Below are positions 1 to 64,000 of a stretch of DNA of 64,000 nucleotides, in pieces. The first letter of the stretch is position 1, and each line of letters begins with the position of its first letter. The translations under genes were made by a program, and so were the position numbers. The stretch spans positions 682,001 to 746,000 of the forward strand of contig NC_022357.1 of the NCBI RefSeq assembly GCF_000297055.2. Direction: 5' to 3'. The stretch comes from Sulfuricella denitrificans skB26. Lineage in GTDB: Bacteria > Pseudomonadota > Gammaproteobacteria > Burkholderiales > Sulfuricellaceae. Under the pieces are notes generated by a model. The model made no database searches. It was given only the letters and a program-made list of their open reading frames with translations, and had not been told where the DNA came from.

Positions 1-1321
1 GGTGCATGCGCAGGCCCGGAGCAGCGTTGACTTCAATCACGGCGCCGCCTTGTTCCTCAAGCGACCTGTGTACGCTGTCACACACCACGTCTACTCCGCA
101 GATGTCGAGTCCGATCATCTGGGCTGCTGCTACTGCACGTGCCGCCAATTCCGGGTGAACGTCGTCGGTCACATCGGTCGCCGATCCGCCCGTGCTCAGG
201 TTTGCATTGTTCCGCAACAGCACGCGCGCACCCTTGGCGGGTACGGAATCTGCGGCGTGCCCCTGAGTGGCGAGTGTCGCCAGGGCGATGTCGTCGAAGT
301 GGATTTTGGTGAGAGAGGTTGAATGTCCTTCGCCTCGCAGGGGATCGCTGTTGACTTGCTCGACGAGTTCACGAACGGTATGAACGTCGTCGCCGATCAC
401 CTGGGGAGGGTCGCGCCGTGCCGCTGCGACAAGATGATTTCCTACCACCAGCAGGCGGAAGTCATAGCCGGGAATGTAGCGTTCAACCATGATTTCCGAG
501 CTGACTTCGGCGGAGGCGGCATAGGCCGCCAGCACGCGTTCATGGGTCTCGATATTGACGGCGACACCTTTGCCCTGATTGCCATCCTGGGGTTTGATCA
601 CCACCGGGCCGCCGATTTCGCAGGCTGCCACCCAGGCGTCCTCGGCATCCGACACAGGCCGCCCTTGAGGTATCGGAACTCCGGCTGCATCAAGCAATAT
701 TTTGGTCAGTTCCTTGTCCTGGGCGATGGCCTCGGAAATGGCGCTGGTATGGTCTGTCTCGGCGGCCTGGATGCGGCGCTGCCGGCTACCCCATCCTAGT
801 TGTACCATGCTGCCCGAAGTCATGCGCCGATAAGGGATTCCACGCGTCACTGCGGCCTGAACGATGGCCCCGGTGCTGGGTCCGAGGCGCTCGTCCTCAT
901 CCAGTTCGCGCAGGCGTGCCAGTGCGTCGGCAAGGTCGAAGGGCATATCGTTCGCGGCCGCGTGGCAAAGCGTTTGCGCGAGCTCGAACGCGAGCCGGCC
1001 AACCTGCTCCTCGCTGTATTCGACCACGATCTGGAATACATCAGCCTCAGTTGTTGCTGCAGTGCGACTGAAGGTCACCGGACACCCGGCTTGCACTTGC
1101 AGCCCAAGGGCGGCGAATTCCAGAGCGTGCGCCATGGGAATGGATTCTTCGTGGCCAGCGGGTCTCAAGGAACCGATTTCCGGGAACCGTGCGCGTAGTC
1201 TGGCTTCGAAGTCGGGCATATCCCCGATCAGGCATTCACGGCACTTCACAATGGCTTCGATTACGGTGCGTCTGCTCCAAAGATTGGGGCCGCGCAACGC
1301 CCTGATGCGTGATACTTCCAT
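1..1321 (-). CDS. cphA: Cyanophycin synthetase CphA, N-terminal part (cut by window edge)
   Basis: This gene polymerises aspartate and arginine into cyanophycin, a cytoplasmic nitrogen/carbon reserve. Translating the minus strand from the ATG at 1321 gives an open frame to the window edge (about 440 residues). It has the N-terminal domain (opening MEVSRIRALRGPNLWSR) and most of the ATP-grasp domain, with KPQDGNQGKG near residues 244-252 and NNANLSTGG. The Mur-ligase-like domain would lie outside the window. The ATP-grasp loop has Gln249 where the neighbouring paralogue has His. The N-domain has AHALEFAALGLQ where the paralogue has GHILEHVTLELQ, so the metal-hydrolase-like residues reported in some CphA1 N-domains are missing. 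As I recall, both are normal for betaproteobacterial CphA. It starts 48 bp after cphA' on the same strand and is probably co-transcribed. Confidence 0.93.
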   Translation of the reverse strand, partial: MEVSRIRALRGPNLWSRRTVIEAIVKCRECLIGDMPDFEARLRARFPEIGSLRPAGHEESIPMAHALEFAALGLQVQAGCPVTFSRTAATTEADVFQIVVEYSEEQVGRLAFELAQTLCHAAANDMPFDLADALARLRELDEDERLGPSTGAIVQAAVTRGIPYRRMTSGSMVQLGWGSRQRRIQAAETDHTSAISEAIAQDKELTKILLDAAGVPIPQGRPVSDAEDAWVAACEIGGPVVIKPQDGNQGKGVAVNIETHERVLAAYAASAEVSSEIMVERYIPGYDFRLLVVGNHLVAAARRDPPQVIGDDVHTVRELVEQVNSDPLRGEGHSTSLTKIHFDDIALATLATQGHAADSVPAKGARVLLRNNANLSTGGSATDVTDDVHPELAARAVAAAQMIGLDICGVDVVCDSVHRSLEEQGGAVIEVNAAPGLRMH

Positions 1322-1369
1322 TTTGTTTCCCTAAATTACCCGGCGATCTTTGCCGTGGCAGGATGTTAA

Positions 1370-3529
1370 TTAGTCGGCACTAAAGGTTTCTATTCCTGCG
1401 CGGATCAGTTCCAGCGGCAGGCCGAGTGCCCATGCCGATCCGGCCGCCGCCAGCACATGCTCGATTTGCAGCCCGGCAGCTCCAGCTTCTGCCAGCATGA
1501 TGCCGGATGTTTCGACAAGTTGTACTTCTTCATTGCCTGTAGCGAGTGTCACGAAGCCGTCGCGCACCAGCACCGCGCGCTTCCCCTGAGTCAGGTGCTC
1601 AGTGATGGCCGGAACATCCGGATTGGCGCCGAAGAAAATGACTTCGCCATCACATAGCGGCGCCATTTCTGCCACCATAGTGTCGTTGCCGTTGAGCACC
1701 GCCACCCCGTCCGGAAGAACTACGTCTACCTGGGTGCGCAGCACGTTGAATACCTGATCGGGTGTCTCGATGTAATATTTTCCGAAGTGCAGGGTCGGGT
1801 CGATATTCGTGACGACGCCGACCTGGCATCGATCGTAGGCCAGCCCCTCGCTCAGTATCATATCGCTGCCATTCTCGAAGACGGCTGCCTCGGCCACTCG
1901 GTTCAGCAGTATCTTGCGTGCGGCTGCCCAGGTCGCACGATTCCCATTTTCAACCAGTCGTTGATCATGATATAGACCGTCGCTACACGCCAGGCTCACG
2001 CGCTTGCCGCTGAGGTGAAGCAGATGCGCTACCAGTCGTGCGACCAGATTGGTCCCGTTCGTACCGGTGATGCCGACAACGGGGATGCGACCGTTCTCGC
2101 CTTCGGGAAACAGACTGTCGACGATGGCCCTGCCTATGGGGCGGGGTTCGCCGCTTGCCGGCTTGAGGTGCATCAGCAGGCCAGGGCCTGCGTTGACTTC
2201 GACGATCGCGCCGCGCTGCTCGTCGAGGGGACGCGAGATATCTTCGGCGACCAGGTCGACCCCTGCAATATCCAGTCCGACGATACGGGCTGCGAGACAA
2301 ACGGTTGCAGCCACATCCGGATGGACCAGATCGGTCACGTCGAAGGCGACGTTACCGTTGCGCTGGATCATTACTTCAACGCCCAGTGGCGGTATGGCGT
2401 CAGGGGTAAAACCCTGGCGCGTGATTTCGAGCCGGACAGCCGGGTCTTCATCTACCCGAACCAGGTTGAGCGGGTAATCTTCGGTCGTGCCGCGCCGTGG
2501 GTCGGTATTGATCTGGGTGTCGATGAGTTCGATGATGGTTGAACGGCTGTCGCCCGTTACGGAGGCCGATTCCCCGCGAGCCGCCGCCGCCAGGCGTCCG
2601 CCCACGACCAGCAACCGGTGTTCATTGCCGCGTACGAAGCGCTCGACGAGGACATCGCTGCCCTCGTCGAGCGCCAATTTGTAGGCGGCCGCGATCTCTT
2701 CGCGCGTCATCAGTTCGGTGGAAACACCCCGGCCATGGTTGCCATCGCGAGGTTTGACCACGACCGGGACACCGATTTCCTCGGCGGCTTCCCAGGCGTC
2801 TTCCGGGCTTTCCACGATACGGCCTTCGGGAACTGGCACGCCGCAAGCTTGAAGCAGGTCCTTGGTCAGATCCTTGTCGCTGGAAATGCTTTCGGCAATG
2901 GCGCTGGTCTGGTCGGTCTCGGCGGTCCAGATGCGACGGCTTCGGGCGCCGTAGCCGAGTTGTACCAGGTTGCCTTCAGTCAGTCGGATGGACGGAATGC
3001 GTCGATCCGAGGCTGCATCGACGATGCATGCCGTGCTCGGGCCGAGGCAAAGCGAATCGGCCAGATCGCGCAGGCGGGCAACCGTGGCGGGAATGTCGAA
3101 CGGACGGTCCTCGATCGCCGCCATCACCAGATCGCGAGCAGCGTGCAGGCAGTCGCGGCTCACTTCTTCGTGGCGCGAGCGTACCACGACTTTATAAACA
3201 CCCCGCACCGAGGTGCTGCGCGCTTTCCCGAAACCGCTTTGCATGCCCGCCAGGTTCTGCAACTCCAGGGTGACATGTTCGAGAATGTGCCCCGGCCAAG
3301 TCCCCTCGCGCACCCGCAGCAGGAAGCCTCCCCGCTCGCCAACGCCACACCGGTGTTCGATCAGCGAGGGCAGCCATGATGACAGGCGCTCGTAGAAACC
3401 GGGGATGGTATTGGAAGGCGAGTCCTCCAGGTCTCCGATATCAACCCATGCTTCGAGTACCGGACGGTATGTCCATATATTCGGCCCGCGCAGGGGCACG
3501 ATTTTGAGAAATTCGATTTTCTTATTCAT
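1370..3529 (-). CDS. cphA': Cyanophycin synthetase paralogue CphA'
   Basis: A second, shorter cyanophycin synthetase of 719 residues (CphA1 proteins are usually about 870). The N-domain keeps the EGTWPGHILEHVTLELQ block (residues 75-91). The ATP-grasp domain has GNHGRG at 263-268. The Mur-ligase domain is degenerate: its P-loop reads GTNGTN (489-494), with Thr493 replacing the usual Lys of GTNGKT, and the C-terminal part is cut short. By analogy with cyanobacterial CphA2, which has one working ligase site, it may extend chains with beta-Asp-Arg dipeptide or work together with the full CphA encoded next. There is no good ribosome binding site next to the ATG; a GAGAGG lies about 14 bases away. 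The family call is firm; the division of labour is inference. Confidence 0.92.
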   Translation of the reverse strand: MNKKIEFLKIVPLRGPNIWTYRPVLEAWVDIGDLEDSPSNTIPGFYERLSSWLPSLIEHRCGVGERGGFLLRVREGTWPGHILEHVTLELQNLAGMQSGFGKARSTSVRGVYKVVVRSRHEEVSRDCLHAARDLVMAAIEDRPFDIPATVARLRDLADSLCLGPSTACIVDAASDRRIPSIRLTEGNLVQLGYGARSRRIWTAETDQTSAIAESISSDKDLTKDLLQACGVPVPEGRIVESPEDAWEAAEEIGVPVVVKPRDGNHGRGVSTELMTREEIAAAYKLALDEGSDVLVERFVRGNEHRLLVVGGRLAAAARGESASVTGDSRSTIIELIDTQINTDPRRGTTEDYPLNLVRVDEDPAVRLEITRQGFTPDAIPPLGVEVMIQRNGNVAFDVTDLVHPDVAATVCLAARIVGLDIAGVDLVAEDISRPLDEQRGAIVEVNAGPGLLMHLKPASGEPRPIGRAIVDSLFPEGENGRIPVVGITGTNGTNLVARLVAHLLHLSGKRVSLACSDGLYHDQRLVENGNRATWAAARKILLNRVAEAAVFENGSDMILSEGLAYDRCQVGVVTNIDPTLHFGKYYIETPDQVFNVLRTQVDVVLPDGVAVLNGNDTMVAEMAPLCDGEVIFFGANPDVPAITEHLTQGKRAVLVRDGFVTLATGNEEVQLVETSGIMLAEAGAAGLQIEHVLAAAGSAWALGLPLELIRAGIETFSAD

Positions 3530-3853
3530 AAAAAATACTTGAGCCTCTCAGCGGATTCAGCCATTGGCGGGCCGAGCGGCAGGTCCGACATATTTTTTGG
3601 GATAACCCAGTAAGGATAAGGTGATTTGAGCATATTGCGTTGCTGCTCGCAACTGCTATGGGATAAACAAAATGCGCCATATATATCGGGCGTCGTGCTT
3701 AAGTCGCTCAGTGGCATAGGGTGTGCGAATCCGTTGAGTGCTCTTAAGGTCAGGTGTGTCACAGAAAATTTTAAAACAGCTAGAAAATTAACGCTGCGCG
3801 CAGCAATCCGTTTACCACAGGGAGAGGAAGATTTTTTTACTGAGGCATCCCCA
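3530..3853. other. Gene-free stretch upstream of cphA'
   Basis: An AT-richer 324-bp stretch between the 3' end of the adhesin-E-like gene and cphA'. It presumably holds the cphA' promoter, but I cannot pick a convincing -35/-10 pair. A 78-codon minus frame (3526-3762) ends in an ATGA overlap with the cphA' start. It has no recognisable similarity and may be chance or a leader ORF. Confidence 0.4.
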
Positions 3854-4369
3854 TTATTTCGGATAGGCGACTAATCCGGCTTGCCGGGGGATGTTTGCGC
3901 AGACTATTTCAAACTCTGTTTCTGCCACCGTGTTGTGTGGTATTGCAGTCATCGATGTTTTGTCTTCATCCAGTGAGAGGGAGGTGATGAATTTGCCTTG
4001 GTCGCTGTAAGTTACGCCGTGGAGCAGGCCCTGGGTCCGTTCCGCGCAATTCATGATGCGGCGCATTTTCTTTTCCTTGATCATCCTGCCGGAAGTTTCA
4101 TCTTTGACCGTTGGCTGGAGGTAAACGATTTTTTCCCAAAATTTGACCACCTTGCCGCTACGTTCAAGATTAACCTTGTCGATGGAAAAGGTGATGTTGT
4201 CGGAGGAGGTTGGAATGGTCAGCCATTCTTCCGCCGCATACGCCGGGATGTAGGCAGTGAGCGCTAATAGCACCGCCAGGCGTTTGGCCTTCTGCAATAA
4301 CGGATAGGTATGAAAAGCATGTCTTTCAATTTTATTCAAAGCGGTCATTTCTATGTTGATCCATTTCAA
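3854..4369 (-). CDS. Secreted surface-adhesin-E-like protein
   Basis: A small exported protein of up to 171 residues. Its N-terminus has a basic stretch, a hydrophobic segment ([15 protein letters not shown]) and a likely signal peptidase site after AYA near residue 45. The mature part, opening EEWLTIPTSSDNITFSIDK, with paired cysteines in NCAERTQ and IVCANIP, looks like the surface-adhesin protein E family common as small periplasmic or surface proteins in Betaproteobacteria. The start is uncertain: the first ATG (4369) has no clear ribosome binding site, and an ATG at 4348 would give a more ordinary signal peptide. It shares its strand with cphA' but is 324 bp away. The role is unknown. Confidence 0.6.
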   Translation of the reverse strand: MKWINIEMTALNKIERHAFHTYPLLQKAKRLAVLLALTAYIPAYAAEEWLTIPTSSDNITFSIDKVNLERSGKVVKFWEKIVYLQPTVKDETSGRMIKEKKMRRIMNCAERTQGLLHGVTYSDQGKFITSLSLDEDKTSMTAIPHNTVAETEFEIVCANIPRQAGLVAYPK

Positions 4370-4556
4370 GGACAGAGAGCATGAATTTTTTCCGGAGGAA
4401 AATACTCTATTTGTTTCTCGATAACATGCTATCCCGGTTAAGCTGCCTCGGTCCAGTCTGATGCTGTACTCTTGGTTTCAAGGCAAGTAAACTTCGTCCC
4501 AGCATGGCCCCGGTTAGAGGCCATGGTTCTTCCAGACAAAAATCCAAGGGTTATTT

Positions 4557-6857
4557 GTGAAACACATCAATTCTCTTTCGGCGCCAACCGGAAAAATTTT
4601 GCCCGACACCTGGCGCGCCGAGGTGGAATCTCAGCTGGCCAACGAAGAGGAGATCCTGGCGTGGCTGGAGATCGATCTCGATGTGCGCCTGCATTTTACC
4701 CAGGGCCTGGTGGTCGTGACCAACCGCCGGTTGCTTGCCAAGGGGCTCGAAGAGGCCGCATGGCGAGAGTGGGCTTACCGGAAAGGGCTGACCCTCAAGC
4801 GCCATGATCATGCCGGGGTGGGGAGCCTTGAACTGTACGACGACATGGAGCGCCTCGCCAGCTGGCGTTACACTCTTGGGCATAATGTTGCGACACTGCG
4901 CCTGGTCGAACACTTCGAGCAGCAACTTGCCGGCGTTCTCGCCGGGCACCCCGTCAGCCGCCCGGCAGAGGCGGTCTGCCCCAGCTGCAAGGCGCCACTC
5001 CTGCCGGGTCAGGAAGAGTGCCCCATTTGCACCCGGGAAATCCATGTCCCGCCCTCGACGTGGACGCTGTTCCGTCTGTGGCGCTTTGCCAAACCTTATA
5101 ACGGACAGCTGCTCGCCGGCTTTCTGCTGACGCTGGCGTCTACTGCGGCCACCCTGGTGCCGCCTTACCTGACCATGCCGCTGATGGACAAGGTGCTGAT
5201 CCCTTACCAGAACGGCGCTCCCATCGATTATGGCGTGGTGGCTCTCCTGCTTGCGGGGTTGCTGGGGTCCGCGCTGGTGGCATGGAGCCTGGGCTGGGCG
5301 CGCACCTACATCCTCGCCCTGGTGAGCGAGCGCATCGGGGCCGACCTGCGCACCACCACCTACGAGCACTTGATGCGGCTCTCCCTGGAATATTTCGGCG
5401 GCAAGCGCACCGGCGACCTGATGGCCCGTATCGGCTCCGAGACCGACCGCATCTGCGTGTTCCTTTCGCTGCACTTGCTGGACTTCGCCACCGACGTGCT
5501 GATGATCCTCATGACGGCGGCGATCCTGTTCTCGATCAATCCCTGGCTGGCGCTGGTGACCTTGCTCCCGCTGCCATTCATTGCCTGGATGATCCACGTG
5601 GTGCGCGACAAGTTGCGCACCGGTTTCGAGAAGATCGACCGGGTCTGGTCGGAAGTGACCAACGTGCTGGCCGATACCATACCCGGTATCCGCGTAGTCA
5701 AGGCCTTCGCCCAGGAAAAGCGCGAAGCGGCGCGCTTCCGCGAGGCCAACCAGCACAACCTCGCGGTTAACGACCGGCTGAACAAGATCTGGTCATTGTT
5801 CACACCGACCGTCACCCTGCTGACCGAAATCGGATTGCTTGTCGTGTGGGCATTCGGCATCTGGCTGGTCTCGCGCAACGAGATCACGGTGGGTGTGCTG
5901 GTCGCTTTCCTGGCCTACATCAGCCGTTTCTATACCCGGCTCGATTCGATGAGCCGCATTGTTTCGGTGACGCAGAAGGCGGCCGCCGGCGCAAAACGCA
6001 TTTTCGATATTCTCGACCACGTCTCCAGTGTTCCCGAATCGGCCAACCCGGTTCACCTCGATCAGGTGCAAGGGGGAATCGAGATTCGCAACGCGGGCTT
6101 TCGTTACGGCAACCGGACGGTTATCCATGGAGTCGACCTGACGATCGCTCCCGGTGAGATGATCGGTCTGGTGGGGCACAGCGGGTCGGGCAAGAGCACC
6201 CTGGCCAACCTGATTTGCCGCTTTTACGACGTGTCCGAGGGATCGATCAAGGTCGACGGGGTGGATATCCGCTCCCTCCCTGTATCCGAATATCGGCGCA
6301 ACATCGGCCTGGTACTGCAGGAACCTTTCCTGTTCTTCGGCACCATTGCCGACAATATCGCCTATGGCAAGCCCGATGCCACCCGGGCGGAAATCGTTGC
6401 CGCAGCCCGCGCAGCGCACGCCCACGAGTTCATCCTGCGTTTGCCGCAGGGCTATGATTCCCTGGCCGGCGAGCGCGGCCAAGCCCTGTCTGGCGGCGAG
6501 CGCCAGCGCATTTCCATTGCCCGGGCGCTGCTCATCGATCCGCGTATTCTGATCCTCGATGAAGCCACCTCGTCGGTCGATTCTACGACCGAGAAAGAAA
6601 TCCAGAAAGCCCTGGACAACCTGGTTCAGGGACGAACCACTATTGCCATTGCGCATCGGCTCTCCACCCTGCGTCGCGCCGACCGGCTGGTGGTGCTGGA
6701 TCGCGGTCAGGTGGTCGAGGTGGGAAGCCATGACGAACTGATGGCTAGTGAGGGCGCCTACTTCCGCCTCTATCAGGCGCAAGCGCGCAACGTGGATACC
6801 GATATGGACGACAAGATATGGAATGCCGAGCCCGAAACCAAGGAGGGCGCCGCATGA
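4557..6857 (+). CDS. Cyanophycin-locus ABC exporter with N-terminal zinc ribbon
   Basis: A half-size ABC exporter of 766 residues in the inner membrane. Residues 1-140 form a cytoplasmic domain without an obvious catalytic motif. Next comes a zinc ribbon (CPSCKAPLLPGQEECPIC, about 140-160), then a six-helix type-I exporter domain (about 175-470). The nucleotide-binding domain has Walker A GHSGSGKST, signature LSGGERQR, Walker B ILILDEATSSVD and H-loop AIAHRLST. The start is GTG at 4557, with CAAGGG six bases upstream. The stop overlaps the DUF1854 gene by four bases (ATGA), which implies translational coupling. I recall this ABC/DUF1854 pair as regularly found beside cphA genes. The substrate is unknown; a peptide or cyanophycin-derived compound is a guess from context. 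Confidence 0.85.
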   Translation: MKHINSLSAPTGKILPDTWRAEVESQLANEEEILAWLEIDLDVRLHFTQGLVVVTNRRLLAKGLEEAAWREWAYRKGLTLKRHDHAGVGSLELYDDMERLASWRYTLGHNVATLRLVEHFEQQLAGVLAGHPVSRPAEAVCPSCKAPLLPGQEECPICTREIHVPPSTWTLFRLWRFAKPYNGQLLAGFLLTLASTAATLVPPYLTMPLMDKVLIPYQNGAPIDYGVVALLLAGLLGSALVAWSLGWARTYILALVSERIGADLRTTTYEHLMRLSLEYFGGKRTGDLMARIGSETDRICVFLSLHLLDFATDVLMILMTAAILFSINPWLALVTLLPLPFIAWMIHVVRDKLRTGFEKIDRVWSEVTNVLADTIPGIRVVKAFAQEKREAARFREANQHNLAVNDRLNKIWSLFTPTVTLLTEIGLLVVWAFGIWLVSRNEITVGVLVAFLAYISRFYTRLDSMSRIVSVTQKAAAGAKRIFDILDHVSSVPESANPVHLDQVQGGIEIRNAGFRYGNRTVIHGVDLTIAPGEMIGLVGHSGSGKSTLANLICRFYDVSEGSIKVDGVDIRSLPVSEYRRNIGLVLQEPFLFFGTIADNIAYGKPDATRAEIVAAARAAHAHEFILRLPQGYDSLAGERGQALSGGERQRISIARALLIDPRILILDEATSSVDSTTEKEIQKALDNLVQGRTTIAIAHRLSTLRRADRLVVLDRGQVVEVGSHDELMASEGAYFRLYQAQARNVDTDMDDKIWNAEPETKEGAA

Positions 6858-7327
6858 ACAGGACCACTGATTTTAAACTGACTCGTAATGCTTTCGGCAG
6901 GCTGGTTTTTACCGGCGCGAAGGGTGAAGTTCATGAAGGTGTAGTACCCGTACACGCTTTTCCCATCACTGCCCCTGCGGAAGGGATTTCGCTGGTTACT
7001 GTCGACGGACACGAACTGGCCTGGATCGATCGCCTGATAGATTTGCCGGACGAGTTGCGTATTCTTCTGGAAGAGGAACTGGCGAGCCGGGAATTCATGC
7101 CTGAAATTCGCGCCATCCGCCGCGTCTCCAGCTTCGCCACGCCCAGCGCATGGCAGGTGGAAACAGATCGTGGCCTCACCACCTTCATCCTCAAGGGGGA
7201 GGATGATATTCGCCGCCTCGCCGCCTCAACCCTGCTTATCGCCGACAGCAACGGGATCCATTTTCTGATCCGGGATATCCAGACGCTGGATCAGGGTAGC
7301 AGAAAACTGCTGGACCGGTTCCTGTAG
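6854..7327 (+). CDS. DUF1854 family protein, partner of the ABC exporter
   Basis: A soluble protein of 157 residues (MNRTTDFKLTRNAFGRLVFT...), without signal peptide or membrane helices. It is recognisable as DUF1854, a family associated with cyanophycin-locus ABC transporters. The ATG at 6854 is chosen because it overlaps the exporter stop codon (ATGA), typical of co-translated partners; the frame extends further upstream only inside the exporter gene. An acidic, hydrophobic middle part (LPDELRILLEEELASREFMPEIRAI) is followed by the conserved motif HFLIRDIQTLDQGSRKLLDRFL, quoted here in two runs: HFLIRDIQTLDQ and GSRKLLDRFL. It may be a regulatory or adaptor subunit of the exporter; no catalytic function is visible. 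Confidence 0.82.
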   Translation: MNRTTDFKLTRNAFGRLVFTGAKGEVHEGVVPVHAFPITAPAEGISLVTVDGHELAWIDRLIDLPDELRILLEEELASREFMPEIRAIRRVSSFATPSAWQVETDRGLTTFILKGEDDIRRLAASTLLIADSNGIHFLIRDIQTLDQGSRKLLDRFL

Positions 7328-7443
7328 CGCGTTCCACGGCAATAGGTTAGGATTATTTATGTCAATAATCTGAGTCGGCACTGCTTGCGGAATGTCGCAA
7401 TCGGTTTTGCAGGGTGCAGCATACGCAGCTTGAGAGGGGACTC

Positions 7444-10437
7444 ATGGTAACGAAGAAGACCGGAGGGGACTCGCGGCAGTTGCGTGCGGACGCGGAAACC
7501 CAGCTCGCCCTCACGCCTTCTTCTTGCACCAGCCGGTCGTCCCTGCCCGCCGAGGGACTTCTGCACGAACTCCAGGTGTACCAGGTCGAACTGGAGATGC
7601 AGAACGAGGAGTTGAGGCAGGCGCATCGCGCCCTGGAGGAGTCCCGTGACCGCTATGTGGATCTCTACGAATTCGCGCCCATCAGCTACTTCACTCTCAC
7701 CCGTGAGGGCATAATCTCCGAGGCGAACCTGACCGGCGCCTCATTACTGGGAGTGGAGCGCGAAAAACTGCTTCGCCGCCGCTTCGCCAGCTTCGTCATG
7801 CCCGAAGACACGGGCCGCTGGCACCGGCATTTTATGAGCTCACTACAGCACGGCGAGGAGCAACGCTGCGAACTGGCCCTCAAGCGCGACGACGGCTCTC
7901 TCTTTTATGCCCGTCTGGACACCTTGGGCAGGAATATAAAGGGCGATGCCCCGCTGGTGTTCATTACCCTCGTTGACACTACCGAAAGCAGGAGCGCTGC
8001 GATGGCGCTACACCGCAGCGAGGAGATGTTCCGGCGCCTGGCGCAGATATCGCCTGCGGGTATATTTCACGCCGACACCCAAGGAGCATGCGACTATGTC
8101 AATGAACGCTGGAGTGAGATTACCGGACTTTCCATCGAGGAATCGCTGGGCGACGGCTGGATGCTCGCCCTGCATAAGGAGGATCGCGAGCGTACATTGG
8201 CCCTGTGGCGAGAGGCTATGTCCACCATGCAGCCAAAGCCGATGGAGTGGCGGATGCAGCGGCATGATGGCACTGTGCGCTGGGCCTTTGGTGAGGCTGC
8301 AACGGAATTGGACGCGCAGGGGCGCATTGCTGGTTTCATCGGCATTGTTAATGACATTACCGAGCGCAAGCAGGCGGAAATCAAGTTGCGGGAAAGTGAG
8401 GAGCGTTATCGCCAGACCCTCCAAACTTCGATAGACGGCTTCTGGATCGCTAGTAGCGATGGACGTATTCTGGATGTGAATGACGCTTATTGCCAGATGA
8501 TCAGCTATGAGCGCGAAGAACTTCTGAACATGCGCATCCCGGATCTGGAAGCAATGGAAAGCCCGGAGGAGACGGCACGTCATATTCAGGAGGTTCTGAC
8601 AAAAGGCCATGACCGCTTCGAAACACGCCATCGGCGCAAGGATGGACAAGTGCTGGAGATCGAGATCAGCACCGTCCACCAGCCGGGCGAGGACGGCGGG
8701 TATTTCTGCGCATTTTTGCGCGACATCACCAAGAGCAAGCAGGTCGAAGAAGATCTGCGCATCGCCGCCATCGCCTTCGAGTCGCAGGCGGGGGTGATGG
8801 TGACCGATGCCAACGGTATCATCGTACGGGTCAATCAGGCCTTCACCCACCTTACCGGTTACAGCGCAGAAGAAGCGGTGGGGCAAACGTCGGCGCTGCT
8901 CAAGTCAGGGCGCCACGATCAGGCGTTCTACCAGGGCATGTGGGAAACCCTGAAGCAGAAGGGATACTGGCAGGGCCAAATGTGGAATCGGCGCAAGAAC
9001 GGTAAGATCTATGCCGAGTGGCTGACTATCACCGCCGTCACCGCGCCCGATGGGCGCATTACCCATTACGTCGGCACCTTTTCCGATATCACGCAGAACC
9101 GTGAGGCGGAGGCCGAGATCCACCGCCTGGCCTATTATGACCCGCTTACGCTGTTGCCCAACCGCCGCCTGCTTCAGGACCGGCTGGGCCAAGTGCTGGC
9201 GGCCACGGTCCGCAACGGCCATTGCGGCGCGATCCTGTTTCTGGATATGGATAATTTCAAAACGCTTAACGATACGCGCGGCCACGATATTGGTGACTTG
9301 CTGCTGGTTGAGGTGGCGCAGCGTCTGAAAACCTGCGTGCGCGGGGTCGATACGGTGGCGCGCCTGGGTGGCGACGAGTTCGTGGTGTTGTTGGAAGACC
9401 TGAGCGGAGAATTCGAAGAGGCGGCCGCACAGGCCAAGCTGGTGGGCGACAAGGTGCAAGAGGTTATCGCCCGATCCTACCATCTTAAGGGCTGCGAGTA
9501 CTATTGCACCACCAGCATAGGGATCAGCCTGTTCCGCGATAACAATGTGACCGTCGATGAGCTGCTCAAGCATGCCGATCTTGCCATGTACCAGTCCAAG
9601 AACGCCGGGCGCAATACCCAGCGTTTCTTCGACCCCGCCATGCAGGCTGCGCTGGACGAACACAGCGCGCTGGAGACTGATCTGCGACTAGCCCTGAAGC
9701 GCCAGCAGTTGCGGCTCTACTACCAGCCGCAGATGGAGAGCACGCGTGGCCTCGTCGGCGCCGAGGCGTTGTTGCGCTGGGTGCACCCGGAGCGCGGGCT
9801 GGTTGAGCCGGGCGACTTCATTTCGATCGCTGAAGAAACCGGGTTCATCCTGCCCATCGGCTACTGGGTGCTGGAAACGGCTTGCGCCCAGCTCAAGGCT
9901 TGGGAGGGCAACCCTCGTACACATGAACTGCAGCTTGCTGTCAATGTCAGCGCACGCCAGTTCCGCCAGCCGGATTTTGCCGTGCAGGTACAGCAGGTAC
10001 TAGCGCAATCCGGTGCCGACCCGACGCGCCTCAAGATCGAATTGACCGAGAGCCTGGTGCTCGATAATGTGAGCGACACTATCATCAAAATGCAGGCACT
10101 CAAGGCCATTGGCGTCGGTTTTTCGATGGATGATTTCGGCACCGGTTATTCGTCCTTGTCCTACCTGACGCGGTTGCCGCTCGACCAGCTCAAGATCGAC
10201 CGGTCGTTCATCCGCGACTTCGGCTCCGACGCCAATGGTGCAGCGATAGTGCAGACCATCATTATCATGGGTAAAACGCTGGGGCTGAACGTGATTGCCG
10301 AAGGAGTGGAAACCGTGGCGCAGCGGGATTTTCTTGACCGTAATGGCTGTCATGCCTTCCAGGGTTTCCTGTTCAGTCGACCGCTGCCGCTGGCCGATTT
10401 CGAGCAGTTCATGAACCTGAATGCCCGACTTCATTAA
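7444..10437 (+). CDS. Multi-PAS diguanylate cyclase/phosphodiesterase (GGDEF-EAL)
   Basis: A cytoplasmic c-di-GMP enzyme of about 997 residues. A short N-terminal coiled coil (LQVYQVELEMQNEELRQAHR) is followed by four PAS domains with PAC segments (ITERKQAE, ITKSKQVE, ITQNREAE). Then come a GGDEF domain with an intact active site (ARLGGDEFVVLLEDL) and an EAL domain with EALLRW, NVSARQF and the DDFGTGYSSLSYL loop. Both active sites look intact, so it may be bifunctional or switchable. The ATG at 7444 is preferred over 7414 because GAGAGGGGA lies just upstream. There are no membrane helices, so the PAS domains probably sense a cytoplasmic cue. It stands alone downstream of the DUF1854 gene, so a link to cyanophycin is not shown. 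Confidence 0.92.
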   Translation: MVTKKTGGDSRQLRADAETQLALTPSSCTSRSSLPAEGLLHELQVYQVELEMQNEELRQAHRALEESRDRYVDLYEFAPISYFTLTREGIISEANLTGASLLGVEREKLLRRRFASFVMPEDTGRWHRHFMSSLQHGEEQRCELALKRDDGSLFYARLDTLGRNIKGDAPLVFITLVDTTESRSAAMALHRSEEMFRRLAQISPAGIFHADTQGACDYVNERWSEITGLSIEESLGDGWMLALHKEDRERTLALWREAMSTMQPKPMEWRMQRHDGTVRWAFGEAATELDAQGRIAGFIGIVNDITERKQAEIKLRESEERYRQTLQTSIDGFWIASSDGRILDVNDAYCQMISYEREELLNMRIPDLEAMESPEETARHIQEVLTKGHDRFETRHRRKDGQVLEIEISTVHQPGEDGGYFCAFLRDITKSKQVEEDLRIAAIAFESQAGVMVTDANGIIVRVNQAFTHLTGYSAEEAVGQTSALLKSGRHDQAFYQGMWETLKQKGYWQGQMWNRRKNGKIYAEWLTITAVTAPDGRITHYVGTFSDITQNREAEAEIHRLAYYDPLTLLPNRRLLQDRLGQVLAATVRNGHCGAILFLDMDNFKTLNDTRGHDIGDLLLVEVAQRLKTCVRGVDTVARLGGDEFVVLLEDLSGEFEEAAAQAKLVGDKVQEVIARSYHLKGCEYYCTTSIGISLFRDNNVTVDELLKHADLAMYQSKNAGRNTQRFFDPAMQAALDEHSALETDLRLALKRQQLRLYYQPQMESTRGLVGAEALLRWVHPERGLVEPGDFISIAEETGFILPIGYWVLETACAQLKAWEGNPRTHELQLAVNVSARQFRQPDFAVQVQQVLAQSGADPTRLKIELTESLVLDNVSDTIIKMQALKAIGVGFSMDDFGTGYSSLSYLTRLPLDQLKIDRSFIRDFGSDANGAAIVQTIIIMGKTLGLNVIAEGVETVAQRDFLDRNGCHAFQGFLFSRPLPLADFEQFMNLNARLH

Positions 10438-10552
10438 TCGCAAAGGCGTGAGCGATCGTTTATGCCCACCGGGCGGCTGGATATTGTTTGCAACAAACTG
10501 ATTGTATTTGTGTAAATATTAGTCATGGGTGAAGCGTGGCGCCAAAAAAAAA

Positions 10553-10575
10553 GGCGGGGAAATCCCCGCCTTTTT
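10553..10575. terminator. Intrinsic terminator (bidirectional)
   Basis: Stem GGCGGGG / CCCCGCC (10553-10559 and 10564-10570) with loop AAAT, flanked by a run of A on the left and T on the right. It can therefore end transcription of the plus-strand GGDEF gene and of the minus-strand small gene at 10593. Confidence 0.85.
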
Positions 10576-10592
10576 CGTTTCTTGCGCCGGTA

Positions 10593-10814
10593 TTAGTTGG
10601 CAGCAGGTGCGGCTTCCATAGCAGCGCCAGCTTTAGCAGCTTTAGCTTTCTTGGCTTTTTTGTGGGCTTTTTTAACTTTTTTGGCAGGCTTGGCCATTTC
10701 AGCAGCAGGAGCTTCGGCAGCAGCGGCAGCAGGAGCAGCAGCATCAGCAGCAACAGCGGAGAAGGTAACAGCGGCGAAAGCAGCAGCGATCAGTGCGGAC
10801 AGAATTTTGCTCAT
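10593..10814 (-). CDS. Small secreted Ala/Lys-rich protein
   Basis: A 73-residue protein. It starts with a signal peptide (MSKILSALIAAAFAAVTFSAVAA). The mature part is only alanine, proline, glutamate and lysine, with a strongly basic centre (KPAKKVKKAHKKAKKAKAAK). It resembles the short Ala/Lys-rich periplasmic proteins many Betaproteobacteria encode singly, and superficially the tail of histone H1, but the signal peptide points to the periplasm. The upstream AAGGAACC suits the ATG at 10814, and a strong terminator follows. Such proteins may bind acidic envelope polymers or act in acid or metal stress; I see no catalytic motif. Two overlapping frames on the plus strand are codon-bias shadows of the Ala/Lys repeats. 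Confidence 0.7.
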   Translation of the reverse strand: MSKILSALIAAAFAAVTFSAVAADAAAPAAAAAEAPAAEMAKPAKKVKKAHKKAKKAKAAKAGAAMEAAPAAN

Positions 10815-10941
10815 TTTTGGTTCCTTTGATTTAACTAGTTAAGTTTTGAATTCAAGTGACACGATGGCGCGTCCTATCCAATAACGACCGGTTTGTGGCG
10901 TGGTTGACAGCCATAGATAAATTATTTCGAGTATTACGAGG

Positions 10942-11484
10942 TTAAAGCGTTATTTCACGCCATTCGCCCAGAGCCAGGCCGGCGAGGGTCCAGTCGCCGA
11001 TCTGGTGCCGTATCAGGCGCAACGTGGGAAATCCGACCTTTGCAGTCATGCGCCGTACCTGCCGGTTTTTGCCTTCCCGGATGACGAGTTCGATCCAGCT
11101 GGTGGGAATCTGTTTGCGGAAGCGAACCGGTGGCGTGCGTGGCCATAAGTCCGAGGGTTCATCAATGAGGCGGGCCTCGGCAGGGCGGGTGATGAAGTCG
11201 CCCAGATCAACCCCACGGCGCAGGCCTTCCAGCGCGGCTTCGTCAGGAATGCCTTCTACCTGAGCCCAATAGGTTTTAGGTAATTTATGGCGAGGGTCGC
11301 TGATGCGGTGTTGCAAAGGCCCGTCATCGGTTAAAATGAGCAGTCCTTCGCTATCGGTGTCCAGGCGTCCCGCCGGATAAACACCGGGAAGGGGAATGAA
11401 TTCTTTCAGCGTGGCATGTTTGCCGTCGCTGCTGAATTGGGTGATGACGCCGTAGGGCTTGTTGAACAGGATAAGTCGGCTCAT
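10942..11484 (-). CDS. rluE: 23S rRNA pseudouridine synthase E
   Basis: A pseudouridine synthase of the RluE/RsuA family, 180 residues, modifying a uridine in 23S rRNA. The catalytic motif is [18 protein letters not shown], where Asp of RLDTDSEG is the nucleophile. The C-terminal motif [21 protein letters not shown] is typical of the family. The start ATG at 11484 ([12 protein letters not shown]) is preferred over 11511, which would add nine residues of poor conservation. There is no N-terminal S4 domain, which fits RluE rather than RsuA or RluB. It is divergent from icd, with only 25 bp between the start codons. Confidence 0.9.
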
Positions 11485-11509
11485 GGACAACATTATATAG
11501 GACGCAATC

Positions 11510-12748
<1,239 letters not shown>

Positions 12749-12752
12749 ATCT

Positions 12753-12968
12753 TTAGCCTGCTGCTATAGGGTCTTTTGCTGTTTCCGGATCGGTGTCGGA
12801 GGATGTGTCGGGTTCAGCAAACGGGGCAACGCCTGCTCCTCGCAGTAAGCTGATTAGATCTTCGGCCACCATACCCAATTCACCACGCAATGCTTCCAGT
12901 CGTTCGAGCAGTAAAGTCGCTTGACTGGATTCCAGGTCGATGTGAACCCCATGGTTGCCGGGTCCCAT
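12753..12968 (-). CDS. Small acidic protein of unknown function
   Basis: A 71-residue soluble protein (MGPGNHGVHIDLESSQATLL...). The ATG at 12968 is chosen because AGAGGAGGAAAT lies just upstream; the frame reaches back to 13076 without a plausible ribosome site. The centre is an amphipathic helix (SQATLLLERLEALRGELGMV), followed by an acidic, Asp/Thr/Pro-rich tail (PDTSSDTDPETAKDPIAAG). I do not recognise a family. It converges with icd and stands alone. Confidence 0.55.
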   Translation of the reverse strand: MGPGNHGVHIDLESSQATLLLERLEALRGELGMVAEDLISLLRGAGVAPFAEPDTSSDTDPETAKDPIAAG

Positions 12969-13206
12969 TAATATTTCCTCCTCTTGGGTGATGGATAAAC
13001 TCTCAGATTTAATTATTAGCACGTTGTTTTGAAAATACCAGAAAATATAATTGGATAAACGGAAAGCGGGCTGCACTCTGAATTATTGTTTCTCCAGATA
13101 AATTATGGGGATGGGCTAATTTTTGTAGAAATTGGGTTTACATTTTTTTCTGAATTGGTTTACACTTTAATTGTAAGTTCTTAAGTCCTGGTTTCAAGGA
13201 GGTTGT

Positions 13207-14139
13207 ATGCGGTTAAACTGGGTGGTGGGATGCGCGTGCTTCATTGCATCCGCAACAATAGCTGGCGAGATCGGTCAGGCTCAGAGCCAGACGGACCAGG
13301 CTGGAGGCATTGCGCTTCAGGCCGAGGCTAGCCTAACGAACGAAGATACGCGGGCCGCCTACCGCCATTCCGGGCTTAACCTGCTTTCGTCCTCAGCGAT
13401 AGTTGTGGATCAGAAGACCGGTCGTACGCTGTTCGGAAAAAATACCGATGCGCGCATGCCGATTGCCTCCATCACCAAGTTGATGACAGCGATGGTGGTG
13501 CTGGACGCGCAACTGCCCCTCGATGAGAAAATCGTCATCAGCAATGAAGACAGGGACTCGTTGAAAGGGACGCACTCCCGGATCAAGGTCGGTACGAAGA
13601 TGAGCCGTCAGCTTGCCCTGCAACTGGCGCTGATGTCCTCAGAGAATCGTGCAGCGGCGGCTTTAGGTCGTGATTATCCCGGCGGTTTACCGGCTTTTGT
13701 CGTTGCGATGAACCGCAAGGCCGCGAGTCTTGGCATGTCGCACACCCAGTTTGTCGATTCTACCGGCCTCAACAGCAATAATGTTTCGACCGCGCTGGAT
13801 CTGGTCAAGATGGTCAACGCTGCTTACGCTTACCCATTGATTAGTGAAATGACCACCACGGGCTTCTATGATGTGGAGATGCGCGGTGGGCCGCGCCGGG
13901 TTCAGTTCAAGAACACCAACATGCTGGTGCGAAACAAGACCTGGGAGATAGGTCTTTCCAAAACCGGCTTTATTAACGAGGCCGGCCATTGCCTGGTGAT
14001 GCAGGCGAATATCGCGAATCGGCCGATGGTGATTGTGCTGCTCGATTCCTGGGGCAAGTTGTCGCGTGTCGGCGATGCTCAGCGCATCAAGAAATGGATA
14101 AAAGAAGCAAGGGTGCCAGGCACCGCTTCGGCTAGTTGA
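13207..14139 (+). CDS. pbpG: D-alanyl-D-alanine endopeptidase (PBP7-like)
   Basis: A periplasmic low-molecular-weight penicillin-binding protein (310 residues, peptidase family S11) that cleaves peptidoglycan cross-links. A signal peptide (MRLNWVVGCACFIASATIAG) is followed by the three hallmark motifs: SxxK as S88ITK91, SxN as S145EN147 and KTG as K252TG254. Length and motif spacing fit PBP7/PbpG rather than PBP5-type carboxypeptidases, because the extra C-terminal anchor domain is absent. TCAAGGAGG lies upstream of the ATG. A strong terminator follows 20 bp after the stop, so it is monocistronic. Confidence 0.88.
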   Translation: MRLNWVVGCACFIASATIAGEIGQAQSQTDQAGGIALQAEASLTNEDTRAAYRHSGLNLLSSSAIVVDQKTGRTLFGKNTDARMPIASITKLMTAMVVLDAQLPLDEKIVISNEDRDSLKGTHSRIKVGTKMSRQLALQLALMSSENRAAAALGRDYPGGLPAFVVAMNRKAASLGMSHTQFVDSTGLNSNNVSTALDLVKMVNAAYAYPLISEMTTTGFYDVEMRGGPRRVQFKNTNMLVRNKTWEIGLSKTGFINEAGHCLVMQANIANRPMVIVLLDSWGKLSRVGDAQRIKKWIKEARVPGTASAS

Positions 14140-14158
14140 ATTATTTAAAATATTAAAA

Positions 14159-14186
14159 GGCCCGGCAGATTCTGCCGGGCCTTTTT
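14159..14186 (+). terminator. Intrinsic terminator after pbpG
   Basis: Inverted repeat GGCCCGGCAGA / TCTGCCGGGCC (14159-14169 and 14171-14181) followed by TTTTTG. It lies 20 bp after the stop of the D,D-endopeptidase. Confidence 0.9.
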
Positions 14187-14255
14187 GTTTTCAGCGGGGT
14201 GAAATCTGCTTGCTGAGTGCGATGGCGAATCTATGCTTGTTGAGGGCGGGCTACC

Positions 14256-14843
14256 TTATCGGGTGCCGAGTCGGGTTAGTTCATCCGCGGTGTTGAGGTT
14301 GAGAAAAGCCTGTTCGTCGTCGAATGGCACTTCGACGCGCCTAAGCATGGATTGCCATTCCCCGACCCGCCGACCACCCCGTGCGAGGAAATTTTCCAGG
14401 CCGGGTAAAAGGTTGTGCCGGCACAGGCAAACTGCCCGGTGAACCTGCCCACCGCAAACCGGGATGGCAATGTCTGCGCCGCTTTCTTCGAGCGCGACAG
14501 TCAGTCGCCCAACCAGATCGTCAGGCAGAAAAGGGGTGTCGCATGGTACGCTTAGAATCAGCGGGTGAGCGGCTTCGGTCATGGCGCGGAGCAGCCCGGC
14601 AAGCGGACCCTGAAAGTCTGGGGATGGGTCAGGCAGCACCGGGTGACCGAAGAGGCGGTATTGGTCAAGGTTGCGGTTGGCACTGATCAACAGTTCATCG
14701 ACCTGTGGCGCTATGCGTTCCAGTACCCAGGTAGCCAGGGGGCGACCGTTCATGAGAGCCAACCCTTTGTCGACGCCACCCATACGCTTGGCTTGGCCTC
14801 CGGCCAGAATGACGGCGGTAATCTTTGATTGTTCTTTAGTCAT
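14256..14843 (-). CDS. mobA: Molybdenum cofactor guanylyltransferase
   Basis: MobA (about 195 residues) attaches GMP to molybdopterin to make the guanine-dinucleotide cofactor of the DMSO-reductase family of enzymes. The N-terminal nucleotide-binding loop LAGGQAKRMGGVDKGL is diagnostic, followed by GRPLATWVLERI, a mid-protein VPCDTPFLPDDLV metal/nucleotide block and the C-terminal FLNLNTADEL. The start ATG at 14843 is preferred to 14861. It is encoded singly, not with other mo genes. Its presence implies that the organism makes molybdoenzymes such as nitrate reductase, though none lies in this window. Confidence 0.93.
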   Translation of the reverse strand: MTKEQSKITAVILAGGQAKRMGGVDKGLALMNGRPLATWVLERIAPQVDELLISANRNLDQYRLFGHPVLPDPSPDFQGPLAGLLRAMTEAAHPLILSVPCDTPFLPDDLVGRLTVALEESGADIAIPVCGGQVHRAVCLCRHNLLPGLENFLARGGRRVGEWQSMLRRVEVPFDDEQAFLNLNTADELTRLGTR

Positions 14844-14954
14844 TGCGGAACTGTTTATCAAATGGTTAACCGGAATGAGCAGATGTTAGCAAGTCTTTCG
14901 TTTGCCGCCTAGTTGACGGGGAGCAAGTCAGCATCCCTATCCTTTCGGTCGTTG

Positions 14955-15839
14955 CTAAGACGTTGCCAGCGCCTCGAAGCCGGAGACAACGTCGAATAAC
15001 TCCTCGTCTATTCCGCTCTGACGAAGGCGGTGAAACGTTCGGTTCAGGTCCTCCAGCAGTTCGTCGATATTTTTTTCAGCGCGTTGCATCGCAGCCAGAC
15101 GGCTGGCGTTTTCGCTTGCCAGGGATTCGGCGCATGCCCTGAAAAGCGAGACGAATAGATATTCTCGGACCAACGCCAGAAGCGTCTGTTCTCGGTTATT
15201 CATGACCTCGGGCAAACTTTTGGTCGGCCAGTGGATTGCCGTCAAATCATTCCGCCACACGCTGTCCAGGGGAAGCAGACGTTGACTCACCGGGGTGTAA
15301 ATCGCCCCAGACCTGGGACGCTGATGAAAAAGGTAAACCTGCGCGATTTCGCCATTGTCGCGCTGGGCTTCCATTTCTATCAGTATTTGTCCTATGAGCG
15401 GTGTAATCGCGTTAATGGAATTCGGCAGAGTGAAGCTTTTCCCCGGCATCAGGTCGGTATCCGCGAGGCGAGACTGAATGCGCTCGCCGACCGCCCAGAC
15501 CATCTTTTTGCCAGGCAAGCTTCCCAGCGTCTGCACGACAAATTCCACCATCACATCATTGAATTGACCTACCAGTCCCTGGTCGGAACCGAACACGACT
15601 GCGCCTATCGTTCCTGCTTCCTTCTGCTCCGGTCGCTTCGTTGCACCAGCGGAATCACCCTGCCGGAAACACGCGACCAAGCCCAGTTGCACGGTCCGAT
15701 AATAATCATCCAGGGAGCGCACCGCATTCTCGTATTGCCCGATACTCGACGCGGCCATGGCCTTCATCGTGCGCACCACGGATTCGAGCTCTCCGGCACT
15801 GGCGATCTTGTGACGCAGGCTGGCCGCGGTGTCGCTCAT
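14955..15839 (-). CDS. atpG: N-type ATPase gamma subunit
   Basis: The central rotor stalk of the F1 sector, 294 residues. The N-terminal helix ([20 protein letters not shown]) and the C-terminal helix ([20 protein letters not shown]-like, with [19 protein letters not shown]) form the coiled coil that turns inside the alpha3beta3 ring. It is divergent from housekeeping AtpG, as expected of N-ATPases. It is the last gene of the operon, and its ATG overlaps the atpA stop by four bases. The operon position after atpA matches the atpDCQRBEFAG order. Confidence 0.9.
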
Positions 15840-17506
15840 GACTTCTCCCGGAGTGCTGCCTTGGGCTCAGACTTGGTATCATCCGGTTTTGCTCCAGCCT
15901 TCAACTTCGGCTCAGCCTGGGGCACAGGTTGTGTATCTTCTTCGGTCCCATGATCCAAATCAGGCTTGGATTCCGGTCTGGGCGTGAACTCTTCGAGCGC
16001 TTGGCGAGCGATTGCTATGATTGTTTTGCGATCTTCGTTGCTCAACTTTTCGGCACTGTCAAATCTCGTGCACACCTCGGCTGGAATATCCACCGCGGCC
16101 TCGCGCACGGCATTCTCGGCGTCGGTCATCTGGGCTAGCGGCACATCATCGAAGAGTCCTGCAGTCAACGCCAGCAGCACGGCAATTTGCGCGGGCACGG
16201 AAACCGGAGCGAATTCGGGCTGCTTGAGGCAGGCACGGATCCGTCGTCCATGCTCGATGATCTTGCGGGTATCTTCATCCAGCCGGGCGCCGAAGCGGGA
16301 AAAGGTTTCCAATTCCTCGAACTGGGCGTAGGCCAGCTTGAGATCGCCCGCCACGGCGCGGTAGGCTGCGCGTTGCGCCTTGCCGCCGACGCGTGAGACG
16401 GATTTGCCGACATCGACTGCGGGCAGCACACCCAATTCGAATAACGATGGTGAGAGGTAAATCTGCCCATCCGTAATGGAAATCAGGTTGGTCGGAATGT
16501 AGGCGGAAATATCCTGCGCTTCAGTTTCGATGATGGGCAGCGCCGTCAGCGATCCGCCGCCGAGTTCCGGGCGCAAGTGCGTTGCGCGCTCCAGCAGCCG
16601 CGAGTGGATGTAGAAGATGTCGCCGGGAAAAGCCTCCCGGCCGGGAGGGCGACGCAGCAGCAGAGACAACTCGCGATAGGCGCGCGCATGGTGCGTGAGG
16701 TCATCGTAAACAACCAGCACGTCACGGCCTTGTTCCATGAAATGCTCCGCGATGCTGGTTGCGGCATAGGGTGCAACGTAGGCGAGGCCGGGTGGATCGT
16801 TGCCTTCGGTAACGACCACGATGGTGTAATCCATCGCGCCTTTTTCGCGCAGAGAGGCGATGACTTTAGCCACGCCGGATGCGCGCTGGCCGATAGCGCA
16901 ATAAACGCACAGCACATTCTGATCGCGTTGATTGAGTATCGCATCGAGCGCGATTGCGGTCTTGCCGGTCTGCCGGTCGCCGAGTATCAGTTCGCGCTGG
17001 CCGCGCCCGATGGGGATGAGCGCATCGATAACCTTGATGCCGGTTTGCAAGGGCACGGTGACGGGAGCTCGATCCATGATGTGCGCAGCAGGGCGTTCGA
17101 CGGGCCGGCGCAGGCTGGAAGCCAGCGGACCCTTGCCGTCCAGAGGCCGGCCCAGTGGATTGATAATGCGTCCGATCAATCCGTCTCCCACCGGCACGTC
17201 CATCACGTGCCCCCTGCGTTCGACTTCATCGCCCGCATGTAACTGCCAGTAGTCGCCCAACAGAACGACGCCGATTTCATCTTCATCGACGTTGAAAGCA
17301 ATGCCATACACTTCGCCGGGAAACTTCAGCACCTCCTCGAAACCCACGCAGGGGAGGCCGGAAACTTTTGCGATGCCGGTGGCAATGCTGGTGATCGTAC
17401 CCACTTCACGTAGCGTCAGTTGCGGCGTGTAGGCTTCCCGCGCTTGGCTCATTCCCGAAAACGCGCTGTCGAAAACGTTCTGGAGGCTCTCAGGTTCCGT
17501 GTTCAT
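15836..17506 (-). CDS. atpA: N-type ATPase alpha subunit
   Basis: The non-catalytic nucleotide-binding subunit, 556 residues. It has the P-loop [13 protein letters not shown] and the alpha signature [19 protein letters not shown]. It is about 40 residues longer than a usual AtpA because of a C-terminal tail rich in Pro, Lys, Asp and Glu ([18 protein letters not shown]...). AtpD of this operon ends in a similar low-complexity tail. It overlaps the preceding atpF by 17 bases and the following atpG by four, so translation is probably coupled throughout the operon. Confidence 0.94.
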
Positions 17507-18296
17507 TGGTTTTTTGCTCGGTCCTGGTTTCGGATCTGGGTTGTGTTTTTAGCAGTGAGTCGGCAGCCTTGCCCAGCGACGCGAGATAATCCGCGATGCT
17601 CCACGCTATTTTTTGCCCATCCGTGCTGATCTCGATGCCGCTGACCAGATCCACCGCGGCCTCGAAACGGACGTCGATGTCAGCCGAGAAGGTTTCGTTG
17701 AGCGCATTCCGAATTGCCGCGCGTTGCTCTTCGGGCAGGTCAAACGCGCTACGTACCAGCGCGGGGCTAGACGCTGCCCCGAGGGCTGCGGCGAAGTCTT
17801 CCTTAGCCTGGCTGTCCATTTCCCGCAAACGGCGCATGAATACGTCGGCCATGCGTTCTTCCAGGCTTGCCCCGGCCAGATCTGCCAGCGCCTTGCGAGC
17901 AATGGCAAATACCTCCTCCCGTGCACGACGGGTAAGTGCTTCGCTCAAATGCTGCTGTTCGCTTATCAGCGCCTCCTGTCGCTTGGCGCTCAAAACGTCG
18001 GCCGCCTGCCGCGCTTCGTCAAGAATCCGCTGACGCTCGGCTTTCGCCTCGTCCGTCGCCTGACTCAAAAGTGCCGCGCGCTGCTGGTCGAACGCGTCAT
18101 TCTTGTGCTGGAACTCGTCGCGCTCCTTCTTGGCTTCAGCTTTTTTCGCGTCGGCGTCAGCCAGTTCCTTGGCGATTCGCTTCTCCCGCGCGTCGATGGC
18201 GTTGAGGATAGGCTGGTAAAGAAAGCGCTTCATCAACCACACCAGAATCAGGAAGTTGACGACTTGCGCAATCACAGTAAACCAGTCGATCAGCAT
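17490..18296 (-). CDS. atpF: N-type ATPase b subunit with delta-like C-terminal extension
   Basis: The peripheral stalk subunit, 268 residues, about 100 longer than ordinary b subunits. There is one N-terminal membrane helix ([21 protein letters not shown]), then a long charged coiled coil ([20 protein letters not shown] onward). The C-terminal region ([28 protein letters not shown]) resembles the C-terminal end of F-ATPase delta/OSCP. The operon has no separate atpH gene, so this fusion probably replaces delta, as is known for N-ATPases. It lies between atpE and atpA. Confidence 0.9.
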
Positions 18297-18299
18297 GGC

Positions 18300-18581
18300 T
18301 TACTTCCCGGCGGCTTGGGCGATGACGTGATTCCAGAACGGATTGGCGAAGATGAGTATCATCGAGACCACGAAGCAGTAGATGGCAACGGACTCGACCA
18401 TTGCCAGGCCCACAAACAAGGTGCGTGTAATCGTTGCCGCTGCATCGGGCTGTTGCGCCAGAGAAGTCAATGCCGTGGCGACCGCACGACCTTCACCGAG
18501 TGCCGGACCAATACTCCCTACTGCGATTGTCAGTCCGGCGGTAATAATCGATGCAACCGCGATAATCGTCATGCTATCCAT
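18300..18581 (-). CDS. atpE: N-type ATPase c subunit, two-carboxylate Na+ type
   Basis: The membrane rotor ring subunit, 93 residues, a hairpin of two helices. Helix 1 has the glycine-rich GSIGPALGEGRA with Glu30 at the position of the Na+ ligand Gln32 of Ilyobacter. Helix 2 has VES (Glu63, Ser64) at the ion site. A carboxylate in both helices plus the Ser after the main Glu fits the pattern described for N-ATPases and suggests Na+ (or K+) coupling rather than H+. The loop reads LAQQPDA instead of the usual RQP. Ion specificity is inferred from these residues only. Confidence 0.93.
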   Translation of the reverse strand: MDSMTIIAVASIITAGLTIAVGSIGPALGEGRAVATALTSLAQQPDAAATITRTLFVGLAMVESVAIYCFVVSMILIFANPFWNHVIAQAAGK

Positions 18582-18605
18582 GGTCTTTCCTTTCTTTGTC
18601 GAAGT

Positions 18606-19298
18606 TCATTTTTCATTGGGTTCAGGCCTGGTATTGCGGGAGCGCGTCGCCGCCGCGATGTAAACCGCGGCCAGGATGCTGAAGATGTAGGCCTGTACCA
18701 TGCCGGTCAGCAGTCCGAGCACACTCATCGCAATCGGAAAAACGAAAGGCGTGATGGTTAGCAAAATGGCCAGTATCATCGTCCCGCTCATCATGTTGCC
18801 AAACAGACGAGCGGCCAGGGCCAGAGTGCGCGAGAGCTCACTGATGATGTTGAACGGCAACATGATGAACGTCGGTTTTAGATAGGCTCTGAGGTATTCA
18901 CCCAACCCGCTCTTCTCGATGCCGAATAATGGCACAGCTACAAACACACAGATCGCCAGTGCCGTAGTGGTTGAGAGCGAACCGGTCGGCGGCTCATAGC
19001 CGGGAACGATGGTAAAGAGACTCGCCATCGCCACAAACAGGAACAAGGTACCTAGAAATCCAATATATTTCTGCGGTTGGCTCAGGCCAACTTCTGCAAT
19101 TTGTTTCGTTATCCCGGTGACGACAATTTCAAGCAGATTCTGCCAGCGGGAACGTTGCAGGCCCGTGGACAGTCTGCTGGTAACGAGTTTTGAGCCCACC
19201 GACAGCACCAACATCAGCCCCCACGTGAAAGCGATGGTGGCATTGAGCTTGAAAACCCCCTGTTGCCAAAAGATGATGTCGTCGGGACTAAGGTGCAT
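18606..19298 (-). CDS. atpB: N-type ATPase a subunit
   Basis: The membrane stator subunit with the ion half-channels, 230 residues, five or six helices. The conserved helix with the essential arginine is recognisable in ELSRTLALAARLFGNMMSGTM, where RLFGNM is the family signature. The C-terminal helix is GMVQAYIFSILAAVYIAAAT. It overlaps the end of atpR by 11 bases, placing it in the canonical N-ATPase position between atpR and atpE. Confidence 0.94.
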   Translation of the reverse strand: MHLSPDDIIFWQQGVFKLNATIAFTWGLMLVLSVGSKLVTSRLSTGLQRSRWQNLLEIVVTGITKQIAEVGLSQPQKYIGFLGTLFLFVAMASLFTIVPGYEPPTGSLSTTTALAICVFVAVPLFGIEKSGLGEYLRAYLKPTFIMLPFNIISELSRTLALAARLFGNMMSGTMILAILLTITPFVFPIAMSVLGLLTGMVQAYIFSILAAVYIAAATRSRNTRPEPNEK

Positions 19299-19599
19299 GA
19301 CTGGCCTCCTGTGCCAATTGGCAGCTCTGCGTCGCTACCCGGGTGAGCCGAGTCACGATCAGGCGCGCGATGACAAATCCGAGCAGGGCTGCCAGCAAGC
19401 GCTGCCAATTTTCCCCCGAGATAAAATAGAATCCCAATAGAACCACAAACGTCCGCAACAGCATGCTGCCGATGAACCAAAGCGCTGGCCGTCTGGATGA
19501 AACGCCATGTTGAACTGTCCACCACAGGCCGCCGAAAAAAAACGCTCCGAGAAAAATCCCCGCCCCCAATGCGAACATCAGATTCAATGGCTCATTCAT
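19288..19599 (-). CDS. atpR: N-type ATPase subunit AtpR
   Basis: A small membrane protein of 103 residues with three predicted helices (LMFALGAGIFLGAFFFGGLWW; LWFIGSMLLRTFVVLLGFYF; LLAALLGFVIARLIVTRL). It is found only in N-ATPase operons. An arginine in the second helix and one in the third are family features, thought to interact with the c ring or assist its assembly. It overlaps atpQ and atpB at its two ends. The call rests on hydrophobic pattern, size and operon position. Confidence 0.88.
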   Translation of the reverse strand: MNEPLNLMFALGAGIFLGAFFFGGLWWTVQHGVSSRRPALWFIGSMLLRTFVVLLGFYFISGENWQRLLAALLGFVIARLIVTRLTRVATQSCQLAQEASHAP

Positions 19600-19922
19600 T
19601 ATCTTTCTCCTCTGGCTCGTGAATTTCCCTGTCTTCCTTGGCCACCCAATGCCATGCGTTGAAGCAGCCCAACCCCAAGCCGAGGGCCAGCAGCATCAGT
19701 GTCCAGGAGCGTCCCCCGGGATAGTGCTGGTCCAGCCAGATGCCAAGTGCTGCGCCGAGCAGTGTGGGCAATGCCACCGACCAGCCCACCAGACCCATCA
19801 TGCCCAGGCCTGACCAGACGGTCTGCGTGACATGGCGTTGCGCCTCAATCTTGCGCGCCGCCTTTTCGCCCACTTGAAGGCTGAATTCCGTTTCGCCAGA
19901 AGCGGATTTATTTTTCGGATTT

Positions 19923-19930
<8 letters not shown>
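19592..19930 (-). CDS. atpQ: N-type ATPase subunit AtpQ (AtpI-like)
   Basis: A small two-helix membrane protein of 112 residues related to AtpI, probably an assembly factor for the c ring. The N-terminus is a charged cytoplasmic stretch (MTENPKNKSASGETEFSLQV, then VGEKAARKIEAQ). Helices follow at VWSGLGMMGLVGWSVALPTLLG and SWTLMLLALGLGLGCFNAWHW. The ATG at 19930 overlaps the atpC stop by eight bases and is preferred to 19957. Its place after atpC is diagnostic of atpDCQRBEFAG operons. Confidence 0.88.
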
Positions 19931-21774
<1,844 letters not shown>

Positions 21775-21793
21775 CTATATCCACTCTCCGGCT

Positions 21794-21988
21794 TTAACCT
21801 GCCAATTGCGCTGCAATATCGTCCAAGGCTGTGTGCATCGCCGCCAAAATAAGCGCATCTGCGGCACGCTGGTCAATCTCCGGAATATCCCAATCGAATA
21901 TCGTGCGATATTTTTCAACCAGGCTGCGCATATCCGCAACGATTTTACTGCGGTGCGCATTCAGTTCCAGTTGTTCCATTTTGCTCAT
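21794..21988 (-). CDS. 64-residue protein of unknown function at the head of the N-ATPase operon
   Basis: A soluble protein of 64 residues (MSKMEQLELNAHRSKIVADM...), probably all helical, with an amphipathic middle part (SLVEKYRTIFDWDIPEIDQR) and a C-terminal helix (ADALILAAMHTALDDIAAQ). The ATG at 21988 has AAGAGGAAACACCC upstream, a good ribosome site. That site lies inside the truncated DUF1840 frame, whose stop overlaps the start as ATGA, so the two may be translationally coupled. atpD follows after 34 bp. I recognise no family. It is a candidate accessory or regulatory peptide of the N-ATPase, purely from position. Confidence 0.6.
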   Translation of the reverse strand: MSKMEQLELNAHRSKIVADMRSLVEKYRTIFDWDIPEIDQRAADALILAAMHTALDDIAAQLAG

Positions 21989-22110
21989 GGGTGTTTCCTC
22001 TTTGAACAATAAACGGTTGCGCTGTGCCCCATCATTTTCAGCATAGTCAGCGCGATATCCCCAAATAGGGTGATGTCGGTATAGGCATCGGTTGTAAAGG
22101 TCACTAGCAT
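21985..22110 (-). pseudogene. Truncated DUF1840 gene (41 codons)
   Basis: Translation from 22110 begins MLVTFTTDAYTDITLFGDIA and continues to GHSATV. This matches the first 33 residues of the intact DUF1840 protein at 33905-34201 with four substitutions. It then diverges into VYCSKRKHP and stops. The stop TGA overlaps the ATG of the 64-residue gene. Similarity at DNA level extends about 40 bp upstream of the start codon, so the promoter/leader was duplicated as well. It is either a remnant or a short leader peptide feeding translation into the next gene. Confidence 0.75.
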
Positions 22111-22155
22111 ACAACTCTCTTCGAATGAATAATTTAGTATCTGCTTGTGCTCGCG
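22017..22155 (-). repeat. Duplicated segment, second copy at 34109-34246
   Basis: About 140 bp covering the 5' part of a DUF1840 gene and about 40 bp of its leader. It is clearly alignable with 34109-34246 (for example GCTGTGCCCCATCATTTTCA at 22021 and 34113, and GTATCTGCTTG versus GTATCTACTTG near the far end). Both copies are in the same orientation. Confidence 0.85.
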
Positions 22156-22383
22156 TTCTTAAGCACACCTTCAACGCGTGTTGACGCTTTGCAGCTTTCG
22201 AGAATATGCGTCATTGCGTGCTACTTCTGTTCGGTATCGCACCAACAAGCGCGAAATTAAGCAAAAGCATTTAGGCGTTGTTATGCTCGTGGCGCGCCTG
22301 TGACTTTCTTGCGGCCCGGCCTGGAGATACTGACGCCCACTAAGCCTGACAGGCTGTTGCCAGCATATGCCGATTTATCGAGT

Positions 22384-23277
22384 TCAGTTGTCACTCGAAG
22401 CTTCCTTCATCAGCTGGTGACGAATCGATAGCAATTCCTGTTGGCGCTTTGCATCGGTTTCGGGATAGCTCATTTTGAGCGCCTTGAATGTATCCAGAAT
22501 GATTCTGGAAACAATCAGCCGGGCGTTCTCCTTGTCGTCGGCGGGCACTATATACCAGGGTGCATTTTTGGTACTCGTTGCGCTCAGGCACGCCTCATAG
22601 GCCTGCATGTACTGTTTCCAGAATTTCCGCTCCTCAATGTCGGCAAGACAGAATTTCCAGTTTTTTTCGGGCTCGTCGATACGATCGAGAAAACGTTTGC
22701 GTTGTTCTTCCTCCGAAAGGTGAAGGAAGAACTTGATGATCCGTGTGCCGTTACGACAAAGATGCTTCTCCTGGTCCACGATGGAACGATATCGCTCCCG
22801 CCAGATGGTTTTCTCGTCGAGCAGCCCATCCGGAAGCCCCTGACCGCGGAGAATCTCCGGATGCACACGAACGATCAACACCTCCTCGTAATAGGATCGG
22901 TTGAAAATTCCGATCCGGCCGCGTTCCGGCAGGGACTGCGTGGTGCGCCAAAGAAAATCGTGTTCCAGTTCAGTCGCACTCGGATGTTTGAAACTGAACA
23001 CCTGGCAACCCTGGGGATTGATGCCGGACATCACGTGCTTGATGGCGCCATCCTTCCCAGCCGCGTCCATGGCCTGAAAAATCAGCAGCACTGCATAGCG
23101 GTTGGATGCATAGTGCAATTGTTGCAGCTCACTTAGCTCCGCCACCTGTTTTTTGAGTAGTTTTTTGTATTTCTTCTTCGATTTGTAAGCAGGTTTCACC
23201 AGCGTCGGCCACTTCTTGAGGCTGACTTTTTTGCCTTCCTTCACCCGGAAGTCCTTGGACTTTATTTCCATCATCAT
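22384..23277 (-). CDS. ppk2: Polyphosphate kinase 2 family protein
   Basis: A PPK2-type nucleotide phosphotransferase of 297 residues that uses polyphosphate to phosphorylate nucleotides (or the reverse). It has Walker A as [15 protein letters not shown] (about residues 68-82), Walker B region [20 protein letters not shown], and the lid segment with [14 protein letters not shown]. The basic N-terminal extension ([20 protein letters not shown]) is common in PPK2 enzymes that phosphorylate AMP or ADP; I cannot assign the class safely. It follows the antiporter gene on the same strand after 28 bp. With the nearby glycogen, phosphoketolase and cyanophycin genes it belongs to a reserve-polymer theme. 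Confidence 0.92.
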
Positions 23278-23305
23278 CCTTTCGTCTGTTGTCTGGAATC
23301 GCTCT

Positions 23306-24541
23306 TCAGTCGGTATCCCCTACGCTGCGAACCACCTTGCCGATGCTGAGACCCTGGACCAGGATCGAGAACACTACGACCGCGTATGTCAGTGCCAGCA
23401 CCACATCGCGCTGCGGCCCACTGGGCAAGGAAAGCGCCAGTGCGACCGAAATGCCGCCGCGCAATCCGCCCCAGGTGAGTACTTGCAACGCGCCCCGCGG
23501 CAACCTGAACACCCGGCCCAACAGAATGATGGGCGTGCCGACCGACAACAACCGCGCCGTCAGGGTGATGGCAATAACGGCCAGCGCCGCCAGCGCCAGG
23601 CTTGTCGAGAATTCGATCAGGATTACTTCGAGGCCGATCAGCACGAACAACACCGCGTTGAGTATCGAATCCAGCAGTTCCCAGAACATGTCCAGATGCT
23701 CGCGTGTCTTATGCGACATCGCCTGCGCACGACCGTGATTGCCGATGATCAGACCGGCCACCACCATCGCCAGCGGGCCAGATACATGCAGTCGATCCGC
23801 CAGAGCATATCCGCCAAGCACGGCGGCCAGCGTGATCAATACCTCTTCCTGGTAGCTGTCGATGCTCTTCAGCATGCGGTAGGTCACATATCCGAGTACC
23901 AAGCCGAACGCGATGCCGCCGCCGCCTTCTTCCAGCAGCAGCATGGCGCCATGCGCCGCAGTCGGGGCTTCGCCGCTGGCCAGCATCGCCAGCAGTAGCG
24001 AAAACAGCACCACACCGACTCCGTCATTAAACAGCGACTCGCCAGAGATGACGATTTCCAGGCTCTTGGGCGCGCCGACCGATTTCAGTATGCCCATGAC
24101 AGCAATCGGATCGGTGGGCGAAATCAATGCACCAAAAATCAGGCAGTACGTTAGCGGCAGTGCGATACCGGTGTACGGCAGGATCACCCACAGACCGAAC
24201 CCGACCAGCAGCGTCGAAGTCAGTGTGCCGAAAATCGCCAGTATGCCGACCTGCCATCTGTACGACTTCAACTCGCTTAAATCGACATGCAGCGCGCCGG
24301 CAAACAGCAGGAGCGACAGCATCCCCTGCATCAGCAATTCCGAAAAATCGACCGATGAAAGCAACGACACTTCATATTCGCGTAAGGCACCAAAGCCGAG
24401 CTTGTCCAACCCGAACAGCGCAAACGAAAGCAGCAAGGCAATACCCATGACGCCGATCGTGGTTGGCAGGCCGATAAACCGGTGGTTCAGATAGGACAGC
24501 AGTGCGGTCAATACAAGGCATGAAACGGCGACGTCGAACAT
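23306..24541 (-). CDS. Na+/H+ antiporter, CPA1 (NhaP-like)
   Basis: An inner-membrane cation/proton antiporter of 411 residues and about 12 helices. The unwound-helix motif [10 protein letters not shown] and the ion-binding [12 protein letters not shown] (Asn-Asp pair) are diagnostic of electroneutral CPA1 exchangers. The hydrophilic C-terminal domain is absent, as in short NhaP-like forms. It could create or use the Na+ gradient relevant to the N-ATPase seven kilobases away. It is followed closely by ppk2, probably in one transcript. Confidence 0.88.
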
Positions 24542-24704
24542 GGATGATTTTTCCCTCCGGTTTATCTATTTGTTCTGCACTACAGTCATGCTCATGTAAA
24601 TAAATAAGCCATGTCGTTCGCGACCGAGTCCGCTACGCCTCTTCCAACCACTTCCGCGCCTCGGTAGCAACTCCATCTCGATCAAGCGCAACGTCATGAG
24701 CGTC

Positions 24705-27095
24705 TCACCCTTCCCATTTCCAATCGCGGATCTCCGGCATGTCTTCCCCGTGTTTTTCGATGTAGGCCTTGTGATCGAGCAGCTTGTCACGCAGGAACTG
24801 TTTGGCGTAGGCGGCGCGTGAACCCAGGCTAGCCACACGGTCTATGACGTCGCCGACCAGGTGGAAGCGGTCGAGATCGTTCAATACGACCATATCAAAG
24901 GGGGTGGTGGTCGTGCCGTTTTCCTTGTACCCGCGCACGTGCAATTGCGGGTGGTTGGTGCGGCGGTAGGCCAGTCGGTGTATCAGCCAGGGGTAGCCGT
25001 GGAAGGCAAATATGATGGGCTTGTCCTTGGTGAACAGGATGTCGAAATCCTTGTCTGTCAGACCATGAGGGTGCTCGCTTCGCGGCTGCAGCGTCATCAG
25101 GTCCACCACGTTAATGACACGGATCTTCAGTTCCGGAAAGTGCTGCCGTAAAATCTTGACCGCAGCCAGCGTCTCCAGCGTCGGCACTTCCCCGCAGCAG
25201 GCCATCACTACGTCGGGATCGCCGCCCTTGTCATTGCTGGCCCATTCCCAGATGCCGATCCCGGCCGTACAGTGCTTGATGGCCGCTGCCATGTCCAGCC
25301 ATTGCGCTTCCGGCTGTTTGCCAGCAACAATCACATTGACGTAATTGCGGCTGCGCAAGCAATGGTCTGTCACCGACAGCAGGGTGTTGGCATCGGGCGG
25401 CAGATAGACGCGGATGATGTCCGCCTTCTTGTTCACCACGTGGTCGATGAAACCGGGATCCTGATGACTGAGTCCGTTGTGGTCCTGCCGCCAGACGTGC
25501 GATGAAAGCAGGTAGTTCAACGAGGCAATAGGGCGCCGCCATGGAATTTTTCTCGACACCTTGAGCCACTTGGCGTGCTGATTGAACATCGAATCCACGA
25601 TGTGAATAAACGCCTCGTAGCAGGAGAAAAAACCGTGCCGGCCAGTCAGCAGGTAGCCTTCCAGCCAACCCTCGCACTGGTGCTCGCTCAACATCTCCAT
25701 CACCCGGCCATCCGGTGCGACGTGTTCGTCGCCAGGAAGGATATCCGCCGTCGAGCAGCGGTTCGTCACTTCGAACACGGCCCCCCAGCGGTTCGACGCG
25801 GTTTCGTCCGGGCTGAAAATGCGGAAGTTGCGTGCATCGGCGTTGAGTTTGAGCACGTCGCGAATGAACTGACCCTGGATGCGCGTTGCCTCGGCCTTTA
25901 CGCCGCCGGGCTCAGGCACCTCGACCGCATAGTCGCGGAAGTCCGGCATGCGCAATTCGCGCAGCAGCATTCCACCATTGGCATGCGGGTTCGCCCCCAT
26001 GCGCCGCTCGCCTTTCGGCGCCAGCTCGGCCAGTTCCGATTTCAGCCTGCCGTTGTCGTCGAATAACTCTTCGGGCCGGTAACTCTTCATCCACTGTTCG
26101 AGTATCTTCAGGTGTTTCGGCTCGGTGGCAAAATCTGTAACCGGCACCTGGTGTGCGCGAAAGGTCCCTTCGACCGGTTTGCCGTCGACTGTCTCAGGCC
26201 CTGTCCAGCCCTTCGGCGAGCGCAGGATGATCATCGGCCAGCGCGGGCGCTCGCTGAACCCTTTGGCGCGCGCGTCGCGCTGGATGCGCTTGATCTCGGT
26301 GACCACCGCATCCAGAGTGGCGGCCATCAGCTGGTGCATCTCATCGGGGTCGTCGCCCTCGACGAAATACGGCGTGTAACCGTAGCCGCGAAAAAGCGCT
26401 TCCAGTTCGTCGTGAGAAATACGCGCCAGCACGGTGGGGCCGGCGATCTTGTAGCCATTCAAATGCAGAATCGGCAGCACGGCACCGTCGTGAACCGGGT
26501 TGAGGAATTTGTTCGAGTGCCAACTGGTGGCCATCGGGCCGGTTTCCGCCTCGCCATCGCCCACCACGCAGGCCACCATCAAGTCGGGATTGTCGAACGC
26601 GGCGCCATAGGCGTGTGACAGGGCATAGCCGAGTTCGCCGCCTTCGTTAATCGAGCCCGGAGTTTCCGGCGCGACGTGACTGGGGATGCCGCCAGGAAAA
26701 GAAAACTGGGTGAACAGCTTCTTCATGCCCTGTTCGTCCTGGGAAATGTTCGGATACACCTCGCTGTAAGTCCCCTCCAGATAAGTGTTGGCCACCAGGC
26801 CCGGCCCGCCGTGTCCGGGGCCGGTGACATCGATCACGCTCAGGTCGTATTGCTTGATGATCCGGTTGAGGTGGACATAAACAAAATTCAGGCCCGGCGT
26901 GGTGCCCCAGTGTCCCAGCAGCCTCGGCTTTACATGTTCCAGGGCCAACGGCTTTTTGAGCAGCGGATTGTCGTACAGATAGATCTGGCCAACCGACAGA
27001 TAGTTGGCGGCCCGCCAGTAGGCATTCATCTTGCGCAGAAGATCAGGTGGCAAAGGATTGCTCTTGAGCTTGGTTTTTTTCATCTTTATGGCCAT
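24705..27095 (-). CDS. xfp: Xylulose-5-phosphate/fructose-6-phosphate phosphoketolase
   Basis: A thiamine-diphosphate enzyme of 796 residues. It splits xylulose-5-P (or fructose-6-P) with phosphate into acetyl phosphate plus glyceraldehyde-3-P (or erythrose-4-P). The N-terminal ThDP domain contains [18 protein letters not shown], the conserved GPGHGGPG, and [21 protein letters not shown] (GDGE ThDP motif). The centre contains [15 protein letters not shown] and the C-terminal domain [13 protein letters not shown]. The length is typical. The start overlaps the acetate kinase stop by 10 bases, so its acetyl phosphate is used by the product of the same transcript. Confidence 0.95.
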
Positions 27096-28300
27096 GTTCC
27101 TTCCTTTTTAATCGGCAGACCCAAAACGTGGCAGACCGATTTCGCGATCATCACTTCCTCATCCGTGTGCATGACTCGAACCGTAACCCTGCTGGTTTCA
27201 GAGGAGATCACGGCCGCATTCGCCACGTTGAGCTCTTCATCGATTTCGACACCCAGAAATTTCAGCCCGGCGCAGATCCGGGTGCGTACAATGGACGCGC
27301 TTTCCCCGATGCCGCCTGCGAACACCAGCGTATCCAGCCCGCTCAGCGCCGCAGCGTATGAACCGATCCACTTTTTTACCTGGTAACAAAACAGGGCTAC
27401 CGCCTCTGTAGCGCGCTCGTCGGTTGCCTCTAATGCAATCAGATCGCGCATGTCGGAACTGGTCTCGGAGATGCCGAGCAGTCCGGATTCATGATTGATG
27501 AGCCTTTTGAACTGCTGGGGGGTCAGGTTCTCGCTCTGCATCAAGTACCATGCCACGCCGGGATCCAGGTCGCCTGTCCGGGTACCCATAATCAAACCGC
27601 CAGTCGGAGTAAACCCCATGCTGGTATCGATGCTCTGACCGTCGCGAACGGCCGCCAGGCTCGCCCCGTTACCCAGGTGCGCCAGGATCACACGGCCTTG
27701 GGCTGCTTGCGTGCCGGCAACATGCGCGAGCTGTTGCATAAGATAAGCATAGGACAATCCATGGAATCCGTAGCGCTGGATCCCCATTGCATCGAAACGA
27801 CGCGGGATAGGCAAAAGCCGGGCCACGCGCGGCAAGGTGTGGTGAAACGCCGTATCAAAGCAGGCAACCTGAGGCAGCTGTGGGTAACGCCGGCGAAATG
27901 CCTCGATCAGTTCGATCTCGCGCGGAAGATGCTCCGGGTCATACGGACTGATCCGGTGCAATTCATCCAGCAATGCCTGAGAAACACGCTCGGGCTGGAT
28001 GTGTTTCATGCCATGGACCACGCGGTGCCCAACTGCCATGACGTGCGTAAAACCAACCTGCTGTTCGAGCCAGTCGATTAAAAAGTTCGCCGCCGAACCA
28101 TGATCGGCAACTTCTATGGCCAGATTGCCTTGCTGTCCTCGGGACGTATCGCTGAAAGTCAGATTCGTCCCGGGTAAACCGATGCGGTCGATTTTTCCTG
28201 TCAACCCTCGTGGTAGCGGCTCGCTGGTCTGATATAGCGCGAACTTGATGCTAGACGAACCGCCGTTGATCGTTAGCACGTTTTCCTTAGCCAGCCTCAC
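27086..28300 (-). CDS. ackA: Acetate kinase
   Basis: An enzyme of 404 residues that makes ATP and acetate from acetyl phosphate. It has the ASKHA-fold signature [13 protein letters not shown] near the N-terminus, [10 protein letters not shown], and the second signature [21 protein letters not shown]. The conserved [20 protein letters not shown] is also present. It pairs with phosphoketolase in an overlapping two-gene unit, a combination known from heterolactic and many storage-metabolising bacteria. It lies 83 bp downstream of glycogen phosphorylase on the same strand. Confidence 0.96.
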
Positions 28301-28354
28301 GCTCTATCCCTTTGTTATTTTGCATGTTTCAATTCGTCCGCAGCCAGTTATTCG

Positions 28355-28369
28355 TAGCGCAATGCGCTA
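28355..28369. promoter_or_regulatory. Inverted repeat upstream of ackA
   Basis: A perfect 6-3-6 inverted repeat, TAGCGC-AAT-GCGCTA, 55-69 bp upstream of the ackA start in the short gap after glgP. It could be a protein-binding site; it differs from the GTGCG-N4-CGCAC motif found elsewhere in the window. Confidence 0.3.
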
Positions 28370-28383
28370 TACGTGTGATGAAA

Positions 28384-30927
28384 TCACCGCTGCCACAGGA
28401 TATGCGCATCTTCCAGGGGAACCGCCACATCATCGCGGTACGGGATGAGTCGCGCCGTATAGTCCGAAGCCGGCCGGGAGGCAGAAACCCCTGCGCGATA
28501 GGCGTAGCCGTTTATTGCGCCCACCAGTTGCCGCACGCGCTTCATCTCCACTCGCTCCGGCGCAGCACCATTAGCGCCATTGGCATAAAGCTCGACCCGA
28601 ACAGCATCCGGGTCCAGGTCATCGAGATACATTTGAATCTCGAATACATGCTGCTCGCCATCGGTTTCAAGCTTCACTTCACCGAAGCGCAGTGCGGTCC
28701 ATTTTTGGTCCAGCGCGTGCTGCCAATTGACCATATCCACGCCAATGGCGCCCTTATCGGCAGCCCGTGCAAGGTAGGCTGAGGCCGCAGGAATATAATG
28801 CTGATCGGTGTATTCGCACACCGAGTGGTTGGCACAGAAACGCGGCGTCAATCGCGCCATGCTTTCTCGCATCCGGTTCACCCAGGCGCTGGGAATGCCT
28901 TGTTCGTCACGAGCATAGAATTCAGGGATCACCTCGTTCTCGAGCAGGTCATAGAGGGCTTCGGCTTCAATAGCGTCCCAGGCGGGATCATGATCATGTT
29001 CCTGACCATCCCCCAGCGCCCATCCCACCTCCGGTGAGTAGGCCTCGGCCCACCAGCCGTCCAGTTCCGAAAGATTGAGGCCGCCATTGACCAGTACCTT
29101 CATGCCGCTGGTACCACACGCCTCCCAAGGCCGCCGGGGCGTGTTGATCCAGACATCGACCCCCTGCACAAGGGACTCGCTCAAGAGCATGTTGTAGTCG
29201 CTGAGGAAGATTACATGGCGGCGAACCTCGGGCCGCCGGATAAATTGTGTCCACTGCCGAATCAAAGCCTGCCCGGCCAAGTCGGAGGGATGAGCCTTGC
29301 CCGCCATGATGAGCTGTACCGGGCGTTGCGGATTAGCCAGCAGGCGCAGCAACCGCTCCGGATCGTGCAGCAGCAGATTAGGGCGTTTGTAGGCGGCGAA
29401 GCGCCGCGCAAAGCCCAGGGTCAACACATTGGGATCGAAAAGATGGCCCGCCTCCGCCACTGCTTCGGCCGACGCGCCGGAGGAGGCCAACTGTCTGGAC
29501 AAGCGCTCGCGCACGTAGGTCACAAAAGACTGGCTGGCGGCGATGCGAAATTGCCAGAGTCGGGTGTCGGAAACGCGGCGCATGTCCTGCTCCAGGGTTT
29601 CCAACGTCCCCAGCCAGCGGTCCTTGCCACAGGCCTCCGTCCAAAGATTATCTGCTTCTTCCGAATCCCAGGTCGGCATATGGACGCCGTTGGTGACGTG
29701 GCCGATGGGCACCTCCTCCGCCGGCCAGTGCGGAAAAAGAGGGGCGAACAGGTGGCGGCTCACCTGCCCATGTAAGCGGCTTACGCCATTCACCGCGCCA
29801 CTCCCGCGGATTGCCAGATAGGCCATGTTGAAGCTCTCCGACGGGTCATCCGGGTTCTGTCGGCCAAGTGCCATCAGGTCGTGGAGCGTGATACCCAATT
29901 TTCTGGCATAACCACTGAGGTATTGTTCGATCAGGGCCGGGGCAAAACGATCAAATCCGGCGTCTACTGCCGTGTGCGTGGTGAACAGGTTGCCCGCTCT
30001 GGTTACGGCCAGCGCAACCTCAAAAGACTGACCGGTTTCCTCCATGAAATTCCGGGCGCGTTCCAGTACGGCAAAGGCCGCATGACCTTCGTTGAGGTGA
30101 CAGACTTCCGGATCAAGATCGAGCGCACGGAGCAATCGCCATCCGCCGATGCCGAGTACCATCTCTTGTTGCAGCCGCAGCTCCGGTCCGCCCCCGTACA
30201 ACTCGCTGGTGATCCCGCGATGTGCCGGGTAATTTGCGGCGTCATTGCTGTCCAGCAGGTACAGCTTGACGCGACCGACCTGCACCTGCCAGGCGCGCAG
30301 CCATACCGAGTAACCGGGTAACGCAACCTCTAAACGCAACCACTCTCCATCCGGCTTGCGCAGTGGGGTGATCGGCAATTGCCCTGGATCGTTGTACGGA
30401 TAAAGGGCCTGTTGCGCACCGTCCTGATCGATGACCTGGCGGAAATAGCCCTGCTGGTAGAGCAGCCCCACGCCGACCACCGGAATGCCCAGATCGCTGG
30501 CGGCCTTGAGCTGGTCGCCGGCCACATTGCCCAGCCCTCCCGAATAGATCGGGAGGGCTTCGCTCAACATGAATTCCATGCTGAAATAGGCTACGCAGGT
30601 CAGGGGCGCATCGGGATAATGTTGCTGAAACCACGCTTGTGCCTCCGCCGCCTGCTTCTTGGACTGCACCATGGCATCGATCTTGTTGCGGAAGGCCGGA
30701 TCGGCGAGTACGTTCTGGATCTTCTCCCGTGAGACCGTCTGCAGGACATCGCACGGGTGATGCGTCAGCTCCCACAGCACCGGGTCCAGCTGCCGCCACA
30801 CCTCGTCGGTGACATGGCTCCACGACCAGCGCATATCCAGGGCCAGTTCGACCAGGGAATCGAATCCCTCGACGTCCGCAGGGAGAAGGCCGTCTATCGG
30901 GTGACTGCCCCGTGTTTGTTCGCTCAT
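28384..30927 (-). CDS. glgP: Alpha-glucan (glycogen) phosphorylase
   Basis: A PLP-dependent GT35 phosphorylase of 847 residues releasing glucose-1-phosphate from glycogen. It belongs to the bacterial subgroup with the N-terminal DUF3417 segment (LVELALDMRWSWSHVTDEVW). The active site has ACGTSGMKVLVNGGLNLSEL, where Lys of GMKV carries PLP. The glucan region AYFSMEFMLSEALPIYSGGLG and the LNEGHAAF motif are intact. The ATG at 30927 has CAAAGGAGTCGAC upstream, whereas the frame extends to 31119 without one. It heads a likely glgP-ackA-xfp unit and has the palindromic operator at 31127-31150 about 200 bp upstream. Confidence 0.94.
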   Translation of the reverse strand: MSEQTRGSHPIDGLLPADVEGFDSLVELALDMRWSWSHVTDEVWRQLDPVLWELTHHPCDVLQTVSREKIQNVLADPAFRNKIDAMVQSKKQAAEAQAWFQQHYPDAPLTCVAYFSMEFMLSEALPIYSGGLGNVAGDQLKAASDLGIPVVGVGLLYQQGYFRQVIDQDGAQQALYPYNDPGQLPITPLRKPDGEWLRLEVALPGYSVWLRAWQVQVGRVKLYLLDSNDAANYPAHRGITSELYGGGPELRLQQEMVLGIGGWRLLRALDLDPEVCHLNEGHAAFAVLERARNFMEETGQSFEVALAVTRAGNLFTTHTAVDAGFDRFAPALIEQYLSGYARKLGITLHDLMALGRQNPDDPSESFNMAYLAIRGSGAVNGVSRLHGQVSRHLFAPLFPHWPAEEVPIGHVTNGVHMPTWDSEEADNLWTEACGKDRWLGTLETLEQDMRRVSDTRLWQFRIAASQSFVTYVRERLSRQLASSGASAEAVAEAGHLFDPNVLTLGFARRFAAYKRPNLLLHDPERLLRLLANPQRPVQLIMAGKAHPSDLAGQALIRQWTQFIRRPEVRRHVIFLSDYNMLLSESLVQGVDVWINTPRRPWEACGTSGMKVLVNGGLNLSELDGWWAEAYSPEVGWALGDGQEHDHDPAWDAIEAEALYDLLENEVIPEFYARDEQGIPSAWVNRMRESMARLTPRFCANHSVCEYTDQHYIPAASAYLARAADKGAIGVDMVNWQHALDQKWTALRFGEVKLETDGEQHVFEIQMYLDDLDPDAVRVELYANGANGAAPERVEMKRVRQLVGAINGYAYRAGVSASRPASDYTARLIPYRDDVAVPLEDAHILWQR

Positions 30928-31126
30928 GTCGACTCCTTTGTATTCGTTACGGACGCAATCCCTGGCTTCGGTATGGGTGCTGTCAGCGCAGAACCGCCGC
31001 TGGTCTGCGCTTCCTCCAGGAGGTGGCGCAAATAATCCTCTCCCGGTAACCTTCAAACCGCCGATGGGTTGGTCGTTGTCCAGCGCTTTCGATCGCTGAG
31101 AAAATTGTCCATTGCGCACAGGATGT

Positions 31127-31150
31127 TGTATGTACGCTAGCGTACATACA
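31127..31150. promoter_or_regulatory. Operator A: perfect 24-bp palindrome between glgP and the DUF1566 gene
   Basis: TGTATGTACGCT followed by its exact reverse complement. Its central 20 bp (31129-31148) align with the TCYGTGCG-N4-CGCACATA motif that recurs in this window (TATGTACG-CTAG-CGTACATA). It lies 202 bp from the glgP start and 198 bp from the DUF1566 start, so it could serve either. I see no gene in the rest of the 420-bp gap (30928-31347). Confidence 0.65.
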
Positions 31151-31347
31151 GCGAAAATATGGGCATTGCTAGCTAACTATAGACCAACAAACCAAAGCAA
31201 CCGCCTGGTGGTTGGATGCATTGTGTCCACATCTTCGCAGTGCTGGTAGCACTTCTTCGAAGCGGGGCGCACAATCCGGATACCCTTATTAGTCGGGTCA
31301 ATTCGAATATTCATCCTGAAAATGGCAGTTGATCACATTGAGTAACC

Positions 31348-32367
31348 ATGACCTCACTCCACTACCTGAATACCGGCCAACGCACTTGCCATGCCGACGA
31401 TGGACACGAGATTCCGTGCAAAGGTTCCGGCCAGGATGCGTCGTTTGCAGTCGGCACGCTTTGGCCGGAACCGCGATTTGACCTGCGCGAGGACGAGGTC
31501 ATGGATAGTCTGACCGGCCTGATCTGGTGTCGTAATGCCAATCTCGCGGAATTTCCACTTGCCTGGCAGGAAGCACTGGATTTCGTCGCGATCATGAACC
31601 GTGAAGGGCGTTTCGGCCAGCATGATTGGCGCATGCCAAATCGCCGCGAATTGCGCAGTTTGCTCAGTCTGCAAACCAAGTTACCTGCCCTGCCTGAGCA
31701 TCACCCGTTCGTTAATGTGTTCAACGGTTGGTACTGGACCGCGACGACGGCGGCCATCAGTCCGGCGCACGCCTGGTACGTGGCGCTCAATGGCGCGCGC
31801 ATGTTTTACGGCGGCAAAGATCAATCCTTCATGCTCTGGCCGGTGCGCGGCGAAGGTCTGGGCGTTGTCCCGCGCACGGGCCAATGTCTGTGCTACGACA
31901 CCGCCGGCAAAATTATTGCGTGCACCGGCTCCGGTCAGGACGGTGAATTTCGTTACGGCGCCCCTTGGCCTGAACCACGCTTCGAAATTCTTCACGCCGG
32001 CGTACTGGACCGTCTCACCCGCCTGCTCTGGCGCCGCAGCGCGAACCTCACGCCGCAACCGGTGGTCTGGCGCGAGGCATTGGCAGCGGTGGTCGAACTT
32101 AATCAGAAAGACGCTGGAAGTACCTGGCGGCTGCCCACGATCAACGAACTGGAAGCGCTGGTGGATTGCGCCGCCCACAGTCCGGCTTTGCCGTCAGGGC
32201 ATCCTTTCTTTGACATACAGGACATCTACTGGTCGTCTACCACCAGCCTGTTCGAGCCCGATTGGGCTTGGGCTCTGTACCTGGAAAAAGGCGCGATGGG
32301 CGTCGGACAAAAGCAGTTCGCACAATTTTCAGTATGGGCCGTGGCAACGGTCGATGCGAAAAAATAG
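31348..32367 (+). CDS. Protein with two DUF1566 (Lcl C-terminal) domains
   Basis: A 339-residue protein made of two tandem copies of the DUF1566 fold. Copy 1 covers roughly residues 35-170 (LTGLIWCRNANLAEFPLAWQ, WRMPNRRELRSLL, WYWTATT, WYVALNGARMF). Copy 2 covers 205-335 (LTRLLWRRSANL, TWRLPTINELEALV, YWSSTT, WALYLEKGAMG). The first and second halves open with similar phrases (IPCKGSGQDASFAVG and IACTGSGQDGEFRYG), so the gene arose by internal duplication. I see no signal peptide. DUF1566 proteins are often surface or adhesin-like in other bacteria; the function here is unknown. Confidence 0.78.
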   Translation: MTSLHYLNTGQRTCHADDGHEIPCKGSGQDASFAVGTLWPEPRFDLREDEVMDSLTGLIWCRNANLAEFPLAWQEALDFVAIMNREGRFGQHDWRMPNRRELRSLLSLQTKLPALPEHHPFVNVFNGWYWTATTAAISPAHAWYVALNGARMFYGGKDQSFMLWPVRGEGLGVVPRTGQCLCYDTAGKIIACTGSGQDGEFRYGAPWPEPRFEILHAGVLDRLTRLLWRRSANLTPQPVVWREALAAVVELNQKDAGSTWRLPTINELEALVDCAAHSPALPSGHPFFDIQDIYWSSTTSLFEPDWAWALYLEKGAMGVGQKQFAQFSVWAVATVDAKK

Positions 32368-32380
32368 AACCGATTATAAA

Positions 32381-32791
32381 TCAAGGTTCTGGCGTTCCGG
32401 TGTCTATAGTTCCACGGCTCAACTCGGCTCTTGCTTCTGCTGCCAGGGTCTCATATTTGGTTCGGAAGGCATCGAGGCTCTCCTCCTCCAGTTCTTCTAG
32501 ATCGAGAAGCGCGTTATGAGCGCCTTTCGTTGCTCGTATGAGTTCATCGAGCTTCACCTGGATTGCTTCGGTGTCTCGGTTCTGGGTGTTCTGAATCAGA
32601 AACACCATCAAGAAGGTGATGATCGTAGTGCCAGTGTTTATGACCAACTGCCACGTGTCGCTGAAGTGAAACAGAGGCCCTGTGACGATCCAGGCGACGA
32701 TGACCCCGACCGCCAATGTGAATACTCTGGGACGACCGCAGAAGTGTGCTGTCCTCTTCGCGAACTGTGAGTACCAACTAGCGCTATGCAT
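32381..32791 (-). CDS. Low-affinity iron permease family protein
   Basis: A small membrane protein of 136 residues matching the low-affinity iron permease (FRE/Fet4-like) family of bacteria. Two helices (VFTLAVGVIVAWIVTGPLF and LVINTGTTIITFLMVFLIQ) are followed by the family hallmark QNTQNRDTEAIQVKLDELIR and an acidic C-terminal tail. The ATG at 32791 (MHSASWYSQF) is preferred because the typical protein starts shortly before the first helix; an ATG at 32833 would add 14 residues. Whether such short bacterial members move iron is not established. Confidence 0.8.
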   Translation of the reverse strand: MHSASWYSQFAKRTAHFCGRPRVFTLAVGVIVAWIVTGPLFHFSDTWQLVINTGTTIITFLMVFLIQNTQNRDTEAIQVKLDELIRATKGAHNALLDLEELEEESLDAFRTKYETLAAEARAELSRGTIDTGTPEP

Positions 32792-32855
32792 AGTGTTTTT
32801 TAGGGAACCGCTATAGTTAATCAAGAAACCCACGCACCCGCTTTTCTGGAGCTAC

Positions 32856-33050
32856 TCAATGGTAGCCATCACGGTCGCCACGTTCTCCACCGCGATCACG
32901 TTCATGGTCATCGTGATCTTTTCTGTAATCACCATGTTCACGAGAATCTCGGTCTCTACGATAGCCATCCTCTTGGGGTCCGTAAGGAGCAACATAGCAG
33001 CCACTCAAACCAGTCACCATCAAACTTAAGATCAGCAATATGTTTTTCAT
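32856..33050 (-). CDS. Small highly charged lipoprotein
   Basis: A 64-residue protein with a lipoprotein signal peptide (MKNILLILSLMVTGLSGC, lipobox LSGC, Cys18) and a mature part composed almost wholly of Asp, Arg, His, Glu and Gly (EDGYRRDRDSREHGDYRKDH and so on). No family recognised; the tail looks disordered and might bind metal through its many His and Asp residues. A degenerate copy of the recurring operator (33120-33139) lies 70 bp upstream, which groups it with the other small envelope proteins here. Confidence 0.65.
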   Translation of the reverse strand: MKNILLILSLMVTGLSGCYVAPYGPQEDGYRRDRDSREHGDYRKDHDDHERDRGGERGDRDGYH

Positions 33051-33119
33051 GATCTACTTTCATCAGGATTAAAATCGGCAGCCAGACAGGTTTAAGAATA
33101 AGCATAAAATCCGACGCGG

Positions 33120-33139
33120 TCTGTGCGGTAGCCCGCATA
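33120..33139. promoter_or_regulatory. Operator B (degenerate)
   Basis: TCTGTGCG-GTAG-CCCGCATA. The left half is perfect against the consensus TCYGTGCG-N4-CGCACATA; the right half has two mismatches. It is 70 bp upstream of the small charged lipoprotein gene. Confidence 0.5.
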
Positions 33140-33210
33140 GTTATTTGGGTGCATCCCGTTTCGTCGAGTCATGGCCAGGCTGTTGTCGTGGGATGAATCG
33201 AGACGGCTTT

Positions 33211-33831
33211 TCAGAATTTAGGAATGTGCAGTGTCCGGCTGATCATCAACGAGCCGGAAACCGCGAACATCAGCACGAGAGGGTGGAGCTGCCATGGACC
33301 AATGTGTATCATCCCGAACCAGAGCTGGTTGCCAATCGCACCGTACCCGGCAGCGATGGCGATGACGATGACGAGCAACAGTGAGCTGGGGATCGGCGTA
33401 CCCTCGAAATACTTTACCTTGTCGCTGCCTTGCGCCAGGGTTTCGGCGGTGACGTTGTAACGGGCAAGGCGGCTCACGCCGCACGCAACGAAGTAGATCA
33501 GAATCACCCGATCCCAGAGGCCATCCATGCCGACTCCATAGGCGATGGCCGCCGGCGCAACGCCGAAGGAGATCACATCGGCCAGGGAATCCAACTCTCG
33601 CCCCAGCAACGAGCTTTGCTGACGCCAACGCGCAATGCGGCCATCGAAAACATCGAACATCAACGCCAGCGGAATCAGGGCACAGGCAAAAAACAGGTGC
33701 ATCACGCCCTGGCTCTGTAAATAGCTCATTATGGCGAACAGCGCACCGACGCCACAGGCTGCATTCCCTAACGTAAACCAGTCCGCGAGATGGAAGCTGC
33801 GGATCATCGAGAGATGTTTCGCTTGTTTCAT
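33211..33831 (-). CDS. pssA: CDP-diacylglycerol-serine O-phosphatidyltransferase
   Basis: An integral membrane enzyme of 206 residues making phosphatidylserine, the precursor of phosphatidylethanolamine. The CDP-alcohol phosphatidyltransferase motif D-G-x2-A-R-x8-G-x3-D-x3-D is present as DGRIARWRQQSSLLGRELDS followed by LAD. Several hydrophobic helices follow. The short form without a long C-terminal extension is the Bacillus-type (type II) synthase common in Betaproteobacteria and found outside Enterobacteriaceae. The neighbours are not lipid genes. Confidence 0.9.
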   Translation of the reverse strand: MKQAKHLSMIRSFHLADWFTLGNAACGVGALFAIMSYLQSQGVMHLFFACALIPLALMFDVFDGRIARWRQQSSLLGRELDSLADVISFGVAPAAIAYGVGMDGLWDRVILIYFVACGVSRLARYNVTAETLAQGSDKVKYFEGTPIPSSLLLVIVIAIAAGYGAIGNQLWFGMIHIGPWQLHPLVLMFAVSGSLMISRTLHIPKF

Positions 33832-33904
33832 GGTGCGGGATCCTTCATTAAACTCATCGGAACAGCCTGCCTGGCTTCAGCTTGAGGCAACTCCGCGCGC
33901 CAAT

Positions 33905-34201
33905 TTATTTCCACATGACGTTAGATTCTTCCTTGGCTGCGGCAGCAAGAAGATCAATGAGAGGCAGCGCTCGATTTCTCATACTCACCACGGGCTCATC
34001 GTCGTCCTTGTCCTCAACTGGCGGCGAGGCTTTTTCTGCATCGATAGCGGCTGTCAACTGGCTCAAGGCCGCAGGAACATCTGCCGCCAGAATCGCGCCT
34101 GGCACGGTGGCGCTGTGCCCCATCATTTTCAGCATGGCAAGTGCGATATCACCAAACAGGGTGATGTCGGCATGGGCATCGGTCGTAAATGTCACTAACA
34201 T
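33905..34201 (-). CDS. DUF1840 family protein
   Basis: A 98-residue soluble protein. It opens MLVTFTTDAHADITLFGDIA and continues with ALAMLKMMGHSATVPGAI, the conserved core of DUF1840, a small family almost confined to Betaproteobacteria. The second half is a charged linker (EKASPPVEDKDDDEP) and a short C-terminal helix (VSMRNRALPLIDLLAAAAKE). The function is unknown. A truncated duplicate including its leader lies at the head of the N-ATPase operon (21985-22110). TTAGTTCTCCTCG on the plus strand gives a usable CGAGGAGAAC ribosome site. Confidence 0.85.
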   Translation of the reverse strand: MLVTFTTDAHADITLFGDIALAMLKMMGHSATVPGAILAADVPAALSQLTAAIDAEKASPPVEDKDDDEPVVSMRNRALPLIDLLAAAAKEESNVMWK

Positions 34202-34300
34202 TTAGTTCTCCTCGAATAAATGATTCAGTATCTACTTGGGCCACTGCGCACAGCCCATAAACAAACGCTCACAGGCTTTCAATCACCTTCGATGCGACTG

Positions 34301-35404
34301 TCATGGCTTGCCTCCACCCGGGCGGGCTTGCGCAAGTGCGGCGCTTTTTGACGTAATACAGTCCATCAGATCATTCCAGGATTTTGCGAAAGATTGCGCG
34401 CCTTCGCGCTGGAGTATGGCTGCGAGCGCCGCATTGTCCACGCCTGCCCGTGCAAACTCGGCGAGCAGTGCTTCGGCATCGCCGCCATCTGGCGGCAAGG
34501 CGCCCTTTACTTCACCGTGCTCGACAAAGGCGAGCAGCGTCTTCTCGGGGATGGTGTTGATGGTATCCGGCGCTGCGAGTGCCCCAAGATAAAGCGTGTC
34601 CGGGGCAGCCGGATCCTTGCTGCCGGTGCTGGCCCACAGCAGGCGTTGCGGCAGGGCGCCTGCGCCGGCCAATTTTTGCCAGCGCGGTGCGGCCAGAAGA
34701 TCGCGATAGGCTTTGTAGGTGCGCATGCCGATAGCAATGCCGAGGCGGTTGCGCAGTGCGTCTGGAACCTTGTCCTTGATGGCGACGTCCCAGCGGCTGA
34801 CGAAAACCGATGCCACTGAAGCAACCTCGGCATCGAGGCCGGCAGCGATGCGCCGTTCGATGCCGCGCATATACGCCTCGGCAGCGGCGATGTAGTGTTC
34901 GCGGGAGAACAGCAAAGTCACATTCACCGGCACGCCTGCGAAAATGGTTTCCTCGATTGCAGCAATGCCTGCATCGGTGCCGGGTATCTTGATGAAAAGA
35001 TTCGGTCGTTGCGCCTGCGCATGAAGTTGTACTGCCGCCTGAATGGTGCCTTCCGTGTCGTCCGCCAGCAAGGGCGACACCTCCAGCGATACCCAGCCGT
35101 CCACGCCGCCGGTCGCATTGTGGACGGGGCGAAATAGATCGGCAGCCTGGGTCAGGTCCTCCAGCGCCAGTTCAAAAAAGAGTGCTTCGCCTGACTTGCC
35201 GGCCAGCGCTTTTTGGCGGATGGCTGCGTCGTAGAAGTCGGTATTCCTGATGGCCTGATCGAAGATCGTGGGATTCGATGTCAGCCCGGTTATGGAAAGG
35301 TCTCTGATATAGCGCTCAAGTGTGCCGCTCGTCAGCAGTCCGCGCGTGATATTGTCGAGCCACAGGCTCTGACCGAGATCGTGCAGTTGTTGTGTCGATT
35401 TCAT
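34301..35404 (-). CDS. tal: Transaldolase
   Basis: A non-oxidative pentose-phosphate enzyme of 367 residues moving a dihydroxyacetone unit between sugar phosphates. The motif [20 protein letters not shown] is characteristic of the longer bacterial form, and the Schiff-base lysine lies in [20 protein letters not shown]. The C-terminal LDYVTGPNT-like segment reads [18 protein letters not shown]. The ATG overlaps the zwf stop by four bases, so the two are translated from one message. It links glucose-6-P oxidation to fructose-6-P and the phosphoketolase substrates. Confidence 0.95.
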
Positions 35405-36813
35405 TTTTTCTCCTTTACTAGTGTTGGGTTGTGCCAGCTTCCATCTGCTGCAATCAGCGCGTCAGCTTGTTTTGGTCCCCAACTGCCGGGCTTGTAGGGG
35501 TAAGCCCGCGGGTGCGTGACAAGAACTGGATCAACCACCGCCCAGGCAGCCTCAATCGCGTCCTCGCGGGTGAAAAGTGCGCCGTTACCGGCCATGGCGT
35601 CACCCAGCAGTCTTTCGTAAGGTGTTTCTTTGCCCATATGTTCATTCAGCAGGTAGAGCTCGTGCTGTTCGCCGACGAACTCCTTGCCGGCGCGCTTGAC
35701 GCGCGCAGCCAGGGCGACGGCGGAGTTGGGGGAGAGCCGGAAGCGCAGATAATTGGCCCGCCCGTCCGTCGGTGCCGAATCGTCGAACAGTCTTTGCGGC
35801 GGTGGTTTTAACTCCACCAGAACTTCGGCCGCTGTGGTTGCCAGACATTTCCCGGAACGTAGATACCACGGCACGCCTTCCCAGCGCCAAGAGTCGATAA
35901 ACAGCCGCAGGGCACAGAACGTCTCGACGTCCGAGTCTTTCGCCACACCCGGCTCTTTCCGGTAGCCGGTGTACTGGCCGCGCACCACGTCGTCCGGCTT
36001 TAGCGGGCGCATGGCCTGGAACACTTTGGCTTTCTCGCAGTGGACAGCGGCATAGTCCTGATAAGCAGGGGGTTCCATGGCTAGCAGCGCGACAATCTGG
36101 AATAAATGGTTCTGGATGACGTCGCGCAGGCAACCCGCGCTTTCGTAAAATGCGCCGCGACCCTTCACGCCGAAATCCTCGGCCAGCGTGATCTGCACAC
36201 TGGCCACGCTGTTGCGGTTCCAGATCGGTTCAAGGAACGAATTGGCAAAACGGAAATAGAGGATATTCATGATCGCCTCCTTCCCGAGATAGTGGTCGAT
36301 GCGGAAGATCGAATCATCCGGAAACACCGACAGCGCGATGCGGTTGAGTTCTCGCGCCGAAGCCAGGTCGCGGCCGAACGGTTTTTCGACGATGACGCGC
36401 GCCCGATCGGCCAAGCCCGCAGCATTGAGCCCTTTGATAACCGTCGCGAACAACGCGGGAGGAATGGCAAGGTAGTGCGCCGGGCGCCGGCCATCGCCCA
36501 GCGCCAGTTTGAGTGCTTTGAACGTGCCCGGGTCGTTATAATCTCCGCCTACATACTGGAGCAGGGAAAGAAGGTGGTCGAGGGCGCTCCGGTCAGCGAC
36601 CCTGCCCGCTTGCCTGATGCTGTCCGTCGCCTGTTTGCGCAGTTGCGCCAGGCTCCACTGCGAGGCTGCGACGCCAATCACCGGCACGTTGAGAGCACCG
36701 CGCCTAGCCATCGCATAGAGCGCCGGAAAGATCATCTTGTAGGCGAGGTCGCCGGTTACGCCGAAAATCACCAGCGCATCGGCTGGCATCGGGCGGCTAT
36801 GGTTATTGCCCAT
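35401..36813 (-). CDS. zwf: Glucose-6-phosphate 1-dehydrogenase
   Basis: The first oxidative step of the pentose-phosphate pathway, producing NADPH. The protein is 470 residues from the ATG at 36813, which has AAAGGGGG upstream; the longer frame to 36849 is less likely. The N-terminal nucleotide-binding motif is [19 protein letters not shown], with Gly-Asp-Leu-Ala as expected. The active-site motif is [20 protein letters not shown]. Usually pgl and edd follow zwf; here tal does. The 440 bp upstream hold only a pseudogene remnant. Confidence 0.95.
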
Positions 36814-36941
36814 CTCAGTGTCCCCCTTTCTTGTTTTTATACCGGCCAAGCTGTTTTTTGCCAGTAAATCCCGAATCGTTAGCGTCGAAAGTGGACGCTG
36901 CCTTTAATTTATAGACCGTTATTAATATTTACGCCTGCTGA

Positions 36942-37127
36942 TTTGGAACAGCGCTGCCGAATAGCGATAGGGCCGAAGTCTTGGCGGGTGCGGCAGCTGA
37001 CGTAAATACGGTTGGTATTAAAGTCGACCAACTGAGCGCGGCCTTCAAGAATGATGGTGCCAAGGTAATGGCATCGGGACCTGACTCTGACAGGGTTACT
37101 GTGTATTCAATTCATCAACCGAAGTGA
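36942..37127 (+). pseudogene. Remnant ORF without start codon
   Basis: An open frame of 61 codons (after a TGA at 36939) reading GTALPNSDRAEVLAGAAADV and on to SDRVTVYSIHQPK before a stop at 37127. It has no ATG or GTG and looks like the C-terminal end of a lost gene. Its stretch IKVDQLSAAF is encoded by AAAGTCGACCAACTGAG (37020-37036), which recurs exactly at 51564-51580, suggesting that another fragment of the same gene lies there. Not recognised as a known family. It fills most of the otherwise gene-free stretch 36814-37255. Confidence 0.4.
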
Positions 37128-37255
37128 ACGGATGTTAGCAAGCCTCTCATCTGTCACCTGGTAGTGGGTTGTGTTGAAACAGGCGGATAATCCAGCCATT
37201 CCAGCGCACGCCGGAATGGAGAAGGTTGATATCCATTCTCCAAGTTGACTGCCGA

Positions 37256-37693
37256 CTAGCGATCACGACCTTTGCCGTTGCCTTGGTGGTCGTTCTTTTG
37301 CTTTCCACGATGATCATCCCCGCGCTCGTCGCGGCGGTCATCCCTGCGATCACGATGTTGTTCCTGATAACGCGGAACATACTCGCGGTTGTACCAGCCA
37401 TCTTTCACAAAGTAGACCCGCTCGCCGCAGGCATTATATTTGTGGCAGTTCTTGCTCCAGTGTTTGGCGTGGCCCGGAGGTACGCGCAGGTAGATCGGCG
37501 GGCGGTCCATCGGTACCCGTTCGATGACCATCGGCTGACGATAGATGACTTGTGGCTGCGGATAGTCGCCGATGTCGAGTCGGCCATAGAAGCCGGGTTG
37601 GCCGATGCTGACCGAGACGCCAACATCGGCAGCGAGTGCCGGGGTGGTGAGGGTGGCAACGGCTACTGCCGCTGCGATCAAAAAAAGTTTCAT
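37256..37693 (-). CDS. Secreted protein with His/Asp/Arg-rich tail
   Basis: A 145-residue exported protein: signal peptide MKLFLIAAAVAVATLTTPALA, then a conserved-looking domain (ADVGVSVSIGQPGFYGRLDI; YPQPQVIYRQPMVIER; PPIYLRVPPGHAKHWSKNC; NACGERVYFVKDGWY). Then comes a low-complexity tail of Arg, Asp, His, Gly and Lys. The two cysteines (KNCHKYNACG) may form a disulphide or a metal site. It resembles small periplasmic proteins often seen beside YXWGXW/DUF3300-like neighbours in Betaproteobacteria, but the function is unknown. It follows the 37802 gene by 108 bp, and the same upstream operator (38865) may serve both. Confidence 0.72.
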   Translation of the reverse strand: MKLFLIAAAVAVATLTTPALAADVGVSVSIGQPGFYGRLDIGDYPQPQVIYRQPMVIERVPMDRPPIYLRVPPGHAKHWSKNCHKYNACGERVYFVKDGWYNREYVPRYQEQHRDRRDDRRDERGDDHRGKQKNDHQGNGKGRDR

Positions 37694-37801
37694 GTTGGAT
37701 CACCTGTTGTTAGTGGTTTTTGATTAATTCAGGAAGGCATAAGCCGATGACTTTTCTAATTGTCACGCTATGCAAGTTCAAAGACATCGGCTCAGCTGGT
37801 A

Positions 37802-38761
37802 TTACTCGTTGCGATCCCGGCCCCTCTCACGCTCCTGTCCTTGTCCCCGTTTGGGCTCGCGCGTGGCGTCCTTGCCTTGCTGCCTTTCTTCCCGGCCCTG
37901 TGATCTTGGCATCTGCTGCTCGCGCTGATCTGCGCCTGGCTGTGATGACTGCCTGCGGTCTTGAACTTCCTGACGGCCCTGTCGTGGAGAGGCAGGGGCT
38001 GATCTCTGAACGTCTTCACCTCCTCTTTGCGGCGACTGCGAACGCGGGGTGGCTCGATCATCCTGCTGGTGTGGCATAGAACGCTGGACATCCTGCTGCC
38101 TGGAGCCACCTCTATCCTCAGGTCCTCTCTGTCTTTCCTGCTGAACAGGTACTCGTTGCTCTGCCCGTTCCTGATAGTGTTGCCGCACTATGGGATCACG
38201 CGGCTGATAACGGTAGCGCTGCTGTTGAAGCTCCCGCTGCCGCTCCACTTGATGGGGATAGCGATCCCCTGAATACTGCTTCTGGTAGACAGGCAGCGGG
38301 GCTGGCGCCGGGGCAGCGCGACGGTTCCATTTGTCCCAACCGCTTCTACGCTGTTCCCAATCATGACCCCAGTGATTACCCCAGCGTGGCGGCGCATCTG
38401 GTCGCCACCCACGGAAGTACGGGGGTGGCTGGCGGTAGTAGCGCACCGGGATACGCAGGACGTATACCGGCACTGCTTCTGGACCCACCAGCCCCCAGGG
38501 ACCGTTGTACCAGGAGCTGGCGTACCAGTTATCATCCTGGTAAACCCAGTAAAGACTGTCGTAAAAGAAGAAGTTCGCATTCAGTCGTGGCGCGTAGTAA
38601 ACAGGGTAACCTGGCACGCGGACTAGTTGCGGGTATGCCGGCAGGTTGATCCCGATACTTGCGTTGGGGAACCCGATACCGATGCTCACCTGAACCTCAG
38701 CAGAAGCCGCTGAGGACAACAGCAGTCCCAGCACAATAAATACGTGGCGAATTTTCAGCAT
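37802..38761 (-). CDS. Secreted Gln/Arg-rich low-complexity protein
   Basis: A 319-residue exported protein. The ATG at 38761 has AGGAGGTCACAAC upstream and starts a signal peptide (MLKIRHVFIVLGLLLSSAASA). Residues about 22-130 form an aromatic-rich domain (VQVSIGIGFPNASIGINLPAY; YPVYYAPRLNANFFFYDSLY). The rest is a long disordered stretch of Gln, Arg, Pro and Ser with repeated short blocks (QQERQRGP, QQDVQRSMPHQQ). The opening VSIGIGFPNASI resembles VSVSIGQPGFYG of the next gene, so the two may be related. Operator C lies 104 bp upstream. Function unknown; perhaps an envelope or matrix-binding protein. Confidence 0.72.
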   Translation of the reverse strand: MLKIRHVFIVLGLLLSSAASAEVQVSIGIGFPNASIGINLPAYPQLVRVPGYPVYYAPRLNANFFFYDSLYWVYQDDNWYASSWYNGPWGLVGPEAVPVYVLRIPVRYYRQPPPYFRGWRPDAPPRWGNHWGHDWEQRRSGWDKWNRRAAPAPAPLPVYQKQYSGDRYPHQVERQRELQQQRYRYQPRDPIVRQHYQERAEQRVPVQQERQRGPEDRGGSRQQDVQRSMPHQQDDRATPRSQSPQRGGEDVQRSAPASPRQGRQEVQDRRQSSQPGADQREQQMPRSQGREERQQGKDATREPKRGQGQERERGRDRNE

Positions 38762-38864
38762 GTTGTGACCTCCTGTTCGATAAGCAAAATCGGTGTCATG
38801 GTTGCCAACGGAATACGACACCAGCTCTAAGCTTTTACATACTACCTTTGTTTATCCAGATACT

Positions 38865-38884
38865 TCCGTGCGGTATCGCACATA
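38865..38884. promoter_or_regulatory. Operator C
   Basis: TCCGTGCG-GTAT-CGCACATA, one of the best copies of the recurring motif, 104 bp upstream of the Gln/Arg-rich secreted protein gene. Confidence 0.7.
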
Positions 38885-38930
38885 AGGCGATCAGATAGTC
38901 TTGTTAGGCTTTCGGAAAGTTATGGAAGCG

Positions 38931-39051
38931 CTGATTAACCCCCTCTCCCCCTGCGGGAGAGGGCTGGGGAGAGGGGTAATGCATTGATTTATCACCCTCT
39001 CCCCAGCCCTCCCCCGTCAAGGGGGAGGGGGCGTTGGACTTGTTCAGCGTT
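38931..39051. repeat. GC-rich intergenic repeat (CCCTCTCCC family), paired copies
   Basis: Two opposed copies of the CCCTCTCCCC / GAGAGGGG type repeat, each able to fold, ending in GCGTTGGACTTGTTCAGCGT. The same tail, as GCTGAACAAGTCCAA on the plus strand, is found inside the AddB-like gene at 59341. Such elements are widespread in Proteobacteria and give the common spurious peptide NAPSPLTGEGWGEG when translated. A 67-codon minus frame here is that artefact. Confidence 0.8.
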
Positions 39052-39076
39052 ACCCTATATTTCCAAGGGACGCATA

Positions 39077-39112
39077 CAGCCGTGCCAGCTCCAATGGGTG
39101 CTGGCACGGCTG
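39077..39112. terminator. Strong hairpin after the glycine-zipper lipoprotein gene
   Basis: A perfect 13-bp stem CAGCCGTGCCAGC / GCTGGCACGGCTG with a 10-base loop, 20 bp past the stop of the gene at 39132-39347. There is no T-run, so it may end or stabilise the transcript rather than act as a classic terminator. Confidence 0.5.
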
Positions 39113-39131
39113 TGCGTAAATGACTGTGATG

Positions 39132-39347
39132 TTATTTGTTGATCTCGTGGCCAATGATACCGCCGACCGCCGCGCCGCCCACCGTGCCGACAGTGCTGCC
39201 GCCGGTCAGGACCGAGCCGCCAATAGCGCCGACACCAGCGCCGATTGCGGTATTTTTATCTTGTTGCGACATTCCGGCACAACCCGCCAGACCGAAAACC
39301 AAGATTGCTGCTACTGCATTAACAGCTGATTTTTGTATCGTGCTCAT
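39132..39347 (-). CDS. Glycine-zipper lipoprotein (OsmB-like)
   Basis: A 71-residue outer-membrane-type lipoprotein. The ATG at 39347 (MSTIQKSAVNAVAAILVFGL) has GAGGTATTC upstream and leads to the lipobox AGCAG. The mature part is a single glycine-zipper hairpin (NTAIGAGVGAIGGSVLTGGS; VGGAAVGGIIGHEI), as in OsmB and the SlyB/Gly-zipper_2 families. OsmB in E. coli is osmotically induced; a similar stress role is plausible. Operator D lies 174 bp upstream. Confidence 0.85.
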   Translation of the reverse strand: MSTIQKSAVNAVAAILVFGLAGCAGMSQQDKNTAIGAGVGAIGGSVLTGGSTVGTVGGAAVGGIIGHEINK

Positions 39348-39520
39348 TTTGAATACCTCCATTTTGAAAATCCAGGACCAGGTTAATTCTTGCCTGGCGG
39401 CTTATTCGCCGTAGTGCTTCTTTGCTTCGTTGTTCAGGGATGGCGACGATTACGACCTCTGCCTTGCCTGCATTTATTGTGCATCTTAAGGAGACAAGAT
39501 AGCCCTATTTGAAAGGCGGG

Positions 39521-39540
39521 TCTGTGCGCTGTCGCACATA
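39521..39540. promoter_or_regulatory. Operator D
   Basis: TCTGTGCG-CTGT-CGCACATA, a perfect TGTGCG/CGCACA inverted repeat, 174 bp upstream of the OsmB-like gene. The rest of the gene-free stretch 39363-39758 shows nothing else I can name. Confidence 0.72.
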
Positions 39541-39758
39541 CCGCTGTCCACGTCTGTGAGACAAGGCGTAAGCCAATATCGGCTTACATCCTGAAGGTCG
39601 GTTTGCGGGCAAGGCAGCCAGGGCAATTAAATTGCCCTGGCTGCAATTCGGCTGTCGATATGCATCCGATCTGAATCCGTCTCAGGGCCAGCATTTCCTG
39701 AAAACAAAGGACCCCATTATCAATACGCAAGCAGGGCAATCGTCTGTAAAATGTGGGC

Positions 39759-40025
39759 ATGGGCGACATCAAAAAAACAGCAAGCCTTCCCAGTCTGGAA
39801 GGCATTACCCTCGAAGTCATCGTCACACGGCTATCCGAGAGCATGGGCTGGGAGGCGATGGCTGCCGTTGTGCCTGTGCGTTGCTTTACTCACGATCCCA
39901 GCATCAAATCCAGCTTGAAATTTTTACGGAGAACACCGTGGGCCCGCAAAAAGGTAGAGCAATTGTATTTGCAGCAAGCTCAGGGCTCCGTTGAATCTGA
40001 TTTTTCATACCGGGACAGGCATTGA
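39759..40025 (+). CDS. VF530-type DNA-binding protein (DUF2132)
   Basis: An 88-residue soluble protein of the VF530 family. The core is clear: LEGITLEVIVTRLSESMGWE, VRCFTHDPSIKSSLKFLRRT and TPWARKKVEQLYL. Family members have a helical fold and bind DNA in vitro; their role is not known. ATG at 39759 is preferred; an in-frame GTG at 39753 would add two residues. It stands alone on the plus strand between minus-strand genes. Confidence 0.88.
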   Translation: MGDIKKTASLPSLEGITLEVIVTRLSESMGWEAMAAVVPVRCFTHDPSIKSSLKFLRRTPWARKKVEQLYLQQAQGSVESDFSYRDRH

Positions 40026-40122
40026 GTCGTTTTGGAGTGATGCAAAACGACGGCGGGCCAGGATCATCACTGTAATCCTGCCGCCCTGCAGAATCTTTTG
40101 AAAACTTCTTGTATGCCAAGGC

Positions 40123-41421
40123 TTATTTGTTGCGCCGCCAGAAATGACTCATCAGCGGTTTGACACTGATGCCATGCATGAGTATCGACATCGCAACCAC
40201 GATCAGCGTCAGTTGAATAAACTCCAGCGCCAACGGTTCAGGCAGTCCGTGTTGTATGGCGAACATAAGATAGTAAAGCGAGCCGATGCCGCGCACCCCG
40301 AACCAGCCTGTCAGGCCGCGCATTTTCCACGATGTGCTGGAGCCCAGCAGGGCGATGAGGACACTGAACGGGCGCGCGACCATGAACAGAAATAGCGCCA
40401 ACCCTACCGCCTGCCAGCTCCACGAGTCGAGAAACAGTGTCCCGCCTAGCAGCAGGATCAGTATTAGCTCCGACAGTCGCTCCAGATGCTCCTTGAACAT
40501 CAGAGACCCTTGGCTGATGGTTGGCGTTACTTCGGGATCAGGGCTTGTCGAATCTGCCATCCTGATTTCTCGGAGAGACCGCGAGTCAGGGTAATCTTTG
40601 GGGTTGTTGGCGAGCTTCAGCTCAGTCTGACGCAGTGCGACAGCGGCGAAAAATACGGCCAGAAATCCCCACGCATTAAGCAGCACACATAAACCGTACA
40701 CCACGCCTATCAAGCCAAGCCCGAGAAAATCATCCATCAGTTCGTGCTTGTGTAGCTCGCCACGCAGCTTCCATCCCAAATGTGCCAGCGTGACCCCGGC
40801 AACCACGCCGATGGCAATTCCGCCCAGCGTGGCCCACAGTACGTCGACCACGACCCATTGCAGGCCAGAATCACCGATCTCATGCAGTCCCAGCAAGCCC
40901 ATTCCCAGCATCACAAATGGAAAGGCAGTACCGTCATTCATGCCCGCTTCGCAGGTTAATGTGAAGCGCAGATGGTCGCGGTCACCGGGATGGCGGATCT
41001 GGACGTCAGTTGCCAGCACAGGATCGGTCGGGGCAACGATGGCGCCCAATAACACTCCCGCACCCAGCGGCAGGCCAAGTACATAGTAGGCGAAAGCCGC
41101 GACCATCCCGACAGTAACAGTCATCGATACCGTTGCCAGCAAAACTGGCGTGCGCCAACGTGCAAAACTGAACGGCACAGGCATTTTGATGCCAGCCGAA
41201 AACAACGAAATCAGTACAGCCACTTCGGTCAATACTTCCAGCAGCGCTGATTCCTTGAGCGGATTGAAATGAAACCAATTGAGGACCGTCGGCCCTACCA
41301 GCAGTCCAACCGCCAGATAGATAATGGCTGATGTTGCAGGCAGGCGCTTGAGGAGGGAGGGGGTAAGGCCCATGACAAGCAACAGGCCGCCTACGAGCAT
41401 GAACCATTGTGGGTTGGTCAT
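40123..41421 (-). CDS. Cation/proton antiporter, CPA1 family
   Basis: A 432-residue inner-membrane exchanger of about 12 helices. It has the discontinuous-helix motif VAPTDPVLATDVQ and the ion site CEAGMNDGTAFPFVML (Asn-Asp pair). A cytoplasmic loop (NPKDYPDSRSLREIRMADST) splits the protein near residue 290. It differs from the NhaP-like antiporter at 23306-24541, so the window encodes two CPA-type exchangers. Both are singletons on the minus strand. The substrate could be Na+ or K+. Confidence 0.87.
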   Translation of the reverse strand: MTNPQWFMLVGGLLLVMGLTPSLLKRLPATSAIIYLAVGLLVGPTVLNWFHFNPLKESALLEVLTEVAVLISLFSAGIKMPVPFSFARWRTPVLLATVSMTVTVGMVAAFAYYVLGLPLGAGVLLGAIVAPTDPVLATDVQIRHPGDRDHLRFTLTCEAGMNDGTAFPFVMLGMGLLGLHEIGDSGLQWVVVDVLWATLGGIAIGVVAGVTLAHLGWKLRGELHKHELMDDFLGLGLIGVVYGLCVLLNAWGFLAVFFAAVALRQTELKLANNPKDYPDSRSLREIRMADSTSPDPEVTPTISQGSLMFKEHLERLSELILILLLGGTLFLDSWSWQAVGLALFLFMVARPFSVLIALLGSSTSWKMRGLTGWFGVRGIGSLYYLMFAIQHGLPEPLALEFIQLTLIVVAMSILMHGISVKPLMSHFWRRNK

Positions 41422-41576
41422 CTATTTCAATCTCTTTGGTAAAAACCAACGGCTTTAGTCGACAGCATCCCCGCTACGCCTATCCATCTACTCCGTTGGC
41501 AGGTTGTGTTTATATGTCGGCTAGCCACCGTGTGGTGCGTGATGCTACCAAGAACTTTGGAAGTTTCTGCTGGCTG

Positions 41577-42428
41577 CTAGTGATGCAGAGCCAATTCATC
41601 GCCAGGACTCATCGTTTCAGTCACGTCCTTGCCAATCCCGCGATAGCCGGTATAACGGCCAGAGGTGTCAAACATCGGTTCCCCGCTGACCATTAAATAT
41701 TGCCGAGAACCATTGGGATTGGTCCGGCTGTAGACGAAATCCAGGAACGGCCGTCGGGCGGCCAGGTTCGCCTCAAGTTCCTTTCGTTCGATCTCATCCC
41801 AGCGCGCTCCCTGGTCATCCTGTATCCGGCCCAACTCGTCGTCGACCCTGATTCCGAGCATTTCAAACACCGGGCCGAAAATCTTGGTGAAATGCCCGTT
41901 TACGTCCTGCTCCCAATACCAGTCGGACGATAGCTCGGTCAGACGGCGAAAACGCGCTTCACTTTCACGTAGCTTGGCGGTCCGTTCCAGTACCGTCTGT
42001 TCCAGAACTTTGTTGGAATTCTCTAGTTTTTTGTACAACAGCCTGACTTCCAGCATGTTACGGATACGCGTCTGCACTTCGATCAGATCAAATGGTTTTC
42101 CGATGAAATCTTTCGCGCCAGTGGCGAGCGCACGCAACTTGTGATCGGGTTGAGCGGTGATTACGAGTACCGGAAGATAGCCATCGGTTTCGATCTCCTT
42201 CAGGCCTTCCATTACCTGAAACCCATCCATGCCGGGCATCTGCAGATCAAGCAGGATCAGGTCATAAAGGTTTTTGCGATGCAGCTCGCAGGCTGCATAG
42301 GGATCCGTTGTCGACGTAATGCAAGCATAGCCGGCATCACGCAGTATTTCCTCAAGAAGAAGCACGTTGGCTTCCTGATCGTCTACGATCAGAATGCTGG
42401 CATTCAGAAAATCGGCGGGATTGACCAT
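41577..42428 (-). CDS. Response regulator receiver with C-terminal PAS domain
   Basis: A 283-residue cytoplasmic signalling protein. An N-terminal receiver has the acidic pair in ILIVDDQEAN, the phosphoacceptor Asp in DLILLDLQMPGMDGFQVMEG and the Lys in AKDFIGKPFDLIE. A coiled coil follows (LLYKKLENSNKVLEQTVLER), then one PAS/PAC domain (RFRRLTELSSDWYWEQDVNG to GYRGIGKDVTE). There is no DNA-binding, GGDEF or HD output, so it must act through protein contacts, perhaps as a modulator of the hybrid kinase encoded 318 bp upstream on the same strand. Confidence 0.88.
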   Translation of the reverse strand: MVNPADFLNASILIVDDQEANVLLLEEILRDAGYACITSTTDPYAACELHRKNLYDLILLDLQMPGMDGFQVMEGLKEIETDGYLPVLVITAQPDHKLRALATGAKDFIGKPFDLIEVQTRIRNMLEVRLLYKKLENSNKVLEQTVLERTAKLRESEARFRRLTELSSDWYWEQDVNGHFTKIFGPVFEMLGIRVDDELGRIQDDQGARWDEIERKELEANLAARRPFLDFVYSRTNPNGSRQYLMVSGEPMFDTSGRYTGYRGIGKDVTETMSPGDELALHH

Positions 42429-42526
42429 TATCCTAGAAACCTTAGTTGGACGGGGTTGAGTGTGCGGTTATGGGGGTGCAGGGCAAGGCACAACAACGCG
42501 GAATGGTCGTTCCATTCCAAGGCGTT

Positions 42527-42613
42527 GCCAACCCTCACCCTAACCCTCTCCCAGAGGGAGAGGGGACGATCGCCCTCTCCCCCTCTGGGGGAGAGTTGGA
42601 GAGAGGGCTGCCG
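42527..42613. repeat. GC-rich intergenic repeat (CCCTCTCCC family)
   Basis: Two head-to-head copies, ACCCTCTCCCAGAGGGAGAG and CGCCCTCTCCCCCTCTGGGG, in the 318-bp gap between the hybrid kinase and the response regulator gene. It is the same family as 38931-39051. Nothing else is visible in this gap (42429-42746). Confidence 0.75.
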
Positions 42614-42746
42614 CCATGCGCCGACATAACCGTGCAATCTACCCCGTAGCGCATTCACCCGCCGGGTGAAACGGTAAACAGTGAAAATATTTATTGAAAT
42701 CATAATATTAAATATCCAGTTAAGCGGTCAACTTAGGTTCCTAGGA

Positions 42747-45296
42747 TTATTGCCCACTCGGGCGAATGCTACCGTTCAGCCCCGTTTCCGCAAGTTCCAG
42801 GGCCATGTTCAGTGCCTCAATGAACTCATGCACTTTGATCGGCTTGGTGAGATAGCGGAAGAATCCTGCCTCCAGGCCTGTTTCGACATCGCGTGGCATG
42901 GCATTGGCACTGATGGCAAGTACCGGTATATGCGCCGTTAGCGGATCTTCACGCAGGATTTTCAGCACTTGAAAACCGCTTATACCAGGCAGATTGATGT
43001 CCAACAGGATTACGTCCGGGAGATGGGTACGCGCAACCGCGATGCCGAGATTGCCATCGTGAGCGCTCAGCATGCGTATATGGGGGTGCTCCTGGATGAT
43101 TTGCTCGACCAGCATCAGATTGGCCGGATTGTCTTCCACATAGAGCAGGGTGCGAGGCGCCGCGTTGGGCCGAGCGGGTTGCGTAAGTTCTGAGGACAAG
43201 GGATCTCCGGTAGGAAGTTGTGGCATCACGTCCCGGATCAGTTCGATCCAGAATTTGCTGCCTACACCGACGGTGCTTTCCACGCCGATAGTGCCGCCCA
43301 TCAACTCGACCAGTTGCTTGGTGACCACCAGTCCGATGCCTGTTCCTTCCTCGGCGCCGTTCTCTTGCCCGAGACGATTGAACGGCTGGAATAGCTGCAT
43401 CAGCTTTTGCGGAGGCAATCCCTCTCCGCTGTCTTTGATGCTGATGCGGATGCGTTCCGGGGTGCTTGCCGTGAACTCCACCGTTATCGTCCCCTGCTCG
43501 CGGTTGTATTTGATCGCATTCGAAAGCAGATTGATCAGAGCCTGCTTGACTCGGGTTCGGTCGGCATGGGCAAACCAGGTGTGGTCGAAGGGGAGAAAAT
43601 TTAACTGGATGCCGCGTTGCTGCGCCTGCGGTTCAATCAAGGCCTGGCATTCGCGCATCACCTCGATCAGCGACACCGGCTCTCGCGACAACGACAGGTT
43701 GCCAGACTCGATCACTGCGAGGTCAAGGATTTGGTTAATCAGTTCAAGCAGATACCATCCTGCCTTGATAATCTGGTTTAGTCGTACAATCTGGGCGGCC
43801 GTTGGTGGCGGTGAACCGACCTCCAGCAACTGGGCGAAGCCGAGGATGGCATTGAGTGGGGTGCGCAGTTCATGGCTCATGCTGGAAAGGAAAGCTGATT
43901 TGGCGAGGTTGGCTTTTTCCGCCACGAATTTGGCGCTCTCCAATTCGATGTTATTTTCCTGGAGCACCTGATCCAGGCGTTTACGTTCGGTGACGTCGCG
44001 CGCAGCAGCGAACACGCCCTGCAGCTTCCTGTCCCGATCGTAGAAAGTGGTCGCATTGTAGGACACCACCGTTTCTTTCCCGTCCCGGTCTCGTACGGTG
44101 AGCTCGTAGTCGGAGACTTTCTTCTCGCTCAGCACCCGCTTGATGCCCGCTTCGGCCCGCTCCGGATCGGTAAAGTAATTCTTGAACGGCGCGCCTATCA
44201 GCTCGTCGCGCGTGCAACCGGTGAGCGACTCCGTTTGCTTGTTGACGTCGGTGATAATGCCGGACGGATCGGTGGTCATGATCGCATCGATGTTGGATTC
44301 GATCAGCGAGCGCGTGTAGAACTGCTGATCGCGCAGGCGCTGATCGAGCAGCTTCTGCTCAACTTCGATCTGCTTGCGCGCGGTGTTGTCGGTGCCGATC
44401 AACAGGTAGCCGATGATGGCGTCCTGCGCATCGCGCAGGGCCGTGACCGACACCACTGCCGGAAAGCGGCTGCCGTCCTTGCGGATATAGGTCAGCTCGT
44501 AGATGTCCTCGATGCCGCGCGAGGCCTTGAACACCAGGGCCTCAAAGCCCGGTTCGATCTGGGTTTCAAGTTCGGCGCTCAACTCCTTGGCGCGCGCGAT
44601 CACTTCCTGCGGATCGGAAATATCGGCCGGGGTGATCTTGTTCATCACGTCGGCTGCCGTGTAGCCCAGCATGCGCTCGGCCCCGACGTTGAAGATCTGA
44701 ATCACGCCCTTGGCATCGGTGGCGATGCTCGAAAAGTTGGCGCTGTTGAAAATCGCTCTCTGCAAGGCTCCTGCCTTGAGCAACGCTTCTTCCGCCCGCT
44801 TGCGTGCGGTGTTGTCAGTGCCGATCAGCAGGTAGCCGATGATGGTGCCTTGAGCGTCGCGCAGTGCCGTCACCGACACCACCGCCGGGAAGCGGCTGCC
44901 GTCCTTGCGGATGTAGGTCAGCTCATAGATGTCTTCGATGCCGCGCGAGGCCTTGAACACCAAAGCCTCAAAGCCTGGCTCAATCGGAGTTTCAAGTTCG
45001 GCGCTCAACGCCTTGGCGCGCGCGATCACTTCCTGCGGATCGGAAATGTCGGCCGGGGTGATTTTGTTCATCACGTCAGCGGCCGTATAGCCCAGCATGC
45101 GCTCGGCGCCGACATTGAAGATCTGGATCACGCCTTTCTCGTCGGTGGCGATACTCGAGAAGTTGGCGCTGTTGAGAATCGCGTTCTGCAAGGCCCCAGT
45201 TTTAAGCAAGGCCTCCTGGCGTCGAACCTCGGTGATGCCCTTCTCCGCCTCTGCAGGCAGACTGAAAATGGCAAGATCGCGGATTTTTTTGAACAT
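42747..45296 (-). CDS. Cytoplasmic hybrid histidine kinase with duplicated PAS domains
   Basis: An 849-residue soluble sensor kinase. PAS1 (about 34-166) and PAS2 (176-308) are near-identical copies; PAS3 covers about 325-440. The dimerisation/phosphoacceptor domain has His475 (SSMSHELRTPLNAILGF). The ATPase domain has the N box LLSNAIKYNRE, DSGEGLPP and GTGIGLVV. A C-terminal receiver (715-835) has acceptor Asp766 (DVILLDINLPG) and Lys818. The PAC motifs TDNTARK are in PAS1 and PAS2. With no membrane segment, it probably senses redox, a gas or a small molecule in the cytoplasm. Operator E lies 183 bp upstream; the response regulator gene follows. Confidence 0.93.
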   Translation of the reverse strand: MFKKIRDLAIFSLPAEAEKGITEVRRQEALLKTGALQNAILNSANFSSIATDEKGVIQIFNVGAERMLGYTAADVMNKITPADISDPQEVIARAKALSAELETPIEPGFEALVFKASRGIEDIYELTYIRKDGSRFPAVVSVTALRDAQGTIIGYLLIGTDNTARKRAEEALLKAGALQRAIFNSANFSSIATDAKGVIQIFNVGAERMLGYTAADVMNKITPADISDPQEVIARAKELSAELETQIEPGFEALVFKASRGIEDIYELTYIRKDGSRFPAVVSVTALRDAQDAIIGYLLIGTDNTARKQIEVEQKLLDQRLRDQQFYTRSLIESNIDAIMTTDPSGIITDVNKQTESLTGCTRDELIGAPFKNYFTDPERAEAGIKRVLSEKKVSDYELTVRDRDGKETVVSYNATTFYDRDRKLQGVFAAARDVTERKRLDQVLQENNIELESAKFVAEKANLAKSAFLSSMSHELRTPLNAILGFAQLLEVGSPPPTAAQIVRLNQIIKAGWYLLELINQILDLAVIESGNLSLSREPVSLIEVMRECQALIEPQAQQRGIQLNFLPFDHTWFAHADRTRVKQALINLLSNAIKYNREQGTITVEFTASTPERIRISIKDSGEGLPPQKLMQLFQPFNRLGQENGAEEGTGIGLVVTKQLVELMGGTIGVESTVGVGSKFWIELIRDVMPQLPTGDPLSSELTQPARPNAAPRTLLYVEDNPANLMLVEQIIQEHPHIRMLSAHDGNLGIAVARTHLPDVILLDINLPGISGFQVLKILREDPLTAHIPVLAISANAMPRDVETGLEAGFFRYLTKPIKVHEFIEALNMALELAETGLNGSIRPSGQ
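44373..45197 (-). repeat. Tandem duplication inside the kinase gene (PAS1/PAS2)
   Basis: Residues 34-166 and 176-308 of the kinase differ at only a handful of positions, at an offset of exactly 142 codons (426 bp). The DNA is also nearly identical (for example the blocks around 44640 and 45060). This is a recent in-frame duplication or one kept uniform by gene conversion. Confidence 0.92.
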
Positions 45297-45478
45297 GAAT
45301 GACCTTTATTAAATCGCAAAATAAACTACTGGCTCGTGCGGTTGAAGCTGCGATCAGCGCCTCATCTGCTTATATCCACAATACCGCTAAAAAATAATCT
45401 GTTTTTGCCTGTGGCCATGGGTCCCTGAAATGGACTTTTAGCAGCTTCATTCCAGCATAACGATTAATCCAGTTGGTC

Positions 45479-45498
45479 TCCGTGCGTTAGCACACATA
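45479..45498. promoter_or_regulatory. Operator E
   Basis: TCCGTGCG-TTAG-CACACATA, with one mismatch in the right half. It lies 183 bp upstream of the hybrid kinase start and 42 bp downstream of the Crp/Fnr-type gene's stop codon. Confidence 0.62.
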
Positions 45499-45539
45499 AC
45501 ACGAAGATTTAAAGCAAAGCTTGCAGCAGGACCTGAGGA

Positions 45540-46283
45540 TTAATCGTGACTAGCTGAGGGATCTTGGCGATTACGACCATCGCACAGCAGGCGATGGAAT
45601 TCTTTCTTGACTACGTTGTAGCATTCACAAGTGTGGGACTCCAGCCCCGACCGATCAAGCACGGTGATGTGACCCCGGCGGTAACTAATCAAACCCGTGC
45701 GCTGCAAATTCCCGGCGGTTTCCGTGATGCCTTCGCGGCGCACGCCGAGCATGCTGGCAATCAGTTCCTGCGTCATGGTCAATTCGTTCGAGGGCAATCG
45801 ATCAAGGGTCAGCAGCAGCCAGCGACACAGTTGCTGCTCCACCGAATGATGCCGATTGCAGACCGCAGTCTGGGATATCTGGGTAATCAATGCCTGGGTG
45901 TAACGCAGCATCAGATGCATCATCGGCCCAGCGCGATTGAATTCCTCCATCAGCACGCGCGCCTTGAGACGGTAGCCATAACCACCGGTCTGAACGATGG
46001 CCCGGCTGGGCGTGGTATTGCCACCCATGAAGAGTGAAATTCCGAGGACGCCCTCATTGCCCACCCCCGCGATTTCGGACGATGCGCCGTTTTCCATGAC
46101 GTAGTGCAGGGACACGATTGCGGTCGTCGGGAAATAGACGTGCTGCAACTGGCCGCCGGATTCACAAAGAACATCGCCCAGTGGCATCGCGACCAGTTCC
46201 AGCTGGGGAGCGATGTGCTCGAATTCAGCCGTGGGCAAGGCGGCGAGAAGATGATTTAGATTGGGGTTCTGCGAGGTTTCCAT
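45540..46283 (-). CDS. Crp/Fnr-family transcriptional regulator
   Basis: A 247-residue regulator with an N-terminal cyclic-nucleotide-binding-like beta-barrel (PLGDVLCESGGQLQHVYFPT; EIAGVGNEGVLGISLFMGG), a long dimer helix (MHLMLRYTQALITQISQTAV, then CNRHHSVEQQLCRWLL) and a C-terminal winged helix (ELTMTQELIASMLGVRREGI, TETAGNLQRTGLISYRRGHI). It lacks the FNR iron-sulphur cysteine set and the strict cAMP residues. Several neighbouring operator motifs make it the best local candidate for their binding protein, though that link is inference. A broken paralogue is at 49900-50215. Confidence 0.9.
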   Translation of the reverse strand: METSQNPNLNHLLAALPTAEFEHIAPQLELVAMPLGDVLCESGGQLQHVYFPTTAIVSLHYVMENGASSEIAGVGNEGVLGISLFMGGNTTPSRAIVQTGGYGYRLKARVLMEEFNRAGPMMHLMLRYTQALITQISQTAVCNRHHSVEQQLCRWLLLTLDRLPSNELTMTQELIASMLGVRREGITETAGNLQRTGLISYRRGHITVLDRSGLESHTCECYNVVKKEFHRLLCDGRNRQDPSASHD

Positions 46284-46414
46284 ACGCGGTTTCCGAGTAA
46301 TCGCCCAATCGGCATGAGCAACACGCGAACAGCATACACGCTTTGCACCTTCGGCGGATTACCGCTCATGGTGCATAACCAAAGGATTCTCCCGTGCCCA
46401 GGATCGGCGCCCAC

Positions 46415-46570
46415 TCACCGGATATGAAAACCGCTCCCGCCAAACAGCCCGATCAATCCGATAATAATCAGATAGATTGCGACGATGTAGTTCAGCAGAC
46501 GCGGCGCCATCAGAATGAGTACGCCGGCAATCAGCGAAACCAGTGGGGCGAGGTTTAAAGTCATGTTCAT
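46415..46570 (-). CDS. DUF3096 family small membrane protein
   Basis: A 51-residue membrane protein. The ATG at 46570 (MNMTLNLAPLVSLIAGVLIL) has CAAGGAGATAAAC upstream, so the longer frame to 46609 is rejected. Two helices (LAPLVSLIAGVLILMAPRLL and NYIVAIYLIIIGLIGLFGG) match DUF3096, a tiny family often near stress or envelope genes. It lies 72 bp after the AI-2E family permease, possibly on its transcript. Confidence 0.82.
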   Translation of the reverse strand: MNMTLNLAPLVSLIAGVLILMAPRLLNYIVAIYLIIIGLIGLFGGSGFHIR

Positions 46571-46642
46571 GTTTATCTCCTTGCTTGAGGGTAGTGCCAT
46601 TATTCTCAACTTCTATTTCTGCGTAAACTTTTCATACAGTTG

Positions 46643-47815
46643 CTATTCTCCCAGCAACTCTGCCACAGGCTGCAATTGTTCCACATGCTGGGACACCACT
46701 TTCAGGATGACAATGATTGGAATGCCGAGCAGCATGCCCCACACCCCCCACAGCCATGCCCAGAACAGCAGCGAGATAAATACAGCCGCTGCATTCATTT
46801 TGGCGATTTTCCCGGTCATCCAGGTGGTAACCAAGGTGCCGATGATCGTGGCAATCGCTAATGATGCCCCCGAGACCAACAGCGCCATCGAAAGCGAGTC
46901 AAACTGCATGAAAGCGGCCATCCCGGTAGCGGCTGCAGTGAATATCGGACCGACATAAGGGATGACATGCAGCAAGCCCGCAGCGACGGCCCACGCCCCC
47001 GCGTTTTCCAGGCCGATCCAGCGGAACGCGATCCAGGTTAGCAATCCTAAAAGCAGATTAGTCATCAGCAGCATGAACAGATATTTCTGGATGGAATCGT
47101 TGATGTCGTTAAGGATGTTAATCGTGATTTTCTTCCTCGATAACGTCGGCCCCGCGAGTCGTACCAGCTTGCGCTTGAAGGTGTCGCCGCCCGCCAGGAG
47201 AAAGAAGGCCAAAAAGATCACCATGATCGCCTGGGCAATGAAACCCAGGGCACCCATGGAGCCAGCCCACATGAAATTGCCAAGCTTGAATCCGGGTGTT
47301 TCGATGACGACGTGAGTCGTACGCTGCTTGGGGCCTGGAGGAATGCCGGCAATCTGGCTGGTCGCCTTTTCCACTGCGCCCACGGCGGTTTGCATTTTTT
47401 TCATGTTCCCGCTCGGGTCGTCCCGCATGCTGGTGAACCCTGCAGACAGCTTGCTAGCGGCTTCGGGCAGTTGTGCGACTATCGACTGCATCTGCCCACG
47501 CAACGAGTAGGTGCCAAGCACGAGCGCGCACACAACGGCTACCATCACCATGGTTGTACCCAGAACGCGCTGGATCTTGATCCGTTCCAACCATACAACG
47601 AGGGGATTCAGGGTATAAGCCAGGAAAATTCCGAGCAACAGGGAAACAAAAAACTTCTGCATCCAGTCCAGCGCGAACACCAGCGCGACTGTCGCCAGTA
47701 TGCCCAGCGCCACACCGCGCGCATCCACAGGAACGTAAACGGTTAAGGGATGGGCAGTCACAGAGACCTGCGCTGCGGGCTCTTGATTGCCTGCCAGATC
47801 TTCCGATGCGTCCAT
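46643..47815 (-). CDS. AI-2E family transporter (PerM-like)
   Basis: A polytopic membrane protein of about 390 residues. It opens with paired helices (VALGILATVALVFALDWMQKF; FVSLLLGIFLAYTLNPLVVW), has a long periplasmic loop, and ends with helices (LLLGLLTWIAFRWIGLENAG; VIPYVGPIFTAAATGMAAFM) and the family motif PYVGP. AI-2E proteins are variously proposed as autoinducer exporters or Na+/H+ antiporters, so the substrate is open. The start is probably ATG 47815 rather than 47824. Confidence 0.88.
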   Translation of the reverse strand: MDASEDLAGNQEPAAQVSVTAHPLTVYVPVDARGVALGILATVALVFALDWMQKFFVSLLLGIFLAYTLNPLVVWLERIKIQRVLGTTMVMVAVVCALVLGTYSLRGQMQSIVAQLPEAASKLSAGFTSMRDDPSGNMKKMQTAVGAVEKATSQIAGIPPGPKQRTTHVVIETPGFKLGNFMWAGSMGALGFIAQAIMVIFLAFFLLAGGDTFKRKLVRLAGPTLSRKKITINILNDINDSIQKYLFMLLMTNLLLGLLTWIAFRWIGLENAGAWAVAAGLLHVIPYVGPIFTAAATGMAAFMQFDSLSMALLVSGASLAIATIIGTLVTTWMTGKIAKMNAAAVFISLLFWAWLWGVWGMLLGIPIIVILKVVSQHVEQLQPVAELLGE

Positions 47816-47988
47816 ATATGCCAATTAGTTTGAATTGAAGGAATGTGCATTCGTAGTTGTTCAGGCTTTAGCCTGACATGTACGGCTGAATCCGTATCTA
47901 CAAGGGGATTACTGAAGAAATGGGAAAACAAGTCCCCGCGTGCTACTCCCGGATGTGAGGCCCGGAGTGGCCCGTGGGAAGTCTTTAC

Positions 47989-48303
47989 TTACTTGACCCG
48001 CATGTCGTTTTTGACCGACGTTACGCCCTTGATGCTGCGTGCCACCTCGACTGCCTTGCTCGCTGCGGTCTGCGAACTCACGAAGCCGCTCAATTGAACC
48101 ACGCCTTTGAAAGTCTCAACATTGATTTCAGCGGATTTCAAAGATGGCTCATTGAATATGGCAGCCTTCACCTTGGTGGTGATGACGCTGTCGTCGATGT
48201 ACTCGCCAGTCCCTTCCTTCTGCGATGTGGATGCGCAACCCACGACGGACACCAACGCAATGGCCAGGAAAAATGCGGAAAGAAATTTGCTAAGTTGTTT
48301 CAT
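47989..48303 (-). CDS. BON-domain lipoprotein (OsmY-like)
   Basis: A 104-residue periplasmic lipoprotein with one BON domain. The ATG at 48303 (MKQLSKFLSAFFLAIALVSV) has GGGAGAATTTAATC upstream and leads to the lipobox VVGCAS. The BON domain begins DDSVITTKVKAAIFNEPSLK and has the conserved GVVQLSGFVSSQTAASKAVE. BON proteins such as OsmY bind membranes and are induced by osmotic or stationary stress. Operator F lies 133 bp upstream. Confidence 0.9.
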   Translation of the reverse strand: MKQLSKFLSAFFLAIALVSVVGCASTSQKEGTGEYIDDSVITTKVKAAIFNEPSLKSAEINVETFKGVVQLSGFVSSQTAASKAVEVARSIKGVTSVKNDMRVK

Positions 48304-48435
48304 GATTAAATTCTCCCAAAAAAATACGAAAATAAAACTCAAAAGTTACTTGTGATCGAAGGGCTATCTGCAGCTGCCTGTGGGCCTATCAATCTCATTC
48401 AAGCAGTTTAATGATGCTCCTGAAGCCGGGAGCCG

Positions 48436-48455
48436 TCTGTGCGGTGTCGCACATA
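48436..48455. promoter_or_regulatory. Operator F
   Basis: TCTGTGCG-GTGT-CGCACATA, a perfect TGTGCG/CGCACA inverted repeat, 133 bp upstream of the BON lipoprotein gene. Confidence 0.72.
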
Positions 48456-48512
48456 AGTCAGGCAGTCTCCAAGTAGGTTTTCTGCGCTTATTGGCTTAAC
48501 CAGAGCTTCCTT

Positions 48513-48547
48513 AAAACAAAAGGCCAACCAAAGATTAATGGTTGGCC
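48513..48547 (-). terminator. Intrinsic terminator after the OmpA-family gene
   Basis: Stem GGCCAACCA / TGGTTGGCC (48522-48530 and 48539-48547). On the minus strand it is followed by TTTTGTTTT, 35 bp past the stop of the OmpA-family gene. Confidence 0.88.
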
Positions 48548-48582
48548 CTTATTTGTGGGTGAACAGGTTGGGAAACCGATGC

Positions 48583-49266
48583 TTACTTTTGAGTCGGCTT
48601 CTGAACCGTTACTTCTACCATCACACGGCGATTGGGCTGCAGGCATTCAACCAACTTCTTGTTCTTGCCGCTGACTTTGCCTTTCACGTCATCGCAGGAA
48701 ACAACCGGCTCGGATTCGCCTTTGGCAGCGGTTTCAATGCGATTGGCTTCAACGCCTTGGGCAACCAGGTAAGCCTTCACAGCATCTGCACGCCGTTGGG
48801 ATAGTTTCTGATTGTAGGCATCGGTGCCGATCCGGTCAGTGTGGCCAGTCACCAGTATCACTTCCACTTGCGGATATTCCTTCATCTTGCTGACAACTTG
48901 ATCATCCAGCTGTTTCTTGCCACTAGCGTGAATAACTGATTTATCAAAGTCAAACAGCGTTTCTGCTTGCAGGGTGATGGGGGTGAAAGCCGCTTTTTCC
49001 GGGCCGGCGACAGGAACGGCAGCGGGTGCCTTGGCTTCTGCCATTTTTGGCTTAGCCTTCTTCACCAGGTCCGGATCGCATTCCTCAATCGCCATGGCCG
49101 GTGTCCAGTAGCCGGTTCTCCAGCATTCGTTGTAGTTGTTCTTGACCACATTGCCGCGGGTATCGAGCAGATAACCTTCCTTGGCGACTTCGTGTGCTGA
49201 AGCGATGCCCACTGAGGTTAAAGAAGCCAATACAAGCAGATTTAGTACGAGTCGTGAAGTTTTCAT
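48583..49266 (-). CDS. OmpA-family outer-membrane protein
   Basis: A 227-residue exported protein. The ATG at 49266 opens a signal peptide (MKTSRLVLNLLVLASLTSVG, cleavage after SAHA-like ASA). A short N-terminal segment follows (NNYNECWRTGYWTPAMAIEE, with two cysteines), then a Pro/Ala linker. The C-terminal OmpA peptidoglycan-binding domain has LFDFDKSVIHASGKKQLDD, VTGHTDRIGTDAYNQKLSQR and NRRVMVEV. This N-terminal WxTGYWxP module is common in betaproteobacterial OmpA proteins. It has no eight-stranded barrel. It lies between the BON and glycine-zipper genes and ends at a clear terminator. Confidence 0.9.
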   Translation of the reverse strand: MKTSRLVLNLLVLASLTSVGIASAHEVAKEGYLLDTRGNVVKNNYNECWRTGYWTPAMAIEECDPDLVKKAKPKMAEAKAPAAVPVAGPEKAAFTPITLQAETLFDFDKSVIHASGKKQLDDQVVSKMKEYPQVEVILVTGHTDRIGTDAYNQKLSQRRADAVKAYLVAQGVEANRIETAAKGESEPVVSCDDVKGKVSGKNKKLVECLQPNRRVMVEVTVQKPTQK

Positions 49267-49346
49267 GTTTTCCCTTTTATTAATTATGAGTAGTTTGCAG
49301 CTATAAATCCGGCGCACAGCAGGCCGCCGGCAATGCCATTAATAAA

Positions 49347-49811
49347 TCAGTAACGAGATACGTGGTCGTTCTCGATACGGACACGATCCCCAACACGCAA
49401 GTCGCTAATGCTTGGCTGTGCCACGGTTTGAACCCCACCGTTGTCAAGCCGTACCCGTATAAGGTAGGCATCTTGCGGTTTATTACTCTTTTCGATCTGG
49501 TGGCCTGCCATGGCCCCACCCACCACACCGGCCACGGTCGCGAGGTCCTTGCCTGTGCCGCCACCGACTTGATGTCCGAGTACGCCGCCTACGACGCCGC
49601 CAATGACAGCGCCAGCACCTATCCCGCTACCGCCTATTCCGCCGTCGCTCTCGCGAGTGATTTCAATCGCGTCAATCACGCCATAAGAAGCGCGGGAATA
49701 GGATGACGAGGATGACGAAGAAGACATGGGACGAGTATCGGTACTCGCGCAACCGCTCATCAGGGCCGCTACAGTGAGAAAAGTTGCGATAACTATTTTG
49801 GGCGTTTTCAT
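49347..49811 (-). CDS. Glycine-zipper 2TM lipoprotein (SlyB/YmgG-like)
   Basis: A 154-residue lipoprotein (lipobox MSGCAS, Cys21). After a Ser-rich linker (MSSSSSSSSYSRASYG) comes a glycine-zipper hairpin (GIGAGAVIGGVVGGVLGHQV; VAGVVGGAMAGHQIE). The C-terminal small beta domain has YLIRVRLDNGGVQTVAQP and LRVGDRVRIENDHVSRY, typical of SlyB/PcpA-like proteins. TCCAGGAGGTCTTATT lies upstream of the ATG. Operator G is only 53 bp upstream, the shortest spacing in the set. Confidence 0.9.
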   Translation of the reverse strand: MKTPKIVIATFLTVAALMSGCASTDTRPMSSSSSSSSYSRASYGVIDAIEITRESDGGIGGSGIGAGAVIGGVVGGVLGHQVGGGTGKDLATVAGVVGGAMAGHQIEKSNKPQDAYLIRVRLDNGGVQTVAQPSISDLRVGDRVRIENDHVSRY

Positions 49812-49863
49812 AATAAGACCTCCTGGATTGATGATGGCAGGTTAGTCTTAAAATAAAATACCT

Positions 49864-49883
49864 TCCGTGCGGTAGCGCACATA
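49864..49883. promoter_or_regulatory. Operator G
   Basis: TCCGTGCG-GTAG-CGCACATA, 53 bp upstream of the glycine-zipper lipoprotein gene and 17 bp before the remnant of a Crp/Fnr gene on the opposite strand. Confidence 0.72.
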
Positions 49884-49899
49884 ATTCAGAGTATGTCCC

Positions 49900-50215
49900 A
49901 TGCTGTATTTTGGCAACCAGTCCCAAATCGTCGTCATTATGGAGGATGGCGCATCAGCCGAATTCGCCGGGGTCGGCAACGAGGGCGTGATCGGTGTCGC
50001 CCTCAGCACGGGCGGTGAAACCATGCTCAATCTGGCCATGGTGCGGTGCGCGGGCTATCCTGTCGGCTAAGATCTCAATTGCTGTAGGAGGCTTCAATCG
50101 TGGCGGGGGGCGCCGTTCCTGCGCTTTGCAACATTTGTTGCTGCGTTACACCCAGGCATTAATTACCCATATATCCCAGATCGCAGTCTGCAATCGACAC
50201 CATTCGGTGGAGCAG
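49900..50215 (+). pseudogene. Broken Crp/Fnr-family regulator
   Basis: The plus strand encodes fragments of a regulator closely similar to the intact one at 45540-46283. The first frame (49900-50070) reads IMEDGASAEFAGVGNEGVIG, matching VMENGASSEIAGVGNEGVLG of the intact protein, then stops. After a disrupted stretch a second frame (about 50125-50215) reads LLLRYTQALITHISQIAVCN followed by RHHSVEQQ, matching its dimer helix. The N-terminal part and the whole DNA-binding domain are missing, so it cannot make a regulator. Confidence 0.85.
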
Positions 50216-50283
50216 CAAGAGTCGCAAGCGACTCGAGCAGACCCTTGCTTTCGCCGGGTGTTTTTTCGGCCATGATGAAGCGA

Positions 50284-50616
50284 CTAGCGGCGGCCGATGA
50301 GCAAGCCGATTACCAAGCCGACGCCGGCGGCGATGCCAGCGGCTTGCCATGGATTTTCGTGAACATAAACGTCGGTGGCCTTGGCGGCCTCTTTGGTTTT
50401 GATGACCAAAGCCGTATGCGCCTCCGCCATCCTGGCTTTCACAACCCCGAGGGATTCTTCCGCCTTGGCGCGCACTTCGGCCAGCTTTTCACCACCTTGG
50501 TTGGCTGTCGCTTTCAGCAGGGCTTCCGTATCTGTCACCACCACCTTTAAATCGGCGATGACATCATTAGATAATTTTTCCATGCTGTCCCCAGGGGCTG
50601 GTTTTATCGTTTTCAT
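50284..50616 (-). CDS. DUF883 family (ElaB/YqjD-like) protein
   Basis: A 110-residue membrane-anchored protein. A long amphipathic helical part (LSNDVIADLKVVVTDTEALL; GEKLAEVRAKAEESLGVVKA) is followed by the family signature YVHENPWQAAGIAAGVGLVI and a C-terminal GLLIGRR. In E. coli ElaB and YqjD are stationary-phase proteins that tether ribosomes to the inner membrane. The ATG at 50616 has ATAGGAGTCTATT upstream. It lies 133 bp downstream of the DUF3185 gene, probably in the same stress group. Confidence 0.92.
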   Translation of the reverse strand: MKTIKPAPGDSMEKLSNDVIADLKVVVTDTEALLKATANQGGEKLAEVRAKAEESLGVVKARMAEAHTALVIKTKEAAKATDVYVHENPWQAAGIAAGVGLVIGLLIGRR

Positions 50617-50749
50617 AATAGACTCCTATCGTTTTAAATTATGGATTAACCGCTAAATGTATAAATCAGTTCTGCGGCTTCCTGAAGTTGGTGAATTATT
50701 CTTGAATTCCTGAGGAAAAAACCATCTCGCCACTCAGGGGGCGCTGATT

Positions 50750-50965
50750 CTACTTGCGCGCAGTAATGAGCAGGAACACCCCTGCAACCATCGCTCCCAC
50801 GCCAGCCCAGATTGGGATGTTTACTGTCTCCGTGTCCTTGACAGACAGCTCTATCGGACCCAACTTGGCCTGATGCGTTTCCTTGGTATAAGTGAAGCCA
50901 CCATAAGCTAACGCTAATCCGCCGGCTACGAGCAGCACGATTGCCAACATCTTGATTGAGTCCAT
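50750..50965 (-). CDS. DUF3185 family small membrane protein
   Basis: A 71-residue protein with two helices (MLAIVLLVAGGLALAYGGFT and IPIWAGVGAMVAGVFLLITA) around a polar loop (TYTKETHQAKLGPIELSVKD). It matches DUF3185, a small family of unknown function. CAGGAGCAAATCAAG upstream suits the ATG at 50965. It lies 121 bp downstream of the lmo0937-type gene on the same strand and may share its promoter and operator H. Confidence 0.85.
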   Translation of the reverse strand: MDSIKMLAIVLLVAGGLALAYGGFTYTKETHQAKLGPIELSVKDTETVNIPIWAGVGAMVAGVFLLITARK

Positions 50966-51086
50966 CTTGATTTGCTCCTGAAGAGATACATTTGTATGGG
51001 CGGCGGGGAGGCCGGGTAAAACAGAAACTGTGAATAACCGGATCGCTTTATCCGGCCCCTCGCTGCATGGAAAATTTACAGGGTCG

Positions 51087-51233
51087 TCACAGGCGTCGAC
51101 CTTGAATTACACGCAGCAATATCACCACGATCGCGATGACCAGGAGAATGTGTATGAATCCGCCCATGGTGTAGGAGGAGACCAAACCCAGCAGCCACAG
51201 GATGATCAGGATAAACGCAATAGTTCCGAGCAT
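51087..51233 (-). CDS. lmo0937-type small membrane protein
   Basis: A 48-residue membrane protein with sequence MLGTIAFILIILWLLGLVSS and on through YTMGGFIHILLVIAIVVILL to RVIQGRRL. This matches the lmo0937 family (DUF5670), tiny proteins with two helices and an ending in basic residues. TGAGGAGTAACGAAA upstream of the ATG supports the start. Members are widespread beside stress genes, but their role is unknown. Operator H lies 95 bp upstream. Confidence 0.88.
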   Translation of the reverse strand: MLGTIAFILIILWLLGLVSSYTMGGFIHILLVIAIVVILLRVIQGRRL

Positions 51234-51327
51234 TTTCGTTACTCCTCAGTAAGACGGGCAGATATTGTCTTTGTATCTACGAGCGTCATAGATTGTTTAA
51301 CAATGATCTCCTGATTTGAAAAATTAC

Positions 51328-51347
51328 TCTGTACGCTAGCGCACTTA
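51328..51347. promoter_or_regulatory. Operator H
   Basis: TCTGTACG-CTAG-CGCACTTA, with two mismatches to the consensus, 95 bp upstream of the lmo0937-type gene. It shares the central GTACGCTAGCG with the perfect palindrome at 31127-31150. Confidence 0.6.
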
Positions 51348-51733
51348 TCGAGCAGATTCTTTTCCGTTGCTTGGTGATGCTTGTCGTTGTGTGGGTGAGT
51401 TATTTTGTCTGCCGGAAGAGGTTTGGCGGCGCGTTCCCAAGAGGCATCAGGGAAGCGCTAGTATGGCAGGCTTTTCAATCATCATCGCGGTGCCCCAGCG
51501 ATGTTCGGTGCTCACCGGATGGGATGAGCGCCTTGAGCCGCAGTAGAGGACTACACCTTTTATAAAGTCGACCAACTGAGATTGATTTGTCGCCAACCAC
51601 TTAAAGAAATGGCCATGAAAATGTTAAATATATGGACTTTGCTGAAGATTAACAAAGGGTAACCATAGGGAAAAATGGTTTTGTGTAACATATGCTGGTT
51701 AGTTTCACCCAAAATTTAACTGGAGAAAAAATT
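51348..51733. other. Gene-free stretch with a shared 17-mer
   Basis: No gene is supported here. AAAGTCGACCAACTGAG (51564-51580) is identical to 37020-37036, where it lies inside a remnant ORF, so this may be another decayed fragment. The last 100 bp presumably carry the promoter of the PA2779-like gene. Confidence 0.4.
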
Positions 51734-52129
51734 ATGAATTCACGTTTCAAGCGCGTAACCAGCCGCTTGCTGATCGCCAGCGTTTTGGGTCTTGGCTTGC
51801 CGCTTCAATCGTCCCACGCCGGGCTGGTGGGAACGGACAAGGTGGCCGTGTCCGCCCAGTCACAATCCGAGCGCGAGCGTATTCATTCCTTCCTTGATCG
51901 TGACGATGTGCGTAAGGAATTGCAGACTCAGGGAGTTGATGTCAACACCGCTAAAGCGCGTGTGGATGCACTGACCGACGCAGAGGTGCAGAAGGTTGCG
52001 GGCAAGCTGGACCAGATGCCCGCCGGTGGCGATATTATCGGGATATTGTTCACTATTTTCGTGATCCTGCTGGTGACGGACATTCTGGGCTATACCAAAG
52101 TGTTTTCGTTTACGCGCTCGATCAAGTAA
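51734..52129 (+). CDS. PA2779 family protein
   Basis: A 131-residue exported membrane protein. The ATG at 51734 (MNSRFKRVTSRLLIASVLGL) has CTGGAGAAAAAATT upstream; the frame to 51692 lacks a site. A signal-like helix is followed by a helical region (SERERIHSFLDRDDVRKELQ; VDVNTAKARVDALTDAEVQK). It ends in a C-terminal helix (IIGILFTIFVILLVTDILGY) and the motif TKVFSFTRSIK. This is the PA2779 family, which is nearly always next to a PA2778-type cysteine peptidase, as here with a 9-bp gap. Possibly the partner or substrate of that peptidase. Confidence 0.88.
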   Translation: MNSRFKRVTSRLLIASVLGLGLPLQSSHAGLVGTDKVAVSAQSQSERERIHSFLDRDDVRKELQTQGVDVNTAKARVDALTDAEVQKVAGKLDQMPAGGDIIGILFTIFVILLVTDILGYTKVFSFTRSIK

Positions 52130-52138
52130 ATTCGAGCC

Positions 52139-53089
52139 ATGTTGTTTCGAGTCTGCGCCCGCCTGATTGCGGGCGTTTTCTTTTTGATCTGGCTGGGTGG
52201 CTGCGCTACGCCGCAGACGCAGTCCTTGCTTAAGACGTACTCCAGGCAACTACCGCAGCAGGTGGAGCTCAGCAAGGTGCCTTTCTATCCCCAGGAGACC
52301 CACCAGTGCGGTCCGGCGTCACTCGCCATGACGCTTAACGCCGGTGGCGCAAAAATGACCCCACAGGACCTGACCCCGCAAGTGTATCTGCCGGGACTCG
52401 CGGGCAGCCTGCAAGTGGAAATGCTGGCTGCCACGCGGCGCAACGGTTTTTTGGCCTATGAGCTTGCGCCTAAGCTGGACGATTTGCTGACGGAAGTGGC
52501 GGCCGGTTCGCCGGTGCTCGTGTTGCAGAATGTTGCGCTGAGCTGGTATCCGGTGTGGCATTACGCGGTGGTGGTGGGGTACGACCTCAAGCGCGAGGAA
52601 ATCATTCTGCGCTCCGGCCTGGAGCGGCGGCAGGTGCTGCCTTTTACAACATTCGAACATACCTGGGAACGCGCCGGCTACTGGGCCATGCTTGCGCTAC
52701 CGCCGGGCAGGATGCCGCGCACCGCGAGTGAAGCTGCTTACGTTTCTGCGGCAGTGGCTGCGGAAAAATTCATCCCGCCGAAAAGCGCTGAAGCCGCCTA
52801 TGACGCCGCCCTCAAACGCTGGCCGCGCAATCTTTCCGCCCGCATCGGCCTGGGCAATGCGGCCTACGCCCAAGGCAACTGGAAACGCGCCGAAAAAGCC
52901 TACCTGCAGGCAACGCTGGATCATCCGAAGTCCGCCATTGCCTACAATAACCTTGCCCAAACGCTAGCCGAGCAAAAGCGTTATCCCGAAGCGCTGGCTT
53001 TGGCAAATCAGGCCGTCCTCCTGGGCGGTCCGGAGCAGGACGCTGCCAAAAATACCCTGGATCAGATCAGAAAGAAGATGCGCAAGTAG
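52139..53089 (+). CDS. PA2778 family C39-like cysteine peptidase lipoprotein
   Basis: A 316-residue lipoprotein (lipobox LGGCAT, Cys22). Its C39-type papain-like domain has catalytic Cys57 in HQCGPASLAMTLNAGG and a His in VWHYAVVVGYDL. The second half carries tetratricopeptide-like repeats (AYDAALKRWPRNLSARIGLG; AEKAYLQATLDHPKSAIAYN). C39 domains usually process double-glycine leader peptides, but this family is not linked to bacteriocins; its substrate is unknown. It is co-transcribed with the PA2779-type gene, nine bases away. Confidence 0.88.
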   Translation: MLFRVCARLIAGVFFLIWLGGCATPQTQSLLKTYSRQLPQQVELSKVPFYPQETHQCGPASLAMTLNAGGAKMTPQDLTPQVYLPGLAGSLQVEMLAATRRNGFLAYELAPKLDDLLTEVAAGSPVLVLQNVALSWYPVWHYAVVVGYDLKREEIILRSGLERRQVLPFTTFEHTWERAGYWAMLALPPGRMPRTASEAAYVSAAVAAEKFIPPKSAEAAYDAALKRWPRNLSARIGLGNAAYAQGNWKRAEKAYLQATLDHPKSAIAYNNLAQTLAEQKRYPEALALANQAVLLGGPEQDAAKNTLDQIRKKMRK

Positions 53090-53099
53090 GCGCTGAGTT

Positions 53100-54755
53100 T
53101 CAGGATGGATGGCGCTGGAACAGCCAATAGCGCTCAGACCTGTCTCCGGGTCGGTTGCCTTCCCAGATTTCAGTCCATTCCGGGCCGGGCGGCGCATCCG
53201 GGTTGTTGGCGCTGCCCTGCACCAGCAGTAGGTCACACCTTATTCCTTGGTGAGTTTCCGTACGTTTGGTAAGGATGCCGGCGTAGTATTCCAGCATGGC
53301 GCGCTGCGGCTCGCCCAACTTGCTGCTGGAAATGCAGGCGTGGCGAGCGGGCAGCGCCTGTTGCATGGAGGTGATCATGGAACGGTAGCTTTTGCCGGCA
53401 TCCAGCCAGGGCAGTGCCAGCGTCATCATGATTACCCATACCAGCGTGATGCCGGTCGCCGAGTTGAGCACCGCGCGCGGATTGCGGGGCAGGGATCTTG
53501 CCCAGAAAGCGATGAACAGCCAGGCAAGGGTGGCCATGAGCGCAATGGCAAAATGCAGCGGTTCGATCGTCGGGATGTAACCCGGCTGCAATCTTAGTAA
53601 GCGCTCTGCCTGGTTGGCAGGATGTCCGGAGATCATGGCGAACCAGTAGAACCAGAACACGCCGGCGATAAAGCCGAAGGTCATGATACTGAACCAGTTC
53701 AGCGCACTGGCCGCACCGCGGCGCAGGGTGTTGACGCCGGGTGCGGCGAGCAGCGAGAGTGGCAGCAGCATCGGCAGGGCATAGAGTTCGCGCGCGTCGG
53801 AAGCCATGCTGAACACCCCCATCATCACCAGGAAGGTGGTGAGTGTAAGCTGAGCCTCGGGTTGCCTGAAGATGGTGCGACGTCCCTGCCACAACGTCCA
53901 TAGCGCAATCGGCAGGGCGGGCCAGGCGAACCAGGGCAGGATTTTGAAATAATGCATGTGATCGCTGCTGGGTCCGAGTTTGGCAAATCCCAGGAATCGC
54001 CCCAGATTGTTGATCCAGAACCATTCCCTGAACAGTTCGGGTGAGCGCAGATACAGCAGGATCGGCCAAATGGTCAGCCATGGCAGAGAGGCGAGAAAGG
54101 CTATTGCAAGGTAGCGCATGTAATCCCGATTGCGCCAGTGGCGAAATACGAGCGGCAACAGCAAGGCCGTCAACCCAATGATTCCGGGAGCGATCAGGCC
54201 CTTGGACATGAAGCCGATACCGGTTCCCGTACCGAGCCAGATACCTGCCAGTGCGAATCTCCTGCGACTCAGCGCCAGGCCGTAAATGGCCATGGCAAAA
54301 CCGGCCAGCAAGGCGGTGTCGGTGATCATTTCATGGCCACGGATCAGCAGTCCCAGGCAGCCGATCAGGATGAGCACGGTGAGGCGGCCATGGCTCTTGC
54401 CCCACAGTTCTCTGCCAGCCAGCCCGGTGAACAGCAGCGCGAGCGCCATGAAAAAGCCGGTGGTCAGGCGCGTTGCGTCGTGCAGGGGGAGTGCGAAGGA
54501 GAATATTTTTCCGAATAGCGCCGCAGTGATGTAATACAGTGGCGGTTTTTCCATGAAGGGCTCGCCACCCAGGGTCGGTACGATCCAGTCGCCGCTTTGG
54601 AGAATATGGTAAATCAGCCCGAAGCTGTAGGCTTCATCCGGTTTCCAGGGCTGATGGCCGATCAGGCCGGGCAGTATCCAGGCAAGACAGAGGGCGGCAA
54701 GCAGGAAGAAGGTTGAACGGCTGCTGGAGTTGGTCAGGTTTGTGGGTTGGCTCAT
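53100..54755 (-). CDS. ArnT-like membrane glycosyltransferase (PMT family)
   Basis: A 551-residue polytopic protein of the GT-C fold. It has the N-terminal motif GLIGHQPWKPDEAYSFGLIY, with the acidic residues expected on the first periplasmic loop, then GDWIVPTLGGEPFMEKPPLYYIT, given here as GDWIVPTLGG and EPFMEKPPLYYIT. About a dozen helices follow. The family transfers sugars from polyprenyl phosphates, for example L-Ara4N to lipid A in ArnT. The sugar is unknown. It converges with the PA2778-type gene (10 bp between ends) and lies 23 bp after the M48 peptidase gene. Confidence 0.87.
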   Translation of the reverse strand: MSQPTNLTNSSSRSTFFLLAALCLAWILPGLIGHQPWKPDEAYSFGLIYHILQSGDWIVPTLGGEPFMEKPPLYYITAALFGKIFSFALPLHDATRLTTGFFMALALLFTGLAGRELWGKSHGRLTVLILIGCLGLLIRGHEMITDTALLAGFAMAIYGLALSRRRFALAGIWLGTGTGIGFMSKGLIAPGIIGLTALLLPLVFRHWRNRDYMRYLAIAFLASLPWLTIWPILLYLRSPELFREWFWINNLGRFLGFAKLGPSSDHMHYFKILPWFAWPALPIALWTLWQGRRTIFRQPEAQLTLTTFLVMMGVFSMASDARELYALPMLLPLSLLAAPGVNTLRRGAASALNWFSIMTFGFIAGVFWFYWFAMISGHPANQAERLLRLQPGYIPTIEPLHFAIALMATLAWLFIAFWARSLPRNPRAVLNSATGITLVWVIMMTLALPWLDAGKSYRSMITSMQQALPARHACISSSKLGEPQRAMLEYYAGILTKRTETHQGIRCDLLLVQGSANNPDAPPGPEWTEIWEGNRPGDRSERYWLFQRHPS

Positions 54756-54778
54756 GGAATGTCGGATAGTGTCGGCGG

Positions 54779-56230
54779 CTATTCAACCGTTTTAAGGTGC
54801 TGCCCTGCCTGCGGTTCACCGCTGGGGTAGGCGTGATTCATCAGGCGCAGGTAGCCTTCGGCATTCTTGCCGAGGGGGGACTGGCGCGCCAGGCTGGCGA
54901 AGGTTTCCCCTCTTTTTGCCGTGCGGGTATGGATGAGGTTGGGTTTCGCCAGTTTACGTTCGGAATCCTGCAGGGCGTGGAAACTGCCGATCGCGGACGA
55001 TATGGCTGTTCGATGTTGATTATAGGCAGCCGGAGTTTTTGCAGTGGCGAATAGGATAAAGGTCTGATCCCGGAAAAAAATCACCCCGATCTTGACCGGC
55101 TTGTTCTGACGAACTCCACTCATGGTGGCGGCGGGCAGACCGTTGATCAGGGCGGTATCCAGTTCGTTGCCGGTATCCAGCCGGATATTGCGGCGCAAGA
55201 AATCTGCCGGTGTGCCGCGTGCGGGGCCGGCCAGAAGCAATTCAATCTGCCCGTCGTTTTCCGGGCTGAGGGCGACGACCCTGTCGAGGCTGTTTTTAAC
55301 TTTCCAGTCAGGCGGAAAATTCAGCCCGAATCCCAGGCCGTCATGCAGGAACCGGTTGTCGCGGACGATGCCCTGGCTGGGGCTGTCGCCGAAAACCAGT
55401 CCGTTGATCTGGGTCAGATAGATGGCCTGGCGGCTGTCTGCTTTGGGCTGGGCCAGGCGATCTGCTTCGCCGACCACTTCCTTGAGCCGGGTATCGTTGT
55501 CGGGATGGGTGGCGAACAGGCCGTGATAGCGCCTTGGTTCGCGGCCTTCTCCGCGGGCGATTTCGGCATCGAACAGTTCCTGGTCTTTCAGGATGCCGAC
55601 TACCTTTACCATCGCCTGTGGATCGTAACCGGTGAGCGCCAGGTATTCAGCGCCGAGGCGGTCCGCTTCCAGTTCGTGATCGCGCCCGTAACCTGAAAGC
55701 AATGCGTTGCCGAGCAGGCTGAACAGGTCCTGAGCGCCGCCACGCAATTCCGGCACCAGGATGGAGCCCAGCGCCACGCCGATGCTGGCAGCCATCGAGG
55801 CGCTGTACTGTTGCACGCTGTGGCGCGCGGTAACGTGGCCGATTTCATGCCCCAGCACGGCGGCGAGCTCGGCTTCGGAGTTGAGATAGGCCATGATGCC
55901 GCGGGTAATGTAGATATAGCCGCCGGGCAGGGCGAAGGCATTGATTTCCGGGCTGTCGACCACGGTGAAGTGGTACTCCAGGTTGCCGCGGTGGCTTTTC
56001 TGCGCGAGGCGCTGGCCGACATCGTTGACGTAGCGCTGCAGGGTGGGGTTGTCGTAAACGCCATATTCCTTGCGGACTTCCTCGTCGCCCTTCTGGCCGG
56101 TGCGGACTTCCTCGCTTTCGGACATCATGACGAAATTCTGCCGTCCTGTAACCGGATTGACGGCACAGTTGGCGAGCAGTCCCAGGCAGAGCAGACCGGT
56201 GACTAATCTGAAAGCGCGTGGAAGTATCAT
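54779..56230 (-). CDS. M48-family zinc metallopeptidase lipoprotein (BepA-like)
   Basis: A 483-residue periplasmic lipoprotein (lipobox LLANC, Cys22). The M48 active site is VLGHEIGHVTARH: His128, Glu129 and His132, with the third ligand probably in the ELEADRLGAEYLALTGYDP segment. After the protease domain comes a region of unknown function (about 290-420). A C-terminal LysM-like motif follows (HTRTAKRGETFASLARQSPL...). Related proteins such as BepA control outer-membrane protein assembly and degrade misfolded LptD. It is followed by the ArnT-like gene after 23 bp. Confidence 0.9.
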   Translation of the reverse strand: MILPRAFRLVTGLLCLGLLANCAVNPVTGRQNFVMMSESEEVRTGQKGDEEVRKEYGVYDNPTLQRYVNDVGQRLAQKSHRGNLEYHFTVVDSPEINAFALPGGYIYITRGIMAYLNSEAELAAVLGHEIGHVTARHSVQQYSASMAASIGVALGSILVPELRGGAQDLFSLLGNALLSGYGRDHELEADRLGAEYLALTGYDPQAMVKVVGILKDQELFDAEIARGEGREPRRYHGLFATHPDNDTRLKEVVGEADRLAQPKADSRQAIYLTQINGLVFGDSPSQGIVRDNRFLHDGLGFGLNFPPDWKVKNSLDRVVALSPENDGQIELLLAGPARGTPADFLRRNIRLDTGNELDTALINGLPAATMSGVRQNKPVKIGVIFFRDQTFILFATAKTPAAYNQHRTAISSAIGSFHALQDSERKLAKPNLIHTRTAKRGETFASLARQSPLGKNAEGYLRLMNHAYPSGEPQAGQHLKTVE

Positions 56231-56260
56231 GGCGTTATATTAGACCATGCAGGGTAAAAC

Positions 56261-56284
56261 AAAAAAGGCAGCCTCAAGCTGCCT
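56261..56284 (-). terminator. Intrinsic terminator after rpmE
   Basis: Stem AGGCAGC / GCTGCCT (56266-56272 and 56278-56284) with loop CTCAA. On the minus strand it is followed by a run of T (AAAAAA on the plus strand), 26 bp after the rpmE stop. Confidence 0.88.
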
Positions 56285-56309
56285 TTATGTTGCTGCGTAG
56301 CGTCGAAGC

Positions 56310-56513
56310 TTACTTCATGCCGTATTTCTGGCGGAATTTCTCGACGCGGCCGGCGGTATCGATGGTCTTCTGCTTGCCGGTGTAGAACGGGTGGCACATC
56401 GAGCAGACTTCAATGCCCAGCGGCTTGCTCATGGTGGAGCGGGTCTTGAACTTCTCGCCGCAGCTGCAAGTCACTTCAAGTTCTTTATATTCTGGGTGAA
56501 TTTCCGGTTTCAT
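56310..56513 (-). CDS. rpmE: 50S ribosomal protein L31
   Basis: A 67-residue ribosomal protein of the zinc-binding (C+) type: cysteines in [10 protein letters not shown] and [16 protein letters not shown] form the Cys4 site. As the C+ form it is normally replaced by a cysteine-free paralogue under zinc shortage; no such paralogue is in this window. It lies downstream of rho, the usual betaproteobacterial order, and ends at a terminator. Confidence 0.97.
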
Positions 56514-56609
56514 GGCTTAAATCCTTGGAATCTGGCGGCTTTTTTTAGGGCCGAATTCTTGAAAAAGAGGGATTATCCTCTAAAAAATGGGCTTTATCAA
56601 GTCCGGCTA

Positions 56610-57866
56610 TTACCGGCGCATCGAATCGAAAAAGTCCGCGTTGTTCTTGGTTGCCTTGATCTTGTCGATCAGAAATTCCGTTGCCTCCAGATCATCCATC
56701 GGGTAGAGCAGTTTACGCAGCACCCAGATTTTTTGCAGGATGTCGGGTTTGATCAGCAACTCTTCCTTACGCGTGCCGGAGCGGTTGACGTTGATCGCTG
56801 GATACAGGCGTTTTTCCGCCATCTTGCGATCCATGTGGATCTCCATGTTGCCGGTACCCTTGAATTCCTCGTAGATCACGTCGTCCATGCGCGAACCGGT
56901 ATCCACCAGCGCCGTGGCGATGATGGTCAGCGAGCCGCCTTCTTCGATGTTGCGCGCCGCGCCGAAGAAACGCTTGGGGCGCTGCAGTGCATTGGCATCC
57001 ACGCCGCCGGTAAGCACCTTGCCGGAAGACGGCACCACGGTGTTGTAGGCACGCGCCAAACGAGTGATCGAGTCGAGCAGAATGACTACGTCCTTTTTGT
57101 GTTCCACCAGGCGCTTGGCTTTTTCCATCACCATTTCGGCGACCTGAACATGGCGTGTAGCGGGTTCGTCGAAGGTGGAGGAAACCACTTCGCCGCGCAC
57201 CGAGCGTTGCATTTCCGTCACTTCTTCCGGGCGCTCATCGATCAGCAGTACGATCAGATAGCATTCCGGGTGGTTGGCCGCGATGGAGTGGGCGATATGT
57301 TGCAGCATCACGGTCTTGCCTGATTTAGGTGAGGCCACCAGCAGGCCGCGCTGGCCCTTGCCGATTGGTGCGACCATGTCGATGACTCGACCGGTAATAT
57401 TCTCTTCCGCCTTGATATCGCGTTCCAGAATCATTGGCTGATTCGGGAACAGCGGTGTCAGGTTCTCGAACAGGATCTTGTGCTTGGAGTTCTCGGGCGG
57501 TTCGCCGTTGACCTGATCCACCTTGACCAGTGCGAAATAGCGCTCGCCCTCTTTAGGGGTGCGGATCTCGCCCTCTATCGAATCGCCGGTGTGCAGGTTG
57601 AAGCGGCGAATCTGCGAGGGGCTGACATAAATGTCGTCCGGCCCGGCCAGATAGGAAGTGTCAGGAGAACGGAGAAAGCCGAAACCGTCCGGCAGGACTT
57701 CCAGCGTGCCTTCGCCGTAAATGCTTTCGCCTTTCTTGGCCTGATTCTTCAATAAGGCAAAAATCAAATCCTGCTTGCGCAGGCGGCTTGCACCCTCGAT
57801 TTCGTTGGTGATGGCCATTTCCACCAGTTCGGTGACGGGGAGGTGTTTTAAATCAGATAAGCGCAT
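56610..57866 (-). CDS. rho: Transcription termination factor Rho
   Basis: A 418-residue hexameric RNA helicase that ends transcription. The N-terminal RNA-binding part opens [20 protein letters not shown] and includes [20 protein letters not shown]. The ATPase domain has P-loop [16 protein letters not shown], Walker [16 protein letters not shown] and the Q-loop [18 protein letters not shown]. The length is normal, without insert domains. It sits between trxA and rpmE. Confidence 0.98.
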
Positions 57867-57958
57867 GGCGGTAGGGTAGGATGAATCTGTAGAAAAGGTG
57901 GATCAAAGGTAGAGCAAGGTGGATCTGGAATTTCTTAGGGTGCGGCGGGAAGAAGCTT

Positions 57959-57991
57959 GCGCCTGAGCCCGAGGAACGGGCAGTCAGGCGC
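57959..57991. terminator. Strong hairpin after trxA
   Basis: Stem GCGCCTGAGCCCG with CGGGCAGTCAGGCGC (two unpaired bases), 14 bp past the trxA stop. There is no T-run, so it could be a Rho-linked or stabilising structure. Confidence 0.45.
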
Positions 57992-58004
57992 TAGGTTAAC
58001 GGCT

Positions 58005-58331
58005 TTAAATATTGCTGTCAATGAATGCGGTCAGTTGAGACTTGGACAGGGCGCCGACTTTGGTGGCTTCGATGTTGCCATTCTTGAAAATCATCAGGGT
58101 AGGAATGCCGCGAATACCGAATTTTGGTGGCGTAGCCTGGTTTTCGTCGATATTGAGTTTGGCGACTTTGATGCGTCCGGCGTATTCCTGTGCGATCTCG
58201 TCAAGAATCGGAGCGATCATCTTGCACGGGCCGCACCAGTCTGCCCAGTAATCAACCAGTACAGGTAACGGGGATTGCAGAACTTCTGGTTCGAAGGTGT
58301 CGTCGGTGACGTAATGGATATGTTCGCTCAT
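58005..58331 (-). CDS. trxA: Thioredoxin 1
   Basis: A 108-residue cytoplasmic thiol reductant with active site [18 protein letters not shown] and the cis-Pro region [14 protein letters not shown]. The ATG at 58331 ([14 protein letters not shown]) is preferred to 58364, which would give an unusual N-terminus. The trxA-rho arrangement is conserved widely in Proteobacteria. Confidence 0.97.
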
Positions 58332-58601
58332 GAGGTGCTGGCTCCAATTCAAATAGAGAATCAACGGAAAAGATGGTGAAAACGCTGACAGTTAGACGAT
58401 GGTGTTTGCTTTTGTATTGTGACAGACGTGTTGCCGGTTTATGGGCTGGGTATGAAATGGTTTTTTGAACTTTATCCTAACCAAAAAAATCCGGCAAGGG
58501 GAATTGTTGGGCGAATGCGTTGATTATGCCACCCGGTTTCGGGATAAAATCAGGTTGTTCCCCACTGTTCCCGGTATTCCCGGACACTATCAACTCATTA
58601 T

Positions 58602-61382
58602 ATGCGGAAATTTCCGGCTGACACTGTTTCTGCCCTGAATCTGGTGCGCATCGCTGCACGGGATATCGTCGCGCTGGAACAGGAGCAACTGCCCAGGCTG
58701 ACCGGCCTGGTGATTTTGCTGCCGAATTTTCATGCTGTCGATTTGATGGGCGAGGCGCTGTGCGAGTCGGCGGGAGCGTCTTCCCTGCTTCTGCCGCGCA
58801 TGATCACCCTGACCGAATGGGCGGAGGGCGCGGTGCTCGGACGTGAAATTCTCCCCGACAGCTGCCGTGCTGCCCTGCTTTACCAAGCCCTGCGCGAGAG
58901 GAAGTGGTTTGCTGACGCCGACTTGTGGCATGTCAGCCGGGAACTGCTCAGCCTGTTCGACGATATGGCCCGGCAGGGAACCGGCCTGCCGGCCTCCTAT
59001 CCCGAATTCGTCGCGTTGCTGGAGCAGGCCTACCGCACCCGCGCCGGCGAACCGCTGCAGTTCGAGGCGCGTCTGGTGCACGAGCTGTGGTATGCCATGA
59101 ACCTCAGCGGCGATGGCCGTGTCGATAGCGTCACCGCCTACCATCTGCGACTGGCCGGCTTGGCTGATAATGCTTCCTCACCCTTGTATGCCGTCGGCTT
59201 GTCCGGCCTGACTCCGATGGAGCAGGACTTTTTCCGCCGTTATGGGGAAAGGCAGCGGGTACACCTGTACGGTTGCGGCGGAGAAGATCCAGCCGATGAT
59301 TTGAGCCAGTTGGTGCAAGCCGCCCTTGCTCCTATGGAGGTGCTGAACAAGTCCAATGCTCCCTCCCCCGCAAGGGAAGAGGGGGCAAACGCGAAGGGCG
59401 CTTGTTACGACTTGCGCGAGCGCGCCACCGAATTCCGCCAGCGTTGCCCGGCAAGCCCGCTGTCCGGTCGCCTTGAATTGCTCGAGGCTCATAGTCTTGA
59501 GCAGGAAGCGCAGGCAGTGGATAGCCAGATTCGTGAGTGGCTCCTGGCAGGCAAAAGCGCCATCGCGGTGATCGCCCAGGACCGGCTGGTGGCACGTCGA
59601 GCTCGCGCCCTGCTGGAGCGCGGCCAGATCCTGGTCGCGGACGAAACCGGCTGGACGCTTTCCACCGTGGCCGCCAGCGCCGTGGTGATGCGCTGGCTCG
59701 ACGCCATGGCCAGCCGCTTCCACCATCTCGATTTGCTCGACTTGCTCAAATCCCCGCTGATTTTCGCCGACTGGGAGGGCGGGGCGCGCAAGCATGCGGT
59801 CTACGGACTGGAACAACTGGTGCGGCGCCATAGCGTGATTTCCGGCTTGCACCATTATCGCGGCCTGGCTCAGCGTGAAGGCGCGGAAGACGTGCTCACA
59901 CTGCTGGCCCGGCTGGACCAGGCACAGGCCCGTTTCGGCGCGCGCAAGCGCGGGCTGGCGGCATGGCTGGCCAGCCTGCTGGAAAGCCTGGAGGTGCTGG
60001 GTTTGCGCCAGGGTCTGGCGCAGGACTTGGCAGGTGAGCAGTTGCTGCGCCTGCTCGAGCGTCTGCAAAAAGAATTGGGCCAGGACCAGGGGCTATTTAC
60101 ACTGAGCGAATGGCGGCGCTGGCTCGACAGCCAGCTCGAAGCCGCCACCTTCCGCGATACCGGCATCACCAGCCCGGTGGTGTTCACCCACCTTGGCGCC
60201 GCGCGCCTGCGCCGCTTCGACGGCGTGATCGTGGCCGGCGGCGATGCCGCCCATTTTCCGGGAAGAGGCAAGGAAAGTGCCTTCTTCAACCAATCGGTGC
60301 GGGCGCAACTCGGGCTGCCGACTTTCGAACAGGATCTGCGCCAGATGGAGCAGGACTTCACCTCGCTGCTGGCGGACTGCGGCACCCTGCTCATTACCTG
60401 GCAGGGGCGGAAGAACGCCGAGCCCAATCTGGCAAGCCCGTGGGTAGATCGGCTGGAGGTCTTCCACCAACTGGCCTATGGAGAGGATCTGCCGCGCAGG
60501 GCGGCTGAGATTCTTGGGGAGGCCGCTGATATTCTTCCTCCGTTGCCCGCCACGGCCCGCCCGACATTGCCGCCCGAGCTGGTTCCTGTTGCCCTCTCGG
60601 CCAGCGGTTACAACAGCCTGATGGCCTGCCCCTACCAGTTTTATGCCCGCCACGCCCTGCACCTGAACGAACTGGACGAAGTGCAGCAGGCGCTGGAAAA
60701 GAAGGATTACGGCGAGCACGTCCACGCCATCCTGCACCATTTCCACCAGCACTATCCCGCCATCAGCGGCTGCGACCGGGCCGAGATGGAACTGGCCCTG
60801 CGTGACATCAGTCGGGAAGAATTCCGCCAGGCGCTGGAGTCGGACTACCTCGCCCGCGCCTGGGCGTTGCGCTGGGATATGCGCATTCCTGCCTATCTCG
60901 AATGGCAGGCAGGGCGCGAGCAGGAAGGCTGGCGCTGGCACGACGGTGAGCTGTGGCGCACGCGAGAACTGGAACTGGAAGGGGGGCGCAGCCTGACCCT
61001 GAAGGGCCGGATCGACCGCGTCGATACCCGGACTGACGATGGTGAAGCCGCCTACGCCGTGCTGGATTACAAGACTCAGAGCCGCCCCGGCCTGCAAAAG
61101 AAACTGGAAACGCCGGGTGAGGACGTGCAGCTCCCGGTGTATGCGCTGCTCCTGGAAGAGTCGGTGGTCGAAGCGGCATTCGTGCCGGTGGACGATGAGG
61201 GTGTTAAAACAGTGGAGCAGGAAGATATTTATGCGTTGAGCAAAGCCACCGGGCAGCGCTTGAGCGAGCTGTTTAATGCTCTGTATCAAGGTGCGTCGCT
61301 GCCCGCCCAAGGTAGCGAACAGGCGTGTGCTTACTGCGAAATGAGCGGCCTGTGCCGCAAGGATTATCATGACGGGCAATGA
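58602..61382 (+). CDS. AddB-like PD-(D/E)XK nuclease/helicase-like repair protein
   Basis: A 926-residue protein matching the AddB-type partner of double-strand-break resection complexes in Betaproteobacteria. The N-terminal part is an inactivated helicase-like fold. The C-terminal RecB-family nuclease has LKGRIDRVDTRTDDGEAAYA followed by VLDYKTQ (the GxxDRxD...D-x-K motif). Four cysteines around it (MACPYQFYARH upstream, ACAYCEMSGLC downstream) look like the AddB iron-sulphur cluster. A repeat-derived peptide (LNKSNAPSPAREEG) is inserted near residues 248-261. It overlaps the AddA-like gene by 14 bases. Confidence 0.9.
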   Translation: MRKFPADTVSALNLVRIAARDIVALEQEQLPRLTGLVILLPNFHAVDLMGEALCESAGASSLLLPRMITLTEWAEGAVLGREILPDSCRAALLYQALRERKWFADADLWHVSRELLSLFDDMARQGTGLPASYPEFVALLEQAYRTRAGEPLQFEARLVHELWYAMNLSGDGRVDSVTAYHLRLAGLADNASSPLYAVGLSGLTPMEQDFFRRYGERQRVHLYGCGGEDPADDLSQLVQAALAPMEVLNKSNAPSPAREEGANAKGACYDLRERATEFRQRCPASPLSGRLELLEAHSLEQEAQAVDSQIREWLLAGKSAIAVIAQDRLVARRARALLERGQILVADETGWTLSTVAASAVVMRWLDAMASRFHHLDLLDLLKSPLIFADWEGGARKHAVYGLEQLVRRHSVISGLHHYRGLAQREGAEDVLTLLARLDQAQARFGARKRGLAAWLASLLESLEVLGLRQGLAQDLAGEQLLRLLERLQKELGQDQGLFTLSEWRRWLDSQLEAATFRDTGITSPVVFTHLGAARLRRFDGVIVAGGDAAHFPGRGKESAFFNQSVRAQLGLPTFEQDLRQMEQDFTSLLADCGTLLITWQGRKNAEPNLASPWVDRLEVFHQLAYGEDLPRRAAEILGEAADILPPLPATARPTLPPELVPVALSASGYNSLMACPYQFYARHALHLNELDEVQQALEKKDYGEHVHAILHHFHQHYPAISGCDRAEMELALRDISREEFRQALESDYLARAWALRWDMRIPAYLEWQAGREQEGWRWHDGELWRTRELELEGGRSLTLKGRIDRVDTRTDDGEAAYAVLDYKTQSRPGLQKKLETPGEDVQLPVYALLLEESVVEAAFVPVDDEGVKTVEQEDIYALSKATGQRLSELFNALYQGASLPAQGSEQACAYCEMSGLCRKDYHDGQ
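59341..59386 (+). repeat. Repeat element inside the AddB-like gene
   Basis: GCTGAACAAGTCCAATGCTC followed by CCTCCCCCGCAAGGGAAGAGGG. The first 20 bases match the end of the intergenic repeat at 38931-39051 (reverse orientation). It is in frame and adds LNKSNAPSPAREEG, the peptide such repeats encode when read through. Confidence 0.85.
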
Positions 61383-64000
61383 GATCAACCATGCTGCGCT
61401 GAATCCTGCTGGTTCAGCAGTGGTTGAAGCCTGCGCCGGCAGCGGCAAGACCTGGCTGCTGGTGTCGCGCATCGTGCGCCTGCTGTTGGCCGGGGCAGCG
61501 CCGTCCGAAATTCTGGCGATAACCTTCACCCGCAAGGCAGCGCAGGAAATGGCGGCGCGCCTGCGCGACTGGCTGCGCCTGCTGGCGCTGGCACCGGACG
61601 AGGAAGTGCGAGCTTTCCTGCTCGAGCGCGCTGTGCCGGAACATGAAATCGAGTCCCTGCTGCCCCGCGCCCGTAATTTGTTTGAAATCTTCCTCACTGC
61701 CCAACCGGGTATCACCATTAACACTTTTCATGGCTGGTTTCTGCAACTGCTTCAGCGCGCACCGCTCAACAGCGGCGCGGGCGGCGACTGGGGGCTGTTA
61801 GACCAGACTTCTACGCTGCTGGAAGAAGCCTGGCAGTTGTTCGCCGAGGAACTGCAATCCGAACCTGATTCTGAAGCTGCCCAGGCGCTGGATTTTCTGT
61901 TCACCGAGCATGGCCTGCATAACACCCGCAGCCTGCTCCTCGACTTTGTCGCCAAACGCGCCGAGTGGTGGGCTTATACCCAGGGAGAGGAAGATGGCGC
62001 GGTCTTTGCGGCTGAAGCATTGCGCCATGATCTGGAGGTGGAACCGGACCGTGATGTGCTGGCCGAGTTGTTTGCCGATAGCCGTTTGGCTGCCGATGCC
62101 GAGGAGTTCGCCGGCATGCTGGAGCGCGGCACTGCCACCGATCTCAAAAATGTCACAAAGCTGCGCGTTGCTTTGGCGGGAGGTGATTTCGAGTCATTCT
62201 GTTTGGTGTTCCTTACTGGCGAAGGCGAGCCCCGAAAACGGGAATACACCAAGGCTCTGGCAGGGCGGCTGGGCGAGGCTGGTGCAGCGCGCTTCCTGGA
62301 TCTGCACCGGACGATTTCTGCGCGCTTGCTGGGAGCGAAAGACCAACTCGCCGCGCAAGCCGCTTACCGCTTCAACCGCGCTGCCTTGCGCTGCGGCGCT
62401 GGGCTGCTCGCCGCCTACCAACGCCTCAAGGAGGAACGGCGGGCGGTGGATTTTACCGACGTGGAATGGCGTGTCCATGAACTGCTCAACCGTTCCGATC
62501 ATGCCGAATACATGCAGTACAAGCTCGACTGCCGCTACCGCCATATCCTGCTCGATGAATTCCAGGACACCAACCCGCTGCAATGGCAAATCATGCGTTC
62601 CTGGCTCGATGCATCGACGGGGGCGGGCAGCGCGCCGACAGTGTTTCTGGTGGGCGACCCGAAGCAGGCAATCTACCGTTTTCGTCGCGCCGATGCGCGG
62701 TTGTTCGGCATCGCCGCCGATTTTCTGGAACAAGGCTACGGCGCGGCGCGACTGCAGCAGAACGTCTCCCGTCGCAGCGCGCCGCCGGTGTTGGAGGCGG
62801 TGAACCGATTGTTCGGGCAGGAGGCTGAATTCAGTGGGTTCGAACTGCATGAAGCGCATCACACTGAAATCCCGGGTCGGGTGGAAGTGCTGCCCCTGGC
62901 CCAAGGCGATCAAGTAGAACACGCCGAAGCCCAACCGTCAGTCCTGACCTTGCGCGACCCCCTGATCGAAGCGCTGGAAGAAGAGGAAGACCAGCGCGTC
63001 GAGCGGGAGGCCCAACAACTTGCGGAAAAAATCGGCAGCATGGTCGGGTCATGGCAGATCGTTACAGAAAATGGCGAAGGCAGAACGGCGGAGTTCCGCG
63101 ACATCCTGTTGCTGAAACGCAGCCGCACCCGGCTGGAAATTTACGAGCGCGCCCTGCGCACGGCGGGTATCCCTTACGTCAGCTCGCGTCAGGGCGGTTT
63201 GCTCGAAACGCTGGAATGCAGTGATCTGACGGCCTTGCTGACTTTTCTCATTACGCCCTTTGCCGACCTGTGCCTCGCTCAGGCGCTGCGCTCGCCCCTG
63301 TTTGGCTGTAGTGACGACGACCTGATGCGATTGGCAAAATTGCCTGACGGTTCCTGGTGGGCGCGCCTGCAGGCATTGGCCGTGCGCGGTGAGGCAGGCC
63401 CGACCCTACAGCGGGCAGCGGACCTGCTGCAGAGCTGGCTCGCACTCACCGATACCCTGCCGGTACACGACCTGCTCGACCGCATCTATTTCGAGGGCGA
63501 CTTGCTGCCGCGCTACGCCGCCGTGCCGGAAGCGATGCGCGGCGCGGTACAGGCCAACCTGCACGCCTTCATGGAACTGGCGCTGACCGTGGACAGCGGC
63601 CGCTATCCCAGCCTGCCCAAATTCATCAACGAACTGCAGCAGCTGCGCCGTGCGGCGGCGCAAGAGGCCCCGGACGAAGGCATCGTCGGCGATGCCGGCA
63701 ACGCCGTGCGCATTCTCACCATCCACGGTTCCAAAGGGCTGGAATCCCCCATCGTCTGGCTGCTCGACGCCCATGCTTCGCCCCGCAATGAGCGTGGCTA
63801 CCGGGCAGTGATCGACTGGCCGCCGGAAAACCCCCGCCCGCAGTATTTCTTCCTCTACGCTGGCAAACGCGAGCGCGCCGCACAGTGGCAGCCCGTGTTC
63901 GATGCGGAAACCCAGTTGGAGCGGCGCGAAGACCTGAACCTGCTGTATGTCGCGATGACCCGTGCCCGTCAGGCGTTGATCGTCAGCGGCAGCGAAAGCA
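61369..64000 (+). CDS. AddA-like UvrD-family helicase/nuclease (cut by window edge)
   Basis: An open frame from ATG 61369 to the end of the window (877 residues seen, no stop). It is a superfamily-1 helicase of the UvrD/RecB type. Motif I is VVEACAGSGKTWLLVSRIVR, motif Ia ILAITFTRKAAQEMAARLRD, motif II HILLDEFQDTNPLQWQIM, motif III VGDPKQAIYRFRRAD and later ILTIHGSKGLESPIVWLLD and LLYVAMTRARQALIVSGS. The C-terminal nuclease would lie beyond the window. It starts inside the AddB stop region (14-bp overlap), so the two subunits are made together, as in AddAB complexes that resect double-strand breaks and load RecA. Confidence 0.93.
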   Translation, partial: MTGNEINHAALNPAGSAVVEACAGSGKTWLLVSRIVRLLLAGAAPSEILAITFTRKAAQEMAARLRDWLRLLALAPDEEVRAFLLERAVPEHEIESLLPRARNLFEIFLTAQPGITINTFHGWFLQLLQRAPLNSGAGGDWGLLDQTSTLLEEAWQLFAEELQSEPDSEAAQALDFLFTEHGLHNTRSLLLDFVAKRAEWWAYTQGEEDGAVFAAEALRHDLEVEPDRDVLAELFADSRLAADAEEFAGMLERGTATDLKNVTKLRVALAGGDFESFCLVFLTGEGEPRKREYTKALAGRLGEAGAARFLDLHRTISARLLGAKDQLAAQAAYRFNRAALRCGAGLLAAYQRLKEERRAVDFTDVEWRVHELLNRSDHAEYMQYKLDCRYRHILLDEFQDTNPLQWQIMRSWLDASTGAGSAPTVFLVGDPKQAIYRFRRADARLFGIAADFLEQGYGAARLQQNVSRRSAPPVLEAVNRLFGQEAEFSGFELHEAHHTEIPGRVEVLPLAQGDQVEHAEAQPSVLTLRDPLIEALEEEEDQRVEREAQQLAEKIGSMVGSWQIVTENGEGRTAEFRDILLLKRSRTRLEIYERALRTAGIPYVSSRQGGLLETLECSDLTALLTFLITPFADLCLAQALRSPLFGCSDDDLMRLAKLPDGSWWARLQALAVRGEAGPTLQRAADLLQSWLALTDTLPVHDLLDRIYFEGDLLPRYAAVPEAMRGAVQANLHAFMELALTVDSGRYPSLPKFINELQQLRRAAAQEAPDEGIVGDAGNAVRILTIHGSKGLESPIVWLLDAHASPRNERGYRAVIDWPPENPRPQYFFLYAGKRERAAQWQPVFDAETQLERREDLNLLYVAMTRARQALIVSGSES

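Follow-up and report, generated by a model that had tools for sequence, protein, structure and literature searches.

CRP of Escherichia coli carries a recognition helix of the form R-E-x3-R, recognises the half-site TGTGA and can act as a class II activator from sites centred at -41.5, which is the class II position of FNR as well. The Arg and Glu of this helix read the TGTG half-site. FNR and DNR proteins of the E. coli type have a helix of the form E-x-x-S-R and bind TTGAT-N4-ATCAA. Fnr proteins of the Bacillus type are marked by an oxygen-labile [4Fe-4S] cluster that controls DNA binding. In Fnr of Bacillus subtilis, residues C227, C230 and C235 together with Asp141 hold the cluster (PMC3520743), and a further article likewise places the cluster cysteines of Bacillus Fnr at the C-terminus (PMC12937710). 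RedB of Rhodobacter capsulatus is like the protein described below in coming from a formerly uncharacterised Crp/Fnr subgroup with a regulon, and its reported motif is a non-palindromic 12-mer, unlike the palindrome found in this study (PMC9603854).

The window analysed here, a stretch of 64,000 nucleotides from Sulfuricella denitrificans skB26, encodes a Crp/Fnr-family regulator of 247 amino acids, termed Crp-A, at positions 45540..46283. The first-pass annotation had these coordinates right; the strand, which it had not given, is the minus strand. Pfam recognises a Crp-type helix-turn-helix (HTH) at the C-terminus (HTH_Crp_2, PF13545, 54.9 bits against a cut-off of 27), while the N-terminal cNMP_binding domain scores 25.3 bits, just below its cut-off of 27.5. 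The AF2 model (mean pLDDT 94.7) has a long dimerisation helix at residues 120-145 and a C-terminal helix at 220-237, and the top Foldseek matches of this model were whole chains of CRP, GlxR, FNR and NtcA, with E values of about 1e-12. Searches for solved structures gave no close match: in the PDB, the top hit of the single sequence covers the HTH only (E 9.2e-6), and a profile search reached GlxR and NtcA structures at 1e-16 to 1e-15. The Crp-type HTH, together with the cNMP-like beta domain and the long dimerisation helix, places Crp-A in the Crp/Fnr superfamily. A literature search returned no study of its group, of its motif or of its Cys/His set, nor any measured start site, DNA binding or metal content for the group, although misses are likely, since the slash in "Crp/Fnr" defeats term matching.

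The recognition helix of Crp-A, GVRREGITETAG, comprises residues 180-191 and is encoded at 45711..45746 (minus strand, from the translation). In the first 57 rows of homologue alignment A1, R183 is present in all 57 and E184 in 56; these two align with R180 and E181 of E. coli CRP. Residues of the cNMP-like pocket are also well conserved in the 57 A-type rows (E77 in 54, R94 in 44). With CRP, Crp-A shares the fold, the R-E pair that opens the recognition helix, the spacing of the TGTG...CACA half-sites and, by prediction, the class II position at -41.5. It departs from the cAMP-activated CRP in that Glu occupies the Arg185 position, in its weak cNMP domain, and in its half-site, TGTGCG, which has C-G after TGTG where CRP has A-T. 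The replacement by Glu of the Arg that makes the third contact in CRP agrees with the relaxed fourth base of the half-site. From E. coli-type FNR/DNR, with which it shares the superfamily and, by prediction, class II activation, Crp-A differs in its recognition helix, which is not E-x-x-S-R, in its site, which is not TTGAT-N4-ATCAA, and in having no N-terminal cysteine set.

The palindrome refined from 170 sites in 80 homologous loci is a 20-bp sequence, T[AC]TGTGCGNTANCGCACA[TG]A. G2, T3 and G6 of the half-site are conserved at 95-99%, and G4 is relaxed to 73%. The symmetric inverted repeat proposed earlier is real, and its half-site spacing, TGT-N10-ACA, is that of CRP. With up to three mismatches allowed, the window contains 10 matches against 3.56 expected, a number reached by none of 100 shuffles, while genome-wide the excess at this stringency is weak (127 matches against 91 for the reversed pattern). 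With up to two mismatches, the genome has 13 sites, and nine of them lie within 29 kb (contig 1, 704228-733345), inside the window (binomial p about 3e-16); the clustering is a property of the better-matching sites. In the homologous loci, a limit of one mismatch yields 67 sites in 45 of the 80, whereas 20 control palindromes with permuted half-sites yield 0-2 apiece. When the 80 loci were scanned with a position weight matrix at 18 bits, 213 sites emerged, and the reversed sequences gave none; the matrix was trained on sites from the loci that it scored, so that these counts are not independent, whereas the permuted-palindrome test is matrix-free. Nine strong sites are found in the window with this matrix. 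The exact strict palindrome, TGTRCGNTANCGYACA, was rejected as a genome-wide marker, because it occurs in only 22 of 398 genomes, with one match each, and serves only for a two-by-two test.

The sites stand at a fixed distance from predicted promoters. For 51 of 163 one-sided sites, oriented by their target gene, the first base of a -10 hexamer of the form TANNNT lies at a distance of exactly 29 bp from the site centre, compared with a mean of 2.0 and a maximum of 7 sites at other positions. The peak persists after the removal of similar segments (43/147, background 1.9) and is seen both at non-Crp targets (37/100, background 1.1) and, more weakly, at Crp targets (10/52, background 0.9). Given that the hexamer starts at 29 bp and that its first T lies at -12, the site centre falls at -41.5, the class II position, on promoters predicted from the sequence. 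The -10 profile has no peak at the class I spacing (-61.5). Crp-A genes with an upstream site follow the same pattern, since 43 of 85 have a hexamer at 28-30 bp, 22 of these being an exact TANNNT at 29, and positive autoregulation of Crp-A is therefore likely in relatives. The matrix scan detected no site upstream of the crp gene of the window itself.

In the window, hexamers with at least 4/6 matches occur 27-30 bp leftward of eight of the nine sites and rightward of one, and the targets likely run leftward. Operator E of the first-pass annotation (45481-45496) lies 43 bases beyond the crp stop; the corresponding site E spans 45479..45498 and has a matrix score of 25.2. Its -10 element, TATGCT (45454..45459, minus strand), is 29 bp from the site centre, which makes it a predicted class II site of a PAS hybrid histidine kinase encoded at 42747..45296 on the minus strand (Pfam PAS, HisKA, HATPase_c and Response_reg). 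This places the predicted transcription start near 45447, 151 bases ahead of the kinase ATG. Downstream of the gene, 13 loci keep the order of crp gene, site and target; in 11 of them a hexamer with at least 4/6 matches stands at 29 or 30 bp, and 12 of the 13 target ORFs pass a crude PAS string test. The kinase gene also contains a duplicated PAS module (44363-44662 and 44789-45088, 89% identical DNA).

To the right of the crp gene, a site at 48436..48455 (27.1) with the hexamer CATCAT (48411-48416) precedes a BON protein gene (47989-48342, minus), and one at 51328..51347 (25.2) with GATCAT (51303-51308) precedes a gene for a small DUF5670 protein (51087-51233, minus). Between them, the site at 49864..49883 (27.9) lies between a gene for a glycine-zipper protein (49347-49811, minus) and the plus-strand relic of a second Crp gene; it has no clear leftward -10 (3/6), and rightward TGTATT matches 4/6 at 30 bp. 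On the other side, the site at 39521..39540 (28.3), with TATCTT at 39496-39501, is assigned to a second glycine-zipper protein gene (39132-39362, minus), and that at 38865..38884 (26.7), with TAGTAT at 38839-38844, 30 bp from the centre, to an ORF with no Pfam match (37802-38821, minus). A site at 33120..33139 (19.0) with TATTCT (33095-33100) faces a small lipoprotein-like ORF (32856-33050, minus). The glucan phosphorylase gene (28384-31119, minus) has a site at 31129..31148 (27.5) with GACAAT at 31104-31109; the ORF start at 31119 is upstream of the predicted transcription start at about 31097, so the true start would be internal. The weakest site (22226..22245, 18.7) has CATATT leftward at 22203-22208, 27 bp away, and its target ORF is uncertain. 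A 138-nt repeat, 84% identical, is present at 22013-22150 and 34104-34241 of the window.

The predicted targets in the window therefore include the PAS hybrid kinase, the glucan phosphorylase, the BON, DUF5670 and two glycine-zipper proteins and the ORF without a Pfam match. Control of a hybrid kinase, of glycogen breakdown and of envelope proteins had been suggested before; sites and -10 elements do stand at such genes, and the regulon looks local rather than global. A Pfam scan was made of 111 target ORFs, namely 109 of the 145 non-Crp target ORFs and two hand-picked ORFs of the window (39135-39362 and 51090-51233); the 36 left out comprise 27 of fewer than 100 aa and nine longer ones, of which one has 2845 aa and two are nearly identical to ORFs of locus L112. 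The most frequent families were PAS (14), ice-binding-like (12), HATPase (10), response-regulator (10), DUF4398 (10), BON (6), glycine zipper (5), OmpA (4) and DUF883 (4), which reads as an envelope and general-stress set. The 12 ice-binding-like targets (Ice_binding, PF11999), noted in loci L103, L105, L108 and L109, suggest cold or surface adaptation in some relatives.

Motif and protein occur together in relatives. The motif is found beside the Crp gene in 25 of 30 loci, that of the window included, with 36 sites compared with one for the reversed pattern, and in the 80 homologous loci 60 of the 170 sites sit 100-400 bp upstream of a Crp gene and none inside it. Homologues were grouped by identity to the window protein, provided that 400 or more bases of sequence upstream were available and that the aligned length was at least 195, with identical cores counted once; an upstream site was present in 88/130 at 62% identity or more, 8/36 at 47-62%, 19/48 at 36-47% and 0/7 below 36%. 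The 36-47% bin is mixed: a site was found in none of its 16 other-class homologues and in 19 of the remaining 32, which are mostly of the type of Crp-B, a tandem paralogue discussed below. The 20 loci from the same phylum and another class, probably Alphaproteobacteria, have other recognition helices and no site, and they follow one another in the order in which a FastTree tree was printed.

The first-pass annotation had asked whether subfamily and motif co-occur across genomes, and two genome samples gave a positive answer. In a class-level sample of 369 genomes, 38 of the 44 that encode the protein contain a looser exact pattern, compared with 93 of the 325 that do not encode it (Fisher p 1.5e-13); this pattern is noisy in GC-rich genomes, with 124 matches against 87 for the reversed control in the 44 protein-bearing genomes. 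In a phylum-level sample of 398 genomes, the strict pattern was present in 8 of 24 genomes with the protein and in 14 of 374 without it (Fisher p 1e-5); genome G560, whose 63% match spans residues 72-234 only, was not counted among the 24. Related loci share ancestry, and these p-values overstate independence.

Genomes with the motif and without the subfamily, which would speak against the assignment, are to a small extent found, as up to six have plausible sites and no close homologue. All 14 exceptions of the phylum sample and three genomes of the class sample were followed up; the assemblies are fragmented, with 50 to 360 contigs in the five tested. Three exceptions with plausible non-coding sites and no close homologue (G396, G433 and G562) belong to one family, other members of which carry Crp-A, and another genome with a plausible non-coding site (G656) has a sole homologue of 30% identity. 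Two genomes of the class sample, G116 and G254, likewise carry plausible sites and no close homologue, while in G132 the site is inside an ORF. The other phylum-sample exceptions either do encode a homologue of 55-59% identity (G605 and G643), have the site within a long ORF (G398, G550, G538, G377 and G698) or have sites that score below 15 with the matrix (G541, G467 and G458). In two genomes with no close Crp-A (loci L287 and L285), the palindrome lies upstream of an entericidin-like small lipoprotein ORF, with a weak -10-like hexamer (3/6) at 29 bp.

A simple code, by which the same recognition helix implies the same site, was rejected, as the seven homologues that carry the helix GVRREGVTEAAG at less than 62% identity all lack a site in their 1.5-2 kb flanks. 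Of five plasmid stretches with a homologue, three lack a strong site, pKLC102 among them, and a fourth has its strong sites more than 8 kb away from the gene. These results indicate that a local site is not predictable from the recognition helix by itself. On plasmids of Acidovorax, Pseudomonas aeruginosa (pKLC102) and Paraburkholderia (L298, L299 and L301), the Crp-A homologue lies near a glucoamylase/GH94-type gene of about 8.5 kb.

Crp-A is the only intact Crp/Fnr gene found in the window, as had been stated earlier; the second copy, at about 49900..50275 on the plus strand, is a relic in two frames without an HTH. A PF13545 search of the whole genome revealed four other full-length Crp/Fnr proteins, all encoded outside the window and with FNR/DNR-type helices, and no further protein of the R-R-E type; the genome has two additional places with a cNMP domain (2862503 and 509131) outside this set. 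In the related locus L098, with a Crp protein 96% identical to Crp-A, an intact second copy occupies the place of the relic (4816-5799), and a gene for Crp-B lies at 3637-4428. Crp-B is a tandem paralogue of 36-45% identity, with a helix that is mostly GVRR[VAS]G; it is present in many relatives, often adjacent to Crp-A. Nothing at that place in the window corresponds to the stretch 3412-5193 of L098, which comprises the Crp-B gene and the HTH-encoding half of the second copy, and a search of the S. denitrificans genome with Crp-B of L098 retrieved just Crp-A and one distant FNR/DNR-type protein. Of three such Crp genes, two were apparently lost from this genome.

Co-occurrence, adjacency to the gene, the half-site spacing of CRP and the -41.5 position all support Crp-A as the candidate regulator of the palindromes, as first proposed, and we give a probability of roughly 0.7 to the reading that Crp-A binds the palindrome and activates in a class II manner. 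Crp-A would then be a homodimeric Crp/Fnr-type activator that, when its signal is present, binds the palindrome centred at -41.5 and, by class II contact with RNA polymerase, turns on local promoters of the PAS hybrid kinase, the glucan phosphorylase, the BON and glycine-zipper proteins and small proteins of the membrane or envelope; a site at its own promoter would be a further feature in most close relatives. The sites, earlier termed "operators", look like activator sites rather than repressor operators, given their fixed -41.5 position. Ligand-free Crp-A could still use the palindromes as repressor operators, given that they overlap the -35 region, where a repressor could sit; with the -10 spacing fixed at 29 bp, as a class II activator needs, rather than spread over the promoter, this is very unlikely.

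Part of the same evidence could fit other proteins. A site upstream of Crp genes suits a target as well as an autoregulator, and this, with the genomes that have plausible sites and no close homologue, would be expected if an unrelated regulator of the island bound the palindrome and the Crp protein were merely one of its targets. Such a regulator is nevertheless improbable, as the half-site spacing and the -41.5 position suit a Crp/Fnr dimer and no DNA-binding domain was found among 20 other island proteins in a scan that covered genes of 31-53 kb and, outside this range, the phosphorylase and the ORF at 21797-22174. The chance that Crp-B is the main binder and Crp-A only a target is slim. 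Sites do occur upstream of Crp-B-type genes, the A and B genes are often neighbours, and Crp-B could bind the same sites in relatives; against its being the main binder, the genome studied here has nine strong sites and no Crp-B was found in it, and the Glu at the CRP E181 position is kept in only four of the 32 proteins of the 36-47% bin that remain when other-class loci are excluded.

For Crp-A as the activator, a candidate sensor is also apparent. The first-pass annotation had noted the lack of the FNR cysteine set, which holds for the N-terminal set of E. coli FNR, as the first 60 residues of Crp-A contain a single cysteine, C40; a different and nearly invariant Cys/His set is, however, present and is a candidate sensor site. 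It consists of C142 and H146 (C-x3-H, 45846..45860, minus strand) at the end of the dimerisation helix, in the hinge, and C219 and C221 (C-E-C, 45621..45629, minus strand) at the start of the C-terminal helix, all candidate metal or Fe-S ligands. The four are present together in 220 of 227 homologues, including other-class ones with other recognition helices; in the other seven, at least three of the four have been lost together, in two events on the FastTree tree. CRP is not known to carry such a Cys3His set.

This pattern points to a possible Cys3His site for a metal or an Fe-S cluster, placed between the hinge and the DNA-binding domain. By analogy with Bacillus Fnr, it would bind Zn or an Fe-S cluster, and would probably set the activity of Crp-A by tying the dimerisation helix to the DNA-binding domain. 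Like the ligands of B. subtilis and B. cereus Fnr, the candidate ligands of Crp-A are divided among two regions, the hinge (about residue 141-146) and the C-terminus (PMC3520743; PMC12937710). Crp-A does not have the three C-terminal cysteines and hinge Asp of the Bacillus type; it has C-x3-H in the hinge and C-x-C, a comparison drawn from the published description of the Bacillus protein. That the Cys3His site is the sensor of Crp-A has about an even chance. The four residues may instead form a purely structural Zn site, with the signal bound in the cNMP-like pocket, where E77 and R94 are conserved; structural Zn sites are likewise conserved all-or-none, while the cNMP_binding score falls below its cut-off and the same two regions hold the sensing cluster in Bacillus Fnr (PMC3520743). 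We regard this as possible, though on the doubtful side.

For a Crp/Fnr group on which the literature search returned no study, these results supply a candidate regulator together with its 20-bp recognition site, the geometry of its promoters and a candidate sensor, the last being the most novel part of the finding. They also link widespread stress and envelope families annotated as of unknown function, such as BON, DUF883, glycine-zipper, DUF5670 and ice-binding-like proteins. Tentatively, and at somewhat less than even odds, Crp-A may represent a branch of the Crp/Fnr superfamily that is large in Proteobacteria, so far unstudied, and equipped with a new type of sensor, a Cys3His metal or Fe-S clamp from the hinge to the DNA-binding domain, and the sub-branch described here would act as a class II activator dedicated to self-contained islands of stress and envelope genes, running a local programme gated by redox state or metal.
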